Below the pieces are notes generated by a model. It did no database searches. It was given only the letters and a program-made list of their open reading frames with translations, and had not been told where the DNA came from. DNA of 64,000 nt. Source: Pseudomonas sp. BN417. GTDB lineage: Bacteria > Pseudomonadota > Gammaproteobacteria > Pseudomonadales > Pseudomonadaceae. Position 1 is the first letter of the stretch, and the number at the start of each line of letters is the position of its first letter. Below are positions 1 through 64,000 of the stretch, piece after piece. The stretch lies in NCBI RefSeq assembly GCF_029871205.1, contig NZ_SSOJ01000067.1, positions 108,693-172,692 of the forward strand. Reading direction: 5' to 3'. Both the position numbers and the translations under genes were made by a program.

Positions 1-55
1 TGGTGTCGGTGGCTTCTGCGATGTCAGTGATCAGCTGGTCTTTGGTGAGTGCCAT
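1..55 (-). CDS. HU-family DNA-binding protein, N-terminal fragment
   Basis: Only the first 18 codons are inside the window; the gene continues past the left edge. Read on the minus strand from the ATG at 55, it begins MALTKDQLITDIAEA. This is the typical start of a Pseudomonas HU/IHF-family protein (the MALTKDQLI subgroup, distinct from HupB, which begins MNKSEL). Family members are dimeric nucleoid proteins that bind and bend DNA with little sequence specificity. The assignment rests on the N-terminus alone. The gene is divergent from the 4.5S RNA gene. Confidence 0.75.
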   Translation of the reverse strand, partial: MALTKDQLITDIAEATDT

Positions 56-394
56 GGTGTAGCTCCATTCAATGAGTGTCTGGCTCGTGGCCTGGCCGGT
101 CGCGCCGGCCCTTGCTGAGACAAGCGGCGGGCCTGGAAGTGCGGCGGAGGTTGCAACCGGGGATCGAATCCACAGGGACGTTAGCACGAAAGTGCGGGCC
201 GTCTGGCCGGGCGGTGGAGCTTTTATGCTGAATTTACGCAGCCGGGCGGGCTGTTGCTGCGGTGGTTGCGACAGGTTGTCGCCGAATCGGCGTTTGTCGT
301 CAATGGCCGGGCCGGGCCCGCGGGGCGGCGCCCAGCCTCGACCGCGCTATCGTGGCTGATTCGCAAGTGCTTGTAAGGAAACCGGTTTTAGCGG
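56..394. other. Intergenic region between the HU gene and ffs
   Basis: No convincing gene is seen here. Open frames in this stretch have no ribosome binding site and low-complexity Gly/Arg/Pro composition typical of GC-rich non-coding DNA. It should hold the minus-strand promoter of the HU gene. A perfect 10-bp palindrome GGTTGCAACC lies at 149-158; its role is unknown. Confidence 0.5.
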
Positions 395-422
395 TTGTAA
401 GTTGGCGAGGAGCCGGTACAAT
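395..422 (+). promoter_or_regulatory. Predicted sigma-70 promoter of the 4.5S RNA gene
   Basis: TTGTAA at 395-400 and TACAAT at 417-422 are separated by 16 bp. Transcription would begin near 429, about 27 nt before the mature 5' end of the RNA. This fits the precursor leader that RNase P removes from 4.5S RNA in E. coli. Confidence 0.6.
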
Positions 423-455
423 GGCGCGGCTCGCCGATCTGGCGAGCTGCGTGAT

Positions 456-566
456 GGTGGCCCTGCCGGTCCCCCCGCAACGATCAGCCGTGAACCCGGT
501 CAGGCCTGGAAGGGAGCAGCCGCAGCGGTGAAATCGTGTGCCGGGGTGTGGCTGGTGGGGTCACCT
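456..566 (+). ncRNA. ffs: 4.5S RNA of the signal recognition particle (SRP RNA)
   Basis: The RNA folds as one long hairpin: GGTGGCCCTGCC at the 5' end pairs with GGTGGGGTCACC at the 3' end. The universally conserved Ffh-binding core is present, with CAGGCCTGGAAGGGAGCAGC at 500-519 on one side and GTGTGCCGGG opposite. With Ffh it forms the SRP that targets nascent membrane proteins to FtsY. Ends are estimated from the pairing and could be off by a few bases. Lying just upstream of the dnaX region is a familiar Pseudomonas arrangement. Confidence 0.93.
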
Positions 567-575
567 CCAATTTCT

Positions 576-600
576 AAGTCTTTAATTCTAAAAGACTTTT
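576..600 (+). terminator. Possible intrinsic terminator after ffs
   Basis: AAGTCTTT at 576-583 pairs with AAAGACTT at 591-598 around a 7-nt loop, followed by a short T-rich stretch. The stem is AT-rich, so it would be a weak terminator. Position directly after the 4.5S RNA supports the call. Confidence 0.4.
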
Positions 601-941
601 CTCGCCAAAAATCGAAGAGTGGAACAGCGTTTAGGTACACCTGAGTGGTGCGTCGTGCGATACATCGTGCCTGTTCGCTCAATATCTTCGCTGTTCAGCC
701 CAACTCCAGCTCCTTCCCCCTTTCTGGCCGATGACCATCCTCAAGCCACGTTGCTTGCTGCGCAGCAAGCCGGAAGTGTCAGGGGAGGGCGATATATCCG
801 GGCGTTATCTGCTGTTGTCGTCCTGCTGGTCCTCGGGGTGGTTCAGGTCGCCATTTGCAATGGATACGGGTGCCTGGATGAAGGTTGACGCCACTTCGTG
901 ACCTAAACTCATATATGGCCTCGCAGGGAGGGGCAGTCGAT
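601..941. other. Intergenic region, no confident gene
   Basis: Two weak frames cross this stretch. A GTG-initiated frame at 619-888 would encode 89 residues with a hydrophobic segment near its C-terminus (ALSAVVVLLVLGVVQVAI). An ATG frame starts at 732. Neither has a good ribosome binding site, and neither resembles a known family. A small membrane protein in the first frame cannot be excluded. Confidence 0.3.
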
Positions 942-1298
942 ATGAGGCAAGCGAGATCACGGCTATTTACTGCTCTACTTCCAGTCTTGTGTTATGCGGC
1001 GAGTACTGCGGCAGAGGGTTTTGATTGCAATCACACATTCGATCTCAAGCTGCGAACAAGCATGTGTGCCTTGGAGTTGGAGAAAGAGTGGAGGCCAAAA
1101 TTAAAACCTGATGATGCGTGTGCAAAACTTATTGCCGAGGCTGGAAGATTCGTCGCCCAATTTGACAAGGGCAATATACAGATTAATGAAGTTTGCACTA
1201 AGGACCAGTTGATGGAAGCGGCCGAAAATGCGGCGGCGACGATTGCCAAGGCGCGTGAAAAAGGATGGACCACCCTTGAGGAATATTTGAATTATTAG
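942..1298 (+). CDS. Small exported hypothetical protein
   Basis: The 118-residue protein is not recognised as a named family. The start at 942 was chosen because a purine-rich GGGAGGGGC lies just upstream and the N-terminus then reads as a signal peptide: a basic MRQARSR, a hydrophobic core, and a likely cleavage site after STAAEG. The mature part is charged and mostly helical by composition. It has four widely spaced cysteines (in FDCNH, SMCAL, DACAK and EVCTK) that could form two disulfides in the periplasm. GC content is lower than in the neighbouring genes, hinting at a strain-variable gene. No partner genes are obvious. Confidence 0.6.
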   Translation: MRQARSRLFTALLPVLCYAASTAAEGFDCNHTFDLKLRTSMCALELEKEWRPKLKPDDACAKLIAEAGRFVAQFDKGNIQINEVCTKDQLMEAAENAAATIAKAREKGWTTLEEYLNY

Positions 1299-1588
1299 AG
1301 CTACTACACAGGCTGGCCCGTAAGGGCTGACGAAATTGCCTGTGCGTTTACTTGTGCGGTATGTCGTGCAGTGCGTTCACTCTTCGCTTGTCTTCCTCTG
1401 TAATACGTTTTGACAGGCTCCCTGGGATAAACCTTCTCGTCGATTCTTTTTCCGGGTACCTGCGCGCTGCTCGGCAAGGTGCTGCTCGCTTTGGCGAGCC
1501 CGGCCAGGCGATGCTGGGTCCGGCCATGGCGGGGTGCATTGGTGTGCGGACTAAACTGGTAGGGACCCATCTCGTGCGGTGAGCAGCC
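1299..1588. other. Intergenic region upstream of the oxygenase gene
   Basis: No gene is supported here. A minus-strand frame reaching from 1990 into this region is an antisense shadow of the oxygenase gene. No strong promoter or repeat was recognised. Confidence 0.4.
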
Positions 1589-2224
1589 ATGCCGCCCTCC
1601 AGTGCTGAAGTCGTCCGCCTGTTCCCGACCTTCGTCTGGCAAAGCCAGTTCGAACCTGCCTGCTACGAACCGCTCAACCGAGATCTGCTCGCCTATGTCG
1701 AGACGCTCATGGGGGCGGGGGGCGAAGCCTGTACGGGCGTCGCTTGGCAATCCGGGTACCAGCTGCATCGGAAACCGGAATTGGCGGCGCTGGTCACTCA
1801 TATCGAGGCGGCTGTGAGCGATGTGCTTGCGTTCATCAAGGTGGTCGATGCGCCGTTCCGCATCACTGGCTGCTGGGCCAATGCACTCGGACCCGGGGCG
1901 CCGCATCCGATGCACAGCCATCCCAACAATTTCCTGAGCGGCGTTTATTACGTGCAAACGCAGGAGGGGGCAGACAGGATCAACTTCCATGATCCGCGCC
2001 CCCAGGCAGCCGTGATTCGTCCGCCGGTCACTGCCTTGATGGCATACAACACCGACCAGGTCGTGCTAACGGTCCGCGAAGGCACTCTGCTCATATTCCC
2101 GGCGTGGCTGCCGCATTCAGTGCCCGCGAACACCAGTGATCGCCTGCGTGTCAGCGTAAGTTTCAACGTTATGTTCGTTTCGTACGACGCGACCATGAGC
2201 CCGCCGCTATGGGGCGAGGACTGA
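1589..2224 (+). CDS. TIGR02466-type 2OG-Fe(II) oxygenase superfamily protein
   Basis: The 211-residue protein has the cupin-like core of the 2OG-Fe(II)_Oxy_5 group (TIGR02466). Visible are an N-terminal LFPTFVW, the motif HPMHSHPNNFLSGVYYVQ that supplies iron-ligand histidines, FHDPRPQ, then FPAWLPHSVPAN with the distal histidine. RLRVSVSFN follows and carries the arginine expected to bind 2-oxoglutarate. Members are putative hydroxylases with unknown substrates. It stands alone, converging on the binding-protein gene at 2272. The fold assignment is confident, the substrate is not known, and the ribosome binding site is weak. Confidence 0.85.
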   Translation: MPPSSAEVVRLFPTFVWQSQFEPACYEPLNRDLLAYVETLMGAGGEACTGVAWQSGYQLHRKPELAALVTHIEAAVSDVLAFIKVVDAPFRITGCWANALGPGAPHPMHSHPNNFLSGVYYVQTQEGADRINFHDPRPQAAVIRPPVTALMAYNTDQVVLTVREGTLLIFPAWLPHSVPANTSDRLRVSVSFNVMFVSYDATMSPPLWGED

Positions 2225-2271
2225 AGACCCGAAGAGCAGCCTCCAGTCCGTTTCTCTTTCGGCGTCGATGC

Positions 2272-3000
2272 TCAGCGGTATCGCGCCAGGATCTCGTCGA
2301 TCTCCCCTGATTCCTTCATCTGCAACAGTGTGTGCAGAATGCGCTGTGCCGGCAGGTCCGGGTCATTGCGCACCAGGCAGCTCACGGGCTCTTCGTCCAG
2401 CGTGGCGACGCCGATCAACTGGTCGCTGTCGGGCAGGTCGCGGTTGAACCAGGCCAGGGCCAGTTCGTTGCTCAGTGCGTACTGGTAACGTCCGGCCAGC
2501 AGCTTCTGCAGCACCAGCTGCTGGTTGCGGGCGTCGTCTCGTTGCACGGCACCGCGCTCGAACTGTTGTTGCAGGCGCGGGTAGGTGTAGCCCAGCACAG
2601 TGCCGATGCTCTGACCGGAGAGGGCGTCCGGACCGGAGATCCCTTCACTTCCCTGGCGCGCCACTATCAGGTCGCGCTGGCGGATGAAGGGCACGCTCCA
2701 GAGGTATTCCTCGCCGTTGGCGATCCATTTCGGGCTGATATAGCAACGCACATCGATCTCGCCTTGCTTCAGCGCCAGCTCCACGCGATTGCGCGGCAGA
2801 ACCAGGATCTGCGCCGGCATATCGAGCCGCTGCGCCAGGCTCAGGATCAGGTCGTGGATGATGCCGCCGACCAGGCGGTTTTCCTTGAATTCGGCCAGCG
2901 GCATGGCCCAGCTGTCCACTGCCGAGAAGCGCAGGGCGGCTGGGGCGGCGATGCCGGCGGGGCCCCAGCAGAGGAGCAGGGCGAGGACTACTGAGCGCAT
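2272..3000 (-). CDS. Periplasmic solute-binding protein, family 3-like
   Basis: The 242-residue protein begins with a clear signal peptide (MRSVVLALLLCWGPAGIAA) and has the length and pattern of SBP_bac_3 proteins. A first lobe contains LAEFKENRLVGGIIHDL, a central region contains the hinge-like TVLGYTYPRL, and the C-terminal lobe follows. No transport permease or ATPase lies beside it. It may therefore be an orphan binding protein or a sensor-like receptor rather than part of a local ABC transporter. A GAGGGAGC ribosome binding site precedes the ATG. Ligand unknown. Confidence 0.75.
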   Translation of the reverse strand: MRSVVLALLLCWGPAGIAAPAALRFSAVDSWAMPLAEFKENRLVGGIIHDLILSLAQRLDMPAQILVLPRNRVELALKQGEIDVRCYISPKWIANGEEYLWSVPFIRQRDLIVARQGSEGISGPDALSGQSIGTVLGYTYPRLQQQFERGAVQRDDARNQQLVLQKLLAGRYQYALSNELALAWFNRDLPDSDQLIGVATLDEEPVSCLVRNDPDLPAQRILHTLLQMKESGEIDEILARYR

Positions 3001-3142
3001 CGGGCTCCCTCGTCATGGGTGGCGGTGCTCCACAATGCCCGTTGCTGAGCGGATTGAACAGGGCGAAGTTCGCATCGGATGCAATTTGCGCATCGCTCCG
3101 CTAGCATTAGCTCCCTCTGCTTTCCCGACGCGATGGTTTTCA

Positions 3143-5290
<2,148 letters not shown>

Positions 5291-5301
5291 GGACAATCAC
5301 C

Positions 5302-5628
5302 ATGATGAAAGGTGGCATGGCAGGCCTGATGAAACAGGCCCAACAGATGCAGGAAAAAATGCAGAAGATGCAGGAAGAGCTGGCCAATGCCGAAGTCACC
5401 GGTCAGTCCGGCGCCGGCCTGGTGAGCGTGGTGATGACCGGTCGTCATGACGTCAAGCGCGTCTCCCTGGACGACAGCCTGATGCAGGAAGACAAGGAAA
5501 TCCTCGAGGACCTGATCGCCGCCGCGGTGAATGACGCCGTGCGCAAGATCGAGCAGAACAACCAGGAGAAAATGGCCGGCATGACCGCTGGCATGCAGCT
5601 GCCTCCTGGCTTCAAGATGCCCTTCTGA
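5302..5628 (+). CDS. ybaB: YbaB/EbfC nucleoid-associated protein
   Basis: The 108-residue protein is a member of the YbaB/EbfC family, dimeric DNA-binding proteins that associate with the nucleoid. It has the characteristic start [20 protein letters not shown] with a helical Met/Gln-rich N-terminus, the core [23 protein letters not shown], and a Met-rich tail. It sits between dnaX and recR, the conserved arrangement in gammaproteobacteria, and is probably co-transcribed with dnaX. Confidence 0.95.
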
Positions 5629-5635
5629 TCCAGCC

Positions 5636-5659
5636 CCCTCTCCCGCCTGCGGGAGAGGG
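5636..5659. repeat. Palindromic intergenic repeat
   Basis: CCCTCTCCCGC at 5636-5646 is followed after two bases by its exact reverse complement. It is then followed by GTTGGGGAGAGGG, giving a widespread type of short intergenic palindrome. It lies between ybaB and recR and may affect message stability. Confidence 0.6.
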
Positions 5660-5724
5660 TTGGGGAGAGGGCGCATTCTGCCCTTTTCCCTGGCCCCTCA
5701 CCCTTTGATGGGCGAGGGAAAATC

Positions 5725-5745
5725 GCGGCCATTGGCCGCTTTTTT
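5725..5745 (+). terminator. Intrinsic terminator between ybaB and recR
   Basis: GCGGCC at 5725-5730 and GGCCGC at 5734-5739 form a short GC stem followed by six Ts. It lies only 16 bp before the recR start, so it probably attenuates rather than fully stops read-through from dnaX-ybaB. Confidence 0.65.
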
Positions 5746-5760
5746 CATTGCGAGATTTCC

Positions 5761-6360
5761 ATGAGCTTCAGCCCGCTGATCCGCCAACTGATCGACGCCT
5801 TGCGCATCCTGCCCGGAGTGGGGCAGAAGACGGCGCAGCGCATGGCGTTGCAGATGCTGGAGCGCGACCGCAGCGGCGGCTTGCGGCTGGCCCAGGCCCT
5901 GACAGCGGCCATGGAAGGGGTAGGGCACTGCAAGCGCTGCCGGACCCTGAGCGAGGAAGAGCTCTGCCCGCAATGCGCTGACCCGCGCCGCGACGATTCG
6001 CTGCTCTGCGTGGTCGAAGGGCCGCTGGACGTGTTCGCCGTCGAGCAGACTGGCTATCGAGGCCGCTTCTTCGTGCTCAAGGGACACTTGTCGCCGCTGG
6101 ACGGTCTCGGCCCGGAGGCCATCGGCATCCCCGAGCTGATGGTGCGCATCGAGGCCGGCAGCTTCGCCGAGGTGATCCTGGCCACCAACCCCACAGTGGA
6201 AGGTGAAGCCACCGCCCACTACATCGCCCAGTTGCTGGCGCCCAAGTCCATCGTCGTCTCCCGTATCGCCCACGGCGTACCGCTCGGCGGCGAGTTGGAG
6301 CTGGTCGACGGCGGCACCCTGGCCCATGCCCTGGCCGGTCGGCGGCCGATCGGGCTCTGA
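5761..6360 (+). CDS. recR: Recombination mediator protein RecR
   Basis: The 199-residue protein acts with RecF and RecO to load RecA on gapped DNA. It contains the N-terminal helix-hairpin-helix [13 protein letters not shown], the four-cysteine zinc finger ([16 protein letters not shown]), and a TOPRIM domain beginning [15 protein letters not shown]. The Walker-like C-terminal segment ends in [16 protein letters not shown]. Length and domain order match the family. It is the third gene of the conserved dnaX-ybaB-recR group. Confidence 0.97.
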
Positions 6361-6508
6361 CCGCTCCCGTATCCGGCAAATCCGTTGCGTACAGCGCTCC
6401 TGTCGCGAACCCTCGAGGCCGATCTGTCCTGATCGATGGCGTAACTCTCGCCTTGTAAACCAAGCAAGCGCTCGGTAAGTTCGTTCGATCTCACCAGGGA
6501 GCCTTGCC

Positions 6509-7657
6509 ATGTCCACCTGCCAGGAATACTTCGACGAGTCCCACCAACTGGTCCGGGATTCGGTGCGCCGCTTCGTCGAGCGGGAAATCCTGCCCCATAT
6601 CGTCGAATGGGAAGAGGCCGAGGAGTTTCCCCGCGAGCTGTATCTCAAGGCCGGCGCTGCCGGCATCCTCGGCATCGGCTACCCCGAGGCCCTGGGCGGC
6701 AGCCACGAAGGCGACCTGTTCGCGAAGGTCGCTGCCAGCGAAGAGTTGATGCGCAGCGGTTCCGGCGGTCTGGTGGCCGGGCTCGGTTCTCTGGATATCG
6801 GCCTGCCACCGGTGATCAAGTGGGCGCGCCCGGCGCTGCGCGAGCGCATCGTGCCCCAGGTGCTGGCGGGCGAGAAGATCATGGCGCTGGCGGTTACCGA
6901 GCCTTCCGGCGGCTCGGACGTGGCCAGCCTAAAGACCCGCGCTGTGCGCGATGGCGACTTCTACCGCGTCACCGGCAGCAAGACCTTCATCACCAGTGGT
7001 GTGCGCGCCGACTACTACAGCGTGGCGGTGCGCACCGGCGGCGAGGGCTTCGGCGGCGTCAGCCTGCTGCTGGTGGAGAAGGGTACCCCAGGTTTCACCG
7101 TCGGCCGCAAGCTGAAGAAGATGGGCTGGTGGGCCTCGGACACCGCCGAACTGTTCTTCGACGACTGCAAGGTGCCGGCGGGGAACCTGATCGGCATGGA
7201 GAACATGGGGTTCGCCTGCATCATGGCCAACTTCCAGAGCGAGCGCCTGGCCCTGGCCATCATGGCCAACATGACTGCGCAGCTTGCCCTGGAGGAGTCG
7301 CTCAAGTGGGCCCGTGAGCGCGAGGCTTTCGGCAAGCCCATCGGCCGCTTCCAGGTGCTCAGGCACCGGCTGGCGGAAATGGCCACCCAGTTGGAGGTGT
7401 CCCGCGAGTTCACCTATCGCCAGGCGGCAAAGATGGCGGCGGGCAAGAGCGTGATCAAGGAAATTTCCATGGCGAAGAACTTCGCCACCGATATCGCCGA
7501 CCGCCTGACCTACGACGCGGTGCAGATCCTCGGCGGCATGGGCTACATGCGCGAGAGCCTGGTGGAGCGCCTCTATCGCGATAACCGCATACTTTCCATT
7601 GGCGGCGGGACGCGGGAAATCATGAATGAGATCATCGCCAAGCAGATGGACCTCTGA
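6509..7657 (+). CDS. Acyl-CoA dehydrogenase
   Basis: The 382-residue flavoprotein has the full family layout. An N-terminal helical domain is followed by the central beta domain with LAVTEPSGGSDVASLKT (the FAD-binding A[LV]TEP signature) and FITSG. The C-terminal helical domain contains REAFGKPIGRFQVLRHRLAEM and QILGGMGYMRESLVERLYRD, then GGGTREIM, where the catalytic base and FAD contacts normally lie. It should oxidise an acyl-CoA to the 2-enoyl-CoA and pass electrons to ETF. The substrate is undefined; it resembles the P. aeruginosa gene downstream of recR. An AGGGAGCC ribosome binding site precedes the ATG. Confidence 0.92.
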   Translation: MSTCQEYFDESHQLVRDSVRRFVEREILPHIVEWEEAEEFPRELYLKAGAAGILGIGYPEALGGSHEGDLFAKVAASEELMRSGSGGLVAGLGSLDIGLPPVIKWARPALRERIVPQVLAGEKIMALAVTEPSGGSDVASLKTRAVRDGDFYRVTGSKTFITSGVRADYYSVAVRTGGEGFGGVSLLLVEKGTPGFTVGRKLKKMGWWASDTAELFFDDCKVPAGNLIGMENMGFACIMANFQSERLALAIMANMTAQLALEESLKWAREREAFGKPIGRFQVLRHRLAEMATQLEVSREFTYRQAAKMAAGKSVIKEISMAKNFATDIADRLTYDAVQILGGMGYMRESLVERLYRDNRILSIGGGTREIMNEIIAKQMDL

Positions 7658-7662
7658 GCAGG

Positions 7663-7690
7663 ACCGGAGCTCCCGAAAGGGAGTTCCGGT
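7663..7690 (+). terminator. Stem-loop after the acyl-CoA dehydrogenase gene
   Basis: A 12-bp stem (7663-7674 with 7679-7690, one G-U pair) closes a GAAA tetraloop 5 bp after the stop codon. The downstream sequence ATTGTT is only weakly T-rich. It may terminate inefficiently or stabilise the message. Confidence 0.5.
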
Positions 7691-7755
7691 ATTGTTCGGT
7701 ATGGATATATTATGGTCGACATCCAATTCGACCGAGTGATTCCGGAGAAACCCTG

Positions 7756-8289
7756 ATGAGCGATCTGTCCCGCGAAGAAAAACTGCAAGTCTGGCTGGCG
7801 GCCGAGGCCGAAATCCGCGCCCGTCTGAAACCCGGCACCATGAGCATCGCGGAGGTGGCGACGCTCAGCCCCATGGAATTCTTCGACGGCATCGGCCGTG
7901 GCGAGTTGCCCGCGCCGCCCATGGGCGAGCTGATGGGCTTCGTGCCCATCGAATGGTCAAAAGAGCGCTTCATCTTCCAGGGCGTGCCGCAGATGCAGCA
8001 CTACAACCCGATCGGCTCGGTGCATGGCGGCTATGCCGCGACCCTGCTGGACTCGGCCATGGGTTGCGCCGTCCATACCCACTTGCAGCAGGGACAGGGC
8101 TACACCACTACCGACCTGCGCATCAGCTATATCCGCGCCCTGACCACCAGCACCGGCCCGGTGCGCGCCGAAGGGCGGATCATCCACGTCGGCCGCTCCA
8201 CCGCCCTGGCCGAAGGGCGCATCTACGATGTGGACGGCAAGCTCTATGCGACCGGGTCCACCACCTGCCTGATCCTGGGGGGCAAATAA
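7756..8289 (+). CDS. PaaI-family hot-dog thioesterase
   Basis: The 177-residue protein is a hot-dog fold acyl-CoA thioesterase of the PaaI/YdiI type. The catalytic segment YNPIGSVHGGYAATLLDSAMG carries the HGG motif and an acidic residue. It is followed by YTTTDLRISYIRALT and a typical C-terminal ...GRSTALAEGRIYDVDGKLYATGSTTCLIL. A roughly 50-residue helical N-terminal extension precedes the domain. It follows the acyl-CoA dehydrogenase gene on the same strand, suggesting shared acyl-CoA metabolism. Substrate is not predictable from sequence alone. Confidence 0.88.
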   Translation: MSDLSREEKLQVWLAAEAEIRARLKPGTMSIAEVATLSPMEFFDGIGRGELPAPPMGELMGFVPIEWSKERFIFQGVPQMQHYNPIGSVHGGYAATLLDSAMGCAVHTHLQQGQGYTTTDLRISYIRALTTSTGPVRAEGRIIHVGRSTALAEGRIYDVDGKLYATGSTTCLILGGK

Positions 8290-8324
8290 GGGCTGTGCAG
8301 CCTGGGCCGGCCTGGCAGATTCCC

Positions 8325-8423
8325 TGTGGGGGCGAATTCATTCGCGAAGCAGGCCGCAGGCCTGCCCGCCGGACTTCCAGAGGGGCAATTGCATTGCCCT
8401 TAGCGAATGAATTCGCCCCCACA
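8325..8423. repeat. REPIN-like inverted REP pair
   Basis: A 21-nt arm at 8325-8345 (TGTGGGGGCGAATTCATTCG...) has its perfect reverse complement at 8403-8423. Between the arms are two smaller hairpins (GCAGGCCGCAGGCCTGC and GGGCAATTGCATTGCCC). The architecture is that of a Pseudomonas REP doublet mobilised by a RAYT transposase; no RAYT gene is in the window. Confidence 0.85.
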
Positions 8424-8566
8424 GAACAAAGCGATGCCAGGGCTTTCCGAGTGCTGGAGACGAAGGAGGTGCTGACAATCGAAGGGCAGCTGGCCGGGCC
8501 GCTGCCGATTCCGTAACATTCGCCCCCCCGCCGGTTATCCCCTCTGCCCCACGTCTCAGGTAAGCC

Positions 8567-10030
8567 ATGAAACCAGCCCGTCTGCGTGCCGATGTCCTGG
8601 CCGGACTCACCACCTCGTTCGCGCTGGCGCCCGAGTGCATCGCCTTCGCCCTGGTCGCCCACCTCAACCCGCTGATGGGGCTGTATGGCGCCTTCATCAT
8701 CTGCACCCTGACGGCGCTGTTCGGCGGCCGGCCCGGCATGGTGTCGGGCGCCGCAGGATCGATGGCCGTGGTGATAGTCGCCCTGGTGGTGCAGCAGGGT
8801 GTGCAGTACCTGCTTGCCACCGTGCTGCTGGGCGGATTGATCATGCTCGCGTTCGGCCTGCTGCGCCTGGGCAAGCTGGTGCGCATGGTGCCCTACCCGG
8901 TGATGCTCGGCTTCGTCAACGGCCTGGCCATCGTCATCGCCCTGGCCCAGTTGGAGCACTTCAAGGCCGGCGAGACCTGGCTGAGCGGCACGCCGCTTTC
9001 CCTGATGCTCGGCCTGGTGGTGCTGACCATGGCCATCGTCTACCTGATGCCACGCCTGACCCGTGCCGTGCCGCCGGCGCTGGTGGCGATTCTCGGCGTC
9101 GGCCTGCTGGTCTACCTGCTCGACGTTCCGACCCGCACCCTGGGCGACATGGCGCATGTCGCCGGTGGCCTGCCCGGCCTGGCACTGCCCGAGGTGCCCT
9201 GGAACCTGGAGACCCTGCGCATCATCGCCCCTTACGCGGTGCTGATGGCCCTGGTCGGCCTCCTGGAAACCCTGCTGACGCTGAACCTCACCGATGAGAT
9301 CACCGAAAGCCGCGGCTATCCGGACCGCGAGTGCGTCACCCTGGGCGCGGCCAACATGGTTTCCGGCCTGTTCGGCGGCATGGGCGGCTGCGCGATGATC
9401 GGGCAGACCATGATCAACCTCGGTTCCGGCGGTCGCGGCCGCCTCTCCGGCGTGGTCGCCGGGGTGATGATCCTGCTGTTCGTGCTGTTCCTTTCGCCGC
9501 TGATCGAGCGCATCCCCCTCGCGGCGCTGGTCGGGGTGATGTTCGTGGTGGCGCAGCAGACCTTCGCCTGGGCGTCGCTGCGGGTGCTCAACAAGGTGCC
9601 GTTGAACGACGTGCTGGTGATCGTCGCGGTGACCGTCATCACGGTGTTCACCGACCTGGCCACCGCCGTGATGTGCGGAATCGTCATCGCTGCGCTCAAT
9701 TTCGCCTGGAGCCAGGCCCGCGAACTGTACGCCGACTCCCATCTGGAAGCCGATGGCAGCAAGCTCTACCTCCTGCACGGCACGCTGTTCTTCGCCTCCA
9801 CCACGCCATTCCTCAGCCAGTTCGACCCAGCCAAGGATCCGCCCAGGGTGACGCTCGACTGCCGTCATCTGATCTTTGTCGACTACTCGGCCATCGCTGC
9901 GCTGATGACCCTGCGCGAGCGCTACCTCAAGGCCGGCAAGCAACTGCGCGTGATGCACCTGTCCGAGCGCTGCCGGCAATTGCTCAAGCGCGCCGGCGTG
10001 CAGCACGCCGAGGCCGGCGCACAGCCCTGA
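8567..10030 (+). CDS. SulP-family inorganic anion transporter with STAS domain
   Basis: The 487-residue inner-membrane protein has about 12-14 hydrophobic segments. It includes the N-terminal DVLAGLTTSFALAPECIAFALVA and the central ESRGYPDRECVTLGAANMVSGLFGGMGGCAMIGQTMINL typical of SulP permeases. A cytoplasmic STAS domain follows from about residue 390 (VTLDCRHLIFVDYSAIAALMTL). Family members move sulfate, bicarbonate or other anions; the substrate here cannot be assigned. It stands alone, facing putA across a shared terminator. Confidence 0.9.
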   Translation: MKPARLRADVLAGLTTSFALAPECIAFALVAHLNPLMGLYGAFIICTLTALFGGRPGMVSGAAGSMAVVIVALVVQQGVQYLLATVLLGGLIMLAFGLLRLGKLVRMVPYPVMLGFVNGLAIVIALAQLEHFKAGETWLSGTPLSLMLGLVVLTMAIVYLMPRLTRAVPPALVAILGVGLLVYLLDVPTRTLGDMAHVAGGLPGLALPEVPWNLETLRIIAPYAVLMALVGLLETLLTLNLTDEITESRGYPDRECVTLGAANMVSGLFGGMGGCAMIGQTMINLGSGGRGRLSGVVAGVMILLFVLFLSPLIERIPLAALVGVMFVVAQQTFAWASLRVLNKVPLNDVLVIVAVTVITVFTDLATAVMCGIVIAALNFAWSQARELYADSHLEADGSKLYLLHGTLFFASTTPFLSQFDPAKDPPRVTLDCRHLIFVDYSAIAALMTLRERYLKAGKQLRVMHLSERCRQLLKRAGVQHAEAGAQP

Positions 10031-10083
10031 ATTGGCTCGGCCGGTGGTCGGGCGGGCCTGGCCTGCCGTCACTGAAAAAAGAA

Positions 10084-10111
10084 GGGGGCACGCTTGTGGC
10101 GTGCCCCCTTT
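10084..10111. terminator. Bidirectional terminator between the SulP gene and putA
   Basis: GGGGGCACGC at 10084-10093 pairs perfectly with GCGTGCCCCC at 10099-10108 around TTGTG, followed by TTT. On the other strand a run of As upstream (10075 onward) gives a T-tract, so it can serve both converging genes. Confidence 0.85.
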
Positions 10112-10276
10112 GCCGTTCGGCGGGGTGACGGTCGAGCCGTCCAGAGAGAAACGGGAGCTCCCTGGTGGGGAGGCCCGATTGGAAACCTTGGCTTCCGGGT
10201 GACGCAATCCGGCGCTCGACCTTGTGGGCCGGGCACCGGTTTGGAGCGGTGCCGCGCCCGCAGGCGCGGCGGTCGG

Positions 10277-13200
10277 TCAGCCGATGGTCATCAGGCTGGC
10301 GTTGCCGCCGGCGGCGGCGGTGTTGACGCTGATGGCGCGTTCGATCAGCAGGCGCTCCAGCGGGATCGCGGTCTCGCCGTGGGACAGGCCCTGGACGCCG
10401 ATGATCGGACCCTTGCGGCTCGCGACCTGCTGGCAGACTGCGCGCAGCTGGTCGGAGTCACCGTGGTGCAGGACGGCGTCGAAGTCGACTTCGGATTGGG
10501 TCCAGTCGGCGACCAGCTGGATGCGCGCCTGCACGGCCTTCGGCAGGCTGCCGCGCAGCTTGCCGGTCAGCTCGCTGGTGGCCCAGAGCGCGCTGCTGCC
10601 AACGGCCAGTGCGGCAGCCAGCTGGGCGAGCAGGTCGGCTTCGTCGTCGGCCAGGCACAGCACGGTCTCGCGGGGCAGCAGCACATAGGTGTTGCGCTCG
10701 CCGGTCGGGCCCGGGAGGACGCGGCTGAGACCGCTCTGCGACTGCCCGGCGAAGCTGTCGCAGAGGCTGGCCAGGCTTTCCTTGCCATTCTTCGCGGCCC
10801 AGGCTTTCAGTGCTTCCAGCGGTTTTCCAAGGCGGTCATGCAGGGCGTCGCGCTGTTGCGCATCGGCGACGTGCTGGCCGTCCAGGCGCTGGAAGGTGCG
10901 GCTCACGGCATCGATCGGGCGGGTAGCCAGCAGGCGATACATGTAGAGCGGGCCGCCGGCTTTCGGGCCGGTGCCGGACAGGCCTTCGCCGCCGAAGGGC
11001 TGAACGCCGACCACGGCGCCAACCATGTTGCGGTTGACGTAGAGGTTGCCGGCATGGGCCTTGTCCACCACCTTGGCGATGGTCTCGTCGATGCGGGTGT
11101 GCACGCCCAGGGTCAGGCCGTAGCCGGTACCGTTGATCTGGTCGAGCAGGGCGTCCATGTCCTCGCGCTTGTAGCGCAGCAGGTGCAGCACCGGGCCGAA
11201 GATCTCGCGCTCGAGGTCGGCGAGGCTGTCCAGCTCGATCAGGGTCGGCATCACGAAGGTGCCGCGCTGCATCACATCGCCCTCGGTGCGGGCGATCTGG
11301 AACACGCTGCGGCCTTTGCTGCGCATGGCCTGGATGTGCTTGTCGATATTGGCCTTGGCTTCGGCGTCGATCACCGGGCCGATGTCCACATTCAACTGCT
11401 CGGGGTTGCCGATGCGGCACTCGCCCATGGCGCCCTTGAGCATTTCCACCACGCGGTCGGCCACGTCTTCCTGCACGCAGAGCACGCGCAGGGCGGAGCA
11501 GCGCTGGCCGGCGCTGTCGAAGGCGGAGGCGATCACGTCGGTCACCACCTGCTCGGCGAGGGCGGAGGAGTCGACGATCATAGCGTTCTGGCCGCCGGTT
11601 TCGGCGATCAGCGGGATCGGGCGACCCTGGGCGTCCAGGCGGCCGGCGACGTTGCGGGCGAGGATGCCGGCGACTTCGGTAGAGCCGGTGAACATCACGC
11701 CCTTGACGCGCTCATCGCCCACCAGGGCGGCGCCCACGGTGTGGCCGAGGCCCGGCAGCAGCTGCACGACACCTTCCGGTACGCCGGCCTGCAGCAGGAT
11801 GCGCACGGCCTGGGCGGCGATCAGCGGGGTCTGCTCGGCGGGCTTGGCCAGCACGGTATTGCCGGCGGCGAGGGCCGCGGCTACCTGGCCGGTGAAGATC
11901 GCCAGGGGGAAGTTCCACGGGCTGATGCAGACCACCGGGCCCAGCGGGCGGTGGCTGTCGTTGGCGAAGTCATGGCGGGCCTGGGCAGCGTAGTAGCGCA
12001 GGAAGTCCACGGCCTCGCGCACTTCGGCGATGGCGTTGGCGAAGGTCTTGCCGGCCTCGCGGGCGAGGACGCCCATCAGCGGCTGGATCTCGTTCTCCAT
12101 CAGGTCGGCGGCGCGGTCCAGGGCGGCGGCGCGCTCCACCGGCGGGGTGGATTGCCAGATCGGTGCGGCGGTGAGGGAGGCCAGCACGGCATTGCCGACG
12201 TCGGCGGTGGTGGCGTTCTGCACATGGCCGACCACATCGCGGTGATCCGCCGGGTTCAGCACCGGCTCGGCCGGGCCTTCGCTGGCCGGGCAGCCGAGCA
12301 TGGGTTGGGCGCGCCAGTTGGCATGGCCGCTGCCCAGCAGGGCGCTGGAGAGGGACGCCAGGCGGTGTTCGTTGGCCATGTCGATGCCGCTGGAGTTGAT
12401 CCGGGCGTCGCCGTACAGGGCCTTGGGCTGCGGGATGCGTGGGTGCGGCAGGCCCAGGGCGCCTTCGACCGTGGCCATGGCTTCGGCGCTGGCGACCGGG
12501 TCTTCCACCAGTTCCTTGATGGAAATGCTGTGGTCGGCGATGCGGTTGACGAACGAAGTGTTGGCGCCGTTTTCCAGCAGGCGACGGACCAGGTAGGCCA
12601 GCAGGGTTTCATGGGTGCCGACCGGTGCGTAGATACGGCACGGGCGGTTCAGCTTGCCGTCGGCCACCTTGCCCACCACTTGCTCGTACAGCGGCTCGCC
12701 CATGCCGTGCAGGCACTGGAATTCGTATTGGCCCGGGTAGTAGTTCTGCCCGGCGATCTGGTAGATGGCCGACAGGGTGTGGGCGTTGTGGGTGGCGAAT
12801 TGCGGGTAGATGGCGTCCGGCACGCCCAGCAGCTTGCGGGCGCAGGCGATGTAGGAAATGTCGGTGTAGACCTTGCGGCTGTAGACCGGGAAGCCTTCCA
12901 GGCCGTCGACCTGGGCGCGCTTGATCTCGCTGTCCCAGTAGGCGCCCTTCACCAGGCGGATCATCAGGCGGTGCTGGCTGCGGCGGGCCAGATCGATGAC
13001 GTAGTCGATCACGTACGGGCAGCGCTTCTGGTAGGCCTGGATGACGAAGCCGACGCCGTTCCAACCTTTCAGGCTGGGTTCGAAGCAGAGGCGCTCGAGC
13101 ATGTCGAGGGAGATTTCCAGGCGGTCCGCTTCCTCGGCATCGATGTTCAGGCCGATGTCGTACTGCTTGGCCAGCAGGGTCAGGGACAGCAGGCGCGGGT

Positions 13201-14254
13201 ACAGCTCGCCCATCATGCGCTCGTACTGGGCGCGGCTGTAGCGCGGGTGCAGGGCGGAGAGCTTGATGGAGATGCCGGGGCCTTCATAGATGCCGCGGCC
13301 ATGGGAGGCCTTGCCGATGGAGTGGATGGCCTGCTCATAGGAGGCGTAGTAGCGCTGGGCGTCTTCCTCGGTCAGCGCGGCTTCGCCGAGCATGTCGTAG
13401 GAGTAGCGGAAGCCCTTGGCTTCGAAGCTGGTGGCGTTGGCCAGGGCTTCGGCGATGGTCTCGCCGGTAACGAACTGCTCGCCCATCAGGCGCATGGCCA
13501 TGTCCACGCCCTTGCGGATCACCGGTTCGCCGCTCTTGCCGATGATGCGGTTCAGCGAGCTGGAGAGGCCGGCCTCGTTATGGGTGGACACCAGCTTGCC
13601 GGTGATCAGCAGGCCCCAGGAGGCGGCGTTGACGAACATCGATGGGCTCTGGCCGAGGTGCTGCTGCCAGTTGCCGGTGCTGATCTTGTCGCGGATCAGG
13701 GCGTCGCGGGTGCCCTTGTCCGGGATGCGCAGCAGGGCTTCGGCCAGGCACATCAGCGCCACGCCTTCCTGGGAGGACAGGGAAAACTCCTGCAGCAGGC
13801 CCTGGACGATACCGGCGCGGCCGCCAGCGCTCTTCTGGTTGCGCAGCTTCTCGGCGATGCCGTAGGCGAGCTTGTAGCTGGCCTCGGCCAGCTCGGCGGG
13901 CAGGCGCGCCTGCTCCAGCAGCATGGGTACGGCCTCCTGCTCGGGGCGGCGGTAGGCGGCGGTGATAGCAGCACGCAGCACGGACTGCGGCAGGATGCTT
14001 TCGGCGAAATCGAGGAACGGCTGGTGGGCGGGCTCGGGCAGGGCTTCGAGCGCGTCGTGGTCACCCTCGGCCAGGCGGTGGGCGATGCCCTGGAGTTCCG
14101 GCAGGGTCATGCCGCTTTCCAGGCCCTCGAGGTAGCTGAAGATCGCTTGCTTGATCAGCCAGTGCGGGGTGCGCTCGATCTTGCGCGCAGCTTCCTTGAG
14201 ACGATCGCGGGTTGCCTCGTCCAGTTTCACGCCAAGGGTGGTGCTCGTAGCCAT
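10277..14254 (-). CDS. putA: Trifunctional proline utilisation protein PutA
   Basis: The 1325-residue protein oxidises proline to glutamate: proline dehydrogenase (FAD) then P5C dehydrogenase (NAD). Residues 1-47 form a ribbon-helix-helix DNA-binding domain (TTLGVKLDEATRDRLKEAA), so it should also repress its own gene when not membrane-bound. The PRODH barrel shows GPGISIKLSALHPRYS and RLVKGAYWDSEIKRAQ. The aldehyde dehydrogenase part has FTGSTEVAG, AETGGQNAM and the catalytic cysteine in GQRCSALR. A C-terminal ALDH-like extension is present. The length matches long type B PutA proteins. GTTGCA motifs upstream fit autoregulation. Confidence 0.97.
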   Translation of the reverse strand: MATSTTLGVKLDEATRDRLKEAARKIERTPHWLIKQAIFSYLEGLESGMTLPELQGIAHRLAEGDHDALEALPEPAHQPFLDFAESILPQSVLRAAITAAYRRPEQEAVPMLLEQARLPAELAEASYKLAYGIAEKLRNQKSAGGRAGIVQGLLQEFSLSSQEGVALMCLAEALLRIPDKGTRDALIRDKISTGNWQQHLGQSPSMFVNAASWGLLITGKLVSTHNEAGLSSSLNRIIGKSGEPVIRKGVDMAMRLMGEQFVTGETIAEALANATSFEAKGFRYSYDMLGEAALTEEDAQRYYASYEQAIHSIGKASHGRGIYEGPGISIKLSALHPRYSRAQYERMMGELYPRLLSLTLLAKQYDIGLNIDAEEADRLEISLDMLERLCFEPSLKGWNGVGFVIQAYQKRCPYVIDYVIDLARRSQHRLMIRLVKGAYWDSEIKRAQVDGLEGFPVYSRKVYTDISYIACARKLLGVPDAIYPQFATHNAHTLSAIYQIAGQNYYPGQYEFQCLHGMGEPLYEQVVGKVADGKLNRPCRIYAPVGTHETLLAYLVRRLLENGANTSFVNRIADHSISIKELVEDPVASAEAMATVEGALGLPHPRIPQPKALYGDARINSSGIDMANEHRLASLSSALLGSGHANWRAQPMLGCPASEGPAEPVLNPADHRDVVGHVQNATTADVGNAVLASLTAAPIWQSTPPVERAAALDRAADLMENEIQPLMGVLAREAGKTFANAIAEVREAVDFLRYYAAQARHDFANDSHRPLGPVVCISPWNFPLAIFTGQVAAALAAGNTVLAKPAEQTPLIAAQAVRILLQAGVPEGVVQLLPGLGHTVGAALVGDERVKGVMFTGSTEVAGILARNVAGRLDAQGRPIPLIAETGGQNAMIVDSSALAEQVVTDVIASAFDSAGQRCSALRVLCVQEDVADRVVEMLKGAMGECRIGNPEQLNVDIGPVIDAEAKANIDKHIQAMRSKGRSVFQIARTEGDVMQRGTFVMPTLIELDSLADLEREIFGPVLHLLRYKREDMDALLDQINGTGYGLTLGVHTRIDETIAKVVDKAHAGNLYVNRNMVGAVVGVQPFGGEGLSGTGPKAGGPLYMYRLLATRPIDAVSRTFQRLDGQHVADAQQRDALHDRLGKPLEALKAWAAKNGKESLASLCDSFAGQSQSGLSRVLPGPTGERNTYVLLPRETVLCLADDEADLLAQLAAALAVGSSALWATSELTGKLRGSLPKAVQARIQLVADWTQSEVDFDAVLHHGDSDQLRAVCQQVASRKGPIIGVQGLSHGETAIPLERLLIERAISVNTAAAGGNASLMTIG

Positions 14255-14323
14255 TTCTTGTCCTCTTTTCAGCCGTGGTTGACGGCGTTAGCGGCGCAAA
14301 GAGTAGCGATGTCCTACAGGGGG

Positions 14324-14478
14324 TGCAACCGAGTGCAACCAAAGGTTGTATCTCTGGAGGCGTTCTCCGGATGAAAGGTCGAAGTCGCGCCCGGATATGG
14401 TTGCACTTTGTGGGTGCGAGACGTAGGGATTCCAGGGGCTCTGCAGGGGGTGAACGGCTCGGCGAAGAAGGGTGCAAC
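14324..14478. promoter_or_regulatory. Array of predicted PutA operators upstream of putA
   Basis: Four exact copies of the PutA recognition hexamer GTTGCA, counting both strands, lie upstream of the putA start: TGCAAC at 14324-14329, 14334-14339 and 14473-14478, and GTTGCA at 14400-14405. A near match, GTTGTA, is at 14345-14350. The first two are 10 bp apart, one helical turn, as expected for cooperative binding. E. coli PutA is known to bind GTTGCA sites in its control region. The extension to this organism is inference, supported by the ribbon-helix-helix domain of this PutA. Confidence 0.7.
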
Positions 14479-14520
14479 CCAGGTGCAGCCGGCTTCGGCC
14501 CTACCTGGAAAGCATAGGCG

Positions 14521-14542
14521 GCCCTCGGCGGATGCCGAGGGC
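14521..14542 (-). terminator. Stem-loop downstream of the TetR gene
   Basis: GCCCTCGGC and GCCGAGGGC form a perfect 9-bp stem with a GGAT loop about 45 bp past the TetR stop codon. No strong T-run follows on the minus strand, so termination efficiency is uncertain. Confidence 0.45.
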
Positions 14543-14586
14543 TCGAAGGGGGAGGCGACGGATGGCGCCCAGTGCAGGCGGGGAGG

Positions 14587-15156
14587 TCAGGCCTTGGCGG
14601 CTTGCGCGGCTTCGACCTGGGCGAGCAGGGTCTGGCGGGCGCTGTCGAGGATACGGTCGGACAGCTCCTCGCTGGCCACGCTGCGGGACAGGGTCAGGGC
14701 GCCCACCAGGGTGGAAAGCATGGCCAGGCTCTGCTCGGCACTGCCGGTTTCCTTCTCCATCAGTTCCAGCAGGCCAGTCAGTACGCCGTCGGTGATGGGG
14801 CTGGCATTGCCGCGCTGGCCGAGCTCCGCCGACATGGTGGGCAGCGGGCAACCCTGCTCGGGGTGGGCGCGGTGCTGGGGCGAGAGGTAGCGCTCGAAGA
14901 AGCTCTTCAGCGGTTGCTCCTTGGAAAAGGCCTTGGCCCACTGGACATTGGCATCGTTGGCCGCTGCCTGCAGGGCTTCCTCCACCAGGGCATCCTTGGA
15001 TTTGAAGTGCGCGTAAAAACCGCCGTGGGTCAGGCCCAGGGCCTTCATCAGGGGCTGCAGGCCAGTGGCGTCTATGCCCTCGCCGCGGAACCGGCGGGAC
15101 GCCTCGGCGACGATGCGCTTATGGGTTTCGGCTTTGTGGTCTTCGGGATAGCGCAT
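14587..15156 (-). CDS. TetR-family transcriptional regulator
   Basis: The 189-residue protein has a TetR N-terminal helix-turn-helix: KAETHKRIVAEASRRFRGEGIDATGLQPLMKALGLTHGGFYAHFKSKDALVEEAL. A helical ligand-binding domain follows, with QGCPLPTMSAELGQR (resembling the TetR_C group seen near oxidoreductase genes). The start MRYPEDHKAE was chosen over a longer reading frame because GAGGCG lies just before it and homologues begin this way. No target enzyme gene is adjacent, so regulation of a distant gene, or of itself, is likely. Confidence 0.85.
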   Translation of the reverse strand: MRYPEDHKAETHKRIVAEASRRFRGEGIDATGLQPLMKALGLTHGGFYAHFKSKDALVEEALQAAANDANVQWAKAFSKEQPLKSFFERYLSPQHRAHPEQGCPLPTMSAELGQRGNASPITDGVLTGLLELMEKETGSAEQSLAMLSTLVGALTLSRSVASEELSDRILDSARQTLLAQVEAAQAAKA

Positions 15157-15248
15157 GGTGGTCGCCTCGTTCGGAGGATTGATATGGCGATTGTAATTCC
15201 ACATTGCTCCGGGCGCGAGCACGGGAATCGGCGGGGCGATGGATCGCG

Positions 15249-16193
15249 TCAGTCCGCGGCCTGCGCCTGCTCCGTTTTCACTGCGCTGATGAAGGCCTGC
15301 ATGGCCGAAGACTTGATGCGATGGCGACGGGTGATCAAGCCGAAGGGCGGCAAGCGCGGCTCGAAGGCGATCGGCAGCTCCGCGAGCAGGTGCCGGCCGG
15401 GATAGTCCTCGATCACGGAGCGCGGGGTGACGCCAATCATGTCGGTCTGCTGCAGCAGGGAGAGCAGGGTCATGATCGAAGTGGTCTCGACGATGCTGCT
15501 GGGGATGTCCACCCGGGCATTGTGGAAAGCCTGGTTGACGATGGCGCGCATCGGGCTGGGGTGTTGCTGGAGGACCCAGGTCATGCCCTGCAGCTCGGTC
15601 CAGGTCAGGCTTGCGGCGCTGGCTACCGGGTTCTGCGCGCCGGCGATCACGCAGAGTTCTTCCTCGCCCAGGCTGTCGAACAACAGGTCGTCGGCCCGTG
15701 CGCCGGTGGGGATACGCCCCAGCACCAGGTCCAGTTGGTCCTGTTGCAGCGCCTGGACCAGCACGTCGCTGGTATCCACCTGGATGCTCATGGACAGGCG
15801 CGGATGGCTCTTCTTCAGGGTGGCGATGGTGCGGGTCAGCAGGCCCGAGGCCAGGGCCGGTATGGCGCCGACCGTAACCCGGCCGAGGTTGCCCGACTCC
15901 AGCGCCGCCAGCTCTTCGCGCATGCCCGACAGTTCGGCGAAGACCATTCGCGCGTAGTAGATCACCGTCTCGCCGAAAGGCGTGGCGCGCATTCCGCGGG
16001 GCAGGCGCTCGAACAATTCGACGCCGAGCAGGCCTTCGGCCTCGTGGAGCATCTTGGTCGCCGCCGGCTGGGTCATGCCGATCTCGTCGGCGGCACGGCG
16101 CAGCGAGCCGAGCTCCTCCAGGGCCAGCATCAGGCGCAGTTGCCGCAGGCGCAGGCGGCTGTGGATGAGGGCGGCTTCGGGGATGCGCGACAT
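15249..16193 (-). CDS. LysR-family regulator, probable controller of the tct/catabolic cluster
   Basis: The 314-residue protein has an N-terminal winged helix (LRLRQLRLMLALEELGSLRRAADEIGMTQPAATKMLHEAEGLLG) and a periplasmic-binding-like effector domain. The start at 16193 (MSRIPEAAL) avoids an extension reading through REP sequence. It lies downstream of tctCBA on the same strand, separated by about 220 bp of repeats. It is the only LysR gene in the 15-26 kb cluster. It most resembles the GbpR/AbgR-like group that controls uptake and breakdown of sugar or aromatic acids. The effector is unknown. Confidence 0.85.
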   Translation of the reverse strand: MSRIPEAALIHSRLRLRQLRLMLALEELGSLRRAADEIGMTQPAATKMLHEAEGLLGVELFERLPRGMRATPFGETVIYYARMVFAELSGMREELAALESGNLGRVTVGAIPALASGLLTRTIATLKKSHPRLSMSIQVDTSDVLVQALQQDQLDLVLGRIPTGARADDLLFDSLGEEELCVIAGAQNPVASAASLTWTELQGMTWVLQQHPSPMRAIVNQAFHNARVDIPSSIVETTSIMTLLSLLQQTDMIGVTPRSVIEDYPGRHLLAELPIAFEPRLPPFGLITRRHRIKSSAMQAFISAVKTEQAQAAD

Positions 16194-16271
16194 GGGCGGG
16201 GCTCGGCAGTCAGGGAGCGGCAAGCCTGACAAGAATCGCCAGGGCTTGCCAGAGGGGCAGGAGGCGAACGC

Positions 16272-16294
16272 TTCGCGAGCAAGCTCGCTCCTAC
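16272..16294. repeat. REP sequence, single copy
   Basis: A 23-nt palindromic REP (core GAGCAAGCTCGCTCCTAC) identical to the arms of the REP pair at 23255-23315 and to the copy at 19700-19722. It lies between tctA and the LysR gene. Confidence 0.85.
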
Positions 16295-16332
16295 ATCGGG
16301 CCAGGCTACGGCTGCGAGTGCTGAACCTTGGG

Positions 16333-16422
16333 CCGTAGGATGGGTGGAGCGGAGCGATACCCATCGATATCCCGTGATGGGTATCGCCGGCTCCACGGAA
16401 CGCCGCCCGACCCATTCTACGG
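16333..16422. repeat. Palindromic repeat overlapping the tctA stop codon
   Basis: Outer arms CCGTAGGATGGGT (16333-16345) and ACCCATTCTACGG (16410-16422) are complementary except at one position. Inner arms carrying GATACCCATC and GATGGGTATC also pair. The right end supplies the final CCG codon and the TAG stop of tctA, which suggests the element inserted at, and redefined, the end of that gene. Confidence 0.7.
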
Positions 16423-17946
16423 GGCTGCTTTCTCGGCGCGGGCCTTGAAGCTGCGGAGACCTGCAAGGGCCTTGGCACCGCGCGCCAGCAGCGGCCAGAA
16501 CAGCATCAGCAGCGCGGCGGTGGTCAGGCTGCCCACCAGCGGGTTGGACCAGAAGATGGAGAGTTCGCCGTTGGAGAACAGCATCGACTGGCGGAACGCA
16601 TCCTCGGCCTTGTCTCCCAGCACCGCCGCCAGCACCAACGGCGCGATCGGGTAGCCGAGCTTCTTGAACAGGTAGCCCAGGGCGCCGAAGCCCAGCATCA
16701 GCGCCACGTCGAACATCGAGTTATGCACCGAGTAGGCGCCGATGGCGCAGACCATGACGATGATGGGCGCGATGATCGAGAACGGGATACGCAGGATCGA
16801 GGCGAACAGCGGCACCGTGGCCAGCACCACGATCAGGCTGACGACGTTGCCCAGGTACATGCTGGCGATCAGACCCCAGACGAAGTCGTGCTGTTCGACG
16901 AAGAGCGTCGGCCCCGGGTGCAGGCCCCAGATCATCAGGCCGCCGAGCATCACCGCGGCGGTGGCCGAACCGGGAATCCCCAGGGTCAGCATCGGCAGCA
17001 GGGCGCTGGTGCCGGCCGCGTGGTCGGCGGTTTCCGGCGCTATCACCCCTTCGATCTCGCCCTTGCCGAAGTTGTCGCGGTTCTTCGAGAAGCGCCGCGC
17101 CAGGCTGTAGCTCATGAAGGAGGCGGCCGTCGGCCCGCCGGGGGTAATGCCCATCCAGCAGCCCACCAGGGCGCTGCGCAGCCAGCTCAGCCAATAGCGC
17201 GGCAGCTTGGCCCAGGTACGCAGGATCACCATGGGCGTGATGCGCGCATGCTCGCCACGGAACACCAGGCCTTCCTCCACCGTGCAGAGGATCTCGCCGA
17301 TGCCGAACAGGCCTATCACCGCCACCTCAAAGCTGATGCCCGACAGCAGCCAGTTCTGGTCGAAGGTCAGGCGCAGGTCGCCGGATACGGTGTCCATGCC
17401 CACGGCGGCCATGGCGAAGCCGATCATCATCGCCACCACCGTCTTCAGCGGCGGGTTCTTGCTCATGCCGATGAAGGTGCAGAAGGCCAGCAGGTAGACG
17501 GCGAAGAACTCCGGCGAGCTGAAGGCCATGGCGAATTCGGCGATGCGCGTGGAGAGGAAGGTGAGCAGCAGCACGCCCACCAGGGCGCCCAGCAAGGCCG
17601 AGGTGAAGGCGGCCGTCAGCGCCTCGCCGGCCTTGCCCTGGCGGGCCATGGGATAGCCGTCGAAGGTGGTCGCCACGGACGATGGCTCGCCGGGGATATT
17701 GAACAGGATCGAGGTGATCGAACCGCCGAACAGTGCCCCCCAGTACATGCAGGACAGCAGGATGATCGCCGACACCGGTTCCATGGTGAAGGTCAGTGGC
17801 AACAGCAGGGCAACGCCATTGGGGGCACCGAGGCCTGGCAGCACGCCGACCAGGATGCCCAGCAGCACACCGACCACCATCAGGCCGATATGGCCGGGTG
17901 TGAGGATCAGGTTCATGCCCTGCATCAGGGAATCGAATTCGCTCAT
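16417..17946 (-). CDS. tctA: TctA-type large membrane subunit of a tripartite tricarboxylate transporter
   Basis: The 509-residue inner-membrane protein has about 12 transmembrane segments. It carries the TctA signatures GVLLGILVGVLPGLGAPNGVALLLPLT and GALFGGSITSILFNIPGEPSSVATTFDGYPMARQGKAGEAL near the N-terminus. The second half repeats the pattern (GVIAPETADHAAGTSALLPMLTLGIPGSATAAVMLGG). It forms the transport channel with TctB and receives solute from TctC. Its ATG overlaps the tctB stop in ATGA, indicating translational coupling. The C-terminal codon and stop lie inside a palindromic repeat. Confidence 0.95.
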   Translation of the reverse strand: MSEFDSLMQGMNLILTPGHIGLMVVGVLLGILVGVLPGLGAPNGVALLLPLTFTMEPVSAIILLSCMYWGALFGGSITSILFNIPGEPSSVATTFDGYPMARQGKAGEALTAAFTSALLGALVGVLLLTFLSTRIAEFAMAFSSPEFFAVYLLAFCTFIGMSKNPPLKTVVAMMIGFAMAAVGMDTVSGDLRLTFDQNWLLSGISFEVAVIGLFGIGEILCTVEEGLVFRGEHARITPMVILRTWAKLPRYWLSWLRSALVGCWMGITPGGPTAASFMSYSLARRFSKNRDNFGKGEIEGVIAPETADHAAGTSALLPMLTLGIPGSATAAVMLGGLMIWGLHPGPTLFVEQHDFVWGLIASMYLGNVVSLIVVLATVPLFASILRIPFSIIAPIIVMVCAIGAYSVHNSMFDVALMLGFGALGYLFKKLGYPIAPLVLAAVLGDKAEDAFRQSMLFSNGELSIFWSNPLVGSLTTAALLMLFWPLLARGAKALAGLRSFKARAEKAAP

Positions 17947-18464
17947 CGCAGCAGCCCTCCCAGCATGGCCAGCGGGCCGGCCTGCAGCGGCACCTTGAAC
18001 CAGAGCGCGAAGATCAGGTAGCTGGCCAGGGCAGCGCCCCCGGCTACCGCGACTATGGTCAGGAGCCCGTAGGGTTTCTCGCGCTGGCGGTCGCGCCACA
18101 TGAACCAGGCGATGAAGCCCGCCGACGCCAGGTAGATGCCGGCGAAGGGCATGCAGGCGACGTAGATGACGATCGGCAGGAACACCGCCAATACCTGGCG
18201 GAACGCGCCACGGCTGACGAAGGCTTCGCCCAGGGCGCGCCAGCGCAGCAGCGTCAGCAGCAGGTTGGCCAGGCTGGCGGCGGTCAGCAGCAGGCCGATG
18301 TAGAAGGGAAAGTAACCGGCCTCGGGGCCGGCGTCGCCCCAGCCGATGCCGCTGGAGTAGCTTCCGTGCATGACCACGCCACCCAGGGCGGCGGTGAACA
18401 GCGCAAGGCCGGCTTCCACCCAGCGGGTGGCAACCAGCGCGGACGAATCAAGGTTTCTGGACAT
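17943..18464 (-). CDS. tctB: TctB-type small membrane subunit of the tripartite transporter
   Basis: The 173-residue protein has four predicted membrane helices and the usual TctB pattern: GPEAGYFPFYIGLLLTAASLANLL after the first helix, then LPIVIYVACMPFAGIYLASAGFIAWFM. These small subunits are poorly conserved but always pair with TctA. Overlapping stop and start codons with tctA and the upstream tctC gene confirm the assignment. Confidence 0.9.
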   Translation of the reverse strand: MSRNLDSSALVATRWVEAGLALFTAALGGVVMHGSYSSGIGWGDAGPEAGYFPFYIGLLLTAASLANLLLTLLRWRALGEAFVSRGAFRQVLAVFLPIVIYVACMPFAGIYLASAGFIAWFMWRDRQREKPYGLLTIVAVAGGAALASYLIFALWFKVPLQAGPLAMLGGLLR

Positions 18465-18479
18465 GGTTTCACCCCACTG

Positions 18480-18506
18480 GCGGGCGCCGCGCAGGGCGGC
18501 GCCCGC
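18480..18506 (-). other. Intercistronic GC hairpin between tctC and tctB
   Basis: GCGGGCGCCGC at 18480-18490 and GCGGCGCCCGC at 18496-18506 form a perfect 11-bp stem with a GCAGG loop, just after the tctC stop. There is no T-run. It more likely protects the tctC message and lowers tctBA expression, giving excess binding protein, than acts as a full terminator. Confidence 0.6.
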
Positions 18507-18512
18507 GCTGGA

Positions 18513-19526
18513 TCACTTGCGCAGCCAGCCGGCGCCCTGGAACACCGGGGTCACCCGGGCGGTGTCCTTCTCGATGTAGGCGGTCAGTTCGTCGCCGGCG
18601 AGGAAGGTTGGCACCAGCGCATTGCGCTGGACGTAGGCCTTGAATTCCGGGGTCTGGCTGACCTTGCGCAGCAGCTCGACATAGAAAGCGCGCTGCTCGG
18701 CGCTGACCTCGCCGGCCATGAACACCGTGCGCGGGAAGCGGTACTGGTCCACGCCCAGGCCCTGTTCCTTGCAGGTCGGCACGTCGGCCCAGGCTTTGTC
18801 ACCGGCGACCTTCTCGGTGTAGGTCATGCGCTCCTGGCTGAAGACGCAGAGCGGCTGCACCTGGTTGCCGCGCCACTGGCTGAGGCTCTCACTGGGGTTG
18901 TTGACGTTGGAGGTGATGTGCTTGCCGGCCAGCTGGGTGGCCGCTTCGCTGCCGCTCTTGAAGGGGATGTAGGTGAGCTTGGTTGCGGTGGTCTGGTTCA
19001 GCAGCAGGGTCAGGGTCTGGTCGACGTCCTTGGACTGGCTGCCACCCATGCGCATCTTAGTCGGGTCGGCCTTGATCTGCTCGTAGTAGGCCTTGGCGTC
19101 TTTCCAGGGCGCGTCCTGGTAAGTCCAGAGGATGAAGTCGTCTTCAGCCACGGCGGCGACCGGGGTCAGGTCGGTCCACTGGTAGCCGAGCTTGGCCACC
19201 AGCGGCAGCAGGTAGACGTTGTTGGTGCCTATCACCAGGCGTTCGGCGTCGCCCTTGGAGAGCTTCATATCGAGGAAGGCCTCGGCGCCGTTCCCGCCAC
19301 CCTTGTTCATCACCACGGTGTTCACATCGAGGAGCTTGTGCTGGCTGATGATCGACTGGATCAGCCGGCCGAGCTGGTCGGTGCCGCCGCCCGGCCCACC
19401 GGCGACTACGATTTCGACATTCTTTTCCGGCTGCCAGTCGGCAGCGAGGGCGGGGAGGCTGCCGGCGCAGAGCAGGGCGCAGCCAGTGAGCAGGTGAGCG
19501 AAACGACGAACAGGAGTGGTTCGCAT
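18513..19526 (-). CDS. tctC: TctC/Bug-family periplasmic solute-binding protein
   Basis: The 337-residue protein begins with a signal peptide (MRTTPVRRFAHLLTGCALLCAGSLPALAA). It has the Bug/TctC fold pattern: EIVVAGGPGGGTDQLGRLIQSI at the ligand-binding loop, VVMNKGGGNGAEAFLDM, and YIPFKSGSEAATQLAGKHI. Such proteins usually bind carboxylates through two water-bridged loops. It is the first gene of tctCBA, divergent from the MFS gene at 19933. The ligand could be a tricarboxylate or an aromatic or sugar acid handled by the neighbouring enzymes. Confidence 0.93.
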   Translation of the reverse strand: MRTTPVRRFAHLLTGCALLCAGSLPALAADWQPEKNVEIVVAGGPGGGTDQLGRLIQSIISQHKLLDVNTVVMNKGGGNGAEAFLDMKLSKGDAERLVIGTNNVYLLPLVAKLGYQWTDLTPVAAVAEDDFILWTYQDAPWKDAKAYYEQIKADPTKMRMGGSQSKDVDQTLTLLLNQTTATKLTYIPFKSGSEAATQLAGKHITSNVNNPSESLSQWRGNQVQPLCVFSQERMTYTEKVAGDKAWADVPTCKEQGLGVDQYRFPRTVFMAGEVSAEQRAFYVELLRKVSQTPEFKAYVQRNALVPTFLAGDELTAYIEKDTARVTPVFQGAGWLRK

Positions 19527-19618
19527 GGTGGCCTCTTCTTGTGCTTGTTATGAGTGGGGCCGAGTGTGGGAAGCGGGAGCTATTCCGTCTACTCAATAAA
19601 TCGCATACAGCGATAGCT

Positions 19619-19631
19619 TGGGGTTATCGCT
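19619..19631. promoter_or_regulatory. Candidate regulator site TGGGGTTATCGCT
   Basis: This 13-mer recurs with one change (TGGGGTTATCACT) upstream of the second MFS gene at 23443-23455. The copy here is the right part of an AGCGATA-N9-TATCGCT inverted repeat, a spacing compatible with a LysR-type site. Function is inferred only from position and recurrence. Confidence 0.4.
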
Positions 19632-19699
19632 ATGGGCCCCGATGCCCCAGCCTGGCATACCAAGCTTTCGGCCAGCCTTCGAAGGGGGCTGGGACCTTT

Positions 19700-19772
19700 G
19701 TAGGAGCGAGCTTGCTCGCGAAGACTTCGTCGTCCTTCGCGAGCCCTGTAGCCCGGATTTCATCCGGGCTAC
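19700..19772. repeat. REP sequence plus a second palindrome
   Basis: 19700-19722 is the same 23-nt REP as at 16272 and 23255 (opposite orientation to 16272), followed by a truncated partner CTTCGCGAG. At 19748-19772 GTAGCCCGGAT and ATCCGGGCTAC flank TTC, a different palindrome type. Confidence 0.8.
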
Positions 19773-19932
19773 GAATCGGCAAATGGCTGAGGTATATCCC
19801 TAGGGAATACGCCTATGAGGAGTTTTGATTAGACGGTTATCGCTCCGCCTTGAAATAGTGCCCCCATGCCGGCCAGGGACCGAGTCCTCCGGATACCCCG
19901 ACTACAAGAAATATAACGATGAGGTCAGAGCC

Positions 19933-21264
19933 ATGGCTCATTCGAGTGCGGCGCACAGCCTGCCCCCTACACCTGCTTCCACCGATCACGCCGGGGCGAT
20001 TCGTCCTTCCCGCGTCCGCTGGCGGATCTTCGCCATCATCTTCGCCCTCACGGTGATCAACCTGATCGACCGCGTTTCCCTGTCCATCGCCATGCCCACC
20101 ATCGGCAAGGAGTTCGATCTCTCGCCGAGCATGCAGGGGCTGATCCTGAGCAGCTTCTTCTGGGCCTATGCGCTGTTGCAGATTCCCGGCGGCTGGCTGA
20201 TCGACCGCTACGGGCCGCGCCGGGTGATCGGCTGGTCCACCGGTCTCTGGGGGTTGTTCCAGACCGTCGCGGCCTTCGCCACCGGCGGCCTGTCCCTACT
20301 GTTTGCCCGGGTCGCCCTGGGTGCCGCCGAGGCCCCGCTGTTCCCTTCCGGTGGCAAGCTCAATTCGCTCTGGCTTGCACCCAGCGAGCGCAGCCGTGGC
20401 GCCGTATTGATGGATTGCGGCGGACCGCTGGGCGTCGCCCTGGGCGGGCTGATCATTGCCTACCTGATCGCCGTGCTCGGCTCCTGGCGCATCGCCTTTT
20501 TCATCGCCGGTATCGCCACCCTGGCCATGGCCTGGCTGGCCTGGCACTACCTGCGCGATGACCCGGCGCGGCATCCCGGGGTCAATGCCGAGGAACTTGC
20601 ACGGATCAACGCCGGCCGCGCCACCTCGGCCGCCGAAGCCGCCAAGGCGCAGGTGAAGGGGCTGGGCATCGCCTCCCGATCGCTCACCGGCATGCTGCTG
20701 GGGCGCGCCAGCTGGGCCATGGTGTTCTTCGGCCTGCTGACCTGGGGCCCAAGCTACCTGGCCCAGGCCCGTGGCTTCGACATCAAGGGCATTGGCGCGG
20801 CCACTTTCATCATCTTCCTCTGCGGTGCGGTCGGTTCGATCTGCGGCGGTTTCCTCTGCGACATGCTGATTCGCAAGGGCGTGCGTCGGGGGCTGGCGGC
20901 CAAGGGCCTCCTGGCGGTGTCCGGCCTGGTGGCGCTGGGCGCCTTCATGCTGCTACCCACCCTGCACGACGCCTATGCCGCCGTCGCACTGCTCTGCCTG
21001 ACCGCCTTCTTCCTCATGTGGGGCAGCCTCTACTGGAGCTTTCCCGCGCTGCTGGCGGCGCCGGCACGGGTCGGGCTGATCGGCGGGGTGATGAACCTGG
21101 CCGGCAGCCTGGGCGGCATCCTGGTGCCGATCCTGGTGGGCGTCATCCTGCAGTACTTTGGCGGCTACGCTGGCGTCCTCGGATTCTTCGCCGGCTGCTC
21201 GGCCCTGTTCGTCGTCGGCACCCTGCTGATCGGTCTGGATAATCCTGAGGTGAAACATGCGTGA
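19933..21264 (+). CDS. MFS transporter, anion:cation symporter type
   Basis: The 443-residue inner-membrane protein has 12 predicted helices and MFS loop motifs. WLIDRYGPRRVIGWST lies between helices 2 and 3, and LFARVALGAAEAPLFPSGGKLNSLWLAPSERSRGAVLMD is typical of the ACS family (hexuronate, glucarate, tartrate or aromatic acid uptake). The ATG at 19933 was chosen for the preceding GAGGTCAGAG and because the upstream frame crosses control sequence. It overlaps the amidohydrolase gene by 8 nt, so the two are co-translated. Confidence 0.9.
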   Translation: MAHSSAAHSLPPTPASTDHAGAIRPSRVRWRIFAIIFALTVINLIDRVSLSIAMPTIGKEFDLSPSMQGLILSSFFWAYALLQIPGGWLIDRYGPRRVIGWSTGLWGLFQTVAAFATGGLSLLFARVALGAAEAPLFPSGGKLNSLWLAPSERSRGAVLMDCGGPLGVALGGLIIAYLIAVLGSWRIAFFIAGIATLAMAWLAWHYLRDDPARHPGVNAEELARINAGRATSAAEAAKAQVKGLGIASRSLTGMLLGRASWAMVFFGLLTWGPSYLAQARGFDIKGIGAATFIIFLCGAVGSICGGFLCDMLIRKGVRRGLAAKGLLAVSGLVALGAFMLLPTLHDAYAAVALLCLTAFFLMWGSLYWSFPALLAAPARVGLIGGVMNLAGSLGGILVPILVGVILQYFGGYAGVLGFFAGCSALFVVGTLLIGLDNPEVKHA

Positions 21265-22222
21265 AGCCGCGCCCTATAACGGCCCGATAGTCGATGCGCA
21301 CCACCATTTCTGGGACCCGCAGCGCAACTTGCATCCCTGGTTGTCCGCTGGCGAAAGCATCCCGTTCCGCTACGGCGACTACAGCGCGATCAAGCGGCGC
21401 TACTTCCCGGAGGATTACCTGGCCGATGCCGGTACCCACAAGGTGGTGGCAACGGTCTACGTGGAGACCGAATGGGACCCGACCGACCCCATAGGCGAGA
21501 GCCGCTTCATCCATGAAGTCGCCGCCCGCTACGGCGCACCGAACGCGGTGGTGGCCCAGGCCTGGCTGGATGCGCCGGACGCCGCCGAGGTGCTGGCCGC
21601 CCAGGCCGGCTTCGAGCGGGTGCGCAGCGTCCGCCACAAGCCGGGCGGCCCGACGCGGCCCGATGAGGTGGGAGCAAGCCGCAGCCTGATGAGCGATGAC
21701 GGCTGGCGCCGGGGCTTCGCCGAACTCGCCCGCCACGGCCTGCACTTCGACCTGCAGACGCCCTGGTGGAACCTGCCGGAAGCCGAGGCGCTGGCGCGGG
21801 ACTTCCCTGGGACGCTGCTGATCCTCAACCACGCCGGCTTGCCGTCGGACCGCAGCGAGCAGGGCCTGGCCGGCTGGCAGGCGGCCATGGCGCGCTTCGC
21901 CGAGCTGCCCAATGTGACGGTGAAGATCTCCGGCATCGGCCAGGCCGGCAGGCCCTGGCGCGCCGAGGACAACGCCTGGATAGTGCGCGAGACCCTGGCC
22001 ATGTTCGGCAGTGAGCGGGCGATGTTCGCCAGCAACTTCCCGGTGGACAGCCTCTGCGGTTCCTTCGACGACATCTACGGCGGCTTCAAGCGCATGGTCG
22101 CCGACCTGCCATACGCGGAGCAGGAGCAACTCTTCTGCGGCAACGCGCAACGCATCTACCGTACCCATCCCTCGGCCTTCCGACTGCCGCAGGACGCAAC
22201 CGATATGAGGACTACCGCATGA
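21257..22222 (+). CDS. Amidohydrolase-2 family metal-dependent hydrolase (lactonase-like)
   Basis: The 321-residue TIM-barrel protein belongs to the COG3618 group, which includes sugar-acid lactonases and the 2-pyrone-4,6-dicarboxylate lactonase LigI. Metal and catalytic residues are visible: the HxH of IVDAHHHFWDP on strand 1, VETEWDP, the arginine-rich VRSVRHKPGG, LNHAG with its histidine, VKISGIG, and the final aspartate in FASNFPVDSL. It probably opens a lactone to a hydroxy acid for the cluster's pathway. It overlaps both the upstream MFS gene and the downstream pdxA-like gene by a few bases. Confidence 0.88.
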   Translation: MREAAPYNGPIVDAHHHFWDPQRNLHPWLSAGESIPFRYGDYSAIKRRYFPEDYLADAGTHKVVATVYVETEWDPTDPIGESRFIHEVAARYGAPNAVVAQAWLDAPDAAEVLAAQAGFERVRSVRHKPGGPTRPDEVGASRSLMSDDGWRRGFAELARHGLHFDLQTPWWNLPEAEALARDFPGTLLILNHAGLPSDRSEQGLAGWQAAMARFAELPNVTVKISGIGQAGRPWRAEDNAWIVRETLAMFGSERAMFASNFPVDSLCGSFDDIYGGFKRMVADLPYAEQEQLFCGNAQRIYRTHPSAFRLPQDATDMRTTA

Positions 22223-23232
22223 GCAACGCCCGTCTTCCCCGAATCGCCATGGTCCTGGGCGACCCCGCCGGCATTGGCCCGGAACTGATCGCCCGACTGC
22301 TGGCCGAGCCCGAGGTGCGCCGCCAGGCCCAGGTGCTGCTGATCGCCGACGAGGCGGAACTGCGCAAGGGCATGCAGATTGCCGGTTGCGAATTCCCCTA
22401 CCGATCCGTCGAGTCGCTGGACCGCCTGGACTTCATCGATGAGGTCCCACTGTTCTACAACTTCCGCGGTGCCGCCGAGGGATCGTTCCCGCGCAGCGAG
22501 GCCAGCGTGCTCGGCGGCCGCTACTGCCTGGACACCCTGGAGGTAGCGCTGCGCCTGACCGCCGCCGGCACCACCGATGCCATCCTGTTCGGCCCCTTGA
22601 ACAAGACTTCCTTGCACATGGCCGGCATGGCCCACAGCGATGAGCTGCACTGGTTCGCCGAGTACCTGGATTTCCATGGACCCTTCTGCGAGTTCAACGT
22701 GCTGGACAACCTCTGGACCTCACGGGTGACCTCCCACGTGGCCCTGGCCGATGTGCCGGGCCTGATGAGCCAGGATCGGGTCGTGGAGGCGATTCGCCTG
22801 ATCGATACCGCGCTCAAGCGCAGCGGGCTGGAAAAGCCGCGTATCGGCGTCTGCGGCCTCAACCCGCACAACGGCGACAACGGCAGCTTCGGCCGCGAGG
22901 AACTGGACATCATCGGCCCCGCGGTGCGCAGGGCGCAGGATCAGGACATCGATGCCGACGGGCCGTACCCGGCGGACACCATCTTCCTCAAGGTGCAGGG
23001 CGATACCCGGGCCTTCGACGCGGTGGTGACCATGTATCACGACCAGGGCCAGATCGCGATCAAACTGATGGGCTTCTCCCGTGGCGTGACCGTGCAGGGC
23101 GGCCTGCCCATTCCCATCACCACCCCCGCCCACGGCACCGCCTTCGACATCGCGGGGCAGGGCAAGGCCAACGTCGGCGCCACCCGCCAGGCCTTCGAGA
23201 TCGCCTGCCGCATGGGCAGCAAGCGGGGCTGA
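22219..23232 (+). CDS. PdxA-family NAD-dependent dehydrogenase (catabolic PdxA2 type)
   Basis: The 337-residue protein shows the PdxA fold signatures: MVLGDPAGIGPELIARLL at the N-terminus, FGPLNKTSLHMAGMAHSDELHWFAEYL, the metal histidine in GLNPHNGDNGSFGREE, and the second in MYHDQGQIAIKLMGF. Biosynthetic PdxA makes the vitamin B6 precursor. The NPHNGDNG variant and the catabolic setting point instead to the PdxA2/TphB-like group, which oxidises and decarboxylates phosphorylated four-carbon acids or aromatic dihydrodiols. No DUF1537 kinase, the usual PdxA2 partner, is present. Its ATG overlaps the amidohydrolase stop. Confidence 0.88.
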   Translation: MSNARLPRIAMVLGDPAGIGPELIARLLAEPEVRRQAQVLLIADEAELRKGMQIAGCEFPYRSVESLDRLDFIDEVPLFYNFRGAAEGSFPRSEASVLGGRYCLDTLEVALRLTAAGTTDAILFGPLNKTSLHMAGMAHSDELHWFAEYLDFHGPFCEFNVLDNLWTSRVTSHVALADVPGLMSQDRVVEAIRLIDTALKRSGLEKPRIGVCGLNPHNGDNGSFGREELDIIGPAVRRAQDQDIDADGPYPADTIFLKVQGDTRAFDAVVTMYHDQGQIAIKLMGFSRGVTVQGGLPIPITTPAHGTAFDIAGQGKANVGATRQAFEIACRMGSKRG

Positions 23233-23254
23233 TAGCCCTCATCGCCACAGACCT

Positions 23255-23315
23255 GTAGGAGCGAGCTTGCTCGCGAAGGGCGCCAATGCACTTTCGCGAG
23301 CAAGCTCGCTCCTAC
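23255..23315. repeat. REP pair (REPIN)
   Basis: Two 23-nt REP arms at 23255-23277 and 23293-23315 are perfect reverse complements separated by 15 bp. The arms share the GAGCGAGCTTGCTCGCGAA core with copies at 16272 and 19700. It follows the pdxA-like gene and could act as a partial transcription barrier before the next promoter. Confidence 0.9.
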
Positions 23316-23442
23316 GTCAATCGTTCCTCCACCAAAGACCGTGCCGCCCTTCAGGGCAGCACGGCGTTCTCGTTCGCCGCGCAAATTTCGCTGAGGCCTG
23401 ATCGATAACCCTTCTTCAGCTATCCGGGAAAAATGTATTGCC

Positions 23443-23455
23443 TGGGGTTATCACT
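23443..23455. promoter_or_regulatory. Candidate regulator site TGGGGTTATCACT upstream of the second MFS gene
   Basis: It matches 12 of 13 bases of the element at 19619-19631. ATCGATAACC at 23401-23410 is a related inverted half-site about 33 bp upstream. The whole stretch 23233-23611 has no gene; apart from these elements and the REP pair, nothing else was recognised in it. Confidence 0.4.
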
Positions 23456-23611
23456 GAATGAGCACAAGTGATTATTCGCCAGGTCCCGCGCTGGCTAGAG
23501 TCGGCCTCAACGAAAACGTCCGGGCTGCCACCGGCACCTCGTTGGATCGACTTACAAGAAGCCCGCCTTGTCGCCTCGCAAGGCGAATACCGGCAACAGA
23601 AGGACATGACA

Positions 23612-24937
23612 ATGACAACAACCACGACCTCCCTGTCCGATGCGCTGTCTTCGGCCATCGCCAAGAGCCGCCTGCGGCTGCTGCCCTTCCTCATCCTGAT
23701 GTACGTCCTGGCCTTCATCGACCGGGCCAACGTCGGCTACGCGCGCTCCTTCCTGCAAGCCGATACGGGCCTGGGCGATGCCGCCTTCGCCTTTGGCGCG
23801 AGCATCTTCTTTATCGGCTACGCCTGTTTCGAGGTGCCGAGCAACCTGATGCTGCACCGCCTCGGCGCCCGCGTCTGGCTTTGCCGGATCATGGTCACCT
23901 GGGGCCTGGTGTCGGCGGCGATGATGTTCGCCGACAGCGCGACCGCCTTCTACGTGCTGCGCTTCCTGCTGGGCGTGGCCGAGGCCGGCTTCTTCCCCGG
24001 CATCATCCTTTACCTCACCTACTGGTTCCCGGCGCAGAGCCGTGGCCAGGCCTTGGGGATGTTCTACTTCGGCCTGCCACTGGCGCTGGTGCTGGGCGGG
24101 CCGCTGTCCGGCTGGCTGCTGGAGTTCCATGGCGTCTTCGGCATGAGCAACTGGCAGTTCCTGTTCGTGGTCGAGGGCTTGCTGGCCTCGCTGGTGGGAA
24201 TCGCCGCGTACTTCTACCTGGTGGACCGTCCGCGCGCCGCGCGCTGGCTCAGCGAGGAAGAGAAGGGCGCCCTGGAGGGCAAGCTGGCCGAGGAGGAGGC
24301 GCGGAAGCAGGGCCAAGGCCCGCACGGCTTCCTCAGTGCGCTGCGCAGCGGCCAGGTGCTGAAGTTCTGTCTGGTCTACTTCACCGTGCAGATGAGCGTG
24401 TACGGCGTGGTGTTCTATCTGCCGACCCGCATCGCCAGTTTCCTCGACGGCAATGTTGGCCTGAGCGTCGGCCTGATCACCGCGATCCCCTGGCTTTGCG
24501 CCCTGGTGGTGACGCGCCTGGTGACCCGCTATGCCGACCGCAGCGGCCAGCACAGGCGTCTGGCGGTGTGCATGCTGGCCATGGCCGCCGCCGGCATCGC
24601 GGCCTCGGCGCTGAGTCCCAACCTGACATTCGCGGTCATTGCCTTCTGCTTCGCCGCCTCCGGTTTCGTCTCCGTGCAACCGCTGTTCTGGACCATTCCC
24701 ACCAGCTACCTGAGTGGTGCGGCAGCGGCCAGCGGCATCGCGCTGATCAATTCTCTGGGCAACCTCGGCGGTTTCGTTGCCCCCAACCTGAAAACCCTGA
24801 TGGAAACCCAGTTCGGTGACCCCCGTGCCGGCATGTTCGCCCTGGCCGTGGTTGCCGTGTTCGGTGCCCTGATGATCTGTCGCCTCAACACCCCGTCCAG
24901 CAAGAGCCAGCCGCTGAAACCGGCGCGCGCGGCCTGA
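23612..24937 (+). CDS. MFS transporter, ACS family (organic acid uptake)
   Basis: The 441-residue protein has 12 predicted helices and strong ACS-family motifs: [25 protein letters not shown] at helix 1, [26 protein letters not shown], and [36 protein letters not shown]. These features are shared with tartrate, 4-hydroxyphenylacetate and similar acid transporters. The ATG at 23612 is preferred because AAGGA sits 7 nt upstream. It is the first gene of a second transcription unit with the enolase-superfamily gene 31 bp downstream. Confidence 0.9.
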
Positions 24938-24968
24938 TAGACGCCTTCCAGTGAAAGGAGCTGCAAGC

Positions 24969-26144
24969 ATGAAAATCAAAGCCATCCGTACCCGCGTCTT
25001 CGAGTGGAAGGGCAAGGTGGTGCCGCCCCAGGCGCACTTCTGCACCAACGCCACCGACATCCTCTATGAGCGCGGCGACGCCATGGGCTCATTCCGCTTC
25101 CACGGCTGGCTGGTGGTGGAGGTGGAGACCGACACCGGAATCGTCGGCATCGGCAACTGCGCCCTGGCGCCACGGGTGGCCAAGGAGATCGTCGACCTCT
25201 ACCTGGCCCCGATTGCCATCGGCGAAGACCCCTTCGACTACGAGTACATCTGGCAGAAGATGTACCGCCGCACCCACGCCTGGGGTCGCAAGGGCATCGG
25301 CATGGCCGCCATCTCGGCGGTGGACCTGGCCATTTGGGACATCATGGGCAAGGCGGTGAACAAGCCGGTGTTCAAGTTGCTGGGCGGCCGCACCAAGGAA
25401 AAGATCTGGACCTACGCGTCCAAGCTCTACGCCAACGACAACCTCGACCTGTTCCTGGAAGAGGCCCAGGGCTACCTGAACCAGGGCTTCACCGCGCTGA
25501 AGATGCGCTTCGGCTACGGGCCGAAAGACGGCCCGGCGGGCATGCGCAAGAACATCGAGCAGGTCCGCGCGCTGCGTGAACTGGCCGGGCCGGACGTGGA
25601 TATCATGCTCGAGTGCTACATGGGCTGGACCCTGGAATATGCTCGCCGCATGTTGCCGAAGCTGGCCGAGTTCGAACCGCGCTGGCTGGAAGAGCCCGTG
25701 ATCGCCGATGACATCGAAGGCTACGTGGAGCTGAAGAAGATGGGCATCATGCCGATCTCCGGCGGCGAGCACGAATTCACTTCCTACGGCTTCAAGGACC
25801 TGCTGGAACGCCGCGCGGTGGATGTGATCCAGTACGACACCAACCGGGTCGGCGGCATCACCGCGGCGCGCAAGATCAACGCCATGGCCGAAGCCTGGTC
25901 GGTGCCGGTTATTCCCCACGCCGGACAGATGCACAACTACCACTTGACCATGGCCAGCACCGCCTCGCCCATGGCCGAGTTCTTCCCGGTGTTCGACGTC
26001 GAGGTCGGCAACGAACTCTTCTACTACGTGTTCAAGGGCGAGCCGCAGCCGGTCGACGGCTACATCCAGCTGGATGACAACACCCCGGGCCTGGGCCTGG
26101 AGATCTCCGAGGAATACCTGAAGGACTTCAACATCATCGAGTGA
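24969..26144 (+). CDS. Enolase-superfamily (MR/MLE) acid-sugar dehydratase-like protein
   Basis: The 391-residue protein has an N-terminal capping domain and a C-terminal beta-barrel. Lys in [10 protein letters not shown], metal-binding acids in LECYMGW, LEEPV and GGEHEF, Asp in QYDTNRVGG, and a general-acid His in [10 protein letters not shown] place it in the mandelate racemase/muconate lactonising superfamily. The arrangement is closest in memory to the rhamnonate dehydratase subgroup. Such enzymes dehydrate an aldonic acid to a 2-keto-3-deoxy acid. An AAGGAG site lies 8 nt before the ATG, and a strong terminator follows. Confidence 0.88.
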
Positions 26145-26210
26145 CGGGCACTCCAACCCACAGGGTTGCCCTGGGCCAGGTTGTGTCGGCGGCCACGGGC
26201 GCCTGATTGG

Positions 26211-26238
26211 CCCCGGCAGATGCCGGGGTTCTTTTTTT
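26211..26238 (+). terminator. Intrinsic terminator of the MFS-dehydratase unit
   Basis: CCCCGGC at 26211-26217 pairs with GCCGGGG at 26222-26228 around AGAT, followed by TTC and seven Ts. A textbook rho-independent terminator ending the catabolic cluster. Confidence 0.92.
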
Positions 26239-26373
26239 CAGGCCGACGCCTGGGCCAGTCCCCCGGTGCTCCGCTGTGCGGCCCTTGAGTCGCCCAGGCT
26301 TAGCCGATATCTTGAGGCGCCTAATCGTTAGTCTGCTACCAAGTCCTTTCTGCGCAGACACTCCGGATTCTTG

Positions 26374-27255
26374 ATGAGCTCGCAAAGCCCCCTGTCGCAA
26401 CGCATCGACCAGCCGCTGAAAGGCATTGTCCTGGTCTGCCTGGCGACCTTCCTGTTTTCCAGCCACGACGCGATCTCCAAGTACCTGTCGGCCTTCTATC
26501 CCATCGTCATGGTGGTCTGGGTGCGCTATCTGGTGCATACCCTGCTGATGGCGGGCTTCCTGCTGCCACGGGAAGGTGTGCGTGTGCTGCGCACCAAGCG
26601 CCCCCTGCTGCAGGTGGCGCGGGCGCTGTGCCTGGTCGGGGTGAGCCTGCTGTTCACCACCGGGTTGCGGCATATCCCGCTGGCGGAGGCGACTTCGGTG
26701 ATTTTCCTGGCGCCCTTGCTGGTCACCACTCTGTCAGTGCCGCTGCTGAAGGAGCGCGTATCCCGTGTCCAGTGGGTGGCGGTGCTGGTGGGGTTCGGCG
26801 GGGTGCTGCTGATCGTGAGGCCGGGTAGCGCTCTGTTCACTCCGGCCATCCTGTTCCCCCTGGCGGCGGCGGTGTGCTTCGCTTTCTACCAATTGCTGAC
26901 GCGCATCGTTTCCCGCACCGACAGTTCGGCCACCAGCAACTTCATCACCGGCCTGACCAACACCCTGGTCATGAGTGCCCTCGTGCCCTTCTTCTGGCAC
27001 CTGCCCGACAGCCTCGGTCACAGCCTGCTGATGCTGGCCCTGGGCACCTGCGGCATGGGCGGGCACATGCTGCTGACCCAGGCTTTCCGCCATGCCTCGC
27101 CGCCGTTGCTGGCGCCTTTCGGCTATGGGCAGATCGTCTTCGCCGGCCTGCTCGGGCTGCTGCTGTTCAACCATGCACCGGACCAGGTGGGCCTGCTGGG
27201 CATCGCCATCATCGTTGGCAGCGGGCTGTTCATGGCCTACGCGCAGAAGCGCTGA
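26374..27255 (+). CDS. EamA/DMT-family transporter
   Basis: The 293-residue protein has ten predicted helices arranged as two EamA repeats: GIVLVCLATFLFSSHDAISKYL and AEATSVIFLAPLLVTTLSVPLLKERVS in the first, ILFPLAAAVCFAFYQLLTRIVSRTDSS and PFGYGQIVFAGLLGLLLFNHAPD in the second. The C-terminus ends in a short cytoplasmic tail. The ATG at 26374 is used; a TTG immediately before it is an alternative. Members export metabolites or act as SAM or amino acid carriers. The substrate is unknown. Confidence 0.88.
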   Translation: MSSQSPLSQRIDQPLKGIVLVCLATFLFSSHDAISKYLSAFYPIVMVVWVRYLVHTLLMAGFLLPREGVRVLRTKRPLLQVARALCLVGVSLLFTTGLRHIPLAEATSVIFLAPLLVTTLSVPLLKERVSRVQWVAVLVGFGGVLLIVRPGSALFTPAILFPLAAAVCFAFYQLLTRIVSRTDSSATSNFITGLTNTLVMSALVPFFWHLPDSLGHSLLMLALGTCGMGGHMLLTQAFRHASPPLLAPFGYGQIVFAGLLGLLLFNHAPDQVGLLGIAIIVGSGLFMAYAQKR

Positions 27256-27277
27256 CGCTGCGGGTGGATGTCAGAAG

Positions 27278-27365
27278 TAGGGTGAGCCGTGCGCACCAGG
27301 CTGGGTGATGGCCTACCCGTTGACCCGACCCGAGCACAGGAAACGGTGCGCATGGCGCACCCTAC
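27278..27365. repeat. Palindromic repeat, GTAGGGTGMGCC family, copy 1
   Basis: Arms at 27278-27298 and 27345-27365 (outer GTAGGGTG / CACCCTAC) are inverted complements with two mismatches. A second copy of the same family is at 28711-28774. The two copies bracket the small SOS operon and the endonuclease gene. Confidence 0.75.
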
Positions 27366-27389
27366 GAGCAGCCATTCAGGCATCCAGAC

Positions 27390-27701
27390 TCAAGCGCTCT
27401 CGACCTCCCGCGAATCCACGTAATCCTTCAGCCACCTCAACACCTGTACCGGCTCCCAGCGGGCCGGGTCGAACAGGGCATAGGCCTGGCCCTGATAGCC
27501 CACCACGTCCAGTTGCCGGTGATAGCCGGCGCGCTGGAACAGGGCCTCTATTTCCGCCAGGCAGGTGTTGAAATGCAGACGCCCGAAGGGCGTCTTGCCG
27601 TCGGTCACCAGGCCTTCCAGGTGCAATTCTTCCACCGCTTCGCGGATCTCTTCCGGGGCCATCCGGCTCACGGTGTATTTCAACTGGCGTACATCCAGCA
27701 T
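27390..27701 (-). CDS. Unknown 103-residue protein in a LexA-controlled operon
   Basis: The family is not recognised. The start at 27701 (MLDVRQLKYTV) was chosen because GAGGA lies 8 nt upstream; the longer frame overlaps the preceding small gene. Composition suggests a soluble alpha/beta protein. Helix-rich RMAPEEIREAVEELHLEGLV is followed by a conserved-looking KTPFGRLHFNTCLAEIEALF, then VVGYQGQAYALFDPARWEPVQVLRWLKDYV. There is no signal peptide or membrane segment. It is the second gene behind a LexA box, so a DNA-damage role is inferred. It could correspond to one of the unnamed small SOS genes of P. aeruginosa; this was not checked. Confidence 0.75.
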   Translation of the reverse strand: MLDVRQLKYTVSRMAPEEIREAVEELHLEGLVTDGKTPFGRLHFNTCLAEIEALFQRAGYHRQLDVVGYQGQAYALFDPARWEPVQVLRWLKDYVDSREVESA

Positions 27702-27721
27702 CTTGGGTGTCCTCAGGCGGC

Positions 27722-27862
27722 TCAGTGCAGCCACCGGCTGGCGAACAGGGGCTGTACCTGGCCACGGGGCGGGAAGGGCAGGGGCAGTTGGTAGGGTACG
27801 GGGATTGTCGATGGAACAGGTTGCTCAGGCATCGGCAAGCGGATCGGGGCTGATACAGGCAT
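27722..27862 (-). CDS. 46-residue proline-rich protein with clamp-binding-like motifs, first gene after a LexA box
   Basis: This short frame lies directly downstream of a LexA box, with AGGAAAAG before its ATG at 27862 and 20 bp between its TGA and the next gene. The product has 13 prolines in 46 residues and is likely unstructured. Residues 25-30, QLPLPF, resemble hexapeptide beta-clamp-binding motifs such as that of Hda (QLSLPL). Residues 35-40, QVQPLF, followed by ASR, resemble the clamp-binding element of E. coli HolA (QAMSLF, also followed by ASR). Two such elements in so small a protein suggest a sliding-clamp ligand made during the SOS response. That it is a real gene, and its function, are inference; chance in a Pro/Leu-rich frame is possible. 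Confidence 0.55.
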   Translation of the reverse strand: MPVSAPIRLPMPEQPVPSTIPVPYQLPLPFPPRGQVQPLFASRWLH

Positions 27863-27880
27863 AGGACTTTTCCTGGATTA

Positions 27881-27896
27881 CTGTATATTTATACAG
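27881..27896. promoter_or_regulatory. LexA box (SOS operator) 1
   Basis: CTGTATATTTATACAG matches the gammaproteobacterial LexA consensus CTG-N10-CAG and the preferred CTGTATATATATACAG at all but one position. It is 19 bp upstream of the minus-strand 46-residue gene and about 93 bp upstream of the plus-strand endonuclease gene. It could control either or both. Confidence 0.9.
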
Positions 27897-27989
27897 ATAC
27901 CAGTTGCCGTGGTCCGATGGCAACCAAACCAAAGGAAAAATCTGTTGTCAGTCATTTCCCCTGACGCAGTATCGGGAATGAGAAGTCTG

Positions 27990-28679
27990 ATGATCCGCTC
28001 TATCTTGCTGTTTTGCCTGTTGTTCTCCGCCGTAACCGAAGCCGCCGCCCCCCGCACTTTCAACGAGGCCAAGAAGGTCGCCTGGAAGCTCTATGCCACC
28101 CACCCGGTGGAGTTCTATTGCGGCTGCCGCTACGAGGGCAACCGGGTGGACCTGAAAAGTTGCGGCTATGTGCCGAGGAAGGCGCCGCAGAGGGCCAAGC
28201 GCATCGAGTGGGAGCACATAGTGCCGGCCTGGGTGATCGGCCATCAGCGCCAGTGCTGGCAGAAGGGCGGGCGCAAGAACTGCACCGAGAACGACCCCAC
28301 CTACCAGCGCGCCGAAGCCGATCTGCACAACCTGGTGCCTAGCATCGGCGAGGTGAACGGCGACCGCAGCAATTACAGCTTCGCCTGGCTGCCGCAAAAG
28401 CCCAGCCAGTACGGCGCCTGTCCCATGGTGGTGGACTTCAAGGCGCGAAAGGCCATGCCGCGCCAGCAGATCCGCGGGATGATCGCGCGCACCTACTTCT
28501 ACATGAGCGACCGTTACAACCTGCGTATCTCCAGCCAGGACCGCAAGCTCTACAACGCCTGGAACCGCCAGTACCCGGTGGAAGCCTGGGAGCGCAACCG
28601 CAACCAGCGCGTGGCCTGCGTGATGGGCTATGGCAATCCCTTCGTGGGCAAGGTGGATATGGGCGCCTGCCGGCGCTAG
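27990..28679 (+). CDS. endA: Endonuclease I (periplasmic/extracellular DNase)
   Basis: The 229-residue protein belongs to the EndA/Dns/Vvn family of non-specific nucleases. An N-terminal signal peptide (MIRSILLFCLLFSAVTEAAA) indicates export. The beta-beta-alpha metal catalytic segment is visible: RIEWEHIVPAWVIG with the catalytic histidine, then ADLHNLVPSIGEVNGDRSNYSF with the metal-binding asparagine. Cysteines in YCGCRYEG, KSCGY, QCW, NCTEN and VACVMGY would form disulfides. The ATG at 27990 gives the best signal peptide; 27978 is an alternative. It diverges from the LexA-controlled small operon, so damage induction is possible but unproven. Confidence 0.9.
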   Translation: MIRSILLFCLLFSAVTEAAAPRTFNEAKKVAWKLYATHPVEFYCGCRYEGNRVDLKSCGYVPRKAPQRAKRIEWEHIVPAWVIGHQRQCWQKGGRKNCTENDPTYQRAEADLHNLVPSIGEVNGDRSNYSFAWLPQKPSQYGACPMVVDFKARKAMPRQQIRGMIARTYFYMSDRYNLRISSQDRKLYNAWNRQYPVEAWERNRNQRVACVMGYGNPFVGKVDMGACRR

Positions 28680-28710
28680 GTAACTTCGCCCGGCGAGCAC
28701 TGAACCGGAG

Positions 28711-28774
28711 GTAGGGTGCGCCGTGCGCACAGGTGAGCCGGCACGGGGTGTCCGGTGCGCGCAGCGTACCCTAC
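28711..28774. repeat. Palindromic repeat, GTAGGGTGMGCC family, copy 2
   Basis: Left arm GTAGGGTGCGCCGTGCGCAC (28711-28730) and right arm at 28754-28774 ending CCCTAC are inverted complements with a few mismatches. The right end contains the TAG stop codon of the helicase gene on the minus strand, preceded by a CCG codon, just as in the repeat at the end of tctA. Confidence 0.75.
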
Positions 28775-31032
28775 GGAAAAGCGCGTGGCTTCTCCATGGA
28801 CCACCAGCTTGGCAGCAGCCGTTTCACCTCCGGCCGGGCGAAGCGGTCGTCGATCAGGTACACCACGCCCTGGTCTTCAGTCGTACGGATCACCCGCCCG
28901 GCGGCCTGCACCACCTTCTGCAGGCCTGGATAGAGATAGGCGTAGTCGTACCCAGCGCCGAACAGGCTGGCCATGCGCTGTCTGAGCTGTTCGTTCACCG
29001 GGTTCAGTTGTGGCAGGCCGAGGGTGGCGATGAAGGCGCCGATCAGGCGTTCGCCCGGCAGGTCGATGCCTTCGCCGAAAGCCCCACCGAGCACGGCGAA
29101 GCCTATGCCCTGTCCGCCGGCGTCGAAGCGCTGGATGAAGGCCTGGCGCTCGGCTTCGTTCATTTGCCGCGCCTGCAGCCAGATGGGCACTTGCGGCTGC
29201 TCGCGGGCGAACAGGGCGGCCACCTGCTGCAGGTAGTCGTAGCTGCTGAAGAAGGCCAGGTAGTTGCCGGGGCGCTCGCCGAACTGCCGGGCCATCAACT
29301 CGGCTATGGGCGCGAGGGAGCTGGCGCGGTGCTGGTAGCGGGTGGATACCTCGGCGGCAACGCGCACCTGCAGTTGCCCTGCATTGAAGGGCGAGTCCAC
29401 TTCCAGCCAGGGCGTATTGCGCGCCAGCCCCAGCAGGTCGCTGTAGTAGTGGCGCGGGTTGAGGGTGGCGGAGAAGAGCACGGTGGAGCGGCTGGCGGCG
29501 AAGCGCGGCTCGAGGAAGGGCGCCGGCACCAGGTTGCGCAGGCACAGGCGCGACAGGTCGCGGCCACCCTTGCCTGGGCGCTTGCTGAGGTCGAACAGCG
29601 AATGGCTGTCGAACTGTTCGGTCATGCGAACGAACTGCATGGCTTCGAAATAGAAGTCCTGCAGGGCGTTGTCCCGCGCCGTGGGGTTGTCGGTGAGGTA
29701 GTCGGTGATGGCGGTGACCGCCCCCTGCAGGGCATTCAGCAGTTTCTGCGGTGGTTCGGCGTAGGCGCAGTAGTCCTCCGCCTGCGCCTTGTTCAGTTCG
29801 CTCCAGCTGCGGCCGACCCGCTCCAGGGGCTTTTTCAGTACGGCCGGCGCCGTCTTGCGCAGGGTCTTGAGGCTCAGTTGGTCGAGCTCGGCTGAATACA
29901 TCTTGCGCGCCCGGTCCACCAGGTTGTGCGCTTCGTCCACCAGCACCGACACGCGCCACTGGTTGGCGCTGGCCAGGCCAAAGAGCAGGGCGCTGGTGTC
30001 GAAGTAGTAGTTGTAGTCACCCACTACCAGGTCGCTCCAGCGCGCCATTTCCTGGGCCAGGTAATAGGGGCAGACCTGATGGGCGAGGGCGACCTCGCGC
30101 AGGGTCTCGCGATCCAGCCAGCGCCGCTGCGCAGCCGCCTCGCGCGCCGCAGGCAGACGGTCGTAGAAGCCCCGGGCCAGGGGGCAGGATTCGCCATGGC
30201 AGGCGTTTTCCGGGTGCTCGCAGGCCTTGTCGCGGGCTACCAGCTCCAGTACGCGCAGGGGTTCTGCGCGAATCTGGCGCAAGGCGTCGAGGGCCAACTG
30301 GCGGCCAGGTGTCTTGGCGGCGAGGAAGAACACCTTGTCCAGGGCCTGGCGCTGGAAGGCCTTGAGCAGTGGGAACAGGGTGCCGAGGGTCTTGCCGATG
30401 CCGGTGGGGGCCTGAGCCATGAGGCAGCAGCCGGTGCTCACCGCCTTGTACACGGCTTCGGCGAGCTGACGCTGCCCGTGGCGGAACCCCGCATGGGGAA
30501 AGGTCAGGGTTTCCAGCGCGGCATTGCGTGCGCCAACATGGGCAAGCTCCTGCTCCGCCCAGGCGATGAAGCGCTGGCACTGCTCCTCGAAGAAAGCTCG
30601 CAAGTCGCCGGCCCTATGGCGCTCGGTGAGCAGGGTTTCCTTCTGGCTGCCGATATCGAAATACACCAGCGCCAGTTCGATCTCTGGCAGCGATTGCTGT
30701 TGGCAGAGCAGCCAGCCATAGACCTTGAGCTGAGCCCAATGCAACTGCCGATGGTTGGCCGGCATGCGCTGGAGGTCGCCGCGGTAGGTCTTCACCTCCT
30801 CGAGGCGGCCACGCGCCGGGTCGTAGCCATCGGCGCGACCGCGTACCCGCAGGGGACCGAACTCGCCGCTGAGGGCCAGTTCGGCCTGGTAGCCCTCGCC
30901 TCGGCGGCTGGCCACCAGGGCATGACCGGCCATGCCTTCCTGGGCGGTGGGGGCGGGCGTGAAGCGCAGGTCGAGGTCGCCGCATTTCGCAGTGAACTCG
31001 CAGAGCGCACGCACGGCCACGCTGTAGGCCAT
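28771..31032 (-). CDS. DinG/XPD-like Fe-S helicase with N-terminal PD-(D/E)XK-like nuclease domain
   Basis: The 753-residue protein combines two modules. Residues about 1-170 look like a PD-(D/E)XK nuclease of the Cas4/AddB type (GRADGYD followed by LEEVKTYRGD). The rest is a superfamily 2 helicase with Walker A APTGIGKT, an Fe-S cysteine set in KACEHPENACHGESCPLA plus VCPYY, DEAH in LVDEAHNLVD, GGAFGEGIDLPGERL (motif V) and QAAGRVIRT (motif VI). This suggests a 5'-3' helicase for branched or damaged DNA. Its start is 2 bp after the FAN1 stop, so both share the upstream LexA box. The stop codon lies in a repeat. Confidence 0.9.
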   Translation of the reverse strand: MAYSVAVRALCEFTAKCGDLDLRFTPAPTAQEGMAGHALVASRRGEGYQAELALSGEFGPLRVRGRADGYDPARGRLEEVKTYRGDLQRMPANHRQLHWAQLKVYGWLLCQQQSLPEIELALVYFDIGSQKETLLTERHRAGDLRAFFEEQCQRFIAWAEQELAHVGARNAALETLTFPHAGFRHGQRQLAEAVYKAVSTGCCLMAQAPTGIGKTLGTLFPLLKAFQRQALDKVFFLAAKTPGRQLALDALRQIRAEPLRVLELVARDKACEHPENACHGESCPLARGFYDRLPAAREAAAQRRWLDRETLREVALAHQVCPYYLAQEMARWSDLVVGDYNYYFDTSALLFGLASANQWRVSVLVDEAHNLVDRARKMYSAELDQLSLKTLRKTAPAVLKKPLERVGRSWSELNKAQAEDYCAYAEPPQKLLNALQGAVTAITDYLTDNPTARDNALQDFYFEAMQFVRMTEQFDSHSLFDLSKRPGKGGRDLSRLCLRNLVPAPFLEPRFAASRSTVLFSATLNPRHYYSDLLGLARNTPWLEVDSPFNAGQLQVRVAAEVSTRYQHRASSLAPIAELMARQFGERPGNYLAFFSSYDYLQQVAALFAREQPQVPIWLQARQMNEAERQAFIQRFDAGGQGIGFAVLGGAFGEGIDLPGERLIGAFIATLGLPQLNPVNEQLRQRMASLFGAGYDYAYLYPGLQKVVQAAGRVIRTTEDQGVVYLIDDRFARPEVKRLLPSWWSMEKPRAFP

Positions 31033-31034
31033 GG

Positions 31035-32666
31035 TCAGTCCTCCGCCCACTGCACGTAGCAGACGTCCACGGGGATCTCGTGGCGGGCGCAGAATTCCAG
31101 CCACCGTAACTGGTTGTCCTGCAGGCGGTCGCCGGGGCCCTTCACCTCGATCAGGCGGTAGCGGCGCTCTTCTGGCCAGAACTGGATCAGGTCGGGCAAC
31201 CCGGCGCGATTGGCCTTGATATCGGCCAGGATGCGCTGAAAGCAGGCCTTGAGGTGCGCAGCCGGCAGGCACGCCAGGGCCTGGTCCAGGAGCGCTTCAT
31301 CCAGGTTGCCCCAGTAGACGAAAGGCGAGAGCAGACCCCGCTTGGTGGCATAGGTGCGGCGGATATTGGCCTGGTATTCGTCGCTGTCCAGTTGCGCCAG
31401 GCAGGCGGCGAAGCGTTCGGCGCGGCGCGAATGGAAGTCCGGGCTGAGCAGGTCAGCCGGGCCGTTGTGGAAGGGATGGAAGAAGGCGCCGGGCACCGCA
31501 GCGAAGATGGCGTCCCAGCAGAGGAGGCCGAACAGGGAGTTGAGCAGGGTGTTCTCCACGTAGTGCACCGGCGCGCTTTCCTCAACGAAGTGCAGCAGCA
31601 CGGCGTGCTCCACCGATAGCGGCTCCGGCGGTTGCGGCAGGACCAGGTCGAGTCGGCGTACCGGCGCGCTGCCGGCGGGTGACTCCTTGGGCAGGCCCAG
31701 CTTGCGCCGCAGGCGCGGCAGGATGCGCGCCAGATGCTGCTGTTCCTCCTCGCTCTCGGGGGTCTCCCAGGCCTCCTGCGCCAAGCCGAAGGCCTCGTCA
31801 TGGGCGCCGAGGCGCTCCAGTACACGAATGCGCCGTACCCGTGCGCCCAGGTATTCGCAGAGACTGTAGAGGCTCAGCGCCGCATCCAGCAGTGCGCTGC
31901 GCTCGCAGTGCTGGGCGACCTGGAACAGCAGCTTGCGCCGGCGTGCGTCCAGCCAGGGGTTGTCGTGGGGTTTCAGGGGCAGTTCGCTCAGCAACTCGTC
32001 CAGTGCTTCGCCCGCCTCGAAGCGCTCCCGCCAGCGGTGCAGGCGCAGGTAGTACTCCAGGTCGGCACGCTCGCGGAAGCCCCGCGCGGAAGCGTCGATC
32101 TCGACCTTCTCATACTGGTAGATGCCGAGGTCGGAGAGCACGAACTCGGACCAGTCCTGGTAGAGGTTGCCGAAGAACATCAGCCGCAAGCGGTCGCAGA
32201 TGTCCATCAGTTCGAGCGCAAAGATGCGGTCCTGGCTGGCCGGATACCAGGCAGCGAAAGAACGCGGTTCAGGGTGTTCGGCGAGCAGGGCGCCCAGGCG
32301 CTCGGCCTTGCGCCCCGGTGCCTTGCCGAAACAGGCATCCACCTCGGCCAGGGTGAGCAGGCCGAAGAGTTGCGTGAGGTCCAGGTGGGGCGCCGCGTCG
32401 ACCCATCCCAAGTCCACCAGCGGCGCCACCGCGTCGAGGGTGTCGCCGATCTCGGCATAGCTCAGCTTGCTGGCGCGGAAGCGTGTGCCCTTGCGCATCA
32501 CCATGCGCACCAGCAGCGCCTGGGAGGCGCGGGGCAGGGCACGGAAGCCTTCGATGAAGGCTTGCTCCTCGGCAGTCAGCAGATCGCTGTAACGCTCGCT
32601 GATCCAGTCGAGCAGGGTGTGGAAGTTGTTCAGGTAGTAGAAGGGATCTTCGAGGGCGGCGGGCAT
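31035..32666 (-). CDS. FAN1-type VRR-NUC structure-specific nuclease
   Basis: The 543-residue protein matches bacterial FAN1. A long helical SAP/TPR-like N-terminal and middle region (YYLNNFHTLLDWI at the start, DLTQLFGLL, QVAQHCERSALLDAAL) is followed by a C-terminal VRR-NUC domain. The PD-(D/E)XK catalytic residues appear in GLPDLIQFW and YRLIEVKGPGDRLQDNQLRWLEF. FAN1 cuts 5' flaps and helps remove interstrand crosslinks; a P. aeruginosa FAN1 has been studied structurally. It is the first gene after LexA box 2 and is translationally linked to the helicase gene. Confidence 0.93.
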   Translation of the reverse strand: MPAALEDPFYYLNNFHTLLDWISERYSDLLTAEEQAFIEGFRALPRASQALLVRMVMRKGTRFRASKLSYAEIGDTLDAVAPLVDLGWVDAAPHLDLTQLFGLLTLAEVDACFGKAPGRKAERLGALLAEHPEPRSFAAWYPASQDRIFALELMDICDRLRLMFFGNLYQDWSEFVLSDLGIYQYEKVEIDASARGFRERADLEYYLRLHRWRERFEAGEALDELLSELPLKPHDNPWLDARRRKLLFQVAQHCERSALLDAALSLYSLCEYLGARVRRIRVLERLGAHDEAFGLAQEAWETPESEEEQQHLARILPRLRRKLGLPKESPAGSAPVRRLDLVLPQPPEPLSVEHAVLLHFVEESAPVHYVENTLLNSLFGLLCWDAIFAAVPGAFFHPFHNGPADLLSPDFHSRRAERFAACLAQLDSDEYQANIRRTYATKRGLLSPFVYWGNLDEALLDQALACLPAAHLKACFQRILADIKANRAGLPDLIQFWPEERRYRLIEVKGPGDRLQDNQLRWLEFCARHEIPVDVCYVQWAED

Positions 32667-32693
32667 GGCGAGGGCGGGTGAGCCGGGCTATTA

Positions 32694-32709
32694 CTGTGGA
32701 TTTATACAG
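32694..32709 (-). promoter_or_regulatory. LexA box (SOS operator) 2
   Basis: CTGTGGATTTATACAG fits CTG-N10-CAG, with flanks (TTA before, ATAT after) nearly identical to LexA box 1. It ends 27 bp before the FAN1 start codon, the usual position for LexA to block a promoter. Confidence 0.85.
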
Positions 32710-32739
32710 ATATCAGGCCCGGCCGGTTCGCGGCAAATG

Positions 32740-33171
32740 GATTTCGATCAGTGGGGCTCAAGTGGCCGCAGCCAGCACTTGGCTGCGTAGCCAGGCCAGC
32801 GTCGGGTCGCCCGTGCCGCGCTGGTGCCGCTGTTGCTGGCGCTGCGGATACCGATGCCGGCGTTCGGCTTCGCCACCAAGGCACCGACCTGGGTATGGAC
32901 GGGTGTAGTCTACGGCGTCTGCTTCATTTCCCTGGCGCTGATCCTGGCGCCCCGTCTGGGTGTGAGCGGCTTAGTCGCCGCGGCGGTGGCGGGGCAGATG
33001 CTGGCGTCCCTGGCCCTCGATCACTTCGGCCTGATGGGGCTGCCGGCGCGGCCGCTGAATATGGGCAAGGCGCTGGGGGCGCTGCTGCTGGTCGCCGGGG
33101 TGGTGGTGCAGACCTTCAGCACCGAGGCGCCCGGCCAGGCTGGGCCTGTGCCGGAGCGTTCCGCTGGCTAG
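32740..33171 (+). pseudogene. Remnant of a YdcZ-type (DUF606) DMT transporter gene
   Basis: The frame at 32824-33171 encodes a clear C-terminal half of a YdcZ-like protein: WVWTGVVYGVCFISLALILAPRLGVSGLVAAAVAGQMLASLALDHFGLMGLPARPLNMGKALGALLL. Upstream, an N-terminal-like piece (GAQVAAAS ... GSPV) is in another frame and shifts into the transporter frame (RAALVPLLLAL) near 32812. The first helix and a start codon with a ribosome binding site are missing. Truncation plus a frameshift indicates a decayed gene, next to the SOS operon promoter. The 235 bp after it hold nothing recognised. Confidence 0.65.
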
Positions 33172-33406
33172 CTGGCGCCGGGACCTGCGCGACACCATTC
33201 AATTTGTCGTGCCTGAAGTTAAAAAACCTATATCCGAAGCCTTCTGCCGCGCGGGCCCCGCGCTTTCGGTGCGTGCAGCTTTTTCCTAGCCAGCGACTAC
33301 AAAAATCATAATTTCGCGAATCCCTCGCTCTGAACAGAATGCGGCCAACCCCGACAGTTAGCCGCAACTGCAGAACAACAATGATCAGAGTCAGAGGAGG
33401 CAAGCC

Positions 33407-34726
33407 ATGACCGACCTGAATCAAACCGCCTTTCAGAAGTACACGGGCGTGACCGTTGAAAAAATGGAAATCGACACGCTCGTGGTCGGCGCCGGTCAGG
33501 CCGGTGTAGCTATGAGTGAGCACCTGAGCAAGCTCGGCGTGCCCCATCTGGTCCTGGAGCGCAATCGCATCGCCGAAGCCTGGCGCACCGGCCGCTGGGA
33601 TTCGCTGGTCGCCAACGGCCCGGCCTGGCACGATCGCTTCCCGGGGCTGGAGTTCGACGGCCTCGACCCCGACGCCTTCGCCTCGAAAGACCAGGTCGCG
33701 GCCTACTTCGAAGCCTATGCCAAGACGTTCGACGCTCCCATCCGCACCGGTGTGGAGGTGAAGTCGGTGGTGCGCAATGCGGACCGGCCGGGCTTCACCA
33801 TCGAAACCTCGGAAGGTGTGATCGAGGCCCGGCGCGTGGTGTCCGCCACCGGGCCCTTCCAGCGCCCGATCATCCCGCCGATCGCGCCCAAGGATGATGC
33901 GATCACGCAGATTCACTCCGCCCAGTACTACAACCCGCAGCAGCTGCCCGAAGGCGCCGTTCTGGTGGTGGGCGCCGGTTCTTCCGGTGTACAGATCGCC
34001 GATGAATTGCAACGTGCCGGCAAGCAGGTCTACCTCTCGGTTGGGCCGCACGATCGTCCGCCGCGTGCCTATCGCAATCGAGACTTCTGCTGGTGGTTGG
34101 GTGTTCTCGGCCTGTGGGACATGGAAGCCGCACAACCGGGCAAGGAGCACGTCACCATCGCCGTGAGTGGCGCCCGTGGCGGCCATACCGTCGATTTCCG
34201 CGCGTTGGCCAAGCAGGGCATCACCCTCGTCGGCCTGACCAAGGCATTCGAGGACGGCGTGGTGACGTTCCAGTCGGACCTTGCCGACAACCTCGCCCGT
34301 GGTGATGAGAACTACCTGGCGCTGCTGGACGCAGCCGACGCCTACATCGCCCGCAACCGCCTGGACCTGCCGGAAGAGCCTGAAGCGCGTTTCTTCCTCC
34401 CGCAGCCGGAATGCGTGACCAATCCCATTCTCGAGCTCGACCTGGCCAAGGCCGGTGTGACCTCGATCATCTGGGCGACCGGCTATGCAGTGGATTTCAG
34501 CTGGCTGAAGGTCAATGCCTTCGATGGCAACGGCAAGCCGCAGCATCAGCGTGGTGTGTCGAGCGAGCCTGGCATCTATTTCGTCGGCCTGCCCTGGCTG
34601 TCGCGCCGTGGCTCCACCTTCATCTGGGGGGTGTGGCACGACGCCAAGCACATCGCCGACCACATCGCTACGCAGTGCAAGTACCTCGCCTATCGCGATG
34701 CCGGACAACGCCAGGCGGAAAGCTGA
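33407..34726 (+). CDS. Flavin-containing monooxygenase-like NAD(P)/FAD oxidoreductase
   Basis: The 439-residue protein has an FAD-binding GxGxxG at residues about 25-35 (VVGAGQAGVAMSEHL), a class B-type WRTGRWDSL signature region, and a second NADPH-binding Rossmann motif (VLVVGAGSSGVQIADEL). WATGYAVDFSWL is near the C-terminus. It fits the CzcO/FMO group that oxygenates N- or S-containing, or carbonyl, substrates. A GAGGAGG-like site precedes the ATG. It heads an operon with RidA, DUF1028 and an ArgE-like deacylase, suggesting that it starts oxidation of a nitrogenous compound. Confidence 0.88.
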   Translation: MTDLNQTAFQKYTGVTVEKMEIDTLVVGAGQAGVAMSEHLSKLGVPHLVLERNRIAEAWRTGRWDSLVANGPAWHDRFPGLEFDGLDPDAFASKDQVAAYFEAYAKTFDAPIRTGVEVKSVVRNADRPGFTIETSEGVIEARRVVSATGPFQRPIIPPIAPKDDAITQIHSAQYYNPQQLPEGAVLVVGAGSSGVQIADELQRAGKQVYLSVGPHDRPPRAYRNRDFCWWLGVLGLWDMEAAQPGKEHVTIAVSGARGGHTVDFRALAKQGITLVGLTKAFEDGVVTFQSDLADNLARGDENYLALLDAADAYIARNRLDLPEEPEARFFLPQPECVTNPILELDLAKAGVTSIIWATGYAVDFSWLKVNAFDGNGKPQHQRGVSSEPGIYFVGLPWLSRRGSTFIWGVWHDAKHIADHIATQCKYLAYRDAGQRQAES

Positions 34727-34776
34727 TCCAACCCCGATTCGCACATTCAAGCAGACAGATTAAAGGAGGCAATCCG

Positions 34777-35208
34777 ATGCCGACCCATACTCGCATCCGC
34801 ATGTTCAATACCAAGGACACTTATCCCAACCAGACGCTGGATAACGACCTCTGCCAGGCGGTGCGCGCCGGCAACACCGTCTATGTGCGTGGCCAGGTCG
34901 GGACCGACTTCGAAGGGCGCCTGGTAGGCCTCGGCGACCCGCGCGCCCAGACCGAGCAGGCGATGAAGAACGTCAAGCAACTGCTGGAAGAGGCGGGCAG
35001 CGACCTGTCGCACATCGTCAAGACCACCACCTACCTGATCGACCCGCGCTACCGCGAGCCGGTGTATCAGGAAGTGGGCAAGTGGCTGAAGGGGGTCTTC
35101 CCCATCTCCACCGGTCTGGTGGTGTCGGCCCTGGGTCAGCCGCAGTGGCTGATGGAGATTGACGTGATCGCAGTGATCCCGGACGACTGGCAGCCGGTGC
35201 AGGTATAA
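34777..35208 (+). CDS. RidA-family imine/enamine deaminase-like protein
   Basis: The 143-residue protein belongs to the YjgF/YER057c/UK114 (Rid) superfamily. It shows VYVRGQVGTDFEGRLVGLGDPRAQTEQAMKNVKQLLEEAG, then the C-terminal ISTGLVVSALGQPQWLMEIDVIAVI. Archetypal RidA uses an arginine in a C-terminal R(N/S)xVxVxxLxxP motif. Here that position reads ISTGLVVSALGQP, without the arginine, so it is probably one of the Rid1-7 paralogue groups with a specialised substrate. A strong AAAGGAGG site precedes the ATG. It lies between the monooxygenase and DUF1028 genes. Confidence 0.88.
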   Translation: MPTHTRIRMFNTKDTYPNQTLDNDLCQAVRAGNTVYVRGQVGTDFEGRLVGLGDPRAQTEQAMKNVKQLLEEAGSDLSHIVKTTTYLIDPRYREPVYQEVGKWLKGVFPISTGLVVSALGQPQWLMEIDVIAVIPDDWQPVQV

Positions 35209-35219
35209 GGAGCAAGGCT

Positions 35220-35897
35220 ATGACGTTCTCCATCATCGGTCGTTGCCCGGAAACCGGGCAACTCGGCATCGCCATCAGCTCGTCCAGCATCGCCGTTGGC
35301 GCCCGCTGCCCCTGGGTGCGGGCCGGGGTCGGAGCGGTGGCGACCCAGAACGTCACCCTGCCGGCCCTGGGGCCGCAGATCCTCGATCTGCTCGATGGTC
35401 AGCAGCTGGAGCCCGCCGAGGCACTGGACCGGGCATTGAGCAGCAATGGCTGGAGCCAGTACCGGCAGGTGACGGTGATCGACGGCCAGGGCCGCGTCGC
35501 CTTGTTCAGTGGTAGCGAGGCGCTGGGTTTGCACAATGCGGTGGCTGGCGAGCAATGCGCCGCCGCCGGCAACCTGCTGGCCGGGACCCAGGTGATAGAA
35601 GCGATGGTGCAGGCCTTCGAGACGGCGACTGGGCTGCTCGCCGACCGCCTGCTGGCGGCCATGCACGCCGCCATGGTGGCCGGGGGCGAAGCCGGGCCGG
35701 TGCATTCGGCGGCGCTGAAGGTGGTGGGTGATCTCACCTGGCCGATCGTCGACCTGCGGGTGGACTGGGCGGACGAGGACCCCATCGGCCAGTTGGATGG
35801 CCTCTGGCAGGCTTATCGGCCGCAGATGCAGGACTATCTCACCCGGGCGCTGGACCCCACCGCGGCGCCCAGCTACGGGGTGCCGGGCGATGAGTGA
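35220..35897 (+). CDS. DUF1028 family protein (Ntn-hydrolase-like)
   Basis: The 225-residue protein has the DUF1028 start MTFSIIGRCPETGQLGIAISSSSIAVGARCPWVRAGVGAVATQ, followed by NVTLPALGPQILDLL and GLHNAVAGEQCAAAGNLLAGTQVIEAM. DUF1028 proteins adopt an Ntn-hydrolase-like fold and are frequent neighbours of Rid proteins and amidases. Their reaction is not established. Its stop overlaps the start of the ArgE-like gene, indicating coupled translation. Confidence 0.88.
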   Translation: MTFSIIGRCPETGQLGIAISSSSIAVGARCPWVRAGVGAVATQNVTLPALGPQILDLLDGQQLEPAEALDRALSSNGWSQYRQVTVIDGQGRVALFSGSEALGLHNAVAGEQCAAAGNLLAGTQVIEAMVQAFETATGLLADRLLAAMHAAMVAGGEAGPVHSAALKVVGDLTWPIVDLRVDWADEDPIGQLDGLWQAYRPQMQDYLTRALDPTAAPSYGVPGDE

Positions 35898-37062
35898 ATC
35901 GGCCAGCCGCGTCCTGCTGGAGCAATTGATCGGCTTCGCCACCGTCAGTCGGGATTCCAACCTCGAGCTCATCGCTTTCATCAGGGATTACCTGGCGGCG
36001 CAGGGGGTGGAGAGCGAAATTTTCTACAACCCCGAGCGCACCAAGGCCAACCTGTTCGCCACCATCGGTCCTCGCGACCGGGGTGGCATCGTGCTTTCCG
36101 GACATACGGACGTGGTGCCGGTGGAAGGCCAGGCCTGGACGGTCGAGCCATTCCGCCTTACGGAGAGGGAAGGGCGCCTGTACGGACGCGGAACGGCCGA
36201 TATGAAAGGCTTTATCGCCTCCGTATTGGCTGCTGTGCCCGCTTTCCTCGAACAGCCACTGACGATGCCGGTGCACCTCGCTTTCTCCTATGACGAGGAG
36301 GTGGGTTGCCTGGGCGTGCGTCCGATGCTCGCCGAACTGGAGAAAAGACCTCACAAGCCGCGGCTTTGCCTGATCGGCGAACCCACCGAGATGAAACCGG
36401 TGCTCGGGCACAAGGGCAAGCTGGCCATGCGCTGCCAGGTTCAGGGCGCCGCTTGTCACTCGGCCTATGCGCCCTATGGCGTCAACGCCATCGAATACGC
36501 GGCGCGACTGATCGGCAGGCTGGGGTCGATAGGTGCCGAACTGGCGAAGCCGGAGCGTCAGGACGACCGCTTCGATCCGCCTTTCTCCACGGTGCAAACC
36601 GGCATCATCAAAGGTGGGCGGGCGCTGAACATAGTTCCCGCGGAATGCGAGTTCGATTTCGAAGTGCGGGCACTGCCCGACTTCGACGCCCGGCAAGTGG
36701 CCGACGAACTGCAGTCGTTCGCCGAAACCGAGCTGTTGCCGCAAATGCGCGCTGTGCAGGCTGGCACCGGCATTCGCCTGCAACCTTTGAGCGCCTATCC
36801 TGGGCTGGTCACTTCAGCCGATAGCGAGGCGGCGCAGTTGCTGGCGCTACTCAGTGGTTCGACGGAGTTCGGTACCGTAGCCTTCGGCACCGAAGGCGGG
36901 CTGTTCGACCAAGCGGGCATTCCTGCGGTGGTCTGTGGCCCGGGCAGCATGGACCAGGGCCACAAGCCGGACGAGTTCATCAGCCTTGAGCAACTCGCCG
37001 CGTGCGACGCCATGCTGCGCCGTCTGGCGCTTTATCTGCAGGACCGGGGCGGTCTGCTGTAG
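35890..37062 (+). CDS. M20-family ArgE-like deacylase
   Basis: The 390-residue protein resembles acetylornithine deacetylase. The metal-binding pattern is complete: SGHTDVVPVEGQAW (His and Asp), GRGTADMKGFIASVLAA (bridging Asp), FSYDEEVGCLG (catalytic Glu pair), GEPTEMKPV, and a C-terminal histidine in MDQGHKPDEF. The dimerisation domain contains GKLAMRCQVQGAACHSAYAP. Because it is the fourth gene of the monooxygenase-RidA-DUF1028 operon and not in an arginine cluster, it more likely hydrolyses an N-acyl or N-carbamoyl intermediate of that pathway than acetylornithine. Confidence 0.9.
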   Translation: MSESASRVLLEQLIGFATVSRDSNLELIAFIRDYLAAQGVESEIFYNPERTKANLFATIGPRDRGGIVLSGHTDVVPVEGQAWTVEPFRLTEREGRLYGRGTADMKGFIASVLAAVPAFLEQPLTMPVHLAFSYDEEVGCLGVRPMLAELEKRPHKPRLCLIGEPTEMKPVLGHKGKLAMRCQVQGAACHSAYAPYGVNAIEYAARLIGRLGSIGAELAKPERQDDRFDPPFSTVQTGIIKGGRALNIVPAECEFDFEVRALPDFDARQVADELQSFAETELLPQMRAVQAGTGIRLQPLSAYPGLVTSADSEAAQLLALLSGSTEFGTVAFGTEGGLFDQAGIPAVVCGPGSMDQGHKPDEFISLEQLAACDAMLRRLALYLQDRGGLL

Positions 37063-37097
37063 ACTGCCGCACCCCAAGAAATGCCTGGGACGCGGAA

Positions 37098-37126
37098 TTG
37101 ACGGGCGTCAGCCCCGTTGCTAACAT
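37098..37126 (+). promoter_or_regulatory. Predicted promoter of rpsA with a long leader
   Basis: TTGACG at 37098-37103 and TAACAT at 37121-37126 are 17 bp apart. Transcription near 37133 would give a leader of about 210 nt before the rpsA start. Long structured leaders mediate S1 autoregulation in gammaproteobacteria, so this one may do the same. Confidence 0.6.
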
Positions 37127-37341
37127 TCCCGTCCTTATATCGGCTCAATTCCTCCGTCCGGAGGCTGAAAAAGCCGGTGTCAACCCCGAGATTTGCGTCA
37201 TTGCCGGCTTTGGCTGGAAGTGGCGCCACTGGGGCGGCGCAGGATACCAGCTTCGATCCTCGTCGCTTCTATTGATGACTTGACCGCATTGGCTGGAGTG
37301 CGGAATAGGGCCTTTCCTGGCCTTTGACTACAGGTATGAAC

Positions 37342-39021
37342 ATGAGCGAAAGCTTTGCAGAACTTTTTGAAGAAAGCCTGAAATCCCTCGACATGCAGCC
37401 GGGTGCGATCATCACCGGCATCGTGGTCGACATCGATGGTGACTGGGTCACCGTCCATGCTGGCCTGAAATCCGAGGGCGTCATCCCGGTCGAGCAGTTC
37501 TACAACGAACAGGGCGAGCTGACCATCAAGGTGGGTGACGAGGTCCACGTAGCGCTCGACGCGGTGGAAGACGGCTTCGGTGAGACCAAGCTGTCCCGCG
37601 AGAAAGCCAAGCGTGCCGAATCCTGGCTGGTTCTGGAAGCTGCTTTCAACGCCGAAGAAGTGGTCAAAGGCGTTATCAACGGCAAGGTCAAGGGCGGTTT
37701 CACCGTCGACGTCAGCGGTATCCGCGCGTTCCTGCCGGGCTCCCTCGTGGACGTGCGCCCTGTGCGCGACACCACCCACCTGGAAGGCAAGGAACTCGAG
37801 TTCAAGGTCATCAAGCTGGACCAGAAGCGCAACAACGTTGTCGTTTCCCGTCGTAGCGTCCTGGAAGCCGAGAACAGCGCCGAGCGCGAAGCTCTGCTGG
37901 AATCCCTGCAGGAAGGCCAGCAAGTCAAGGGTATCGTCAAGAACCTCACCGACTACGGCGCATTCGTGGACCTGGGCGGCGTAGACGGCCTGCTGCACAT
38001 CACCGACATGGCCTGGAAGCGCATCAAGCATCCGTCCGAGATCGTCAACGTTGGTGACGAGATCGACGTCAAGGTCCTGAAGTTCGACCGCGAGCGCAAC
38101 CGTGTCTCCCTGGGTCTGAAGCAGCTGGGCGAAGATCCGTGGGTCGCCATCAAGGCGCGCTACCCGGAAGGCACCCGTGTGACCGCCCGCGTTACCAACC
38201 TCACCGACTACGGCTGCTTCGCCGAGCTGGAAGAGGGCGTGGAAGGCCTGGTGCACGTTTCCGAAATGGACTGGACCAACAAGAACATTCACCCGTCGAA
38301 AGTCGTTCAGGTTGGCGACGAAGTGGAAGTTCAGGTTCTGGACATCGACGAAGAGCGTCGTCGTATCTCCCTGGGCATCAAGCAGTGCAAGTCCAACCCG
38401 TGGGAAGACTTCTCCAGCCGCTTCAACAAGGGCGACAAGATCTCCGGCACCATCAAGTCGATCACCGATTTCGGTATCTTCATCGGCCTGGAAGGCGGCA
38501 TCGACGGTCTGGTTCACCTTTCCGACATCTCCTGGAACGAAGTGGGCGAAGAAGCCGTACGCCGCTTCAAGAAGGGCGACGAGCTGGAAACCGTCATCCT
38601 CTCCGTTGATCCGGAGCGTGAGCGCATCTCCCTGGGTATCAAGCAACTGGAAGACGATCCGTTCTCCAGCTACGCCTCCCTGCACGAGAAAGGCAGCATC
38701 GTTCGCGGAACCGTGAAAGAAGTTGACGCCAAAGGCGCTGTAATCAGCCTCGGTGGCGAGATCGAAGGCGTTCTGAAGGCTTCCGAAATCAGCCGTGACC
38801 GCGTTGAAGACGCGCGCAACGTGTTGAAGGAAGGCGAAGAAGTCGAAGCCAAGATCATCAGCATCGACCGCAAGAGCCGCGTAATCAGCCTCTCCATCAA
38901 GTCCAAGGACGTTGATGACGAGAAGGACGCCATGAAGGAACTGCGCAAGCAGGAAGTCGAGTCCACCGGCCCGACCACCATTGGTGACCTGATCCGTGCT
39001 CAGATGGAGAACCAGGGCTAA
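37342..39021 (+). CDS. rpsA: 30S ribosomal protein S1
   Basis: The 559-residue protein consists of six S1 (OB-fold) repeats, each with the VxxxxxGxFV.L....GLvH.Se pattern, for example [22 protein letters not shown] and [24 protein letters not shown]1 unwinds mRNA and promotes 30S binding. The start [13 protein letters not shown] is the Pseudomonas form; an ATG two codons upstream is an alternative. The usual upstream neighbour cmk is absent; an ArgE-like gene stands there instead. A terminator separates it from ihfB. Confidence 0.97.
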
Positions 39022-39039
39022 TCACCCTGCTCCAACAGC

Positions 39040-39067
39040 AAAAAGGGCGGCCTAGGCTGCCCTTTTT
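39040..39067 (+). terminator. Intrinsic terminator after rpsA
   Basis: A-rich AAAAAGGGC at 39040 pairs with GCCCTTTTT ending at 39067 via a stem of about 12 bp with one internal mismatch and a TA loop. It begins 19 bp after the rpsA stop. Confidence 0.88.
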
Positions 39068-39170
39068 GTTGTCTGCGTTTCCCCTTCCCGGGTTTGGGCT
39101 GTTCAAAGCCTCCCTGGCGTGCTAAAAACTCATAGAGCTGATCTAGCCGCTTGAATTAGAAGGGAAAACC

Positions 39171-39455
39171 ATGACCAAGTCGGAGTTGATCGAACGGATT
39201 GTTACCCATCAGGGCCAGCTGTCGTCTAAAGACGTGGAACTTGCCATCAAAACGATGCTCGAACAGATGTCTCAGGCCCTGGCGACTGGGGACCGTATCG
39301 AGATTCGTGGGTTTGGGAGCTTCTCACTGCATTACCGCGCGCCACGTGTTGGACGCAACCCGAAAACCGGAGAGTCGGTTCGGCTTGACGGAAAGTTTGT
39401 GCCGCATTTCAAACCGGGCAAGGAGCTTAGGGATCGGGTCAACGAAGATGAGTGA
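39171..39455 (+). CDS. ihfB: Integration host factor subunit beta
   Basis: The 94-residue protein is an HU/IHF-fold DNA-bending subunit that pairs with IhfA. It has [11 protein letters not shown] at the start, [28 protein letters not shown] (the bacterial DNA-binding signature and beta arm) and a C-terminal [20 protein letters not shown] lies upstream of the ATG. As in P. aeruginosa, it lies between rpsA and the start of the O-antigen locus. Confidence 0.97.
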
Positions 39456-39555
39456 TCAGATATTTATATCTCTTTCGTAAAGCTTTGAATTTATTTGCGC
39501 GCAGGGTAGTTTCGATTATTTGATTTATTTTTAGTTTTGAAAGGTTGGTGTAAGA

Positions 39556-40617
39556 GTGGCAGATTTAGAGTTTAGGGGGCGTGAAGCGGACGAAGTCAGG
39601 CTCTCTGATTGGATGCTGGCCCTGTGGGGGCAAAAATATATAATTGCATCAAGTGTTTTGTTGTTTTTAGTTGGAGCCATTGTTGCCTTAAACTTTGTAC
39701 AGCCAAAGTATGAGTCGAAAGTGACGCTGTTGCCTCCGCGACTCTCTGATGTCTCCCTTCTGAACGTTGGCAGAGAGCAGGGCGGACTACCGCCTTTTGA
39801 TGTCGAACGTGTCTATCTTGAATTCAAGAATCAGCTTACATCGGTGTATTTGAGGGATAGGTTCTTTGGCGAGGTTTACCTGAAGGATACAGGGGCCGGC
39901 GTGGATAAGGATTCGCTGCGACGGCTTTTTGATCGGGAGTTAATTGTTCAGGCCCCGGACAAAAATAAACCTGAGAAGTATGAGGTTGTTGTGCAGACGA
40001 CTGACGCGGTCCGCTCTGCAGAGATTGCCAACAAATTTGTGGAGATGGCATCAGCTCGTGCTGTTGAAAATATTCAGCAGAATGTCACTGCAGAAATCTC
40101 AACGCAGTTGCAAGGCCTTAAGCAATACGTCGGAGTTCTCCGTGAAAGTGCAAAGGATCGACGTCAGGACCGAGTAGCAAAGCTCCGTGAAGCACTTGCA
40201 GTGGCTGAAGCTGTAGGGGTGGAACAGCCCCAACAGGTCACGGGTCGTACCGCGGCTGTTGAAGATCTCAAAGCCTATACCGACGGGAGTCTGATGTACA
40301 TGCGGGGTGCGGAGGCGATTCGCTCTGAGATCGAGGCGCTTGAACGACGAAAAAGCGACGACCCATTTACCAGCGGGTTGAGGGACGTGCAGCAACGAAT
40401 TCAGTTTCTGGAAGGCATGCCGCTAAATTTCGAAAAAATCTCTGTAGTGACTGTTGACCAGATAGCGAACCCAGCGGACCAGCCCATCAGTCCAAACAAG
40501 CCAAAGATTATCGCGTTTGGAACCTTGCTTGGGCTTTTGTTGGGCTGCTTCATTTCGAGCTTTCGCTGGTTCTGGAAGTTACAGGTAAACAGAACACCTT
40601 TAGGTATCAGGGATTGA
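39556..40617 (+). CDS. wzz: O-antigen chain-length regulator Wzz
   Basis: The 353-residue inner-membrane protein has the polysaccharide co-polymerase 1 layout. A first membrane helix lies near residues 30-50 (YIIASSVLLFLVGAIVALNFV), followed by a large periplasmic helical domain. The Pro-rich segment PADQPISPNKPK precedes the second membrane helix near the C-terminus (IIAFGTLLGLLLGCFISSF). It sets modal O-antigen length with Wzy. The start appears to be GTG with AAAGG 11 nt upstream. A terminator follows, so it is partly separate from the sugar genes. Confidence 0.92.
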   Translation: MADLEFRGREADEVRLSDWMLALWGQKYIIASSVLLFLVGAIVALNFVQPKYESKVTLLPPRLSDVSLLNVGREQGGLPPFDVERVYLEFKNQLTSVYLRDRFFGEVYLKDTGAGVDKDSLRRLFDRELIVQAPDKNKPEKYEVVVQTTDAVRSAEIANKFVEMASARAVENIQQNVTAEISTQLQGLKQYVGVLRESAKDRRQDRVAKLREALAVAEAVGVEQPQQVTGRTAAVEDLKAYTDGSLMYMRGAEAIRSEIEALERRKSDDPFTSGLRDVQQRIQFLEGMPLNFEKISVVTVDQIANPADQPISPNKPKIIAFGTLLGLLLGCFISSFRWFWKLQVNRTPLGIRD

Positions 40618-40656
40618 TGTCTTTGGCTTCGTTTTAGGGTGTCTAATTACAATAAT

Positions 40657-40693
40657 GTGCTCCACATTCATGTGTGGAGCACGTCTGTTTTTG
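40657..40693 (+). terminator. Intrinsic terminator between wzz and wzx
   Basis: GTGCTCCACA at 40657-40666 pairs perfectly with TGTGGAGCAC at 40673-40682, followed by GTCTGTTTTTG. The remaining 135 bp before wzx are AT-rich and probably contain the promoter of the O-antigen genes; a convincing -35/-10 pair was not fixed. Confidence 0.85.
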
Positions 40694-40827
40694 TCTTCCG
40701 ACTATTCAGCTGGTTGTTGAAGACGCACATGCCTACTGTTTTATATTGTACTAACTCTCGATCTGTCTGTGTAGTTAGTTGTTTGGATGGTTTTTCTTTA
40801 TGATGAAATTCATCTTGCGGAATAGCT

Positions 40828-42081
40828 ATGGCGTCTCTTAAAGGGAATGCATATGCTGCGCTTGGTGTGGCGCTACAGGCAGTTTTGAAGCTCATCTTTT
40901 CAGCTGTTGCTACTAAGGTGTTAGCTTTCTACGCTGGACCATCTGGAATGGCGATTGTTGGCCAGTTGCAATCATTGTTGCAGATTGCAGCCGCAGGCGT
41001 GGCATCCGTAACTACGACCGGTGTAGTCAAGAATGTTGCTGAACAAAAGCATTCGAGCGCCGCTATTTTTTCTCTTTCCCTTGTGTTGTTGTTGGGGTTC
41101 AGCCTGGTTCTTCTGCTGCTGTTCGCCGCTTTGGGCGGGTACCTGTCAGTTCTATTTCTGGGCGGTGAGTGGTTGTTGGTTCTCTTGATCATACCGCTAA
41201 CGGTGGTGGCGCTGGGCGTAACAAATCTCAATATGTCCTATTTCAATGGGCGTCAGGAATATCGGGCCTATACTGTTTACACAGTCGTCTTTTCTTTCCT
41301 CGTTGCCTGTTCGACCGTTGCCCTTTGTGTTGTGTTTGGCGTCCAGGGCGCGGTTTATTCAGTTGCACTGTCTCCAGCGCTGGCTGCCTTGATTGTCACT
41401 GTGCTGTTTCGAAGTGGTCACTTGTTTGTTTTTGATCTTTCAGTGATCAAAAACTCCGATTTGCTCAGGTCGCTCCTCAGTTATTCGTTCATGACCATCG
41501 TGTCGGCTCTATTTGTGTATGGCGGGCACATATATGTAAGGGATTTCATGACGAAGGCACTTTCGCTTCAAGCTACAGGAATCTGGTACTCGGTAACTAG
41601 GCTGTCCGAGTTGTACATGACTATTGCTAGCATCGCATTTTCTACCATCCTGCTACCTCGTTATTCTTCGTCATCAGGTGCCGCTTTAACTAAAGAAATT
41701 GGCGTTGGAGCCATTCTGGCCGTTGTTGCTGCTGTCCTTTTGGTTTTGTTTGTGATTTTATTTTCGGATTTCCTTATCGTTTTCCTGTTTGGCGATGAGT
41801 TCATGCCTGCAAGTAGGATCCTGAGGCTGTACGTGATTGGCGATGCGATAAAAATTCTTTGCTGGGTTGTCTTGTACGTTGCCTTGGCCAAGCAGAATGT
41901 CCGATTTTATGTTCTTTTCGAAATATTTTCATCCGTCTTGTATGTGATCCTTGTTCTCTCCATTTTTACCTGGAAGGGGTTCGACTTCACGCCCATTGGC
42001 TATATCTTTCAGTCAGTAATTTCGCTTTCTGTCCTGATAGGTTGGTTCGCTTTCTTTCGCAAGGAGATCAGGGTAGGGTGA
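40828..42081 (+). CDS. wzx: O-antigen flippase Wzx
   Basis: The 417-residue protein has about 12 membrane helices of the polysaccharide-transporter (MOP) family. It begins LKGNAYAALGVALQAVLKLIFSAVATKVLAFYAGPSGMAIVGQLQSLLQI, a form seen in Pseudomonas and enteric Wzx proteins. It flips undecaprenol-linked O units to the periplasm. Base composition is much more AT-rich than in flanking housekeeping genes, usual for O-antigen loci acquired by transfer. Specific to the O unit made here. Confidence 0.9.
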   Translation: MASLKGNAYAALGVALQAVLKLIFSAVATKVLAFYAGPSGMAIVGQLQSLLQIAAAGVASVTTTGVVKNVAEQKHSSAAIFSLSLVLLLGFSLVLLLLFAALGGYLSVLFLGGEWLLVLLIIPLTVVALGVTNLNMSYFNGRQEYRAYTVYTVVFSFLVACSTVALCVVFGVQGAVYSVALSPALAALIVTVLFRSGHLFVFDLSVIKNSDLLRSLLSYSFMTIVSALFVYGGHIYVRDFMTKALSLQATGIWYSVTRLSELYMTIASIAFSTILLPRYSSSSGAALTKEIGVGAILAVVAAVLLVLFVILFSDFLIVFLFGDEFMPASRILRLYVIGDAIKILCWVVLYVALAKQNVRFYVLFEIFSSVLYVILVLSIFTWKGFDFTPIGYIFQSVISLSVLIGWFAFFRKEIRVG

Positions 42082-42107
42082 TTTACTGTCGGCTGATGGG
42101 GCTCTAG

Positions 42108-43199
42108 ATGTTCGCTTATAACGCCATCTTCGTGCTTTCTGTTTTGTCTTCGTATGGGGCCTTTCTTCGCGAGAGCTCCATCTCAAGGTCGTTCTTCTTT
42201 CTTGTCTTCCTTCTGTTGTTTTTGCTTGCTGCGTGCCGATATGAGACAGGTTATGACTGGCTCGTATACAAGCAGTTCTACGAGTCACTCCTACAGGATG
42301 GCGAGTTCAGGATAGATTTTGAGTCTGGTTTCCAGTTCGCGGCCAAGGCACTGGTTTATCTTGGTCAGGACTATTATGTCTTGCAAGTTGTATTCTCTGC
42401 TGTCGCGTGTTATTCGGTTTACAAACTTTTTTCATTATTCAATGTTACCGCTTTATCTGTCTATCCACTTCTCTATTTGTCCACAAATTTTTTTACTTCG
42501 CAAATGGGGACGATCAGGTATACGGCTGCGGTATCGGTGTTTTGCCTGAGTTATCGATGGATACTCTCTTCTGACTGGGTAAAGTACGTTGCTTCGGTCA
42601 TCGTCGCCATGCTGTTCCATTCGGCAGCGTTGTTTTTCTTGGTCATTTATTTCCTCCTGAAATGGACCGAGGCTCATCGGTACGGCCTTTTGATAGTTGC
42701 TGTATCCAGTGTCTTTCTGCTTGTTGATAGGGGGCTGGTGCTGAGCGTTTTCCCATTTGTGGTCGGTGATGGGGAAGTTGCAAATGAAAATTTAGTCGGA
42801 AAGTTGTTTAGAGGGTTTATCTATATTGTCGTGTTCCTAGTTTGTCACATGAAGCGCGAGGAGTTGATTGCAAGGCATGTTTCTTTGTATAATTCTTCGC
42901 TTTTTTCAGTGGTGCTTTTTTTTCTGTTCTCGTGGTCGTCGGTGCTGTCGAGTCGCTTAGTTGAACCATTTTTGCTGGTTTCAATTGTTGGTTTCTACTA
43001 TGCAGTACGCAGTTTCTCGCTCTTGGACAGGTTTGTAATCATCTCCGGTATCGCGTTTTATTTTGTATTGAAGGTAAGCGTTGTGTTTTCGGGGGGCGAT
43101 ATGATGGTCTTCCTGCCCTACCAATCGATTCTTTTCGATATTGGGAGTGGTGATGGGATGGAACGTGCGTATCAGTTATATAACTCAAGGTTTAAATAG
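42108..43199 (+). CDS. wzy: O-antigen polymerase Wzy (EpsG-like)
   Basis: The 363-residue protein has about 10-12 membrane helices and the EpsG-type periplasmic signature CRYETGYDWLVYKQFYESLL near residue 45. YLSTNFFTSQMGTIRYTAAVSVFCLSYRW follows. Wzy polymerises O units in the periplasm. Sequence conservation is low in this family, so assignment rests on topology, the arginine-rich motif and position between wzx and the glycosyltransferases. Strongly AT-rich. Confidence 0.85.
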   Translation: MFAYNAIFVLSVLSSYGAFLRESSISRSFFFLVFLLLFLLAACRYETGYDWLVYKQFYESLLQDGEFRIDFESGFQFAAKALVYLGQDYYVLQVVFSAVACYSVYKLFSLFNVTALSVYPLLYLSTNFFTSQMGTIRYTAAVSVFCLSYRWILSSDWVKYVASVIVAMLFHSAALFFLVIYFLLKWTEAHRYGLLIVAVSSVFLLVDRGLVLSVFPFVVGDGEVANENLVGKLFRGFIYIVVFLVCHMKREELIARHVSLYNSSLFSVVLFFLFSWSSVLSSRLVEPFLLVSIVGFYYAVRSFSLLDRFVIISGIAFYFVLKVSVVFSGGDMMVFLPYQSILFDIGSGDGMERAYQLYNSRFK

Positions 43200-43207
43200 G
43201 TGGGCGT

Positions 43208-44401
43208 ATGGCCAACGTTGTGTTGTTAACGACTAAGTATGCCAACGAGAAAAAAGATGCTTGGCTGACCAATGAACTGGCATATTCGTTAAGAGATCAG
43301 GGTTATAACGTTACGGCCGTGGTATTTTCCTGGTTGAAAAATGACCCTGAGTCTTCTGTCTCCGAGCTGGATGGCATCAACGTCGTCCGGCTTAAACTGC
43401 ATAAGCTGTTCTACACTACCGGTTTTATCGGTACAGCGTTGAAGGTTTTCCTGTTCCCCTATTGGGCGCGTTATGTCATTGGGCGCAATCTGAAAACGTG
43501 TGATCTCCTGATTGCCAATACACCTTGTATCACCATTCAAGGCCTGTCTACCTACTTTAAAAGACGTTATGGCTCGAAAAGCTATCTGGTCTTGTGGGAC
43601 TTCTTCCCTTTTTATTTAAAAGATCTTGGTGTCATAAGGAATAAGCTATTCTTCAAGTTCTTCTGGTTTCTTGAGCAGAAAATGTACCAATCGTTCGACC
43701 GAATTGGTTGTATGACTCCAGGGAATATCGATTTTTTGCTTGAGAATTACTCCGGTATTGAGCGTGATAAGGTAGAGATTCTGCCTCTGTGGACAGACCA
43801 AAAGCCAATCGTAGCTGTCGATAAGTATAAGTTGCGCGAAAAATATTCCCTGCCGCAGGACAAGGTTATTGCGGTTTATGGTGGGGCTATGTCGATCGTC
43901 CAGGAACTCACCAATATTCTGGACTTGGCTGAGCATACGGCTGATATCAATGTTCTGTTCCTATTCATTGGTAGGGGGACAGAGAAGAAAAGCCTGGAGG
44001 AAGAAGCGTCAAGACGGGGGTTGAAAAATGTCCGCTTCCTGGACTATGTGCCTCGCGACGAATATGAAGGGTTGGTTGCATCTTGCGATGTTGGCCTCAT
44101 TTCGTTGTCACGCAGGTTAAGCGTTCCAAGTTTTCCGTCAAAATCGATCGACTATTTCAAGGTGGCATTACCGGTTTTAGCATCCCTGGACTCAGTGACT
44201 GACTTTGGCACGATTCTGCAGGATGAAATAAAGGCAGGTTTTTCGGTCGTTGCGGGAAACACTGCTTTGATGAGTGAGAAGTTGAAAGCATTGGTGTCCG
44301 ATGCGGATCTGCGCAAGAAGATGGGAAGCTTAGGGCGTCTCTATTACGAGAAGCATTTGAGCGTCGAGAATGCAAGAAACAAGATTTCGTCGATAATTTA
44401 A
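43208..44401 (+). CDS. Family 4 glycosyltransferase of the O-antigen locus
   Basis: The 397-residue protein has the GT-B two-domain layout. The N-terminal part holds LTTKYANEKKDAWLTNELAYSLRDQGYNVTAVVFSW. The C-terminal donor domain holds VIAVYGGAMSIVQELTNILDLA, LFIGRGTEKKSLEEEA and an E/K-rich SFPSKSIDYFKVALPVLAS region. It should add one sugar of the O unit. By position and by analogy with the O11 locus it may be the glucosyl- or FucNAc-transferase equivalent (WbjA-like). That match is from memory and unverified. Confidence 0.82.
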   Translation: MANVVLLTTKYANEKKDAWLTNELAYSLRDQGYNVTAVVFSWLKNDPESSVSELDGINVVRLKLHKLFYTTGFIGTALKVFLFPYWARYVIGRNLKTCDLLIANTPCITIQGLSTYFKRRYGSKSYLVLWDFFPFYLKDLGVIRNKLFFKFFWFLEQKMYQSFDRIGCMTPGNIDFLLENYSGIERDKVEILPLWTDQKPIVAVDKYKLREKYSLPQDKVIAVYGGAMSIVQELTNILDLAEHTADINVLFLFIGRGTEKKSLEEEASRRGLKNVRFLDYVPRDEYEGLVASCDVGLISLSRRLSVPSFPSKSIDYFKVALPVLASLDSVTDFGTILQDEIKAGFSVVAGNTALMSEKLKALVSDADLRKKMGSLGRLYYEKHLSVENARNKISSII

Positions 44402-44412
44402 CGGAGGCTGCT

Positions 44413-45462
44413 ATGTCTTTCCAGGATGTTTTTTTTGGTAAAACCCTATTGATTACTGGTGGTACCGGCTCTTTCGGAAATGCTGTTCTTAAGCGTTTCC
44501 TGAATACAGGTATATCTGAGATTCGCATATTCAGTCGTGACGAAAAGAAACAAGACGATATGCGCAAGCGTTATGCTAGTTCGAAACTTAAGTTTTATAT
44601 CGGCGACGTGCGCGATTACCAAAGTGTGCTGAATGCCACCCGCGGTGTTGACTATATCTTTCACGCTGCTGCGTTGAAGCAGGTTCCATCTTGCGAGTTC
44701 CACCCCCTCGAAGCGGTCAAGACGAACGTTCTTGGAACTGAGAACCTGCTCGAGGCTGCTATCCAGAATGGGGTCAAGCGTGTCGTATGTCTGAGTACGG
44801 ACAAGGCGGTTTACCCTATCAATGCCATGGGTATTTCGAAGGCAATGATGGAAAAGGTCATGGTTGCCAAGTCACGTAATGTTGATGACAACAAGACAGT
44901 GATTTGCGGCACTCGATATGGCAACGTCATGGCTTCGCGCGGTTCTGTCATTCCATTGTTCATCGAGCAGATTCGCTCTGGTAAGCCGCTGACCATCACC
45001 GATCCCGATATGACTCGGTTCATGATGACCTTGTCCGATGCCGTCGATCTGGTCCTTTATGCTTTCGAGCATGGCAATAACGGTGATCTGTTTGTGCAGA
45101 AGGCGCCTGCCGCCACTGTAGAAGTTCTGGCAAAGGCTTTGACCGCACTGCACGAAAAGCCCGACCATCCGATTCAGGTTATCGGAACTCGTCACGGCGA
45201 GAAACTCTATGAGGCACTGCTCAGCCGCGAAGAGATGGCCTGTGCCGAAGATATGGGCGACTACTTCCGTGTTCCGCCGGATCTGCGTGACCTCAACTAT
45301 GCGAAATTCATTGAGCAGGGAGAGGAAAAGATTTCTCACAGTGAAGATTACAACTCGCATAACACCGATCGTCTGGATATAGCGGGCATGCAGAAACTGT
45401 TGCTCAAGCTGGACTTCATTCGGGCAATTCAGCGTGGCGAGCTTGCCACCCCTGAGGAGTAG
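44413..45462 (+). CDS. wbjB: UDP-GlcNAc 4,6-dehydratase/5-epimerase
   Basis: The 349-residue extended SDR enzyme starts UDP-L-FucNAc synthesis by making a 4-keto-6-deoxy sugar with C5 epimerisation. It shows the NADP-binding LLITGGTGSFGNAVLKRFL, the active-site segment LSTDKAVYPINAMGISKAMMEK with MxxxK replacing the usual YxxxK (as in CapE/FlaA1 proteins), and TRYGNVMASRGSVIPLF. It is followed by wbjC (3-bp gap) and wbjD, the complete three-enzyme pathway. GGAGG lies upstream of the ATG. Confidence 0.94.
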   Translation: MSFQDVFFGKTLLITGGTGSFGNAVLKRFLNTGISEIRIFSRDEKKQDDMRKRYASSKLKFYIGDVRDYQSVLNATRGVDYIFHAAALKQVPSCEFHPLEAVKTNVLGTENLLEAAIQNGVKRVVCLSTDKAVYPINAMGISKAMMEKVMVAKSRNVDDNKTVICGTRYGNVMASRGSVIPLFIEQIRSGKPLTITDPDMTRFMMTLSDAVDLVLYAFEHGNNGDLFVQKAPAATVEVLAKALTALHEKPDHPIQVIGTRHGEKLYEALLSREEMACAEDMGDYFRVPPDLRDLNYAKFIEQGEEKISHSEDYNSHNTDRLDIAGMQKLLLKLDFIRAIQRGELATPEE

Positions 45463-45465
45463 GTT

Positions 45466-46584
45466 ATGCGGGTTCTGATTACCGGGGCTAACGGTTTCAT
45501 TGGACGGAATCTGGTCGTTCATCTTGAGGAACGCAAGGACATCGAAGTAGTTCGTTTCACACACGAAAATAGCTTGGATGACCTTGTTGAGCTGGTTGGA
45601 AAAAGCGAATTTGTTTTTCATCTGGCTGGTGTAAATCGTCCACAAAGTGTCGATGAGTTCAGGGTCGGGAATACTGATTTGACCCGTGCTGTTTGCGATG
45701 CAATCGTAAAAAGCGGAAAGCGGATCCCTGTACTCTATACCTCTTCTACCCAAGCTGAACTGGATAATGCATACGGCGTCAGCAAGTTTGCAGCAGAGGA
45801 GGCGCTCAAGGAATTTTCTGCTCGCCAAGGCTCTCCGGTTCATCTATTCAGATTGCCTAATGTATTTGGCAAATGGGCTCGGCCAAATTATAACTCGGCA
45901 GTTGCGACGTTTTGCCACAATATCAGCCGTGATCTGCCAATAACGATCAACGACCCGTCTCATGTCATTCGTCTTGTATATGTTGATGACGTGATTGATA
46001 AGTTCATTGCGGTGATGGACGGAAACGTTTCTGGAGAAGCGTTCTCCAATGTCGAGCCTGAATACAAGATTACTGTAGGTGCTCTTAGTGAGCAGTTATA
46101 TGCATTCCGCGAGAGTCGCAAAAGCCTGATAACAGAAGCTGTTGGTACCGGTCTCTGTCGAGCATTGTATTCAACCTACCTAAGTTATCTGCCGCCGGAG
46201 AGTTTTGCTTACGAAGTTCCAAAGTATGGCGATCCGCGCGGTGTTTTTGTTGAGATGCTAAAGACTCGCGATTCCGGGCAATTTTCATTCTTCACCGCTC
46301 ATCCGGGGGTCACCCGCGGCGGGCATTATCATCATTCGAAGACTGAAAAATTTCTCGTCATCAAGGGGGAGGCATCCTTTCGATTCCGACACATAGTCTC
46401 GGGCGAATTCTATGAGATGCGCACTTCTGGCGATACTCCGCAGATTGTGGAGACTGTGCCCGGATGGACTCATGACATTACCAATGTCGGCACCGAAGAA
46501 ATGGTCGTGATGCTTTGGGCTAACGAGATTTTCGATCGGGAACGTCCTGATACCTATGCGCGGCCATTGATTTCCGAGGGTTGA
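45466..46584 (+). CDS. wbjC: Bifunctional epimerase/reductase for UDP-L-FucNAc synthesis
   Basis: The 372-residue protein has an N-terminal SDR domain (VLITGANGFIGRNLVVHL; active site with YTSSTQAELDNAYGVSKFAAEE) and a C-terminal cupin domain from about residue 245 (GVTRGGHYHHSKTEKFLVIKGEASFRFR) with metal-binding histidines. This is the CapF/WbjC architecture. The cupin epimerises at C3 and the SDR reduces C4, giving UDP-6-deoxy-L-talNAc. The gene lies between wbjB and wbjD. Confidence 0.94.
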   Translation: MRVLITGANGFIGRNLVVHLEERKDIEVVRFTHENSLDDLVELVGKSEFVFHLAGVNRPQSVDEFRVGNTDLTRAVCDAIVKSGKRIPVLYTSSTQAELDNAYGVSKFAAEEALKEFSARQGSPVHLFRLPNVFGKWARPNYNSAVATFCHNISRDLPITINDPSHVIRLVYVDDVIDKFIAVMDGNVSGEAFSNVEPEYKITVGALSEQLYAFRESRKSLITEAVGTGLCRALYSTYLSYLPPESFAYEVPKYGDPRGVFVEMLKTRDSGQFSFFTAHPGVTRGGHYHHSKTEKFLVIKGEASFRFRHIVSGEFYEMRTSGDTPQIVETVPGWTHDITNVGTEEMVVMLWANEIFDRERPDTYARPLISEG

Positions 46585-46675
46585 TCGACACCATTGTTAG
46601 GCCGATTTTGATGGCTTTGGAAATCTGGCTGTTTTCGGAAATCTATTGCATGAATTTGGAGTTGGAGGTTCTCAA

Positions 46676-47806
46676 TTGAATAAGATGAAGGTTGTTACGG
46701 TCGTTGGTACTCGTCCGGAGATTATTCGTCTTTCCCGGGTAATGGCGAAACTTGACCAGTATTGTGATCATGTCCTGGTGCACACTGGGCAGAATTATGA
46801 TTACGAGTTGAACGAAATATTCTTCACCGATTTGAATATTCGTAAGCCTGATTACTTCCTAAATGCGGCTGGTTCCACTGGTGCAGAAACAATAGGGAAC
46901 GTAATTATTTCCGTTGACCGAGTGTTGTCGGAAGTCAAACCAGATGCCCTGCTTGTGCTTGGAGATACCAATAGTTGCATGGCGGTCATCCCGGCAAAGC
47001 GCCGTAAGATTCCAACTTTTCATATGGAAGCTGGGAACCGCTGCTTCGATATGCGAGTCCCTGAAGAAATCAATCGTCGGATTGTTGATCACACTGCTGA
47101 TATTAACCTTACGTACAGTACGATCGCCCGTGATTATCTCCTTCGCGAAGGAATGTCACCCGATATGGTCATTAAGACCGGCAGCCCGATGTTCGAAGTG
47201 CTGAACCATTATCGGGAGGGGATTGAGCAGTCTGACGTGCTCGAGCGCTTGGGGCTTCAAGAGCAGAAGTTCTTCGTGGTTTCCGCGCATCGCGAAGAGA
47301 ATATAGACTCGGATAAGAATTTCCTGAAGCTTGTTGATGTCTTGAACTCTGTCGCTGAAAAATATGGCTTCCCCGTAATTGTGTCTACTCACCCTCGTAC
47401 GATGAAGAGGGTGGAAGCAATGGGTGCTAAGTTTCATGAGAATGTACGTCTTCTTAAGCCGCTTGGCTTCAAGGACTACAATAAGTTGCAGTTGAAATCC
47501 AAGGCAGTCCTTTCCGATAGCGGCACGATCAATGAAGAGTCCTCGATTCTCAATTTCCCAGCTCTGAATATTCGCGAAGCCCACGAGCGCCCCGAGGGTA
47601 TGGAAGAGGCGGCGGTGATGATGGTTGGGCTTGAGACGGAGCGTGTTCTCCAAGCTCTTCAAGTGCTGGAGGGGCAGGCACGGGGCGAGGAACGCAGCCT
47701 TCGTCTAGTTGGTGATTACAGCATGCCTAACGTTTCGGAAAAGGTCGTTCGGATCATTCATAGTTATCGCGATTACGTCATGCGGACCGTTTGGAAAAGG
47801 TTCTGA
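46676..47806 (+). CDS. wbjD: UDP-N-acetylhexosamine 2-epimerase for UDP-L-FucNAc
   Basis: The 376-residue protein is a WecB-like 2-epimerase with the GT-B fold: VVTVVGTRPEIIRLSRVMAKL, HTGQNYDYELNEIFF, LVLGDTNSCMAV, MEAGNRCFDMRVPEEINRRIVDH, SAHREENID and LSDSGTINEES. It carries out the last step to UDP-L-FucNAc (FnlC/CapG equivalent). A TTG start at 46676 is preferred because GGAGG sits 7 nt upstream; the ATG at 46685 is 16 nt from it. The 91 bp before the start hold no gene. Confidence 0.93.
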   Translation: MNKMKVVTVVGTRPEIIRLSRVMAKLDQYCDHVLVHTGQNYDYELNEIFFTDLNIRKPDYFLNAAGSTGAETIGNVIISVDRVLSEVKPDALLVLGDTNSCMAVIPAKRRKIPTFHMEAGNRCFDMRVPEEINRRIVDHTADINLTYSTIARDYLLREGMSPDMVIKTGSPMFEVLNHYREGIEQSDVLERLGLQEQKFFVVSAHREENIDSDKNFLKLVDVLNSVAEKYGFPVIVSTHPRTMKRVEAMGAKFHENVRLLKPLGFKDYNKLQLKSKAVLSDSGTINEESSILNFPALNIREAHERPEGMEEAAVMMVGLETERVLQALQVLEGQARGEERSLRLVGDYSMPNVSEKVVRIIHSYRDYVMRTVWKRF

Positions 47807-47819
47807 TTGAGTTCAGGAA

Positions 47820-49076
47820 ATGACCGACAAGAAGATTAAGATCCTGATCGTTACTCAGTACTTTTGGCCGGAAAACATGAGGATCAATGATCTGGTCGAA
47901 AGATTTCTGGAAAAGGGACACGAAGTTACTGTTCTGACGGGTGTCCCAAATTATCCGGAAGGCCATGTTTTTCCTGCCTTCAAGGCCAGTCCTTCGAAGT
48001 TCTCAAGTTACCATGGGGCCGATGTTTTACGAGTTCCCATGATGTCAAGAGGGCGTCGCAGCATTACGCTGGCCTTGAACTATCTTTCTTTTTTCTGTAG
48101 CGCATCAGTATTTGGAGCTTATAAGCTAAGGAAAAAAGAGTTTGACTCTATTTTCGTTTATGCCGTTTCTCCAATTATGGCGGCGATCCCTGCCTTGGTA
48201 ATCGGCAGACTAAAGAAAGTGCCTGTATTCGTCTGGGTTCTTGACCTTTGGCCGGAGACGCTTGAGGCAGTTGGAGTGGTCAGGAACGAGAGGATTCTAT
48301 CTCTTGTCGGCAGGGTGGTTTCATTTATATATAATCGTGCCGATTATCTGCTGCTGCAATCAAAGTCCTTCGAGGAAAATGTTAGGAAGTACTGCACGAA
48401 AAGGATGTCAGTTGATCGATTTGTTTACTTTCCGAGTTGGGCTGAGGATGGATTCTCTGGTCAAGTAGTGGAGCATTCGGATCTTATCGAACGTGATGAG
48501 TCGGTCTTTACAATAGTTTTTGCCGGCAATGTAGGGGAGTCACAGGATTTTCCCGCAATTCTGAAGGCGGCAGAAACTATACAGTCCGACCTTAAAGTGC
48601 GATGGGTTGTAGTGGGGGATGGTAGAGTCAGCGACTGGCTGCGTGAGCAGATTTCTGCTCGCGGCCTGTCCAATTTCCTGTTTTTGGGGAGGCATCCCTT
48701 AGCAAAAATGCCCCCTTTGTTTGCTGCTGCGGATGCGCTGCTGGTTTCGCTGAAGTCAAATGAGGTGTTTGAGAAAACGATACCTGGAAAAGTCCAGGCT
48801 TACTTGGCATCTGGCAAGCCGATCATCGCGATGATCAATGGAGAGGCAGCAAGAGTGATTCAGGAGTCCCAGGCTGGAATGGCCTGTCCAGCCGGTGATG
48901 CCGCAGCTCTGGTCGAAATAGTCCGCTCGATGGTTGCAATGCCGTTGGCGGAAAGAGATGCCATGGGCAAGTCTGGAAGAGCGTATTATCTGGACAATTA
49001 TTCCAAGACTACTCTTTTGGACCGCCTTGAGATGCTCTTCAGAAAGGCCAGTTTGAGAAATAGGAGCGAGTCGTGA
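47820..49076 (+). CDS. wbjE: Family 4 glycosyltransferase, probable L-FucNAc transferase
   Basis: The 418-residue GT-B protein matches WbjE/WbuB-type L-FucNAc transferases. It has the N-terminal ILIVTQYFWPENMRINDLVERFLEKGHEVTVLTGVPNYPEG, a central VFVWVLDLWPETLEAVGV, and the donor domain with IVFAGNVGESQDFPAILKAAE, VVGDGRVSDWLREQI and FEKTIPGKVQAYLASGKPIIAMINGEAARVI. It follows the UDP-L-FucNAc genes, consistent with the donor. Its stop overlaps the GTG of the next gene. Confidence 0.88.
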   Translation: MTDKKIKILIVTQYFWPENMRINDLVERFLEKGHEVTVLTGVPNYPEGHVFPAFKASPSKFSSYHGADVLRVPMMSRGRRSITLALNYLSFFCSASVFGAYKLRKKEFDSIFVYAVSPIMAAIPALVIGRLKKVPVFVWVLDLWPETLEAVGVVRNERILSLVGRVVSFIYNRADYLLLQSKSFEENVRKYCTKRMSVDRFVYFPSWAEDGFSGQVVEHSDLIERDESVFTIVFAGNVGESQDFPAILKAAETIQSDLKVRWVVVGDGRVSDWLREQISARGLSNFLFLGRHPLAKMPPLFAAADALLVSLKSNEVFEKTIPGKVQAYLASGKPIIAMINGEAARVIQESQAGMACPAGDAAALVEIVRSMVAMPLAERDAMGKSGRAYYLDNYSKTTLLDRLEMLFRKASLRNRSES

Positions 49077-50038
49077 GCAAAATCCTTATAACTGGCGTGT
49101 CGGGATTTGTTGGTCGCGCCGTGCATGACGAGCTTGCTTCGCGAGGACTTGCCGAGTTGGTTGTAGCTGTGCGTGGTTCCTCGTCTGGCCTAGGGGCTTC
49201 GTCCACGGTAGTGCGGATTCCCGGGATCGACGGATGTACTGATTGGCGGGTTGCCCTGGCCGGAGTCGAAGTCGTGATTCATAGTGCTGCTCGTGTGCAT
49301 GTGATGAATGACAAGTCTGCTGACCCCCTTGCGGAGTTCCGCAAGGTGAATGTCGAGGGCACGTTGAACCTGGCGCGCCAGGCAGCATCTCAGGGCGTGC
49401 GCCGGTTCATCTTCATCAGTTCGATCAAGGTCAACGGCGAGTCCACCCCACCGGACTCTCCTTACTCTGCAGATGCAGTTCCGGCGCCGCTGGATCCTTA
49501 TGGCGTTTCAAAGCTGGAAGCAGAAGTAGGTTTACGGGCGTTGGCAAATGAAACAGGTTTGGAAGTGGTTATTTTACGACCAACTTTGGTTTATGGCCCT
49601 GGCGTCAAAGCAAATTTTTTGAACATGATGCGCTGGATCTACCGAGGAGTACCGTTGCCTTTTGGTTCAATCCACAACAAACGGAGCTTTGTTGCCTTGG
49701 ATAATCTGGTTGATCTAATTGTGACTTGCGTAAAGCATCCTTCAGCGGCAAACGAAACTTTTCTCGTTAGCGACGGCGAAGATTTATCGACATCTGAACT
49801 TCTACGTAGAATGGGGGTGGCGCTGCGCCGTCCTGCGAGATTACTTGCTATTCCAAGTTGGCTGCTGGAGAGAGCAGCCAGTTTTATCGGTAGAAGAGAC
49901 ATCTCCCAGCGGTTATGTGGGTCGCTGCAAGTTGATATAAATAAAAATAGCGAGCTGTTGGGCTGGACTCCACCGGTCAGTGTCGATCAGGCACTTCGTA
50001 AAACTGCTCAATACTTCCTGGAGCACCAAGCCAAATGA
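49073..50038 (+). CDS. wbjF: NAD-dependent epimerase/4-ketoreductase (WbjF/WbpV-like)
   Basis: The 321-residue SDR protein begins with GTG (inside the upstream stop) and shows KILITGVSGFVGRAVHDEL, VIHSAARVHVMND, FISSIKVNGE, the catalytic DPYGVSKLEAEVGL (YxxxK) and ILRPTLVYGPGVKANFL. In the O-antigen pathway this type reduces the 4-keto product of WbpM to UDP-D-FucNAc or QuiNAc, for use by WbpL. Placement directly before wbpL supports this. Confidence 0.9.
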   Translation: MSKILITGVSGFVGRAVHDELASRGLAELVVAVRGSSSGLGASSTVVRIPGIDGCTDWRVALAGVEVVIHSAARVHVMNDKSADPLAEFRKVNVEGTLNLARQAASQGVRRFIFISSIKVNGESTPPDSPYSADAVPAPLDPYGVSKLEAEVGLRALANETGLEVVILRPTLVYGPGVKANFLNMMRWIYRGVPLPFGSIHNKRSFVALDNLVDLIVTCVKHPSAANETFLVSDGEDLSTSELLRRMGVALRRPARLLAIPSWLLERAASFIGRRDISQRLCGSLQVDINKNSELLGWTPPVSVDQALRKTAQYFLEHQAK

Positions 50039-51045
50039 TTATCTGGTTGGCGCTTGCGCTCGTTATTTTGGGGTCGTTGTTGCTGACTTGGGCATTGAGA
50101 CACTACGCACTCAACCGTAGCCTCGTGGATATTCCCAACGCTAGAAGTTCGCACTCTGTTCCGACGCCACGGGGAGGCGGTGTGGCGATCGTGCTGGCAT
50201 TTATCTTGGCGCTGCCGGCTCTGGTGCTGGCTGAGGTTCTTCCGTGGCCACAATTTTGCGCTCTAGCTGGTGCTGGCCTTTGGGTGGCGGCGATCGGATT
50301 TCTGGATGACCATGGGCATATCGCGGCACGTTGGCGACTTCTGGGTCATTTTGCTGCTGCTATTTGGGCATTGTTCTGGCTGGGAGGAGTCCCGCCAATT
50401 GTCGTTTTCGGTGTTCAAATAGAGTTGGCCTGGGCTGGAATATTTTTAGCTGCTGTATATCTTGTTTGGTTATTGAACCTCTACAATTTCATGGATGGTA
50501 TTGATGGAATTGCAGGTGTCGAAACCATAACCGTATGCCTTGGCGGTGCATTTCTGTATTGGTACCTGGATTTTGTGGAGTATGCTGCAGTTCCTCTATT
50601 GCTGGCTGCGGCGGTTGCCGGCTTCCTTTTCTGGAACTTTCCACCCGCCCGTATCTTCATGGGAGATGCTGGAAGCGGGTTCTTGGGCGTATCTCTGGGC
50701 CTGCTTTCATTGCAGGCGGCGTGGGTGAAGCCGCAACTGCTATGGAGTTGGTTGATACTTCTCGGGGTATTCATCGTAGACGCGACCTGGACATTGATTC
50801 GTCGAATGCTTCGAGGAGAGAAAGTGTATGAGGCCCACAGGAGTCATGCCTACCAATTCGCCTCTCGCCGCTACGGTCGGCATTTGCCTGTTACCCTTGC
50901 TGTGGCGGCTCTCAATCTGTTCTGGCTTTTTCCTCTTTCGGTGTTGGTCGGAGCTGGAGCGGTGGACGGAGTCGCTGGCCTGATCATTGCCTATCTGCCA
51001 CTGTTGGCTCTGGCCGTGCGTTTCAAGGCTGGTCAGAACGAGTAA
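50035..51045 (+). CDS. wbpL: Initiating sugar-phosphate transferase
   Basis: The 336-residue polytopic protein belongs to the WecA/MraY family. It has RSSHSVPTPRGGGVAIVLAF near the N-terminus, AAIGFLDDHGHIAARWRLLGH (catalytic DD), NLYNFMDGIDGIAGVE, FWNFPPARIFMGDAGSGFLG, and the C-terminal EAHRSHAYQFASRRYGRH. It moves the first deoxy-HexNAc phosphate onto undecaprenyl phosphate and starts both O-antigen forms in P. aeruginosa. Its ATG overlaps the wbjF stop. The next 191 bp to wbpM contain no gene. Confidence 0.95.
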   Translation: MIIWLALALVILGSLLLTWALRHYALNRSLVDIPNARSSHSVPTPRGGGVAIVLAFILALPALVLAEVLPWPQFCALAGAGLWVAAIGFLDDHGHIAARWRLLGHFAAAIWALFWLGGVPPIVVFGVQIELAWAGIFLAAVYLVWLLNLYNFMDGIDGIAGVETITVCLGGAFLYWYLDFVEYAAVPLLLAAAVAGFLFWNFPPARIFMGDAGSGFLGVSLGLLSLQAAWVKPQLLWSWLILLGVFIVDATWTLIRRMLRGEKVYEAHRSHAYQFASRRYGRHLPVTLAVAALNLFWLFPLSVLVGAGAVDGVAGLIIAYLPLLALAVRFKAGQNE

Positions 51046-51236
51046 GGCTCGTCTCGGACGAATAGTAATCCTCTTTGAATTCCTTCGATTTATTCAATAC
51101 TGGGCTTCGAGTTCATGCTAGGTGCTAGGATTGCGGATGGTTTCACCAAGGCTGTATGGAGGGGCATTAGCGTCCTTTACTGTGTGGTGGATACTGGCTG
51201 TGATTCAAGTACAGGGCGCAACGAGGTTAGCAACGG

Positions 51237-53249
51237 ATGACCAATAAGCTACGTAAAGGGCTGCTGGGCCTGCCCAGGCGATACAAGCGAATTCTGCAGG
51301 TCGTGACGGACGCCGTGCTGATCACCCTTGGCTTGTGGGCGGCATTCATGGTTCGTCTCGGCATCGACGCTCCGCTCGATCCCTTTACCACCCATACCTG
51401 GCTCTTTGGGGCGGCCCCCTCGGTTGCAATTCCGATATTTATTCGCTTCGGCATGTACCGTGCCGTCATGCGATATTTCGGTAATGACGCGCTAATCGCA
51501 ATTATCAAGGCTGTAACGCTTTCGGCCCTTCTTCTGGCGCTGGTGGTTTATTGGTACCGGGATCCTGAGGTTGCGGTACCCAGATCGGTAGTTTTCAACT
51601 ATTGGTGGCTGACCCTGGTACTGATTGGTGGTCTGCGTCTGGTGATGCGTCAGTACTTCCTGGGGGACTGGTATATCGCGAGCCAGGCGATGTCATTCAA
51701 GGTTCGGGATGACGGTCTGCCACGCGTTGCGATCTACGGAGCTGGCGCGGCGGGGAACCAGTTGGTCGCAGCGCTAAGGATGGGGCGAGCAATGCGGCCG
51801 GTTGCGTTCATAGATGATGATGGCAGCATTGCCACGCGCACAATTGCTGGATTGGAGGTCTACAAGCCAAAACATATTCAGCAGCTGATCGATCAGACTG
51901 GGGCGCAGGAAGTCCTGTTGGCGATTCCCTCTGCGTCACGGGAAAGGCGAAGAGAGATCCTGGCGAACTTGGAGCGCTATCCTCTGCATGTTCGCAGTAT
52001 CCCCGGTTTCATGGATCTGGCCAGCGGCAGGGTGAAGGTGGATGACATCCAGGAGGTCGACATCGCCGACCTGCTGGGCCGTGACGCGGTCCCGCCTCGC
52101 AAGGAGCTTTTCGAGCGCTGCATCCGTGAGCAGGTGGTCATGGTGACCGGTGCCGGTGGATCCATCGGTTCGGAGCTGTGTCGCCAGATACTGAATTGCG
52201 GCCCGCGGACGCTGATCCTTTTCGAGCACAGCGAGTTCAACCTGTACAACATTCAGATTGAGCTCGATCGTCGAATCTCTCGAGAGTCGCATAACATCCA
52301 CCTGGTTCCCATTCTCGGGTCGGTGCGCAATCTGACGCGTCTGCACGACGTGATGCGGACCTGGCGCGTGGACACCGTTTATCACGCGGCAGCGTACAAG
52401 CACGTTCCTATCGTCGAGCACAATATTGCCGAAGGCGTTCTCAACAACGTGATGGGGACTCTCTACACCGCGCAGGCAGCGATCAAGGCGGGTGTCGATA
52501 ATTTTGTACTGATCTCGACCGACAAAGCCGTGCGGCCAACCAATGTCATGGGAGGAACCAAGCGCCTCTCGGAAATGGTCTTGCAGGCCTTGAGCCTGGA
52601 GTCGGCTCCTGTTCTGGTGGGTGAAGACGCTTCTGTTCATCGAGTCAACAAGACCCGTTTCACCATGGTCCGCTTCGGCAATGTCCTGGGATCCTCCGGC
52701 TCCGTGATCCCGTTGTTCCGCGAGCAGATCAAGCGTGGCGGTCCGGTGACGGTCACCCATCCGAATATCACGCGCTATTTCATGACTATTCCCGAGGCAG
52801 CCCAGTTGGTCATCCAGGCCGGGTCGATGGGGCAGGGTGGGGATGTATTCGTGCTGGACATGGGGCAACCGGTCAGGATCGCGGAACTCGCCGAGAAGAT
52901 GGTCCATCTGTCCGGCCTGACTGTTCGCTCGGAGAAGAACCCCAATGGTGATATCGCTATTGAATTCTCTGGACTGCGACCGGGCGAGAAGCTCTATGAA
53001 GAGCTGCTCATTGGCGACAATGTCAGCCCGACCGAGCATCCGATGATCATGCGGGCCAACGAAGAGCATTTGCCCTGGGACGTCTTCAAGCGCGTGCTTT
53101 CCGAGCTCTTTTCCGCGGTCGAGAAAGACGACTACGTCCGCGTGCGTCAGCTCCTACGTGAAACTGTCAACGGTTACACCCCGGAAGAAGAAATTGTTGA
53201 CTGGATCCATCAGCAACGGCGAATTGAGCCTTCCAGCTCCAGGCACTAG
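51237..53249 (+). CDS. wbpM: Membrane UDP-GlcNAc 4,6-dehydratase WbpM
   Basis: The 670-residue protein has four N-terminal membrane helices (about residues 20-140), then a first Rossmann region (RVAIYGAGAAGNQLVAALRMGRAM). The catalytic C-terminal SDR domain contains VMVTGAGGSIGSELCRQI, VYHAAAYKHVPIVEHN and STDKAVRPTNVMGGTKRLSEM with the MxxxK variant. It makes the UDP-4-keto-6-deoxy-D-sugar for D-FucNAc or D-QuiNAc. It marks the conserved end of Pseudomonas O-antigen loci; GC content returns to the chromosomal level here. Confidence 0.96.
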   Translation: MTNKLRKGLLGLPRRYKRILQVVTDAVLITLGLWAAFMVRLGIDAPLDPFTTHTWLFGAAPSVAIPIFIRFGMYRAVMRYFGNDALIAIIKAVTLSALLLALVVYWYRDPEVAVPRSVVFNYWWLTLVLIGGLRLVMRQYFLGDWYIASQAMSFKVRDDGLPRVAIYGAGAAGNQLVAALRMGRAMRPVAFIDDDGSIATRTIAGLEVYKPKHIQQLIDQTGAQEVLLAIPSASRERRREILANLERYPLHVRSIPGFMDLASGRVKVDDIQEVDIADLLGRDAVPPRKELFERCIREQVVMVTGAGGSIGSELCRQILNCGPRTLILFEHSEFNLYNIQIELDRRISRESHNIHLVPILGSVRNLTRLHDVMRTWRVDTVYHAAAYKHVPIVEHNIAEGVLNNVMGTLYTAQAAIKAGVDNFVLISTDKAVRPTNVMGGTKRLSEMVLQALSLESAPVLVGEDASVHRVNKTRFTMVRFGNVLGSSGSVIPLFREQIKRGGPVTVTHPNITRYFMTIPEAAQLVIQAGSMGQGGDVFVLDMGQPVRIAELAEKMVHLSGLTVRSEKNPNGDIAIEFSGLRPGEKLYEELLIGDNVSPTEHPMIMRANEEHLPWDVFKRVLSELFSAVEKDDYVRVRQLLRETVNGYTPEEEIVDWIHQQRRIEPSSSRH

Positions 53250-53311
53250 TTTGTGCAGGGCGGATATGGATGTACCGCCCTTCCCCTTACTGATGACAAG
53301 GAGTCTTCGCG

Positions 53312-53635
53312 ATGTTGCGTATTCGAATCGCCTCGCTGTTTCTGGTGCTCTGTTCGCTTTTCTTCGGCTTCACCCAGACTGCAGTTGCCGCCAAAACGGA
53401 GGCTGCTGCCGCTGTCACAAGTGCGGCGCCGCAGACTGGAAAACTCAATATCAACTCGGCCGATGCGGCGGCGCTCCAGAGTGAACTCGTCGGTATCGGT
53501 GAGACGAAAGCCAAGGCGATAGTCCAGTATCGCGAAGAGAATGGGCCTTTCTCCTCGGTGGATGATCTTCTGGAGGTCAAGGGAATTGGCGCCAAGACGC
53601 TTGAGAAGAACCGAGAGAAATTGAGCGTGGAGTGA
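53312..53635 (+). CDS. ComEA-like helix-hairpin-helix DNA-binding protein
   Basis: The 107-residue protein has a signal peptide (MLRIRIASLFLVLCSLFFGFTQTAVAA), an Ala/Thr-rich spacer, and a ComEA domain: KLNINSADAAALQSELVGIGETKAKAIVQYREENGPFSSVDDLLEVKGIGAKTLEKN, containing the paired helix-hairpin-helix motifs. Periplasmic ComEA proteins bind incoming DNA in natural transformation. It sits between wbpM and the terminator before tRNA-Asn, its usual Pseudomonas site. Confidence 0.92.
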   Translation: MLRIRIASLFLVLCSLFFGFTQTAVAAKTEAAAAVTSAAPQTGKLNINSADAAALQSELVGIGETKAKAIVQYREENGPFSSVDDLLEVKGIGAKTLEKNREKLSVE

Positions 53636-53651
53636 TATTGCGGGAAGTCAG

Positions 53652-53680
53652 AAAGCCGGCCAGTTAGGGCCGGCTTTTTT
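53652..53680 (+). terminator. Intrinsic terminator after the comEA-like gene
   Basis: AGCCGGC at 53654-53660 and GCCGGCT at 53669-53675 form a stem with flanking A and T tracts, ending in six Ts. Confidence 0.92.
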
Positions 53681-53871
53681 GTTGCCCGCTGCATCGTTGG
53701 TGATCTGGATGCCGTGCAGGGACTCCGCTCGTGATGGCGACACCAACATTTTCCCTTCGGTGCGGCCCCGACGGGAAGGAGGCGTTAGGTCTGAGTTACC
53801 TGGGGGGAGGTCCCTGGTGAGAGTCCAACGCACAAAGCAAAAGCCCCCGGCATGTGCCGAGGGTTTTCAAG

Positions 53872-53894
53872 TTGGCTCCGCGACCTGGACTCGA
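53872..53894 (-). pseudogene. 3' fragment of tRNA-Asn
   Basis: These 23 bases are identical to 54031-54053, the 3' end of the intact tRNA-Asn (CCA, acceptor 3' strand, and T-arm 3' strand). The upstream body of the tRNA is replaced by unrelated sequence. This is either a decayed duplicate or the distal copy of a tRNA-type attachment site. Confidence 0.75.
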
Positions 53895-53995
53895 CGGCGC
53901 CAGCCGAACGCGCTTCAGCGCGGCCCCGGCGGGGTGAGGGCCGCAGGCCCGAATAACCTGGGACGAAGTCCCTGGTGAGAGTCCAGTGCACAAAG

Positions 53996-54026
53996 AAAAA
54001 GCCCCCAGCATGTGCTGAGGGCTTTT
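53996..54026 (-). terminator. Terminator of tRNA-Asn
   Basis: On the minus strand AAGCCC and GGGCTT close a stem containing TCAGCA / TGCTGG with a short loop, ending in a T-run (complement of AAAAA at 53996-54000). It begins 6 bp past the tRNA 3' end. Confidence 0.82.
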
Positions 54027-54031
54027 CAATT

Positions 54032-54107
54032 TGGCTCCGCGACCTGGACTCGAACCAGGGACCCAATGATTAACAGTCATTTGCTCTACCGACTGAGCTA
54101 TCGCGGA
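54032..54107 (-). tRNA. tRNA-Asn (anticodon GTT)
   Basis: A complete 76-nt cloverleaf with encoded CCA. Acceptor TCCGCGA (from 54107) pairs with TCGCGGA, the D-arm GCTCAGTCGGTAGAGC is standard, and the anticodon GTT is at 54074-54072. The T-arm contains GGTTCGAGTCC. A terminator follows. Confidence 0.97.
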
Positions 54108-54130
54108 TCGGATGCGCGTATCTTACTGAT

Positions 54131-54170
54131 TAGAAAGGAGAAGTCAAGCATCTCGCTTGAACTTCTCCTT
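54131..54170 (-). terminator. Intrinsic terminator after tyrB
   Basis: AAGGAGAAGTCAAGC (54135-54149) pairs with the 16-nt complement at 54155-54170 with one bulged base and an ATCTC loop. Reading leftward it ends in CCTTTCT, 8 bp after the tyrB stop. Confidence 0.85.
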
Positions 54171-54177
54171 ATCGGCC

Positions 54178-55374
54178 TCAGAGCACCTGGGTGATGGCGC
54201 GGGTGATGCTTTCCAGGTTGCTGTTGTTCAGCGCGGCAACGCAGATGCGGCCGGTGCTGACGGCGTAGATGCCGAACTCGTTCTTCAGTCGTTCGACCTG
54301 CTCGGCGGTGAGGCCGGAGTAGGAGAACATGCCGCGCTGGCGCGCTACGAAGCTGAAGTCACGCTTGGCGCCGAGGCTCGCCAGTTGCTCGACCATGGCC
54401 AGACGCATGCTGTGGATGCGAGTGCGCATTTCACCGAGTTCTTCTTCCCACAGGGCACGCAGCTCGGGGCTGTTCAGCACCGAAGCGACCACGGTGGCGC
54501 CGTGGGTCGGCGGGTTGGAGTAGTTGGTGCGGATCACGCGCTTGACCTGGGACAGTACGCGGCCGGCTTCTTCCTTCGAGCTGGTCACTACGGACAGGGC
54601 GCCAACGCGCTCGCCGTAGAAGGAGAAGGACTTGGAGAAGGAGCTGGACACGAAGAAGGGCAGGCCGGACTGGGCGAACAGGCGCACGGCTTCCGCGTCC
54701 TGGTCGATGCCTGCGCCAAAGCCCTGGTAGGCGATGTCGAGGAAGGGGACGTGTTCACGCTCGCGCAGGACTTCCAGGACGGCTTTCCAGTCTTCCAGGG
54801 TCAGGTCGACGCCGGTAGGGTTGTGGCAGCAGGCGTGCAGGACCACGATGGAGCGAGCGGGCAGGGCCTTGATGTCTTCCAGCAGGCCGGCACGATTCAC
54901 GCCATTGGTGGCTGCATCGTAATAACGGTAGTTCTGCACCGGAAAACCGGCGGCTTCGAACAGCGCGCGATGGTTTTCCCAGCTGGGATCGCTGATGGCG
55001 ACCACGGCGTTCGGCAGCAGGCGCTTGAGGAAGTCCGCGCCGGTCTTGAGTGCGCCGGTACCGCCCACGGCCTGGGTGGTGACGACGCGGCCCTGGGCGA
55101 TAAGTTCGGAGTCCGCACCGAACAGCAGCTTCTGCACGGCCTGATCGTAGGCAGCGATGCCTTCGATCGGCAGGTAGCCGCGTGGGGCGTGGGCTTCGAT
55201 GCGGGCTTTTTCCGCTTCTGCTACAGCGCGCAGGAGCGGGATACGGCCTTGCTCGTTGTAGTAAACGCCCACGCCCAGGTTGACTTTGTCGGCGCGGGTA
55301 TCGGCGTTGAACGCTTCGTTGAGACCCAGGATGGGGTCGCGCGGAGCCATTTCGACGGCAGAAAACAGACTCAT
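54178..55374 (-). CDS. tyrB: Aromatic amino acid aminotransferase
   Basis: The 398-residue PLP enzyme belongs to the aspartate/aromatic aminotransferase Ia group. MSLFSAVEMAPRDPILGLNEAF is the typical start. PLP contacts appear in GGTGAL, NPTGVDLT and FLDIAYQGFG, and the Schiff-base lysine lies in SSSFSKSFSFYGERVG. The substrate-carboxylate arginine lies near the C-terminus in STGRICVAALN. It interconverts Phe/Tyr/Asp with their 2-oxo acids. The order comEA-like, tyrB, uvrB is conserved in P. aeruginosa; tyrB and uvrB are divergent. Confidence 0.95.
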   Translation of the reverse strand: MSLFSAVEMAPRDPILGLNEAFNADTRADKVNLGVGVYYNEQGRIPLLRAVAEAEKARIEAHAPRGYLPIEGIAAYDQAVQKLLFGADSELIAQGRVVTTQAVGGTGALKTGADFLKRLLPNAVVAISDPSWENHRALFEAAGFPVQNYRYYDAATNGVNRAGLLEDIKALPARSIVVLHACCHNPTGVDLTLEDWKAVLEVLREREHVPFLDIAYQGFGAGIDQDAEAVRLFAQSGLPFFVSSSFSKSFSFYGERVGALSVVTSSKEEAGRVLSQVKRVIRTNYSNPPTHGATVVASVLNSPELRALWEEELGEMRTRIHSMRLAMVEQLASLGAKRDFSFVARQRGMFSYSGLTAEQVERLKNEFGIYAVSTGRICVAALNNSNLESITRAITQVL

Positions 55375-55557
55375 GATGCGGCAGCTCGGAGGAGGAAGGT
55401 GAGGAAGGGTGCAACCCGGCGCGATGTGCGCTAGGGGTTGCGCAATCGGGTCGGTATTATAGCGACCCAGGTAGCCTGCGGCGACATCGCGCGCACGCTT
55501 TCCACCAGGTATGACGCCCGTTCTGCGCAGGTGTCACATCCAAGAGTCGAGGTCAGC

Positions 55558-57573
55558 ATGTCGGAGTTTCAGCTTGTCACCCGCTTCGAGCCCGCCGGCG
55601 ACCAACCGGAGGCCATTTGCCAGATGGTAGAAGGGCTGGAGGCCGGCCTTTCGCACCAGACGCTGCTGGGTGTGACCGGGTCGGGGAAGACCTTCAGCAT
55701 CGCCAACGTCATCTCCCAGGTGCAGCGTCCTACGCTGGTTCTGGCGCCGAACAAGACTCTGGCTGCACAGCTTTATGGCGAATTCCGCTCCTTCTTTCCG
55801 AACAATTCGGTCGAATACTTCGTTTCCTATTACGACTATTACCAGCCGGAAGCCTACGTCCCGTCCTCCGATACCTATATCGAGAAGGACGCCTCGATCA
55901 ACGACCATATCGAGCAGATGCGACTGTCGGCGACCAAGGCTCTGCTGGAGCGGCCCGATGCCATCATCGTCGCCACCGTCTCCTCCATCTACGGCCTGGG
56001 CGACCCGGCGTCCTACCTGAAAATGGTCCTGCACATCGACCGCGGTGACCGCCTCGACCAGCGCTCACTGCTGCGCCGCCTGGCGGAACTGCAGTACACC
56101 CGCAATGACATGGACTTTGCCCGTGCCACTTTCCGCGTGCGCGGCGACGTCATCGACATCTTCCCGGCGGAATCCGACCTGGAAGCGATTCGTGTCGAGC
56201 TGTTCGATGACGAGGTGGAAAACCTGGCTGCCTTCGACCCGCTCACCGGGGAGGTCATCCGCAAGTTGCCACGCTTCACCTTCTACCCCAAGAGCCACTA
56301 CGTGACGCCTCGCGAAGTGCTGCTGGAGGCGGTGGACCAGATCAAGGAGGAGTTGAAGGAGCGCCTGGAGCAGTTGCGCACCGCCAACAAGCTGGTGGAA
56401 GCCCAGCGCCTGGAGCAGCGCACCCGTTTCGACCTGGAGATGATCCTCGAGCTCGGCTACTGCAACGGCATCGAGAACTATTCCCGCTATCTTTCCGGCC
56501 GTGCCCCTGGCGAGGCACCACCGACGCTCTATGACTACCTGCCGGCCAATTCCCTGCTGGTGATCGATGAGTCCCATGTCACGGTTCCCCAGGTCGGCGC
56601 CATGTTCAAGGGCGACCGATCGCGCAAGGAAACGCTGGTGGAATACGGCTTCCGCTTGCCCTCGGCGCTGGATAACCGCCCGCTGCGTTTCGATGAGTGG
56701 GAGGCCATCAGCCCGCAGACCATCTTCGTTTCGGCCACGCCCGGACCTTACGAGGGCGAGCACGCCGGCCGGGTAATCGAGCAGGTGGTGCGCCCCACCG
56801 GCCTGGTGGACCCGGAGGTGGAGGTGCGTCCGGCCACCACCCAGGTGGATGACCTGCTCTCGGAAATCCGCAAGCGCGTGGCGGTCGAGGAACGGGTGCT
56901 GGTCACCACCCTCACCAAGCGCATGGCCGAGGACCTCACCGACTATCTGGCCGACCACGACGTCAAGGTGCGTTACCTGCACTCGGACATCGATACCGTG
57001 GAACGCGTGGAAATCATCCGTGACCTGCGCGTCGGCGCCTTCGACGTGCTGGTGGGTATCAACCTGCTGCGCGAAGGGTTGGACATGCCGGAGGTGTCGC
57101 TGGTGGCAATCCTCGATGCGGACAAGGAAGGCTTCCTGCGTTCCGAACGCTCGCTGATCCAGACCATTGGTCGCGCCGCCCGTAACCTCAATGGCAGGGC
57201 AATCCTTTACGCGGACAACGTCACCGGCTCCATGCAGCGTGCCTTGGATGAGACCGATCGGCGCCGGCACAAGCAGGTCGCCTTCAACGAGGCCCATGGC
57301 ATCGTGCCCAAAGGGGTCAAGAAGGACATCCAGGACATCCTCGAAGGCGCCACCGTGCCCGGCTCGCGCAGCAACAAGCGCAAGGCCATGGCCAAGGCCG
57401 CGGAAGAGAGTGCCCGCTACGAGAGCGAGCTGCGTTCGCCCAGCGAGATCACCAAGCGCATCCGCCAGATGGAGGAGAAGATGTTCCAGTTGGCACGCGA
57501 CCTGGAGTTCGAGGCCGCGGCGCAACTGCGCGACGAGATCCAGAAGCTGCGGGAGCGGCTATTGAAGGTCTGA
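55558..57573 (+). CDS. uvrB: Excinuclease ABC subunit B
   Basis: The 671-residue protein verifies damage and loads UvrC in nucleotide excision repair. It has Walker [17 protein letters not shown], the beta-hairpin region [32 protein letters not shown], the DESH box ([11 protein letters not shown]), motifs V and VI ([39 protein letters not shown]) and the C-terminal UVR domain ([26 protein letters not shown]). Start [17 protein letters not shown] follows GAGGTCAGC. No CTG-N10-CAG LexA box was found in its upstream region. Confidence 0.98.
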
Positions 57574-57578
57574 ACAGG

Positions 57579-57608
57579 AATGGGCGCCAATTGGCGCCCA
57601 TTTCCTTT
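57579..57608. terminator. Bidirectional stem-loop between uvrB and the DMT gene
   Basis: AATGGGCGCC, AATT and GGCGCCCATT form a perfect palindrome (57579-57602) flanked by short T or A stretches. It lies between two converging genes. Confidence 0.7.
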
Positions 57609-57612
57609 GCTC

Positions 57613-58512
57613 TCAGCGCCGGCCGAAGATGATCAGCACCACGCCCGCGAGGGTGGCCAGGCAGGCCATGAGGGACGCGGAATCCAGCCGCTCGCCGAGG
57701 ACCAGGAAGCCCAGCAGCAGCGCCACCACCGGGTTGACGAAGGCGAAGGTAGACACCAGGCTCGGCCGCACTTCCCGCAACAGCCAGAAGTAGGCGGGGT
57801 AGACGCCGAGGCTGACCGGGATCACCAGGTACCCCATCCACAGCCAGGCATCCAGGCTCAGGCTGCCCAGTTCCACGCCTTGCCAGTCGCCGCGCCAGAG
57901 GCCGAAGACCGCCAGCACCAGGGTGCCGGTCAGCATCTGCAGGCTCAGGCCCATCCAACTGGAGCGGAAAGGTGGGCGCTGGCGCAGCAGCCAGGCGCCG
58001 ATGGCCCAGAGCAGGGTGGCCATGACCACCAGGCCGCCGGCGAACCATTGCTCGAATCCGGCGTCGCTGCCCAGCCCGTTGCCCATCAGCATCACGATGC
58101 CGCCGCTGGCCAGGGCGAGCCCGCAGAGCACCCAGAGCGGCGGACGGCGGTCCAGCAGCCATTCCAGGGCCACGCTCCAGAGGGGCAGGGTGGTGTAGAG
58201 CATCGCCAGCATGCCGGTCGGCAGGAACTGGTTGGCGTAGATCAGCGCGCCCTGGCCGACGGCGATCAGCAGCAGGCCGCCGATCAGCGCACCGCCCAGG
58301 TCGCTGCGCTGCACCTGTGCCTTGCCGCTGGCAAGCACCCAGGCCAGGGCCAGGACTCCGGCGAACAGGAAGCGCAAGGTGGCGATGACGAAAGGCGGCA
58401 GTTCGCGGAGGAGGAAGTGGTTGGCCAGATAGGTGGTGCCCCAGCCGACGTAGATCATGGCGAAGGCGCCGATCAGCAGAACGGTGCGGCGGGTTGTTGC
58501 TTGGGAAGACAT
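57613..58512 (-). CDS. EamA-family (YedA-like) DMT transporter
   Basis: The 299-residue protein has ten predicted helices in two EamA repeats. The first carries AFAMIYVGWGTTYLANHFLLRELPPFVIATLRFLFAG, typical of YedA-like members. The second contains YLVIPVSLGVYPAYFWLLREVRPSLVSTFAFVNPVVALLLGFLVLGERL. Such proteins export amino acids or other metabolites. It lies 41 bp downstream of emrB on the same strand and may be read from the same transcript. Confidence 0.88.
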   Translation of the reverse strand: MSSQATTRRTVLLIGAFAMIYVGWGTTYLANHFLLRELPPFVIATLRFLFAGVLALAWVLASGKAQVQRSDLGGALIGGLLLIAVGQGALIYANQFLPTGMLAMLYTTLPLWSVALEWLLDRRPPLWVLCGLALASGGIVMLMGNGLGSDAGFEQWFAGGLVVMATLLWAIGAWLLRQRPPFRSSWMGLSLQMLTGTLVLAVFGLWRGDWQGVELGSLSLDAWLWMGYLVIPVSLGVYPAYFWLLREVRPSLVSTFAFVNPVVALLLGFLVLGERLDSASLMACLATLAGVVLIIFGRR

Positions 58513-58553
58513 GTACAGCCTGAAACGCGGCGCGCCGGTTGCCCGGCGCGGGA

Positions 58554-60113
58554 TTAGTGGGCGGCGGCGCCTGCGCCGCCGGTGGTACCGGCGGGCAGCG
58601 CGCGGGTGAGCAGCACGGCGAGCATGCTGATGCCAAGGGCGATGCCGATGAAATGAAAGGCGTCATTGTAGGCCATGATGCTGGCCTGCTGGTGTGCGAT
58701 TTCGCTGAGTTTGCCGAGGGCCGCTTGCTCGCTGCCGAGCTTTTCCGTCAGCAGCGCCAGGCGTTCGGCCACCTGTGGGTTGCTTGGCACCAGGGATTCG
58801 CGCAGGTAGTCGAAATAGACCTTGGCGCGAGCATCCAGCAGGGTGGCGAGCAGGGCGATGCCGATGGCGCCGCCCAGGTTGCGCAGGATGTTGAACAGGC
58901 TGGAGGCCGAGCCGGCGTCCTGGGGCAGGATATAGGCGGTGGCGATCAGGGAGACGGTCACCATCACCAGGGGCTGGCCGAGGGCGCGGATAATCTGGAT
59001 CTGGTTGAACTGCGGCCCGGCGAAGTCCGGGTTGAGCACCCCGGAAGCGAAGCTGGCGTAGCCGAACAGGCCAAAGCCCAGGGCGCACAGGAACTTGGGC
59101 GAGATCACCTTCATCAGCTTGGGTACCAGCGGAATCAGGAAGAGCTGCGGAACGCCCATCCACATGATCACTTCGCCTATCTGCAGCGCGTTGTAGCCCT
59201 GGATCTGCGCCAGGTACAGCGGCAGCACATAGATGGAACCGTAGAGGCCCATGCCGAGGCCGACGCTGGAGATGCTCGACAGGCCGAAGTTGCGGTTCTT
59301 CAGGATGCCCAGGTTGATCAGCGGGTTGGGCCGCGACACCTGGAGAATGACGAAGAGCACCAGGCTGACCAGCGCCACGCTTCCGAGGCCGACGATCAGG
59401 TCCGACTCCAGCCAGTCCTTGCGGTGACCTTCCTCGAGGAATACCTGCAGGCAGCCGAGGCCCAGCCCCAGGGTGACGATCCCGGCGTAGTCGGTGCGTT
59501 TCAGCAACTCCCAGTGCGGCGCCTTTTTCTCCAGGCCGTAAAGCAGGCCGGCGATCATCAGCAGGCCGGGCGGCACATTGATATAGAAGATGTACTCCCA
59601 ACCGAAGTTCTCGGTCAGCCAGCCGCCCAGGGTCGGGCCGATGGAGGGGGCGAAGGTGGCGGTGATAGCGAACAGCGCCATGCCTTTGGCTCGGTGATGT
59701 TCCGGCAGCTTGATCAGGGTCAGGGTGAAAGCCAGCGGAATCAACGCCCCGCCGGTGAAGCCCTGCAGTGCACGGAAGACGATCATGCTCTCCAGGCTCC
59801 AGGCCAGGGAGCAGAGCAAGGATGAGATCAGGAAACCGATCGACACCCACACTGCCAGGCGCCGGGCGGAGAGCAACTGCACCAGCCAGGCGGTGAGGGG
59901 GATCATGATGATCTCCGCCACCAGGTAGGAGGTGGAAATCCAGGAGCCTTCCTCCAGGGTTGCGGCCAGCGCGCCCTGGATGTCCTTGAGGGAGGAATTG
60001 GTGATCTGGATGTCCAGCACCGCCATGAAGGCGCCGAGCATGGCGCTCATCACCGCGATCCAGTCGCGGCGGCTGGGCTCGTCGGTGGGGCGGATCAGTG
60101 AATCAGCCGCCAC
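58554..60113 (-). CDS. emrB: DHA2-family multidrug efflux permease, EmrB-like
   Basis: The 519-residue inner-membrane protein has 14 predicted helices. It shows the DHA2 motif AMLGAFMAVLDIQITNSSLKDIQGAL and EEGSWISTSYLVAEIIMIPLTAWLVQLLSARRL. FRALQGFTGGALIPLAFTLTL and ATFAPSIGPTLGGWLTENFGWEYIFYINVPPGL (motif C, antiporters) follow. A GTG start at 60113 with AAGGAA 7 nt upstream overlaps the emrA stop by 11 nt. It forms a tripartite pump with EmrA and an outer-membrane channel. Confidence 0.92.
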   Translation of the reverse strand: MAADSLIRPTDEPSRRDWIAVMSAMLGAFMAVLDIQITNSSLKDIQGALAATLEEGSWISTSYLVAEIIMIPLTAWLVQLLSARRLAVWVSIGFLISSLLCSLAWSLESMIVFRALQGFTGGALIPLAFTLTLIKLPEHHRAKGMALFAITATFAPSIGPTLGGWLTENFGWEYIFYINVPPGLLMIAGLLYGLEKKAPHWELLKRTDYAGIVTLGLGLGCLQVFLEEGHRKDWLESDLIVGLGSVALVSLVLFVILQVSRPNPLINLGILKNRNFGLSSISSVGLGMGLYGSIYVLPLYLAQIQGYNALQIGEVIMWMGVPQLFLIPLVPKLMKVISPKFLCALGFGLFGYASFASGVLNPDFAGPQFNQIQIIRALGQPLVMVTVSLIATAYILPQDAGSASSLFNILRNLGGAIGIALLATLLDARAKVYFDYLRESLVPSNPQVAERLALLTEKLGSEQAALGKLSEIAHQQASIMAYNDAFHFIGIALGISMLAVLLTRALPAGTTGGAGAAAH

Positions 60114-61149
60114 TGCGCTGTTCCTTGAGGCTCACCTTGACCAGCACCGACATGCCCGGGCGGATGCGGCCCTTGAGCGGATTGTCGGCGGCGAAGGTCA
60201 GCTTCACCGGAATGCGCTGCACCACCTTGGTGAAGTTGCCGGTCGCGTTGTCCGGGGGCAGCAGGCTGAATTGCGCGCCGGAGGCTGCGAAGAGGCTGTC
60301 CACACGACCGTCGATCGGGGTATCGGGGAAGCTGTCGAAGACCAGTTCGGCCTTCTGCCCGGGCTCCATGTGTTCGATCTGGGTTTCCTTGAAGTTGGCC
60401 TGGATCCAGATGTCCGCGTCCGGCACCAGGGACAGCAGGTGGGCGCCCACCTGCACGTACTGGCCGTTGCGCGCGGCACGCTGGCCGACGCGGCCGTCCA
60501 TGGGCGAGCGGATCTCGGTGCGGCCGAGGTTCAACTCGGCTTGGGCAATTTCGGCGCGGGCGTTGGCGATCTGAGCGTCGAGGCGCTTGATCTCGGCGTT
60601 CAGTGCGTCCACCTGCTGGCGTTGGGCCTTGAGGTCCGCCTCGGCCTTGGCCACCTGGGAACGGGCGACACGGGAGTCGGCTGAGAGTGTGGTGACCCGC
60701 TCTTCGGAGACGAAGCCCGGCTTGCGCAGGGTCTGGGCCCGGGACAGATCGATCTGAGTGCGGCCCAGGGTGGCCTGGCTGGCCGACACATCCGCCTGGC
60801 TGGCTGCGATCAGGTTGGATTGCTGCGCCAGTTTGCTCTGCGCCTGGGTCAGCTCGGCCTCGCGGGTGGCGAGCAGGGCGCGCGCGCGTTCCAGGGCGAG
60901 CTTGAAGTCGTCGGCTTCCAGGCGGACCAGCAGGTCGCCTTTCTTCACCTGCTGGTTGTCGCTGACCAGCACCTCGTCGATCCGGGCGCCCAGTTGGCTG
61001 GATACCCGGGTGATCTCGCCCTGCACATAGGCGTTGTCGGTGCTCTCGATGAAGCGGCCGACCAGCAGCCAGTGGGCGAAGAGGCCGGCAATGACCAGTG
61101 CCACCAGGGTGACGAAGACGAAAAGGCGGCGTTGCAATTTGGCAGGCAT
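60103..61149 (-). CDS. emrA: EmrA-like membrane fusion protein
   Basis: The 348-residue protein has an N-terminal membrane anchor (RRLFVFVTLVALVIAGLFAHWLLVG). A lipoyl/barrel segment (IESTDNAYVQGEITRVSSQLGARIDEVLVSDNQQVKKGDLLVRLEADDF), a long coiled-coil hairpin and the second half EIRSPMDGRVGQRAARNGQYVQVG follow. This is the HlyD/EmrA adaptor layout. The ATG at 61149 was chosen because the frame upstream begins only with TTG in the control region; its ribosome binding site is weak. The divergent LysR gene lies 108 bp away. Confidence 0.9.
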   Translation of the reverse strand: MPAKLQRRLFVFVTLVALVIAGLFAHWLLVGRFIESTDNAYVQGEITRVSSQLGARIDEVLVSDNQQVKKGDLLVRLEADDFKLALERARALLATREAELTQAQSKLAQQSNLIAASQADVSASQATLGRTQIDLSRAQTLRKPGFVSEERVTTLSADSRVARSQVAKAEADLKAQRQQVDALNAEIKRLDAQIANARAEIAQAELNLGRTEIRSPMDGRVGQRAARNGQYVQVGAHLLSLVPDADIWIQANFKETQIEHMEPGQKAELVFDSFPDTPIDGRVDSLFAASGAQFSLLPPDNATGNFTKVVQRIPVKLTFAADNPLKGRIRPGMSVLVKVSLKEQRSGG

Positions 61150-61235
61150 GGCAAAACTGTGCTCGAAGTCTTTGCAGAATGTTGCGAATCTAGCAGTGTT
61201 CCGTGCTCGCAAATAGCCGGTACAATTCAGAAACT

Positions 61236-61255
61236 TTGTTGCTTATAGGGAACAA
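61236..61255. promoter_or_regulatory. Candidate LysR operator in the emrA-lysR intergenic region
   Basis: TTGTT and AACAA flank ten bases, a T-N11-A type palindrome. It overlaps the ribosome binding site of the lysR gene, so it could serve autorepression as well as control of emrAB. Confidence 0.5.
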
Positions 61256-61257
61256 TA

Positions 61258-62178
61258 ATGGGGCTGGATGATGCGCTGATCTTCACTCGCGTGGTCGAGT
61301 GCCACAGCTTCACCCAGGCAGCCCAGAGCCTGGGCATGCAGAAGTCCACCGTGAGCCGGCGCATCGCCCTGCTGGAGGAGCGCCTCGGCGTTCGCCTCCT
61401 CAATCGCACGACCCGCAAGCTGCGTCTGACCGAAGTGGGGCTGGCCTACTACGAACGTTGCCGGCAGATCATGTTGGACTTCGCCGAGGCCGAGCAGGCG
61501 GTGATGCAGCTGCAGCAGGAGCCGTCCGGCCTCCTGCGGGTCACCGCGCCCATCGAGTTCGGCCAGCTGTTCCTCGGCAAGGTGCTGGGCAGTTTCATGC
61601 GCCAGTACCCGCAGATCACCGCCGAGGTGGAGATCACCTCGCGCAACGTCGATCCGCTGGAGGAGGGCGTGGACATCGCCATCATGATCGGCCAGCCGCA
61701 GGACTCCACCCTGATCGCCCGCAAGCTCTTCGAAAGCGACCGCCGGCTCTGTGCCAGCCCGGCTTACCTGGCGGCCCATGGCACGCCGCGCACCGTTGAG
61801 GCACTGGCGGGTCACCGCGCAGTACTGCTGCCCCAGGACTCCCAGCGCTACTGGATGCTGCAGGGCGAAAGCGTGCCCTGCCAGCGGGTGCTTTACTGCA
61901 ACAACATCACCTTCGCCCGCGAGGCGGTAGTAGCCGGCGCCGGCATCGCCGCACTGCCGGTGATGTTCACCGAGCCGGCTGTGCAGCGCGGTGAGCTGAT
62001 CGAGTTGTTGCCCGAAGCGCGGCTGCCGAGTGGCGAAATCTACGCGGTCTACCCGTCCCGGCGTTTCCAGGCGATGAAGGTCAAGGCCTTCCTCGACTTC
62101 CTGATGCGCAGCCTGCCGGTGCAGGAAGGACACTTGCTGGAGCCCGCGGCGGCCAGCCTGATAAGATCGCGCCTTTGA
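61258..62178 (+). CDS. LysR-family regulator divergent from emrAB
   Basis: The 306-residue protein has the LysR winged helix ([61 protein letters not shown]). The effector domain is of the CrgA/DmlR-like type ([28 protein letters not shown]). It is divergent from the efflux operon with a likely shared operator, the classical arrangement for a regulator of the neighbouring transporter. The stop lies 25 bp before gltX. Confidence 0.9.
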
Positions 62179-62203
62179 TCGACCCAGAGTTTCGAGAGAA
62201 CCC

Positions 62204-63685
62204 ATGACCACCGTCCGTACCCGTATCGCGCCGTCGCCCACTGGCGACCCGCACGTGGGCACCGCCTACATCGCCCTGTTCAACCTGTGTTTCGCGCGCC
62301 AGCACGGCGGTCAGTTCATCCTGCGGATCGAAGACACCGATCAGTTGCGCTCGACCCGCGAGTCCGAGCAACAGATCTACGACGCCCTGCGCTGGCTCGG
62401 CATCGAGTGGGACGAAGGCCCGGACGTCGGCGGCCCGCACGGCCCCTATCGGCAGAGCGAGCGTGGCGAGATCTACAAGAAGTACTCCCAGGAACTGGTG
62501 GACAAAGGCCACGCGTTCCCCTGCTTCTGCACCGCCGAGCGCCTGGACAAGCTGCGCGCCGAGCAGACCGAGCGCAAGGAAACCCCGCGCTACGACGGTC
62601 ACTGCATGCACCTGTCCAAGGACGAGGCGAACCAGCGCATCGCCGCCGGCGAGCCCCACGTGGTGCGCATGAAGGTGCCGAGCGAGGGCGTCTGCGTGGT
62701 GCCGGACATGCTCCGTGGTGATGTCGAGATCCCCTGGGATCGCATGGACATGCAGGTGCTGATGAAGACCGATGGCCTGCCCACTTACTTCCTCGCCAAC
62801 GTGGTGGATGACCACCTGATGGGCATCACCCACGTGTTGCGCGGCGAAGAGTGGCTGCCCTCCGCGCCCAAGCTGATCAAGCTCTACGAATACTTCGGCT
62901 GGGAGCAGCCCAAGCTCTGCTACATGCCGCTGCTGCGCAATCCGGACAAGAGCAAGCTGTCCAAGCGCAAGAACCCCACTTCCATCACCTTCTACGAGCG
63001 CATGGGCTTCCTGCCGGAGGCGATGCTCAACTACCTGGGCCGCATGGGCTGGTCCATGCCGGACGAGCGCGAGAAGTTCTCCCTGGCCGAGATGGTCGAG
63101 CACTTCGACCTGTCGCGTATTTCCCTGGGCGGGCCGATCTTCGACCTGGAGAAGCTGTCCTGGCTGAACGGCCAATGGATCCGCGAGCTGCCGGTGGAGC
63201 GTTTCGCCACCGAGGTACAGAAGTGGGCGCTCAATCCTGACTACCTGATGCGCATTGCGCCGCACGTACAGGGCAGGGTGGAGACCTTCAGCCAGATCGC
63301 TCCGTTGGCCGGCTTCTTCTTCTCCGGCGGCGTAGCGCTGGACGCCAAGTTGTTCGAGCACAAGAAGTTGAGCCCGGACCAGGTGCGCCAAGTCATGCAG
63401 CTGGTGCTGTGGAAGCTGGAATCCCTGCGTCAGTGGGAGAAGGACAGGATCACGGCCTGCATCCAGGCCGTGGCCGAAAGCCTGGAGCTGAAGTTGCGTG
63501 ATGTGATGCCGCTGATGTTCCCGGCCATTACCGGCCAGGCCAGTTCGGTATCGGTGCTGGATGCCATGGAAATCCTCGGGGCTGACCTCAGCCGCTTCCG
63601 TCTGCGCCAGGCCATCGAGCTGCTCGGTGGCGTGTCGAAGAAGGAAACCAAGGAGTGGGAAAAACTGCTCGCGGCCATCGCCTGA
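62204..63685 (+). CDS. gltX: Glutamyl-tRNA synthetase
   Basis: The 493-residue class I synthetase charges tRNA-Glu. It has the HIGH-type motif [39 protein letters not shown], a CFC cysteine pair in [43 protein letters not shown] and the KMSKS-type KLSKRKN, then the helical anticodon-binding domain. It is followed by tRNA-Ala and tRNA-Glu, the latter its own substrate. Confidence 0.98.
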
Positions 63686-63784
63686 TGGCCCGGCGGCCGG
63701 TGCGGGGAAGGTCCGGCATCGGCCAAGGGCGGGTAAGTGTTTGTTCTTCCAGATAAAAAACTTCGGTTGGAAGAAAAAATATTG

Positions 63785-63813
63785 TTGACAGCGGGAGGGG
63801 GCGCCCCTAATAT
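63785..63813 (+). promoter_or_regulatory. Strong promoter of the tRNA-Ala/tRNA-Glu unit
   Basis: Consensus TTGACA (63785-63790) and TAATAT (63808-63813) are 17 bp apart. An AT-rich block lies upstream, and a GC-rich discriminator (GCGCCCCGTCC) follows, typical of stringently controlled stable RNA promoters. Confidence 0.88.
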
Positions 63814-63831
63814 GCGCCCCGTCCTCGCGAC

Positions 63832-63907
<76 letters not shown>

Positions 63908-63946
63908 CTCTTTCCGGAGTGGGTCGCGAACAGGCATGAAGGTTTC

Positions 63947-64000
63947 GTCCCCTTCGTCTAGTGGCCTAGGACACCGCCCTTTCACGGCGGTAACAGGGGT
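63947..64000 (+). tRNA. tRNA-Glu (anticodon TTC), 5' part
   Basis: The sequence begins GTCCCCTTCGTCTAG. An anticodon stem CCGCC/GGCGG encloses CTTTCAC with TTC at 63981-63983. It is cut by the right edge of the window within the T-arm. Confidence 0.95.

Follow-up and report, generated by a model that had tools for sequence, protein, structure and literature searches.

We describe a 46-residue microprotein gene of Pseudomonas sp. BN417 that is preceded by a LexA box and whose product is predicted to dock to the sliding clamp DnaN, because its longest unchanging stretch matches a published clamp-binding motif. In the reading we prefer, and consider moderately probable, the microprotein is likely induced by the SOS response, probably lacks structure and carries a single predicted clamp ligand, with which it would occupy the cleft of DnaN; an adaptor variant of this role is counted in. 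A more specific version falls somewhat short of an even chance: a free-standing, host-encoded, SOS-induced clamp ligand, in which a disordered 46-mer would flood DnaN clefts, acting as a brake on replication or a switch for polymerase exchange, and would have arisen recently within a single Pseudomonas lineage, ahead of an SOS gene of greater age. The original prediction envisaged a LexA-controlled small protein with two clamp ligands; of this, a small protein with one clamp-like hexapeptide, preceded by a LexA box, stands, and the second ligand does not. Table 1 locates the features within the 64,000-nucleotide stretch of DNA that was analyzed (hereafter, the window).

Table 1. Positions of the microprotein gene, its parts and its neighbors in the window
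Feature	Position	Strand	Basis or remark
46-aa microprotein gene	27722-27862	-	frame, relatives, dN/dS
AGGA, likely ribosome binding site of the microprotein	27871-27874	-	sequence; 8 nt before ATG
Residues 1-17, second conserved block (MPVSAPIRLPMPEQPVP)	27812-27862	-	11/17 residues invariant, 14 species
Residues 23-32, invariant PYQLPLPFPP	27767-27796	-	0/10 residues vary, 10/10 codons vary
Residues 25-30, QLPLPF, predicted clamp-binding motif	27773-27790	-	published class, invariance, shuffles
Residues 35-40, QVQPLF, second motif of the original prediction	27743-27760	-	not conserved
LexA box CTGTATATTTATACAG	27881-27896	.	0 mismatches to searched pattern
Uncharacterized 103-aa gene	27390-27701	-	ATG 20 nt 3′ of microprotein stop
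endA-like endonuclease I gene	27990-28679	+	Pfam PF04231; far side of LexA box
DinG/XPD-type helicase gene	28771-31272		Pfam
VRR-NUC/FAN1-like gene	31035-32666		Pfam

A near-consensus LexA box had been proposed 19 bp before the frame. The box is there and fits the searched pattern without a mismatch, and the gap measures 18 nt, the distance from the end of the box to the start codon in 14/14 same-genus relatives. The palindrome is identical in 13 of these 14 and starts with GTGT in one (locus L005). When two mismatches are allowed, the window contains four box matches, a count that 6 of 100 shuffles reach and that is not significant by itself. Genome-wide, CTGTATNNNNATACAG with at most one mismatch occurs at eight sites in BN417 versus none for the reversed control, and by this comparison the LexA box is beyond chance; four of the eight sites are perfect palindromes, the microprotein box among them. 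Flanks translated at five of the seven other sites and read by eye gave imuA, an RNR-beta-like gene, a radical-SAM gene, recA and lexA. The microprotein gene is thus preceded by a box whose place is conserved, as expected of a LexA regulon member, and from this we infer SOS induction. The RNR-beta-like frame has its perfect palindrome at locus L064, 48 nt upstream (box centre to ATG), and is a possible SOS target of this genome in its own right. A short inverted repeat, GTTGCC...GGCAAC (27902-27923), also stands immediately upstream of this LexA box, on its microprotein side, and is mostly retained in the 14 relatives by eye. A simple promoter and terminator scan of 27350-28020 found neither, and no sigma-70-like promoter.

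Full-length microprotein was found by tblastn in 14 of 18 same-genus genomes (own genome counted); the remaining 39 genomes of the 57-genome sample gave 0. The named relatives with it include P. resinovorans DSM 21078, P. boanensis, P. taiwanensis xwS3 and Metapseudomonas furukawaii. The good ribosome binding site attributed to the 46-codon frame is present (Table 1), and its GGA is retained in the 14 relatives by eye. Openness of the frame says little alone, because in most of the 14 the remaining two forward frames likewise run through this DNA without a stop codon. The pattern of substitution says more: the length is 46 residues in 14/14, dN/dS summed across the 91 pairs of sequences is 0.20, and variable sites fall at codon positions 1, 2 and 3 in the ratio 16/16/35. 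The frame is beyond chance on the last two counts and departs from the synonymous/nonsynonymous pattern of non-coding DNA, which had been named as the outcome that would speak against the prediction. Judged from these alignments, the microprotein frame is confirmed as a real gene under purifying selection. That it is instead leader DNA open by chance is very improbable: such a view could draw on the open neighboring frames, on the missing microprotein outside the genus among 398 family genomes and on one same-genus pair lacking the motif in which dN is not below dS (see below), but it has to contend with the constant 46 codons, the third-position excess, the low dN/dS and ten consecutive codons that vary synonymously only.

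Wider searches point to a narrow distribution. A profile search of 5.8 billion proteins returned five clusters, each of 46 aa and each containing YQLPLPFPP. In the 398 family genomes, the profile matched 14 times with an E value of 2.1e-23 or lower, and no match beyond those was better than E 0.001. Five weaker matches over residues 25/26-44 were opened, and we attribute them to chance because all five were out-of-frame readings of the end of an enolase gene. Phages and plasmids searched for relatives gave no match; among viral contigs, 32 stretches fit the pattern, none of them encoding a relative of the microprotein. Pfam, NCBIfam and PHROGs had nothing for the 46-aa protein. By these sequence comparisons, the microprotein is lineage-limited and strongly constrained. 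It is probably without structure: AlphaFold2, run from the 14 sequences, predicts no secondary structure and a pTM of 0.15, yet a mean pLDDT of 74.

The core of the argument is the stretch PYQLPLPFPP, the longest invariant run in the 14 species, in which every codon varies synonymously. Outside the core, 19 of 36 residues vary; a further 12 differ in codon only, and 5 are fixed in the DNA too. The contrast between core and rest gives p 0.003 by Fisher's test and p 0.04 by run length, both post hoc since the stretch was picked after inspection. Within the core, the predicted likeness of QLPLPF at residues 25-30 to the Hda hexapeptide held up: the sequence fits the clamp-motif form Q-phi-x-[L/M]-x-[F/L] in its best version, QLxLxF, and is kept in 14/14 orthologues, being absent in four further same-genus species. 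Shuffling the microprotein's own letters produces the strict pattern QLxL(x)[FL] in 0.8% of cases and the loose pattern Q[LIVMA]x[LM](x)[FLI] in 4.9%; in the real protein, position 25 alone fits either. As background, 2 strict and 10 loose matches occur in the 18,033 aa of the window's 46 proxy proteins. Invariant, and reached by so few shuffles under the strict pattern, the first motif appears to be beyond chance.

Each position of QLPLPF has a precedent. One survey of clamp motifs (PMC11139829) ranks QLxLF and QLxLxF as the highest-affinity classes, reports a slight advantage of Phe over Leu at the final residue and gives 0.38 uM for clamp binding by Hda's PAQLSLPLYL. The hexapeptide has been written elsewhere as QL[SP]LPL (PMC3836487), and QLPLWG is given as the clamp motif of mycobacterial ImuB (PMC10421592). 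In the BN417 genome itself, the N-terminus of Hda reads MTPIQLPLSVRL and the C-terminus of Pol IV EQLTLF. Other observations weigh against the clamp reading. Flanks of known clamp motifs are described as mostly acidic (PMC11139829), whereas QLPLPF is flanked by Pro/Tyr and, in 13/14, by Arg. The HdaA motif of Caulobacter is reported to be insufficient to localize YFP to the clamp (PMC3836487), and a Pro-rich composition makes PLP-type strings easy to obtain. The motif is, moreover, confined to 14 species.

In a rival account, PYQLPLPFPP is a proline-rich ligand of another protein (e.g., another SOS factor or the product of the 103-aa gene), and it resembles a clamp motif by chance. The invariant run of ten residues is longer than a hexapeptide and contains Pro and Tyr that the clamp motif does not need, and a Pro-rich protein produces the loose motif at the shuffle rate given above. 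However, the core fits the strict published class and not the loose one alone, other clamp ligands offer a precedent for each of its two Pro positions, and at the 17 loci examined in other genera the 103-aa gene stands without the microprotein. We regard this account as unlikely, though it deserves more weight than the other alternatives considered here.

The second motif fared differently. QVQPLF is at residues 35-40 and ASR directly after it at residues 41-43, as had been described, but its reading as a HolA-like clamp ligand fails. Across the 14 species the six residues read QVQPLF, QVQPLL, EVQPLL, RAQPLF, RVQPLS, QVRPLI or QLRPLL, varying at four positions (35, 36, 37 and 40), and the QVQPLF of the window does not fit even the loose pattern Q[LIVMA]x[LM](x)[FLI]. 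On this comparison, the second motif is no better than chance, and since it both drifts and misses the loose pattern, the two-ligand layout falls. Of the conservation to be looked for by tblastn, then, the frame and the first motif are kept and the second motif is not.

The four remaining same-genus species (L029-L032) have an open frame of 54-56 aa that begins M..SAP..LPKP and lacks QLPLPF. Their LexA box starts ATGT (by eye), and in the one pair of these frames compared, dN is 0.092 and dS 0.080. With an altered box and a dN that is not below dS, the protein therefore appears to be constrained only where the LexA box is intact, and the four species could possibly represent a natural series of loss, or a state before gain.

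The microprotein gene sits between the LexA box and the 103-aa gene, which is likely on the same transcript. Spacing between the two genes is 16-21 nt in 14/14, and the 103-aa gene has its own GAGGA. It is present in 221 of the 398 family genomes. Outside the genus we considered 17 loci (12 computed, 5 read by eye): all 17 have a CTGT-N8-ACAG box directly 5′ of the 103-aa gene, and no microprotein-like small protein was found at any of them. In the 12 computed loci the leader is 79-106 nt, and none of its frames of at least 12 codons has even a loose clamp motif. Given these loci, the 103-aa family is likely a widespread uncharacterized SOS gene of Pseudomonas. A possible identity of the gene in the window with PA0922 of P. 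aeruginosa was considered. In the accounts we drew on, PA0922 is placed in the LexA regulon, divergent from dinB (PMC8944484), and is listed as a hypothetical protein (PMC1250226, PMC12431658). A tblastn search with the BN417 DinB, run without a positive control on loci mostly of 2-3 kb, found nothing in L015, L029-L050, the window or L070-L074.

This arrangement raises a further alternative, namely that the frame encodes a leader peptide whose Pro-rich core (with PP) stalls or couples ribosomes during translation and so tunes the 103-aa gene. A short frame directly 5′ of that gene at the spacing given above is what one would look for, and an arrest peptide would likewise be expected to be conserved at the amino-acid level. 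Yet the downstream gene carries its own GAGGA and follows its box without such a peptide outside the genus; moreover, among the 14 residues after the core, P38, L39, A41, R43 and H46 are still invariant. We therefore judge a leader peptide improbable.

On the far side of the LexA box, the endA-like gene lies across from the microprotein in 14/14 and is arranged in the same way in 4/4 same-genus loci lacking the motif. Further along there is a LexA-like box with one mismatch (32694-32709, minus strand) before the VRR-NUC/FAN1-like and helicase genes, so that endA and these repair genes form a short cluster with a LexA-type box at either end. Both repair genes, and the box at the start of the first, are within 6 kb in 5/6 named relatives; in L046, a search with exact peptide words found neither repair gene within 6 kb.

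Bacteria remodel replication after DNA damage mostly through polymerases that carry their own clamp ligand, and small LexA-controlled products such as SulA and SidA pause the cell cycle. SulA and SidA act on division, whereas the microprotein is predicted to act on the clamp. A clamp ligand in a DNA-damage protein, as predicted here, also occurs in the SOS-induced clamp users Pol IV (DinB, ending in QLTLF in the BN417 genome) and mycobacterial ImuB (QLPLWG); there it tethers a large protein to the clamp, while that of the microprotein would stand almost alone. The N-terminal clamp hexapeptide of Hda/HdaA (QLSLPL, QFKLPL) is nearly identical to QLPLPF, but Hda has an AAA+ domain acting on DnaA, and the microprotein has a LexA box and no predicted folded domain. 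By site of action it can be likened to SocB (Caulobacter) and RipA (S. pneumoniae), which act at the clamp cleft it is predicted to occupy. Both belong to toxin-antitoxin systems; the gene adjacent to the microprotein, the one candidate antitoxin considered, occurs without it in 17/17 outside-genus loci. SocB is reported to block replication elongation at this cleft (PMC9690074, PMC12795458). If it binds the clamp, the microprotein would be a variant among small clamp-binding proteins such as SocB. The string "QLPLPF" was not found in the open-licence literature, and we recognized there no small SOS clamp protein matching this one, judging from titles and the starts of abstracts.

In the mechanism we propose for a clamp ligand, DNA damage would trigger the LexA-box switch and the microprotein would be made; QLPLPF would then occupy the DnaN cleft in competition with other clamp ligands. 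The outcome we favor would be that the replication fork is braked, or handed over, for as long as the damage persists. An adaptor role would be a close variant, and there is room for it because residues 1-17 form a second conserved block that may add another contact.

One peptide, one target and one motif mutant would suffice for a direct test of the clamp reading. If it is true, a near-bare clamp ligand under LexA control would amount to a minimal replication checkpoint. Its logic would resemble that of p21, a PCNA-binding inhibitor, and it would have a natural counterpart in peptide antibiotics directed at the clamp. The gene would also be young, and its one motif could be traced along a species tree.
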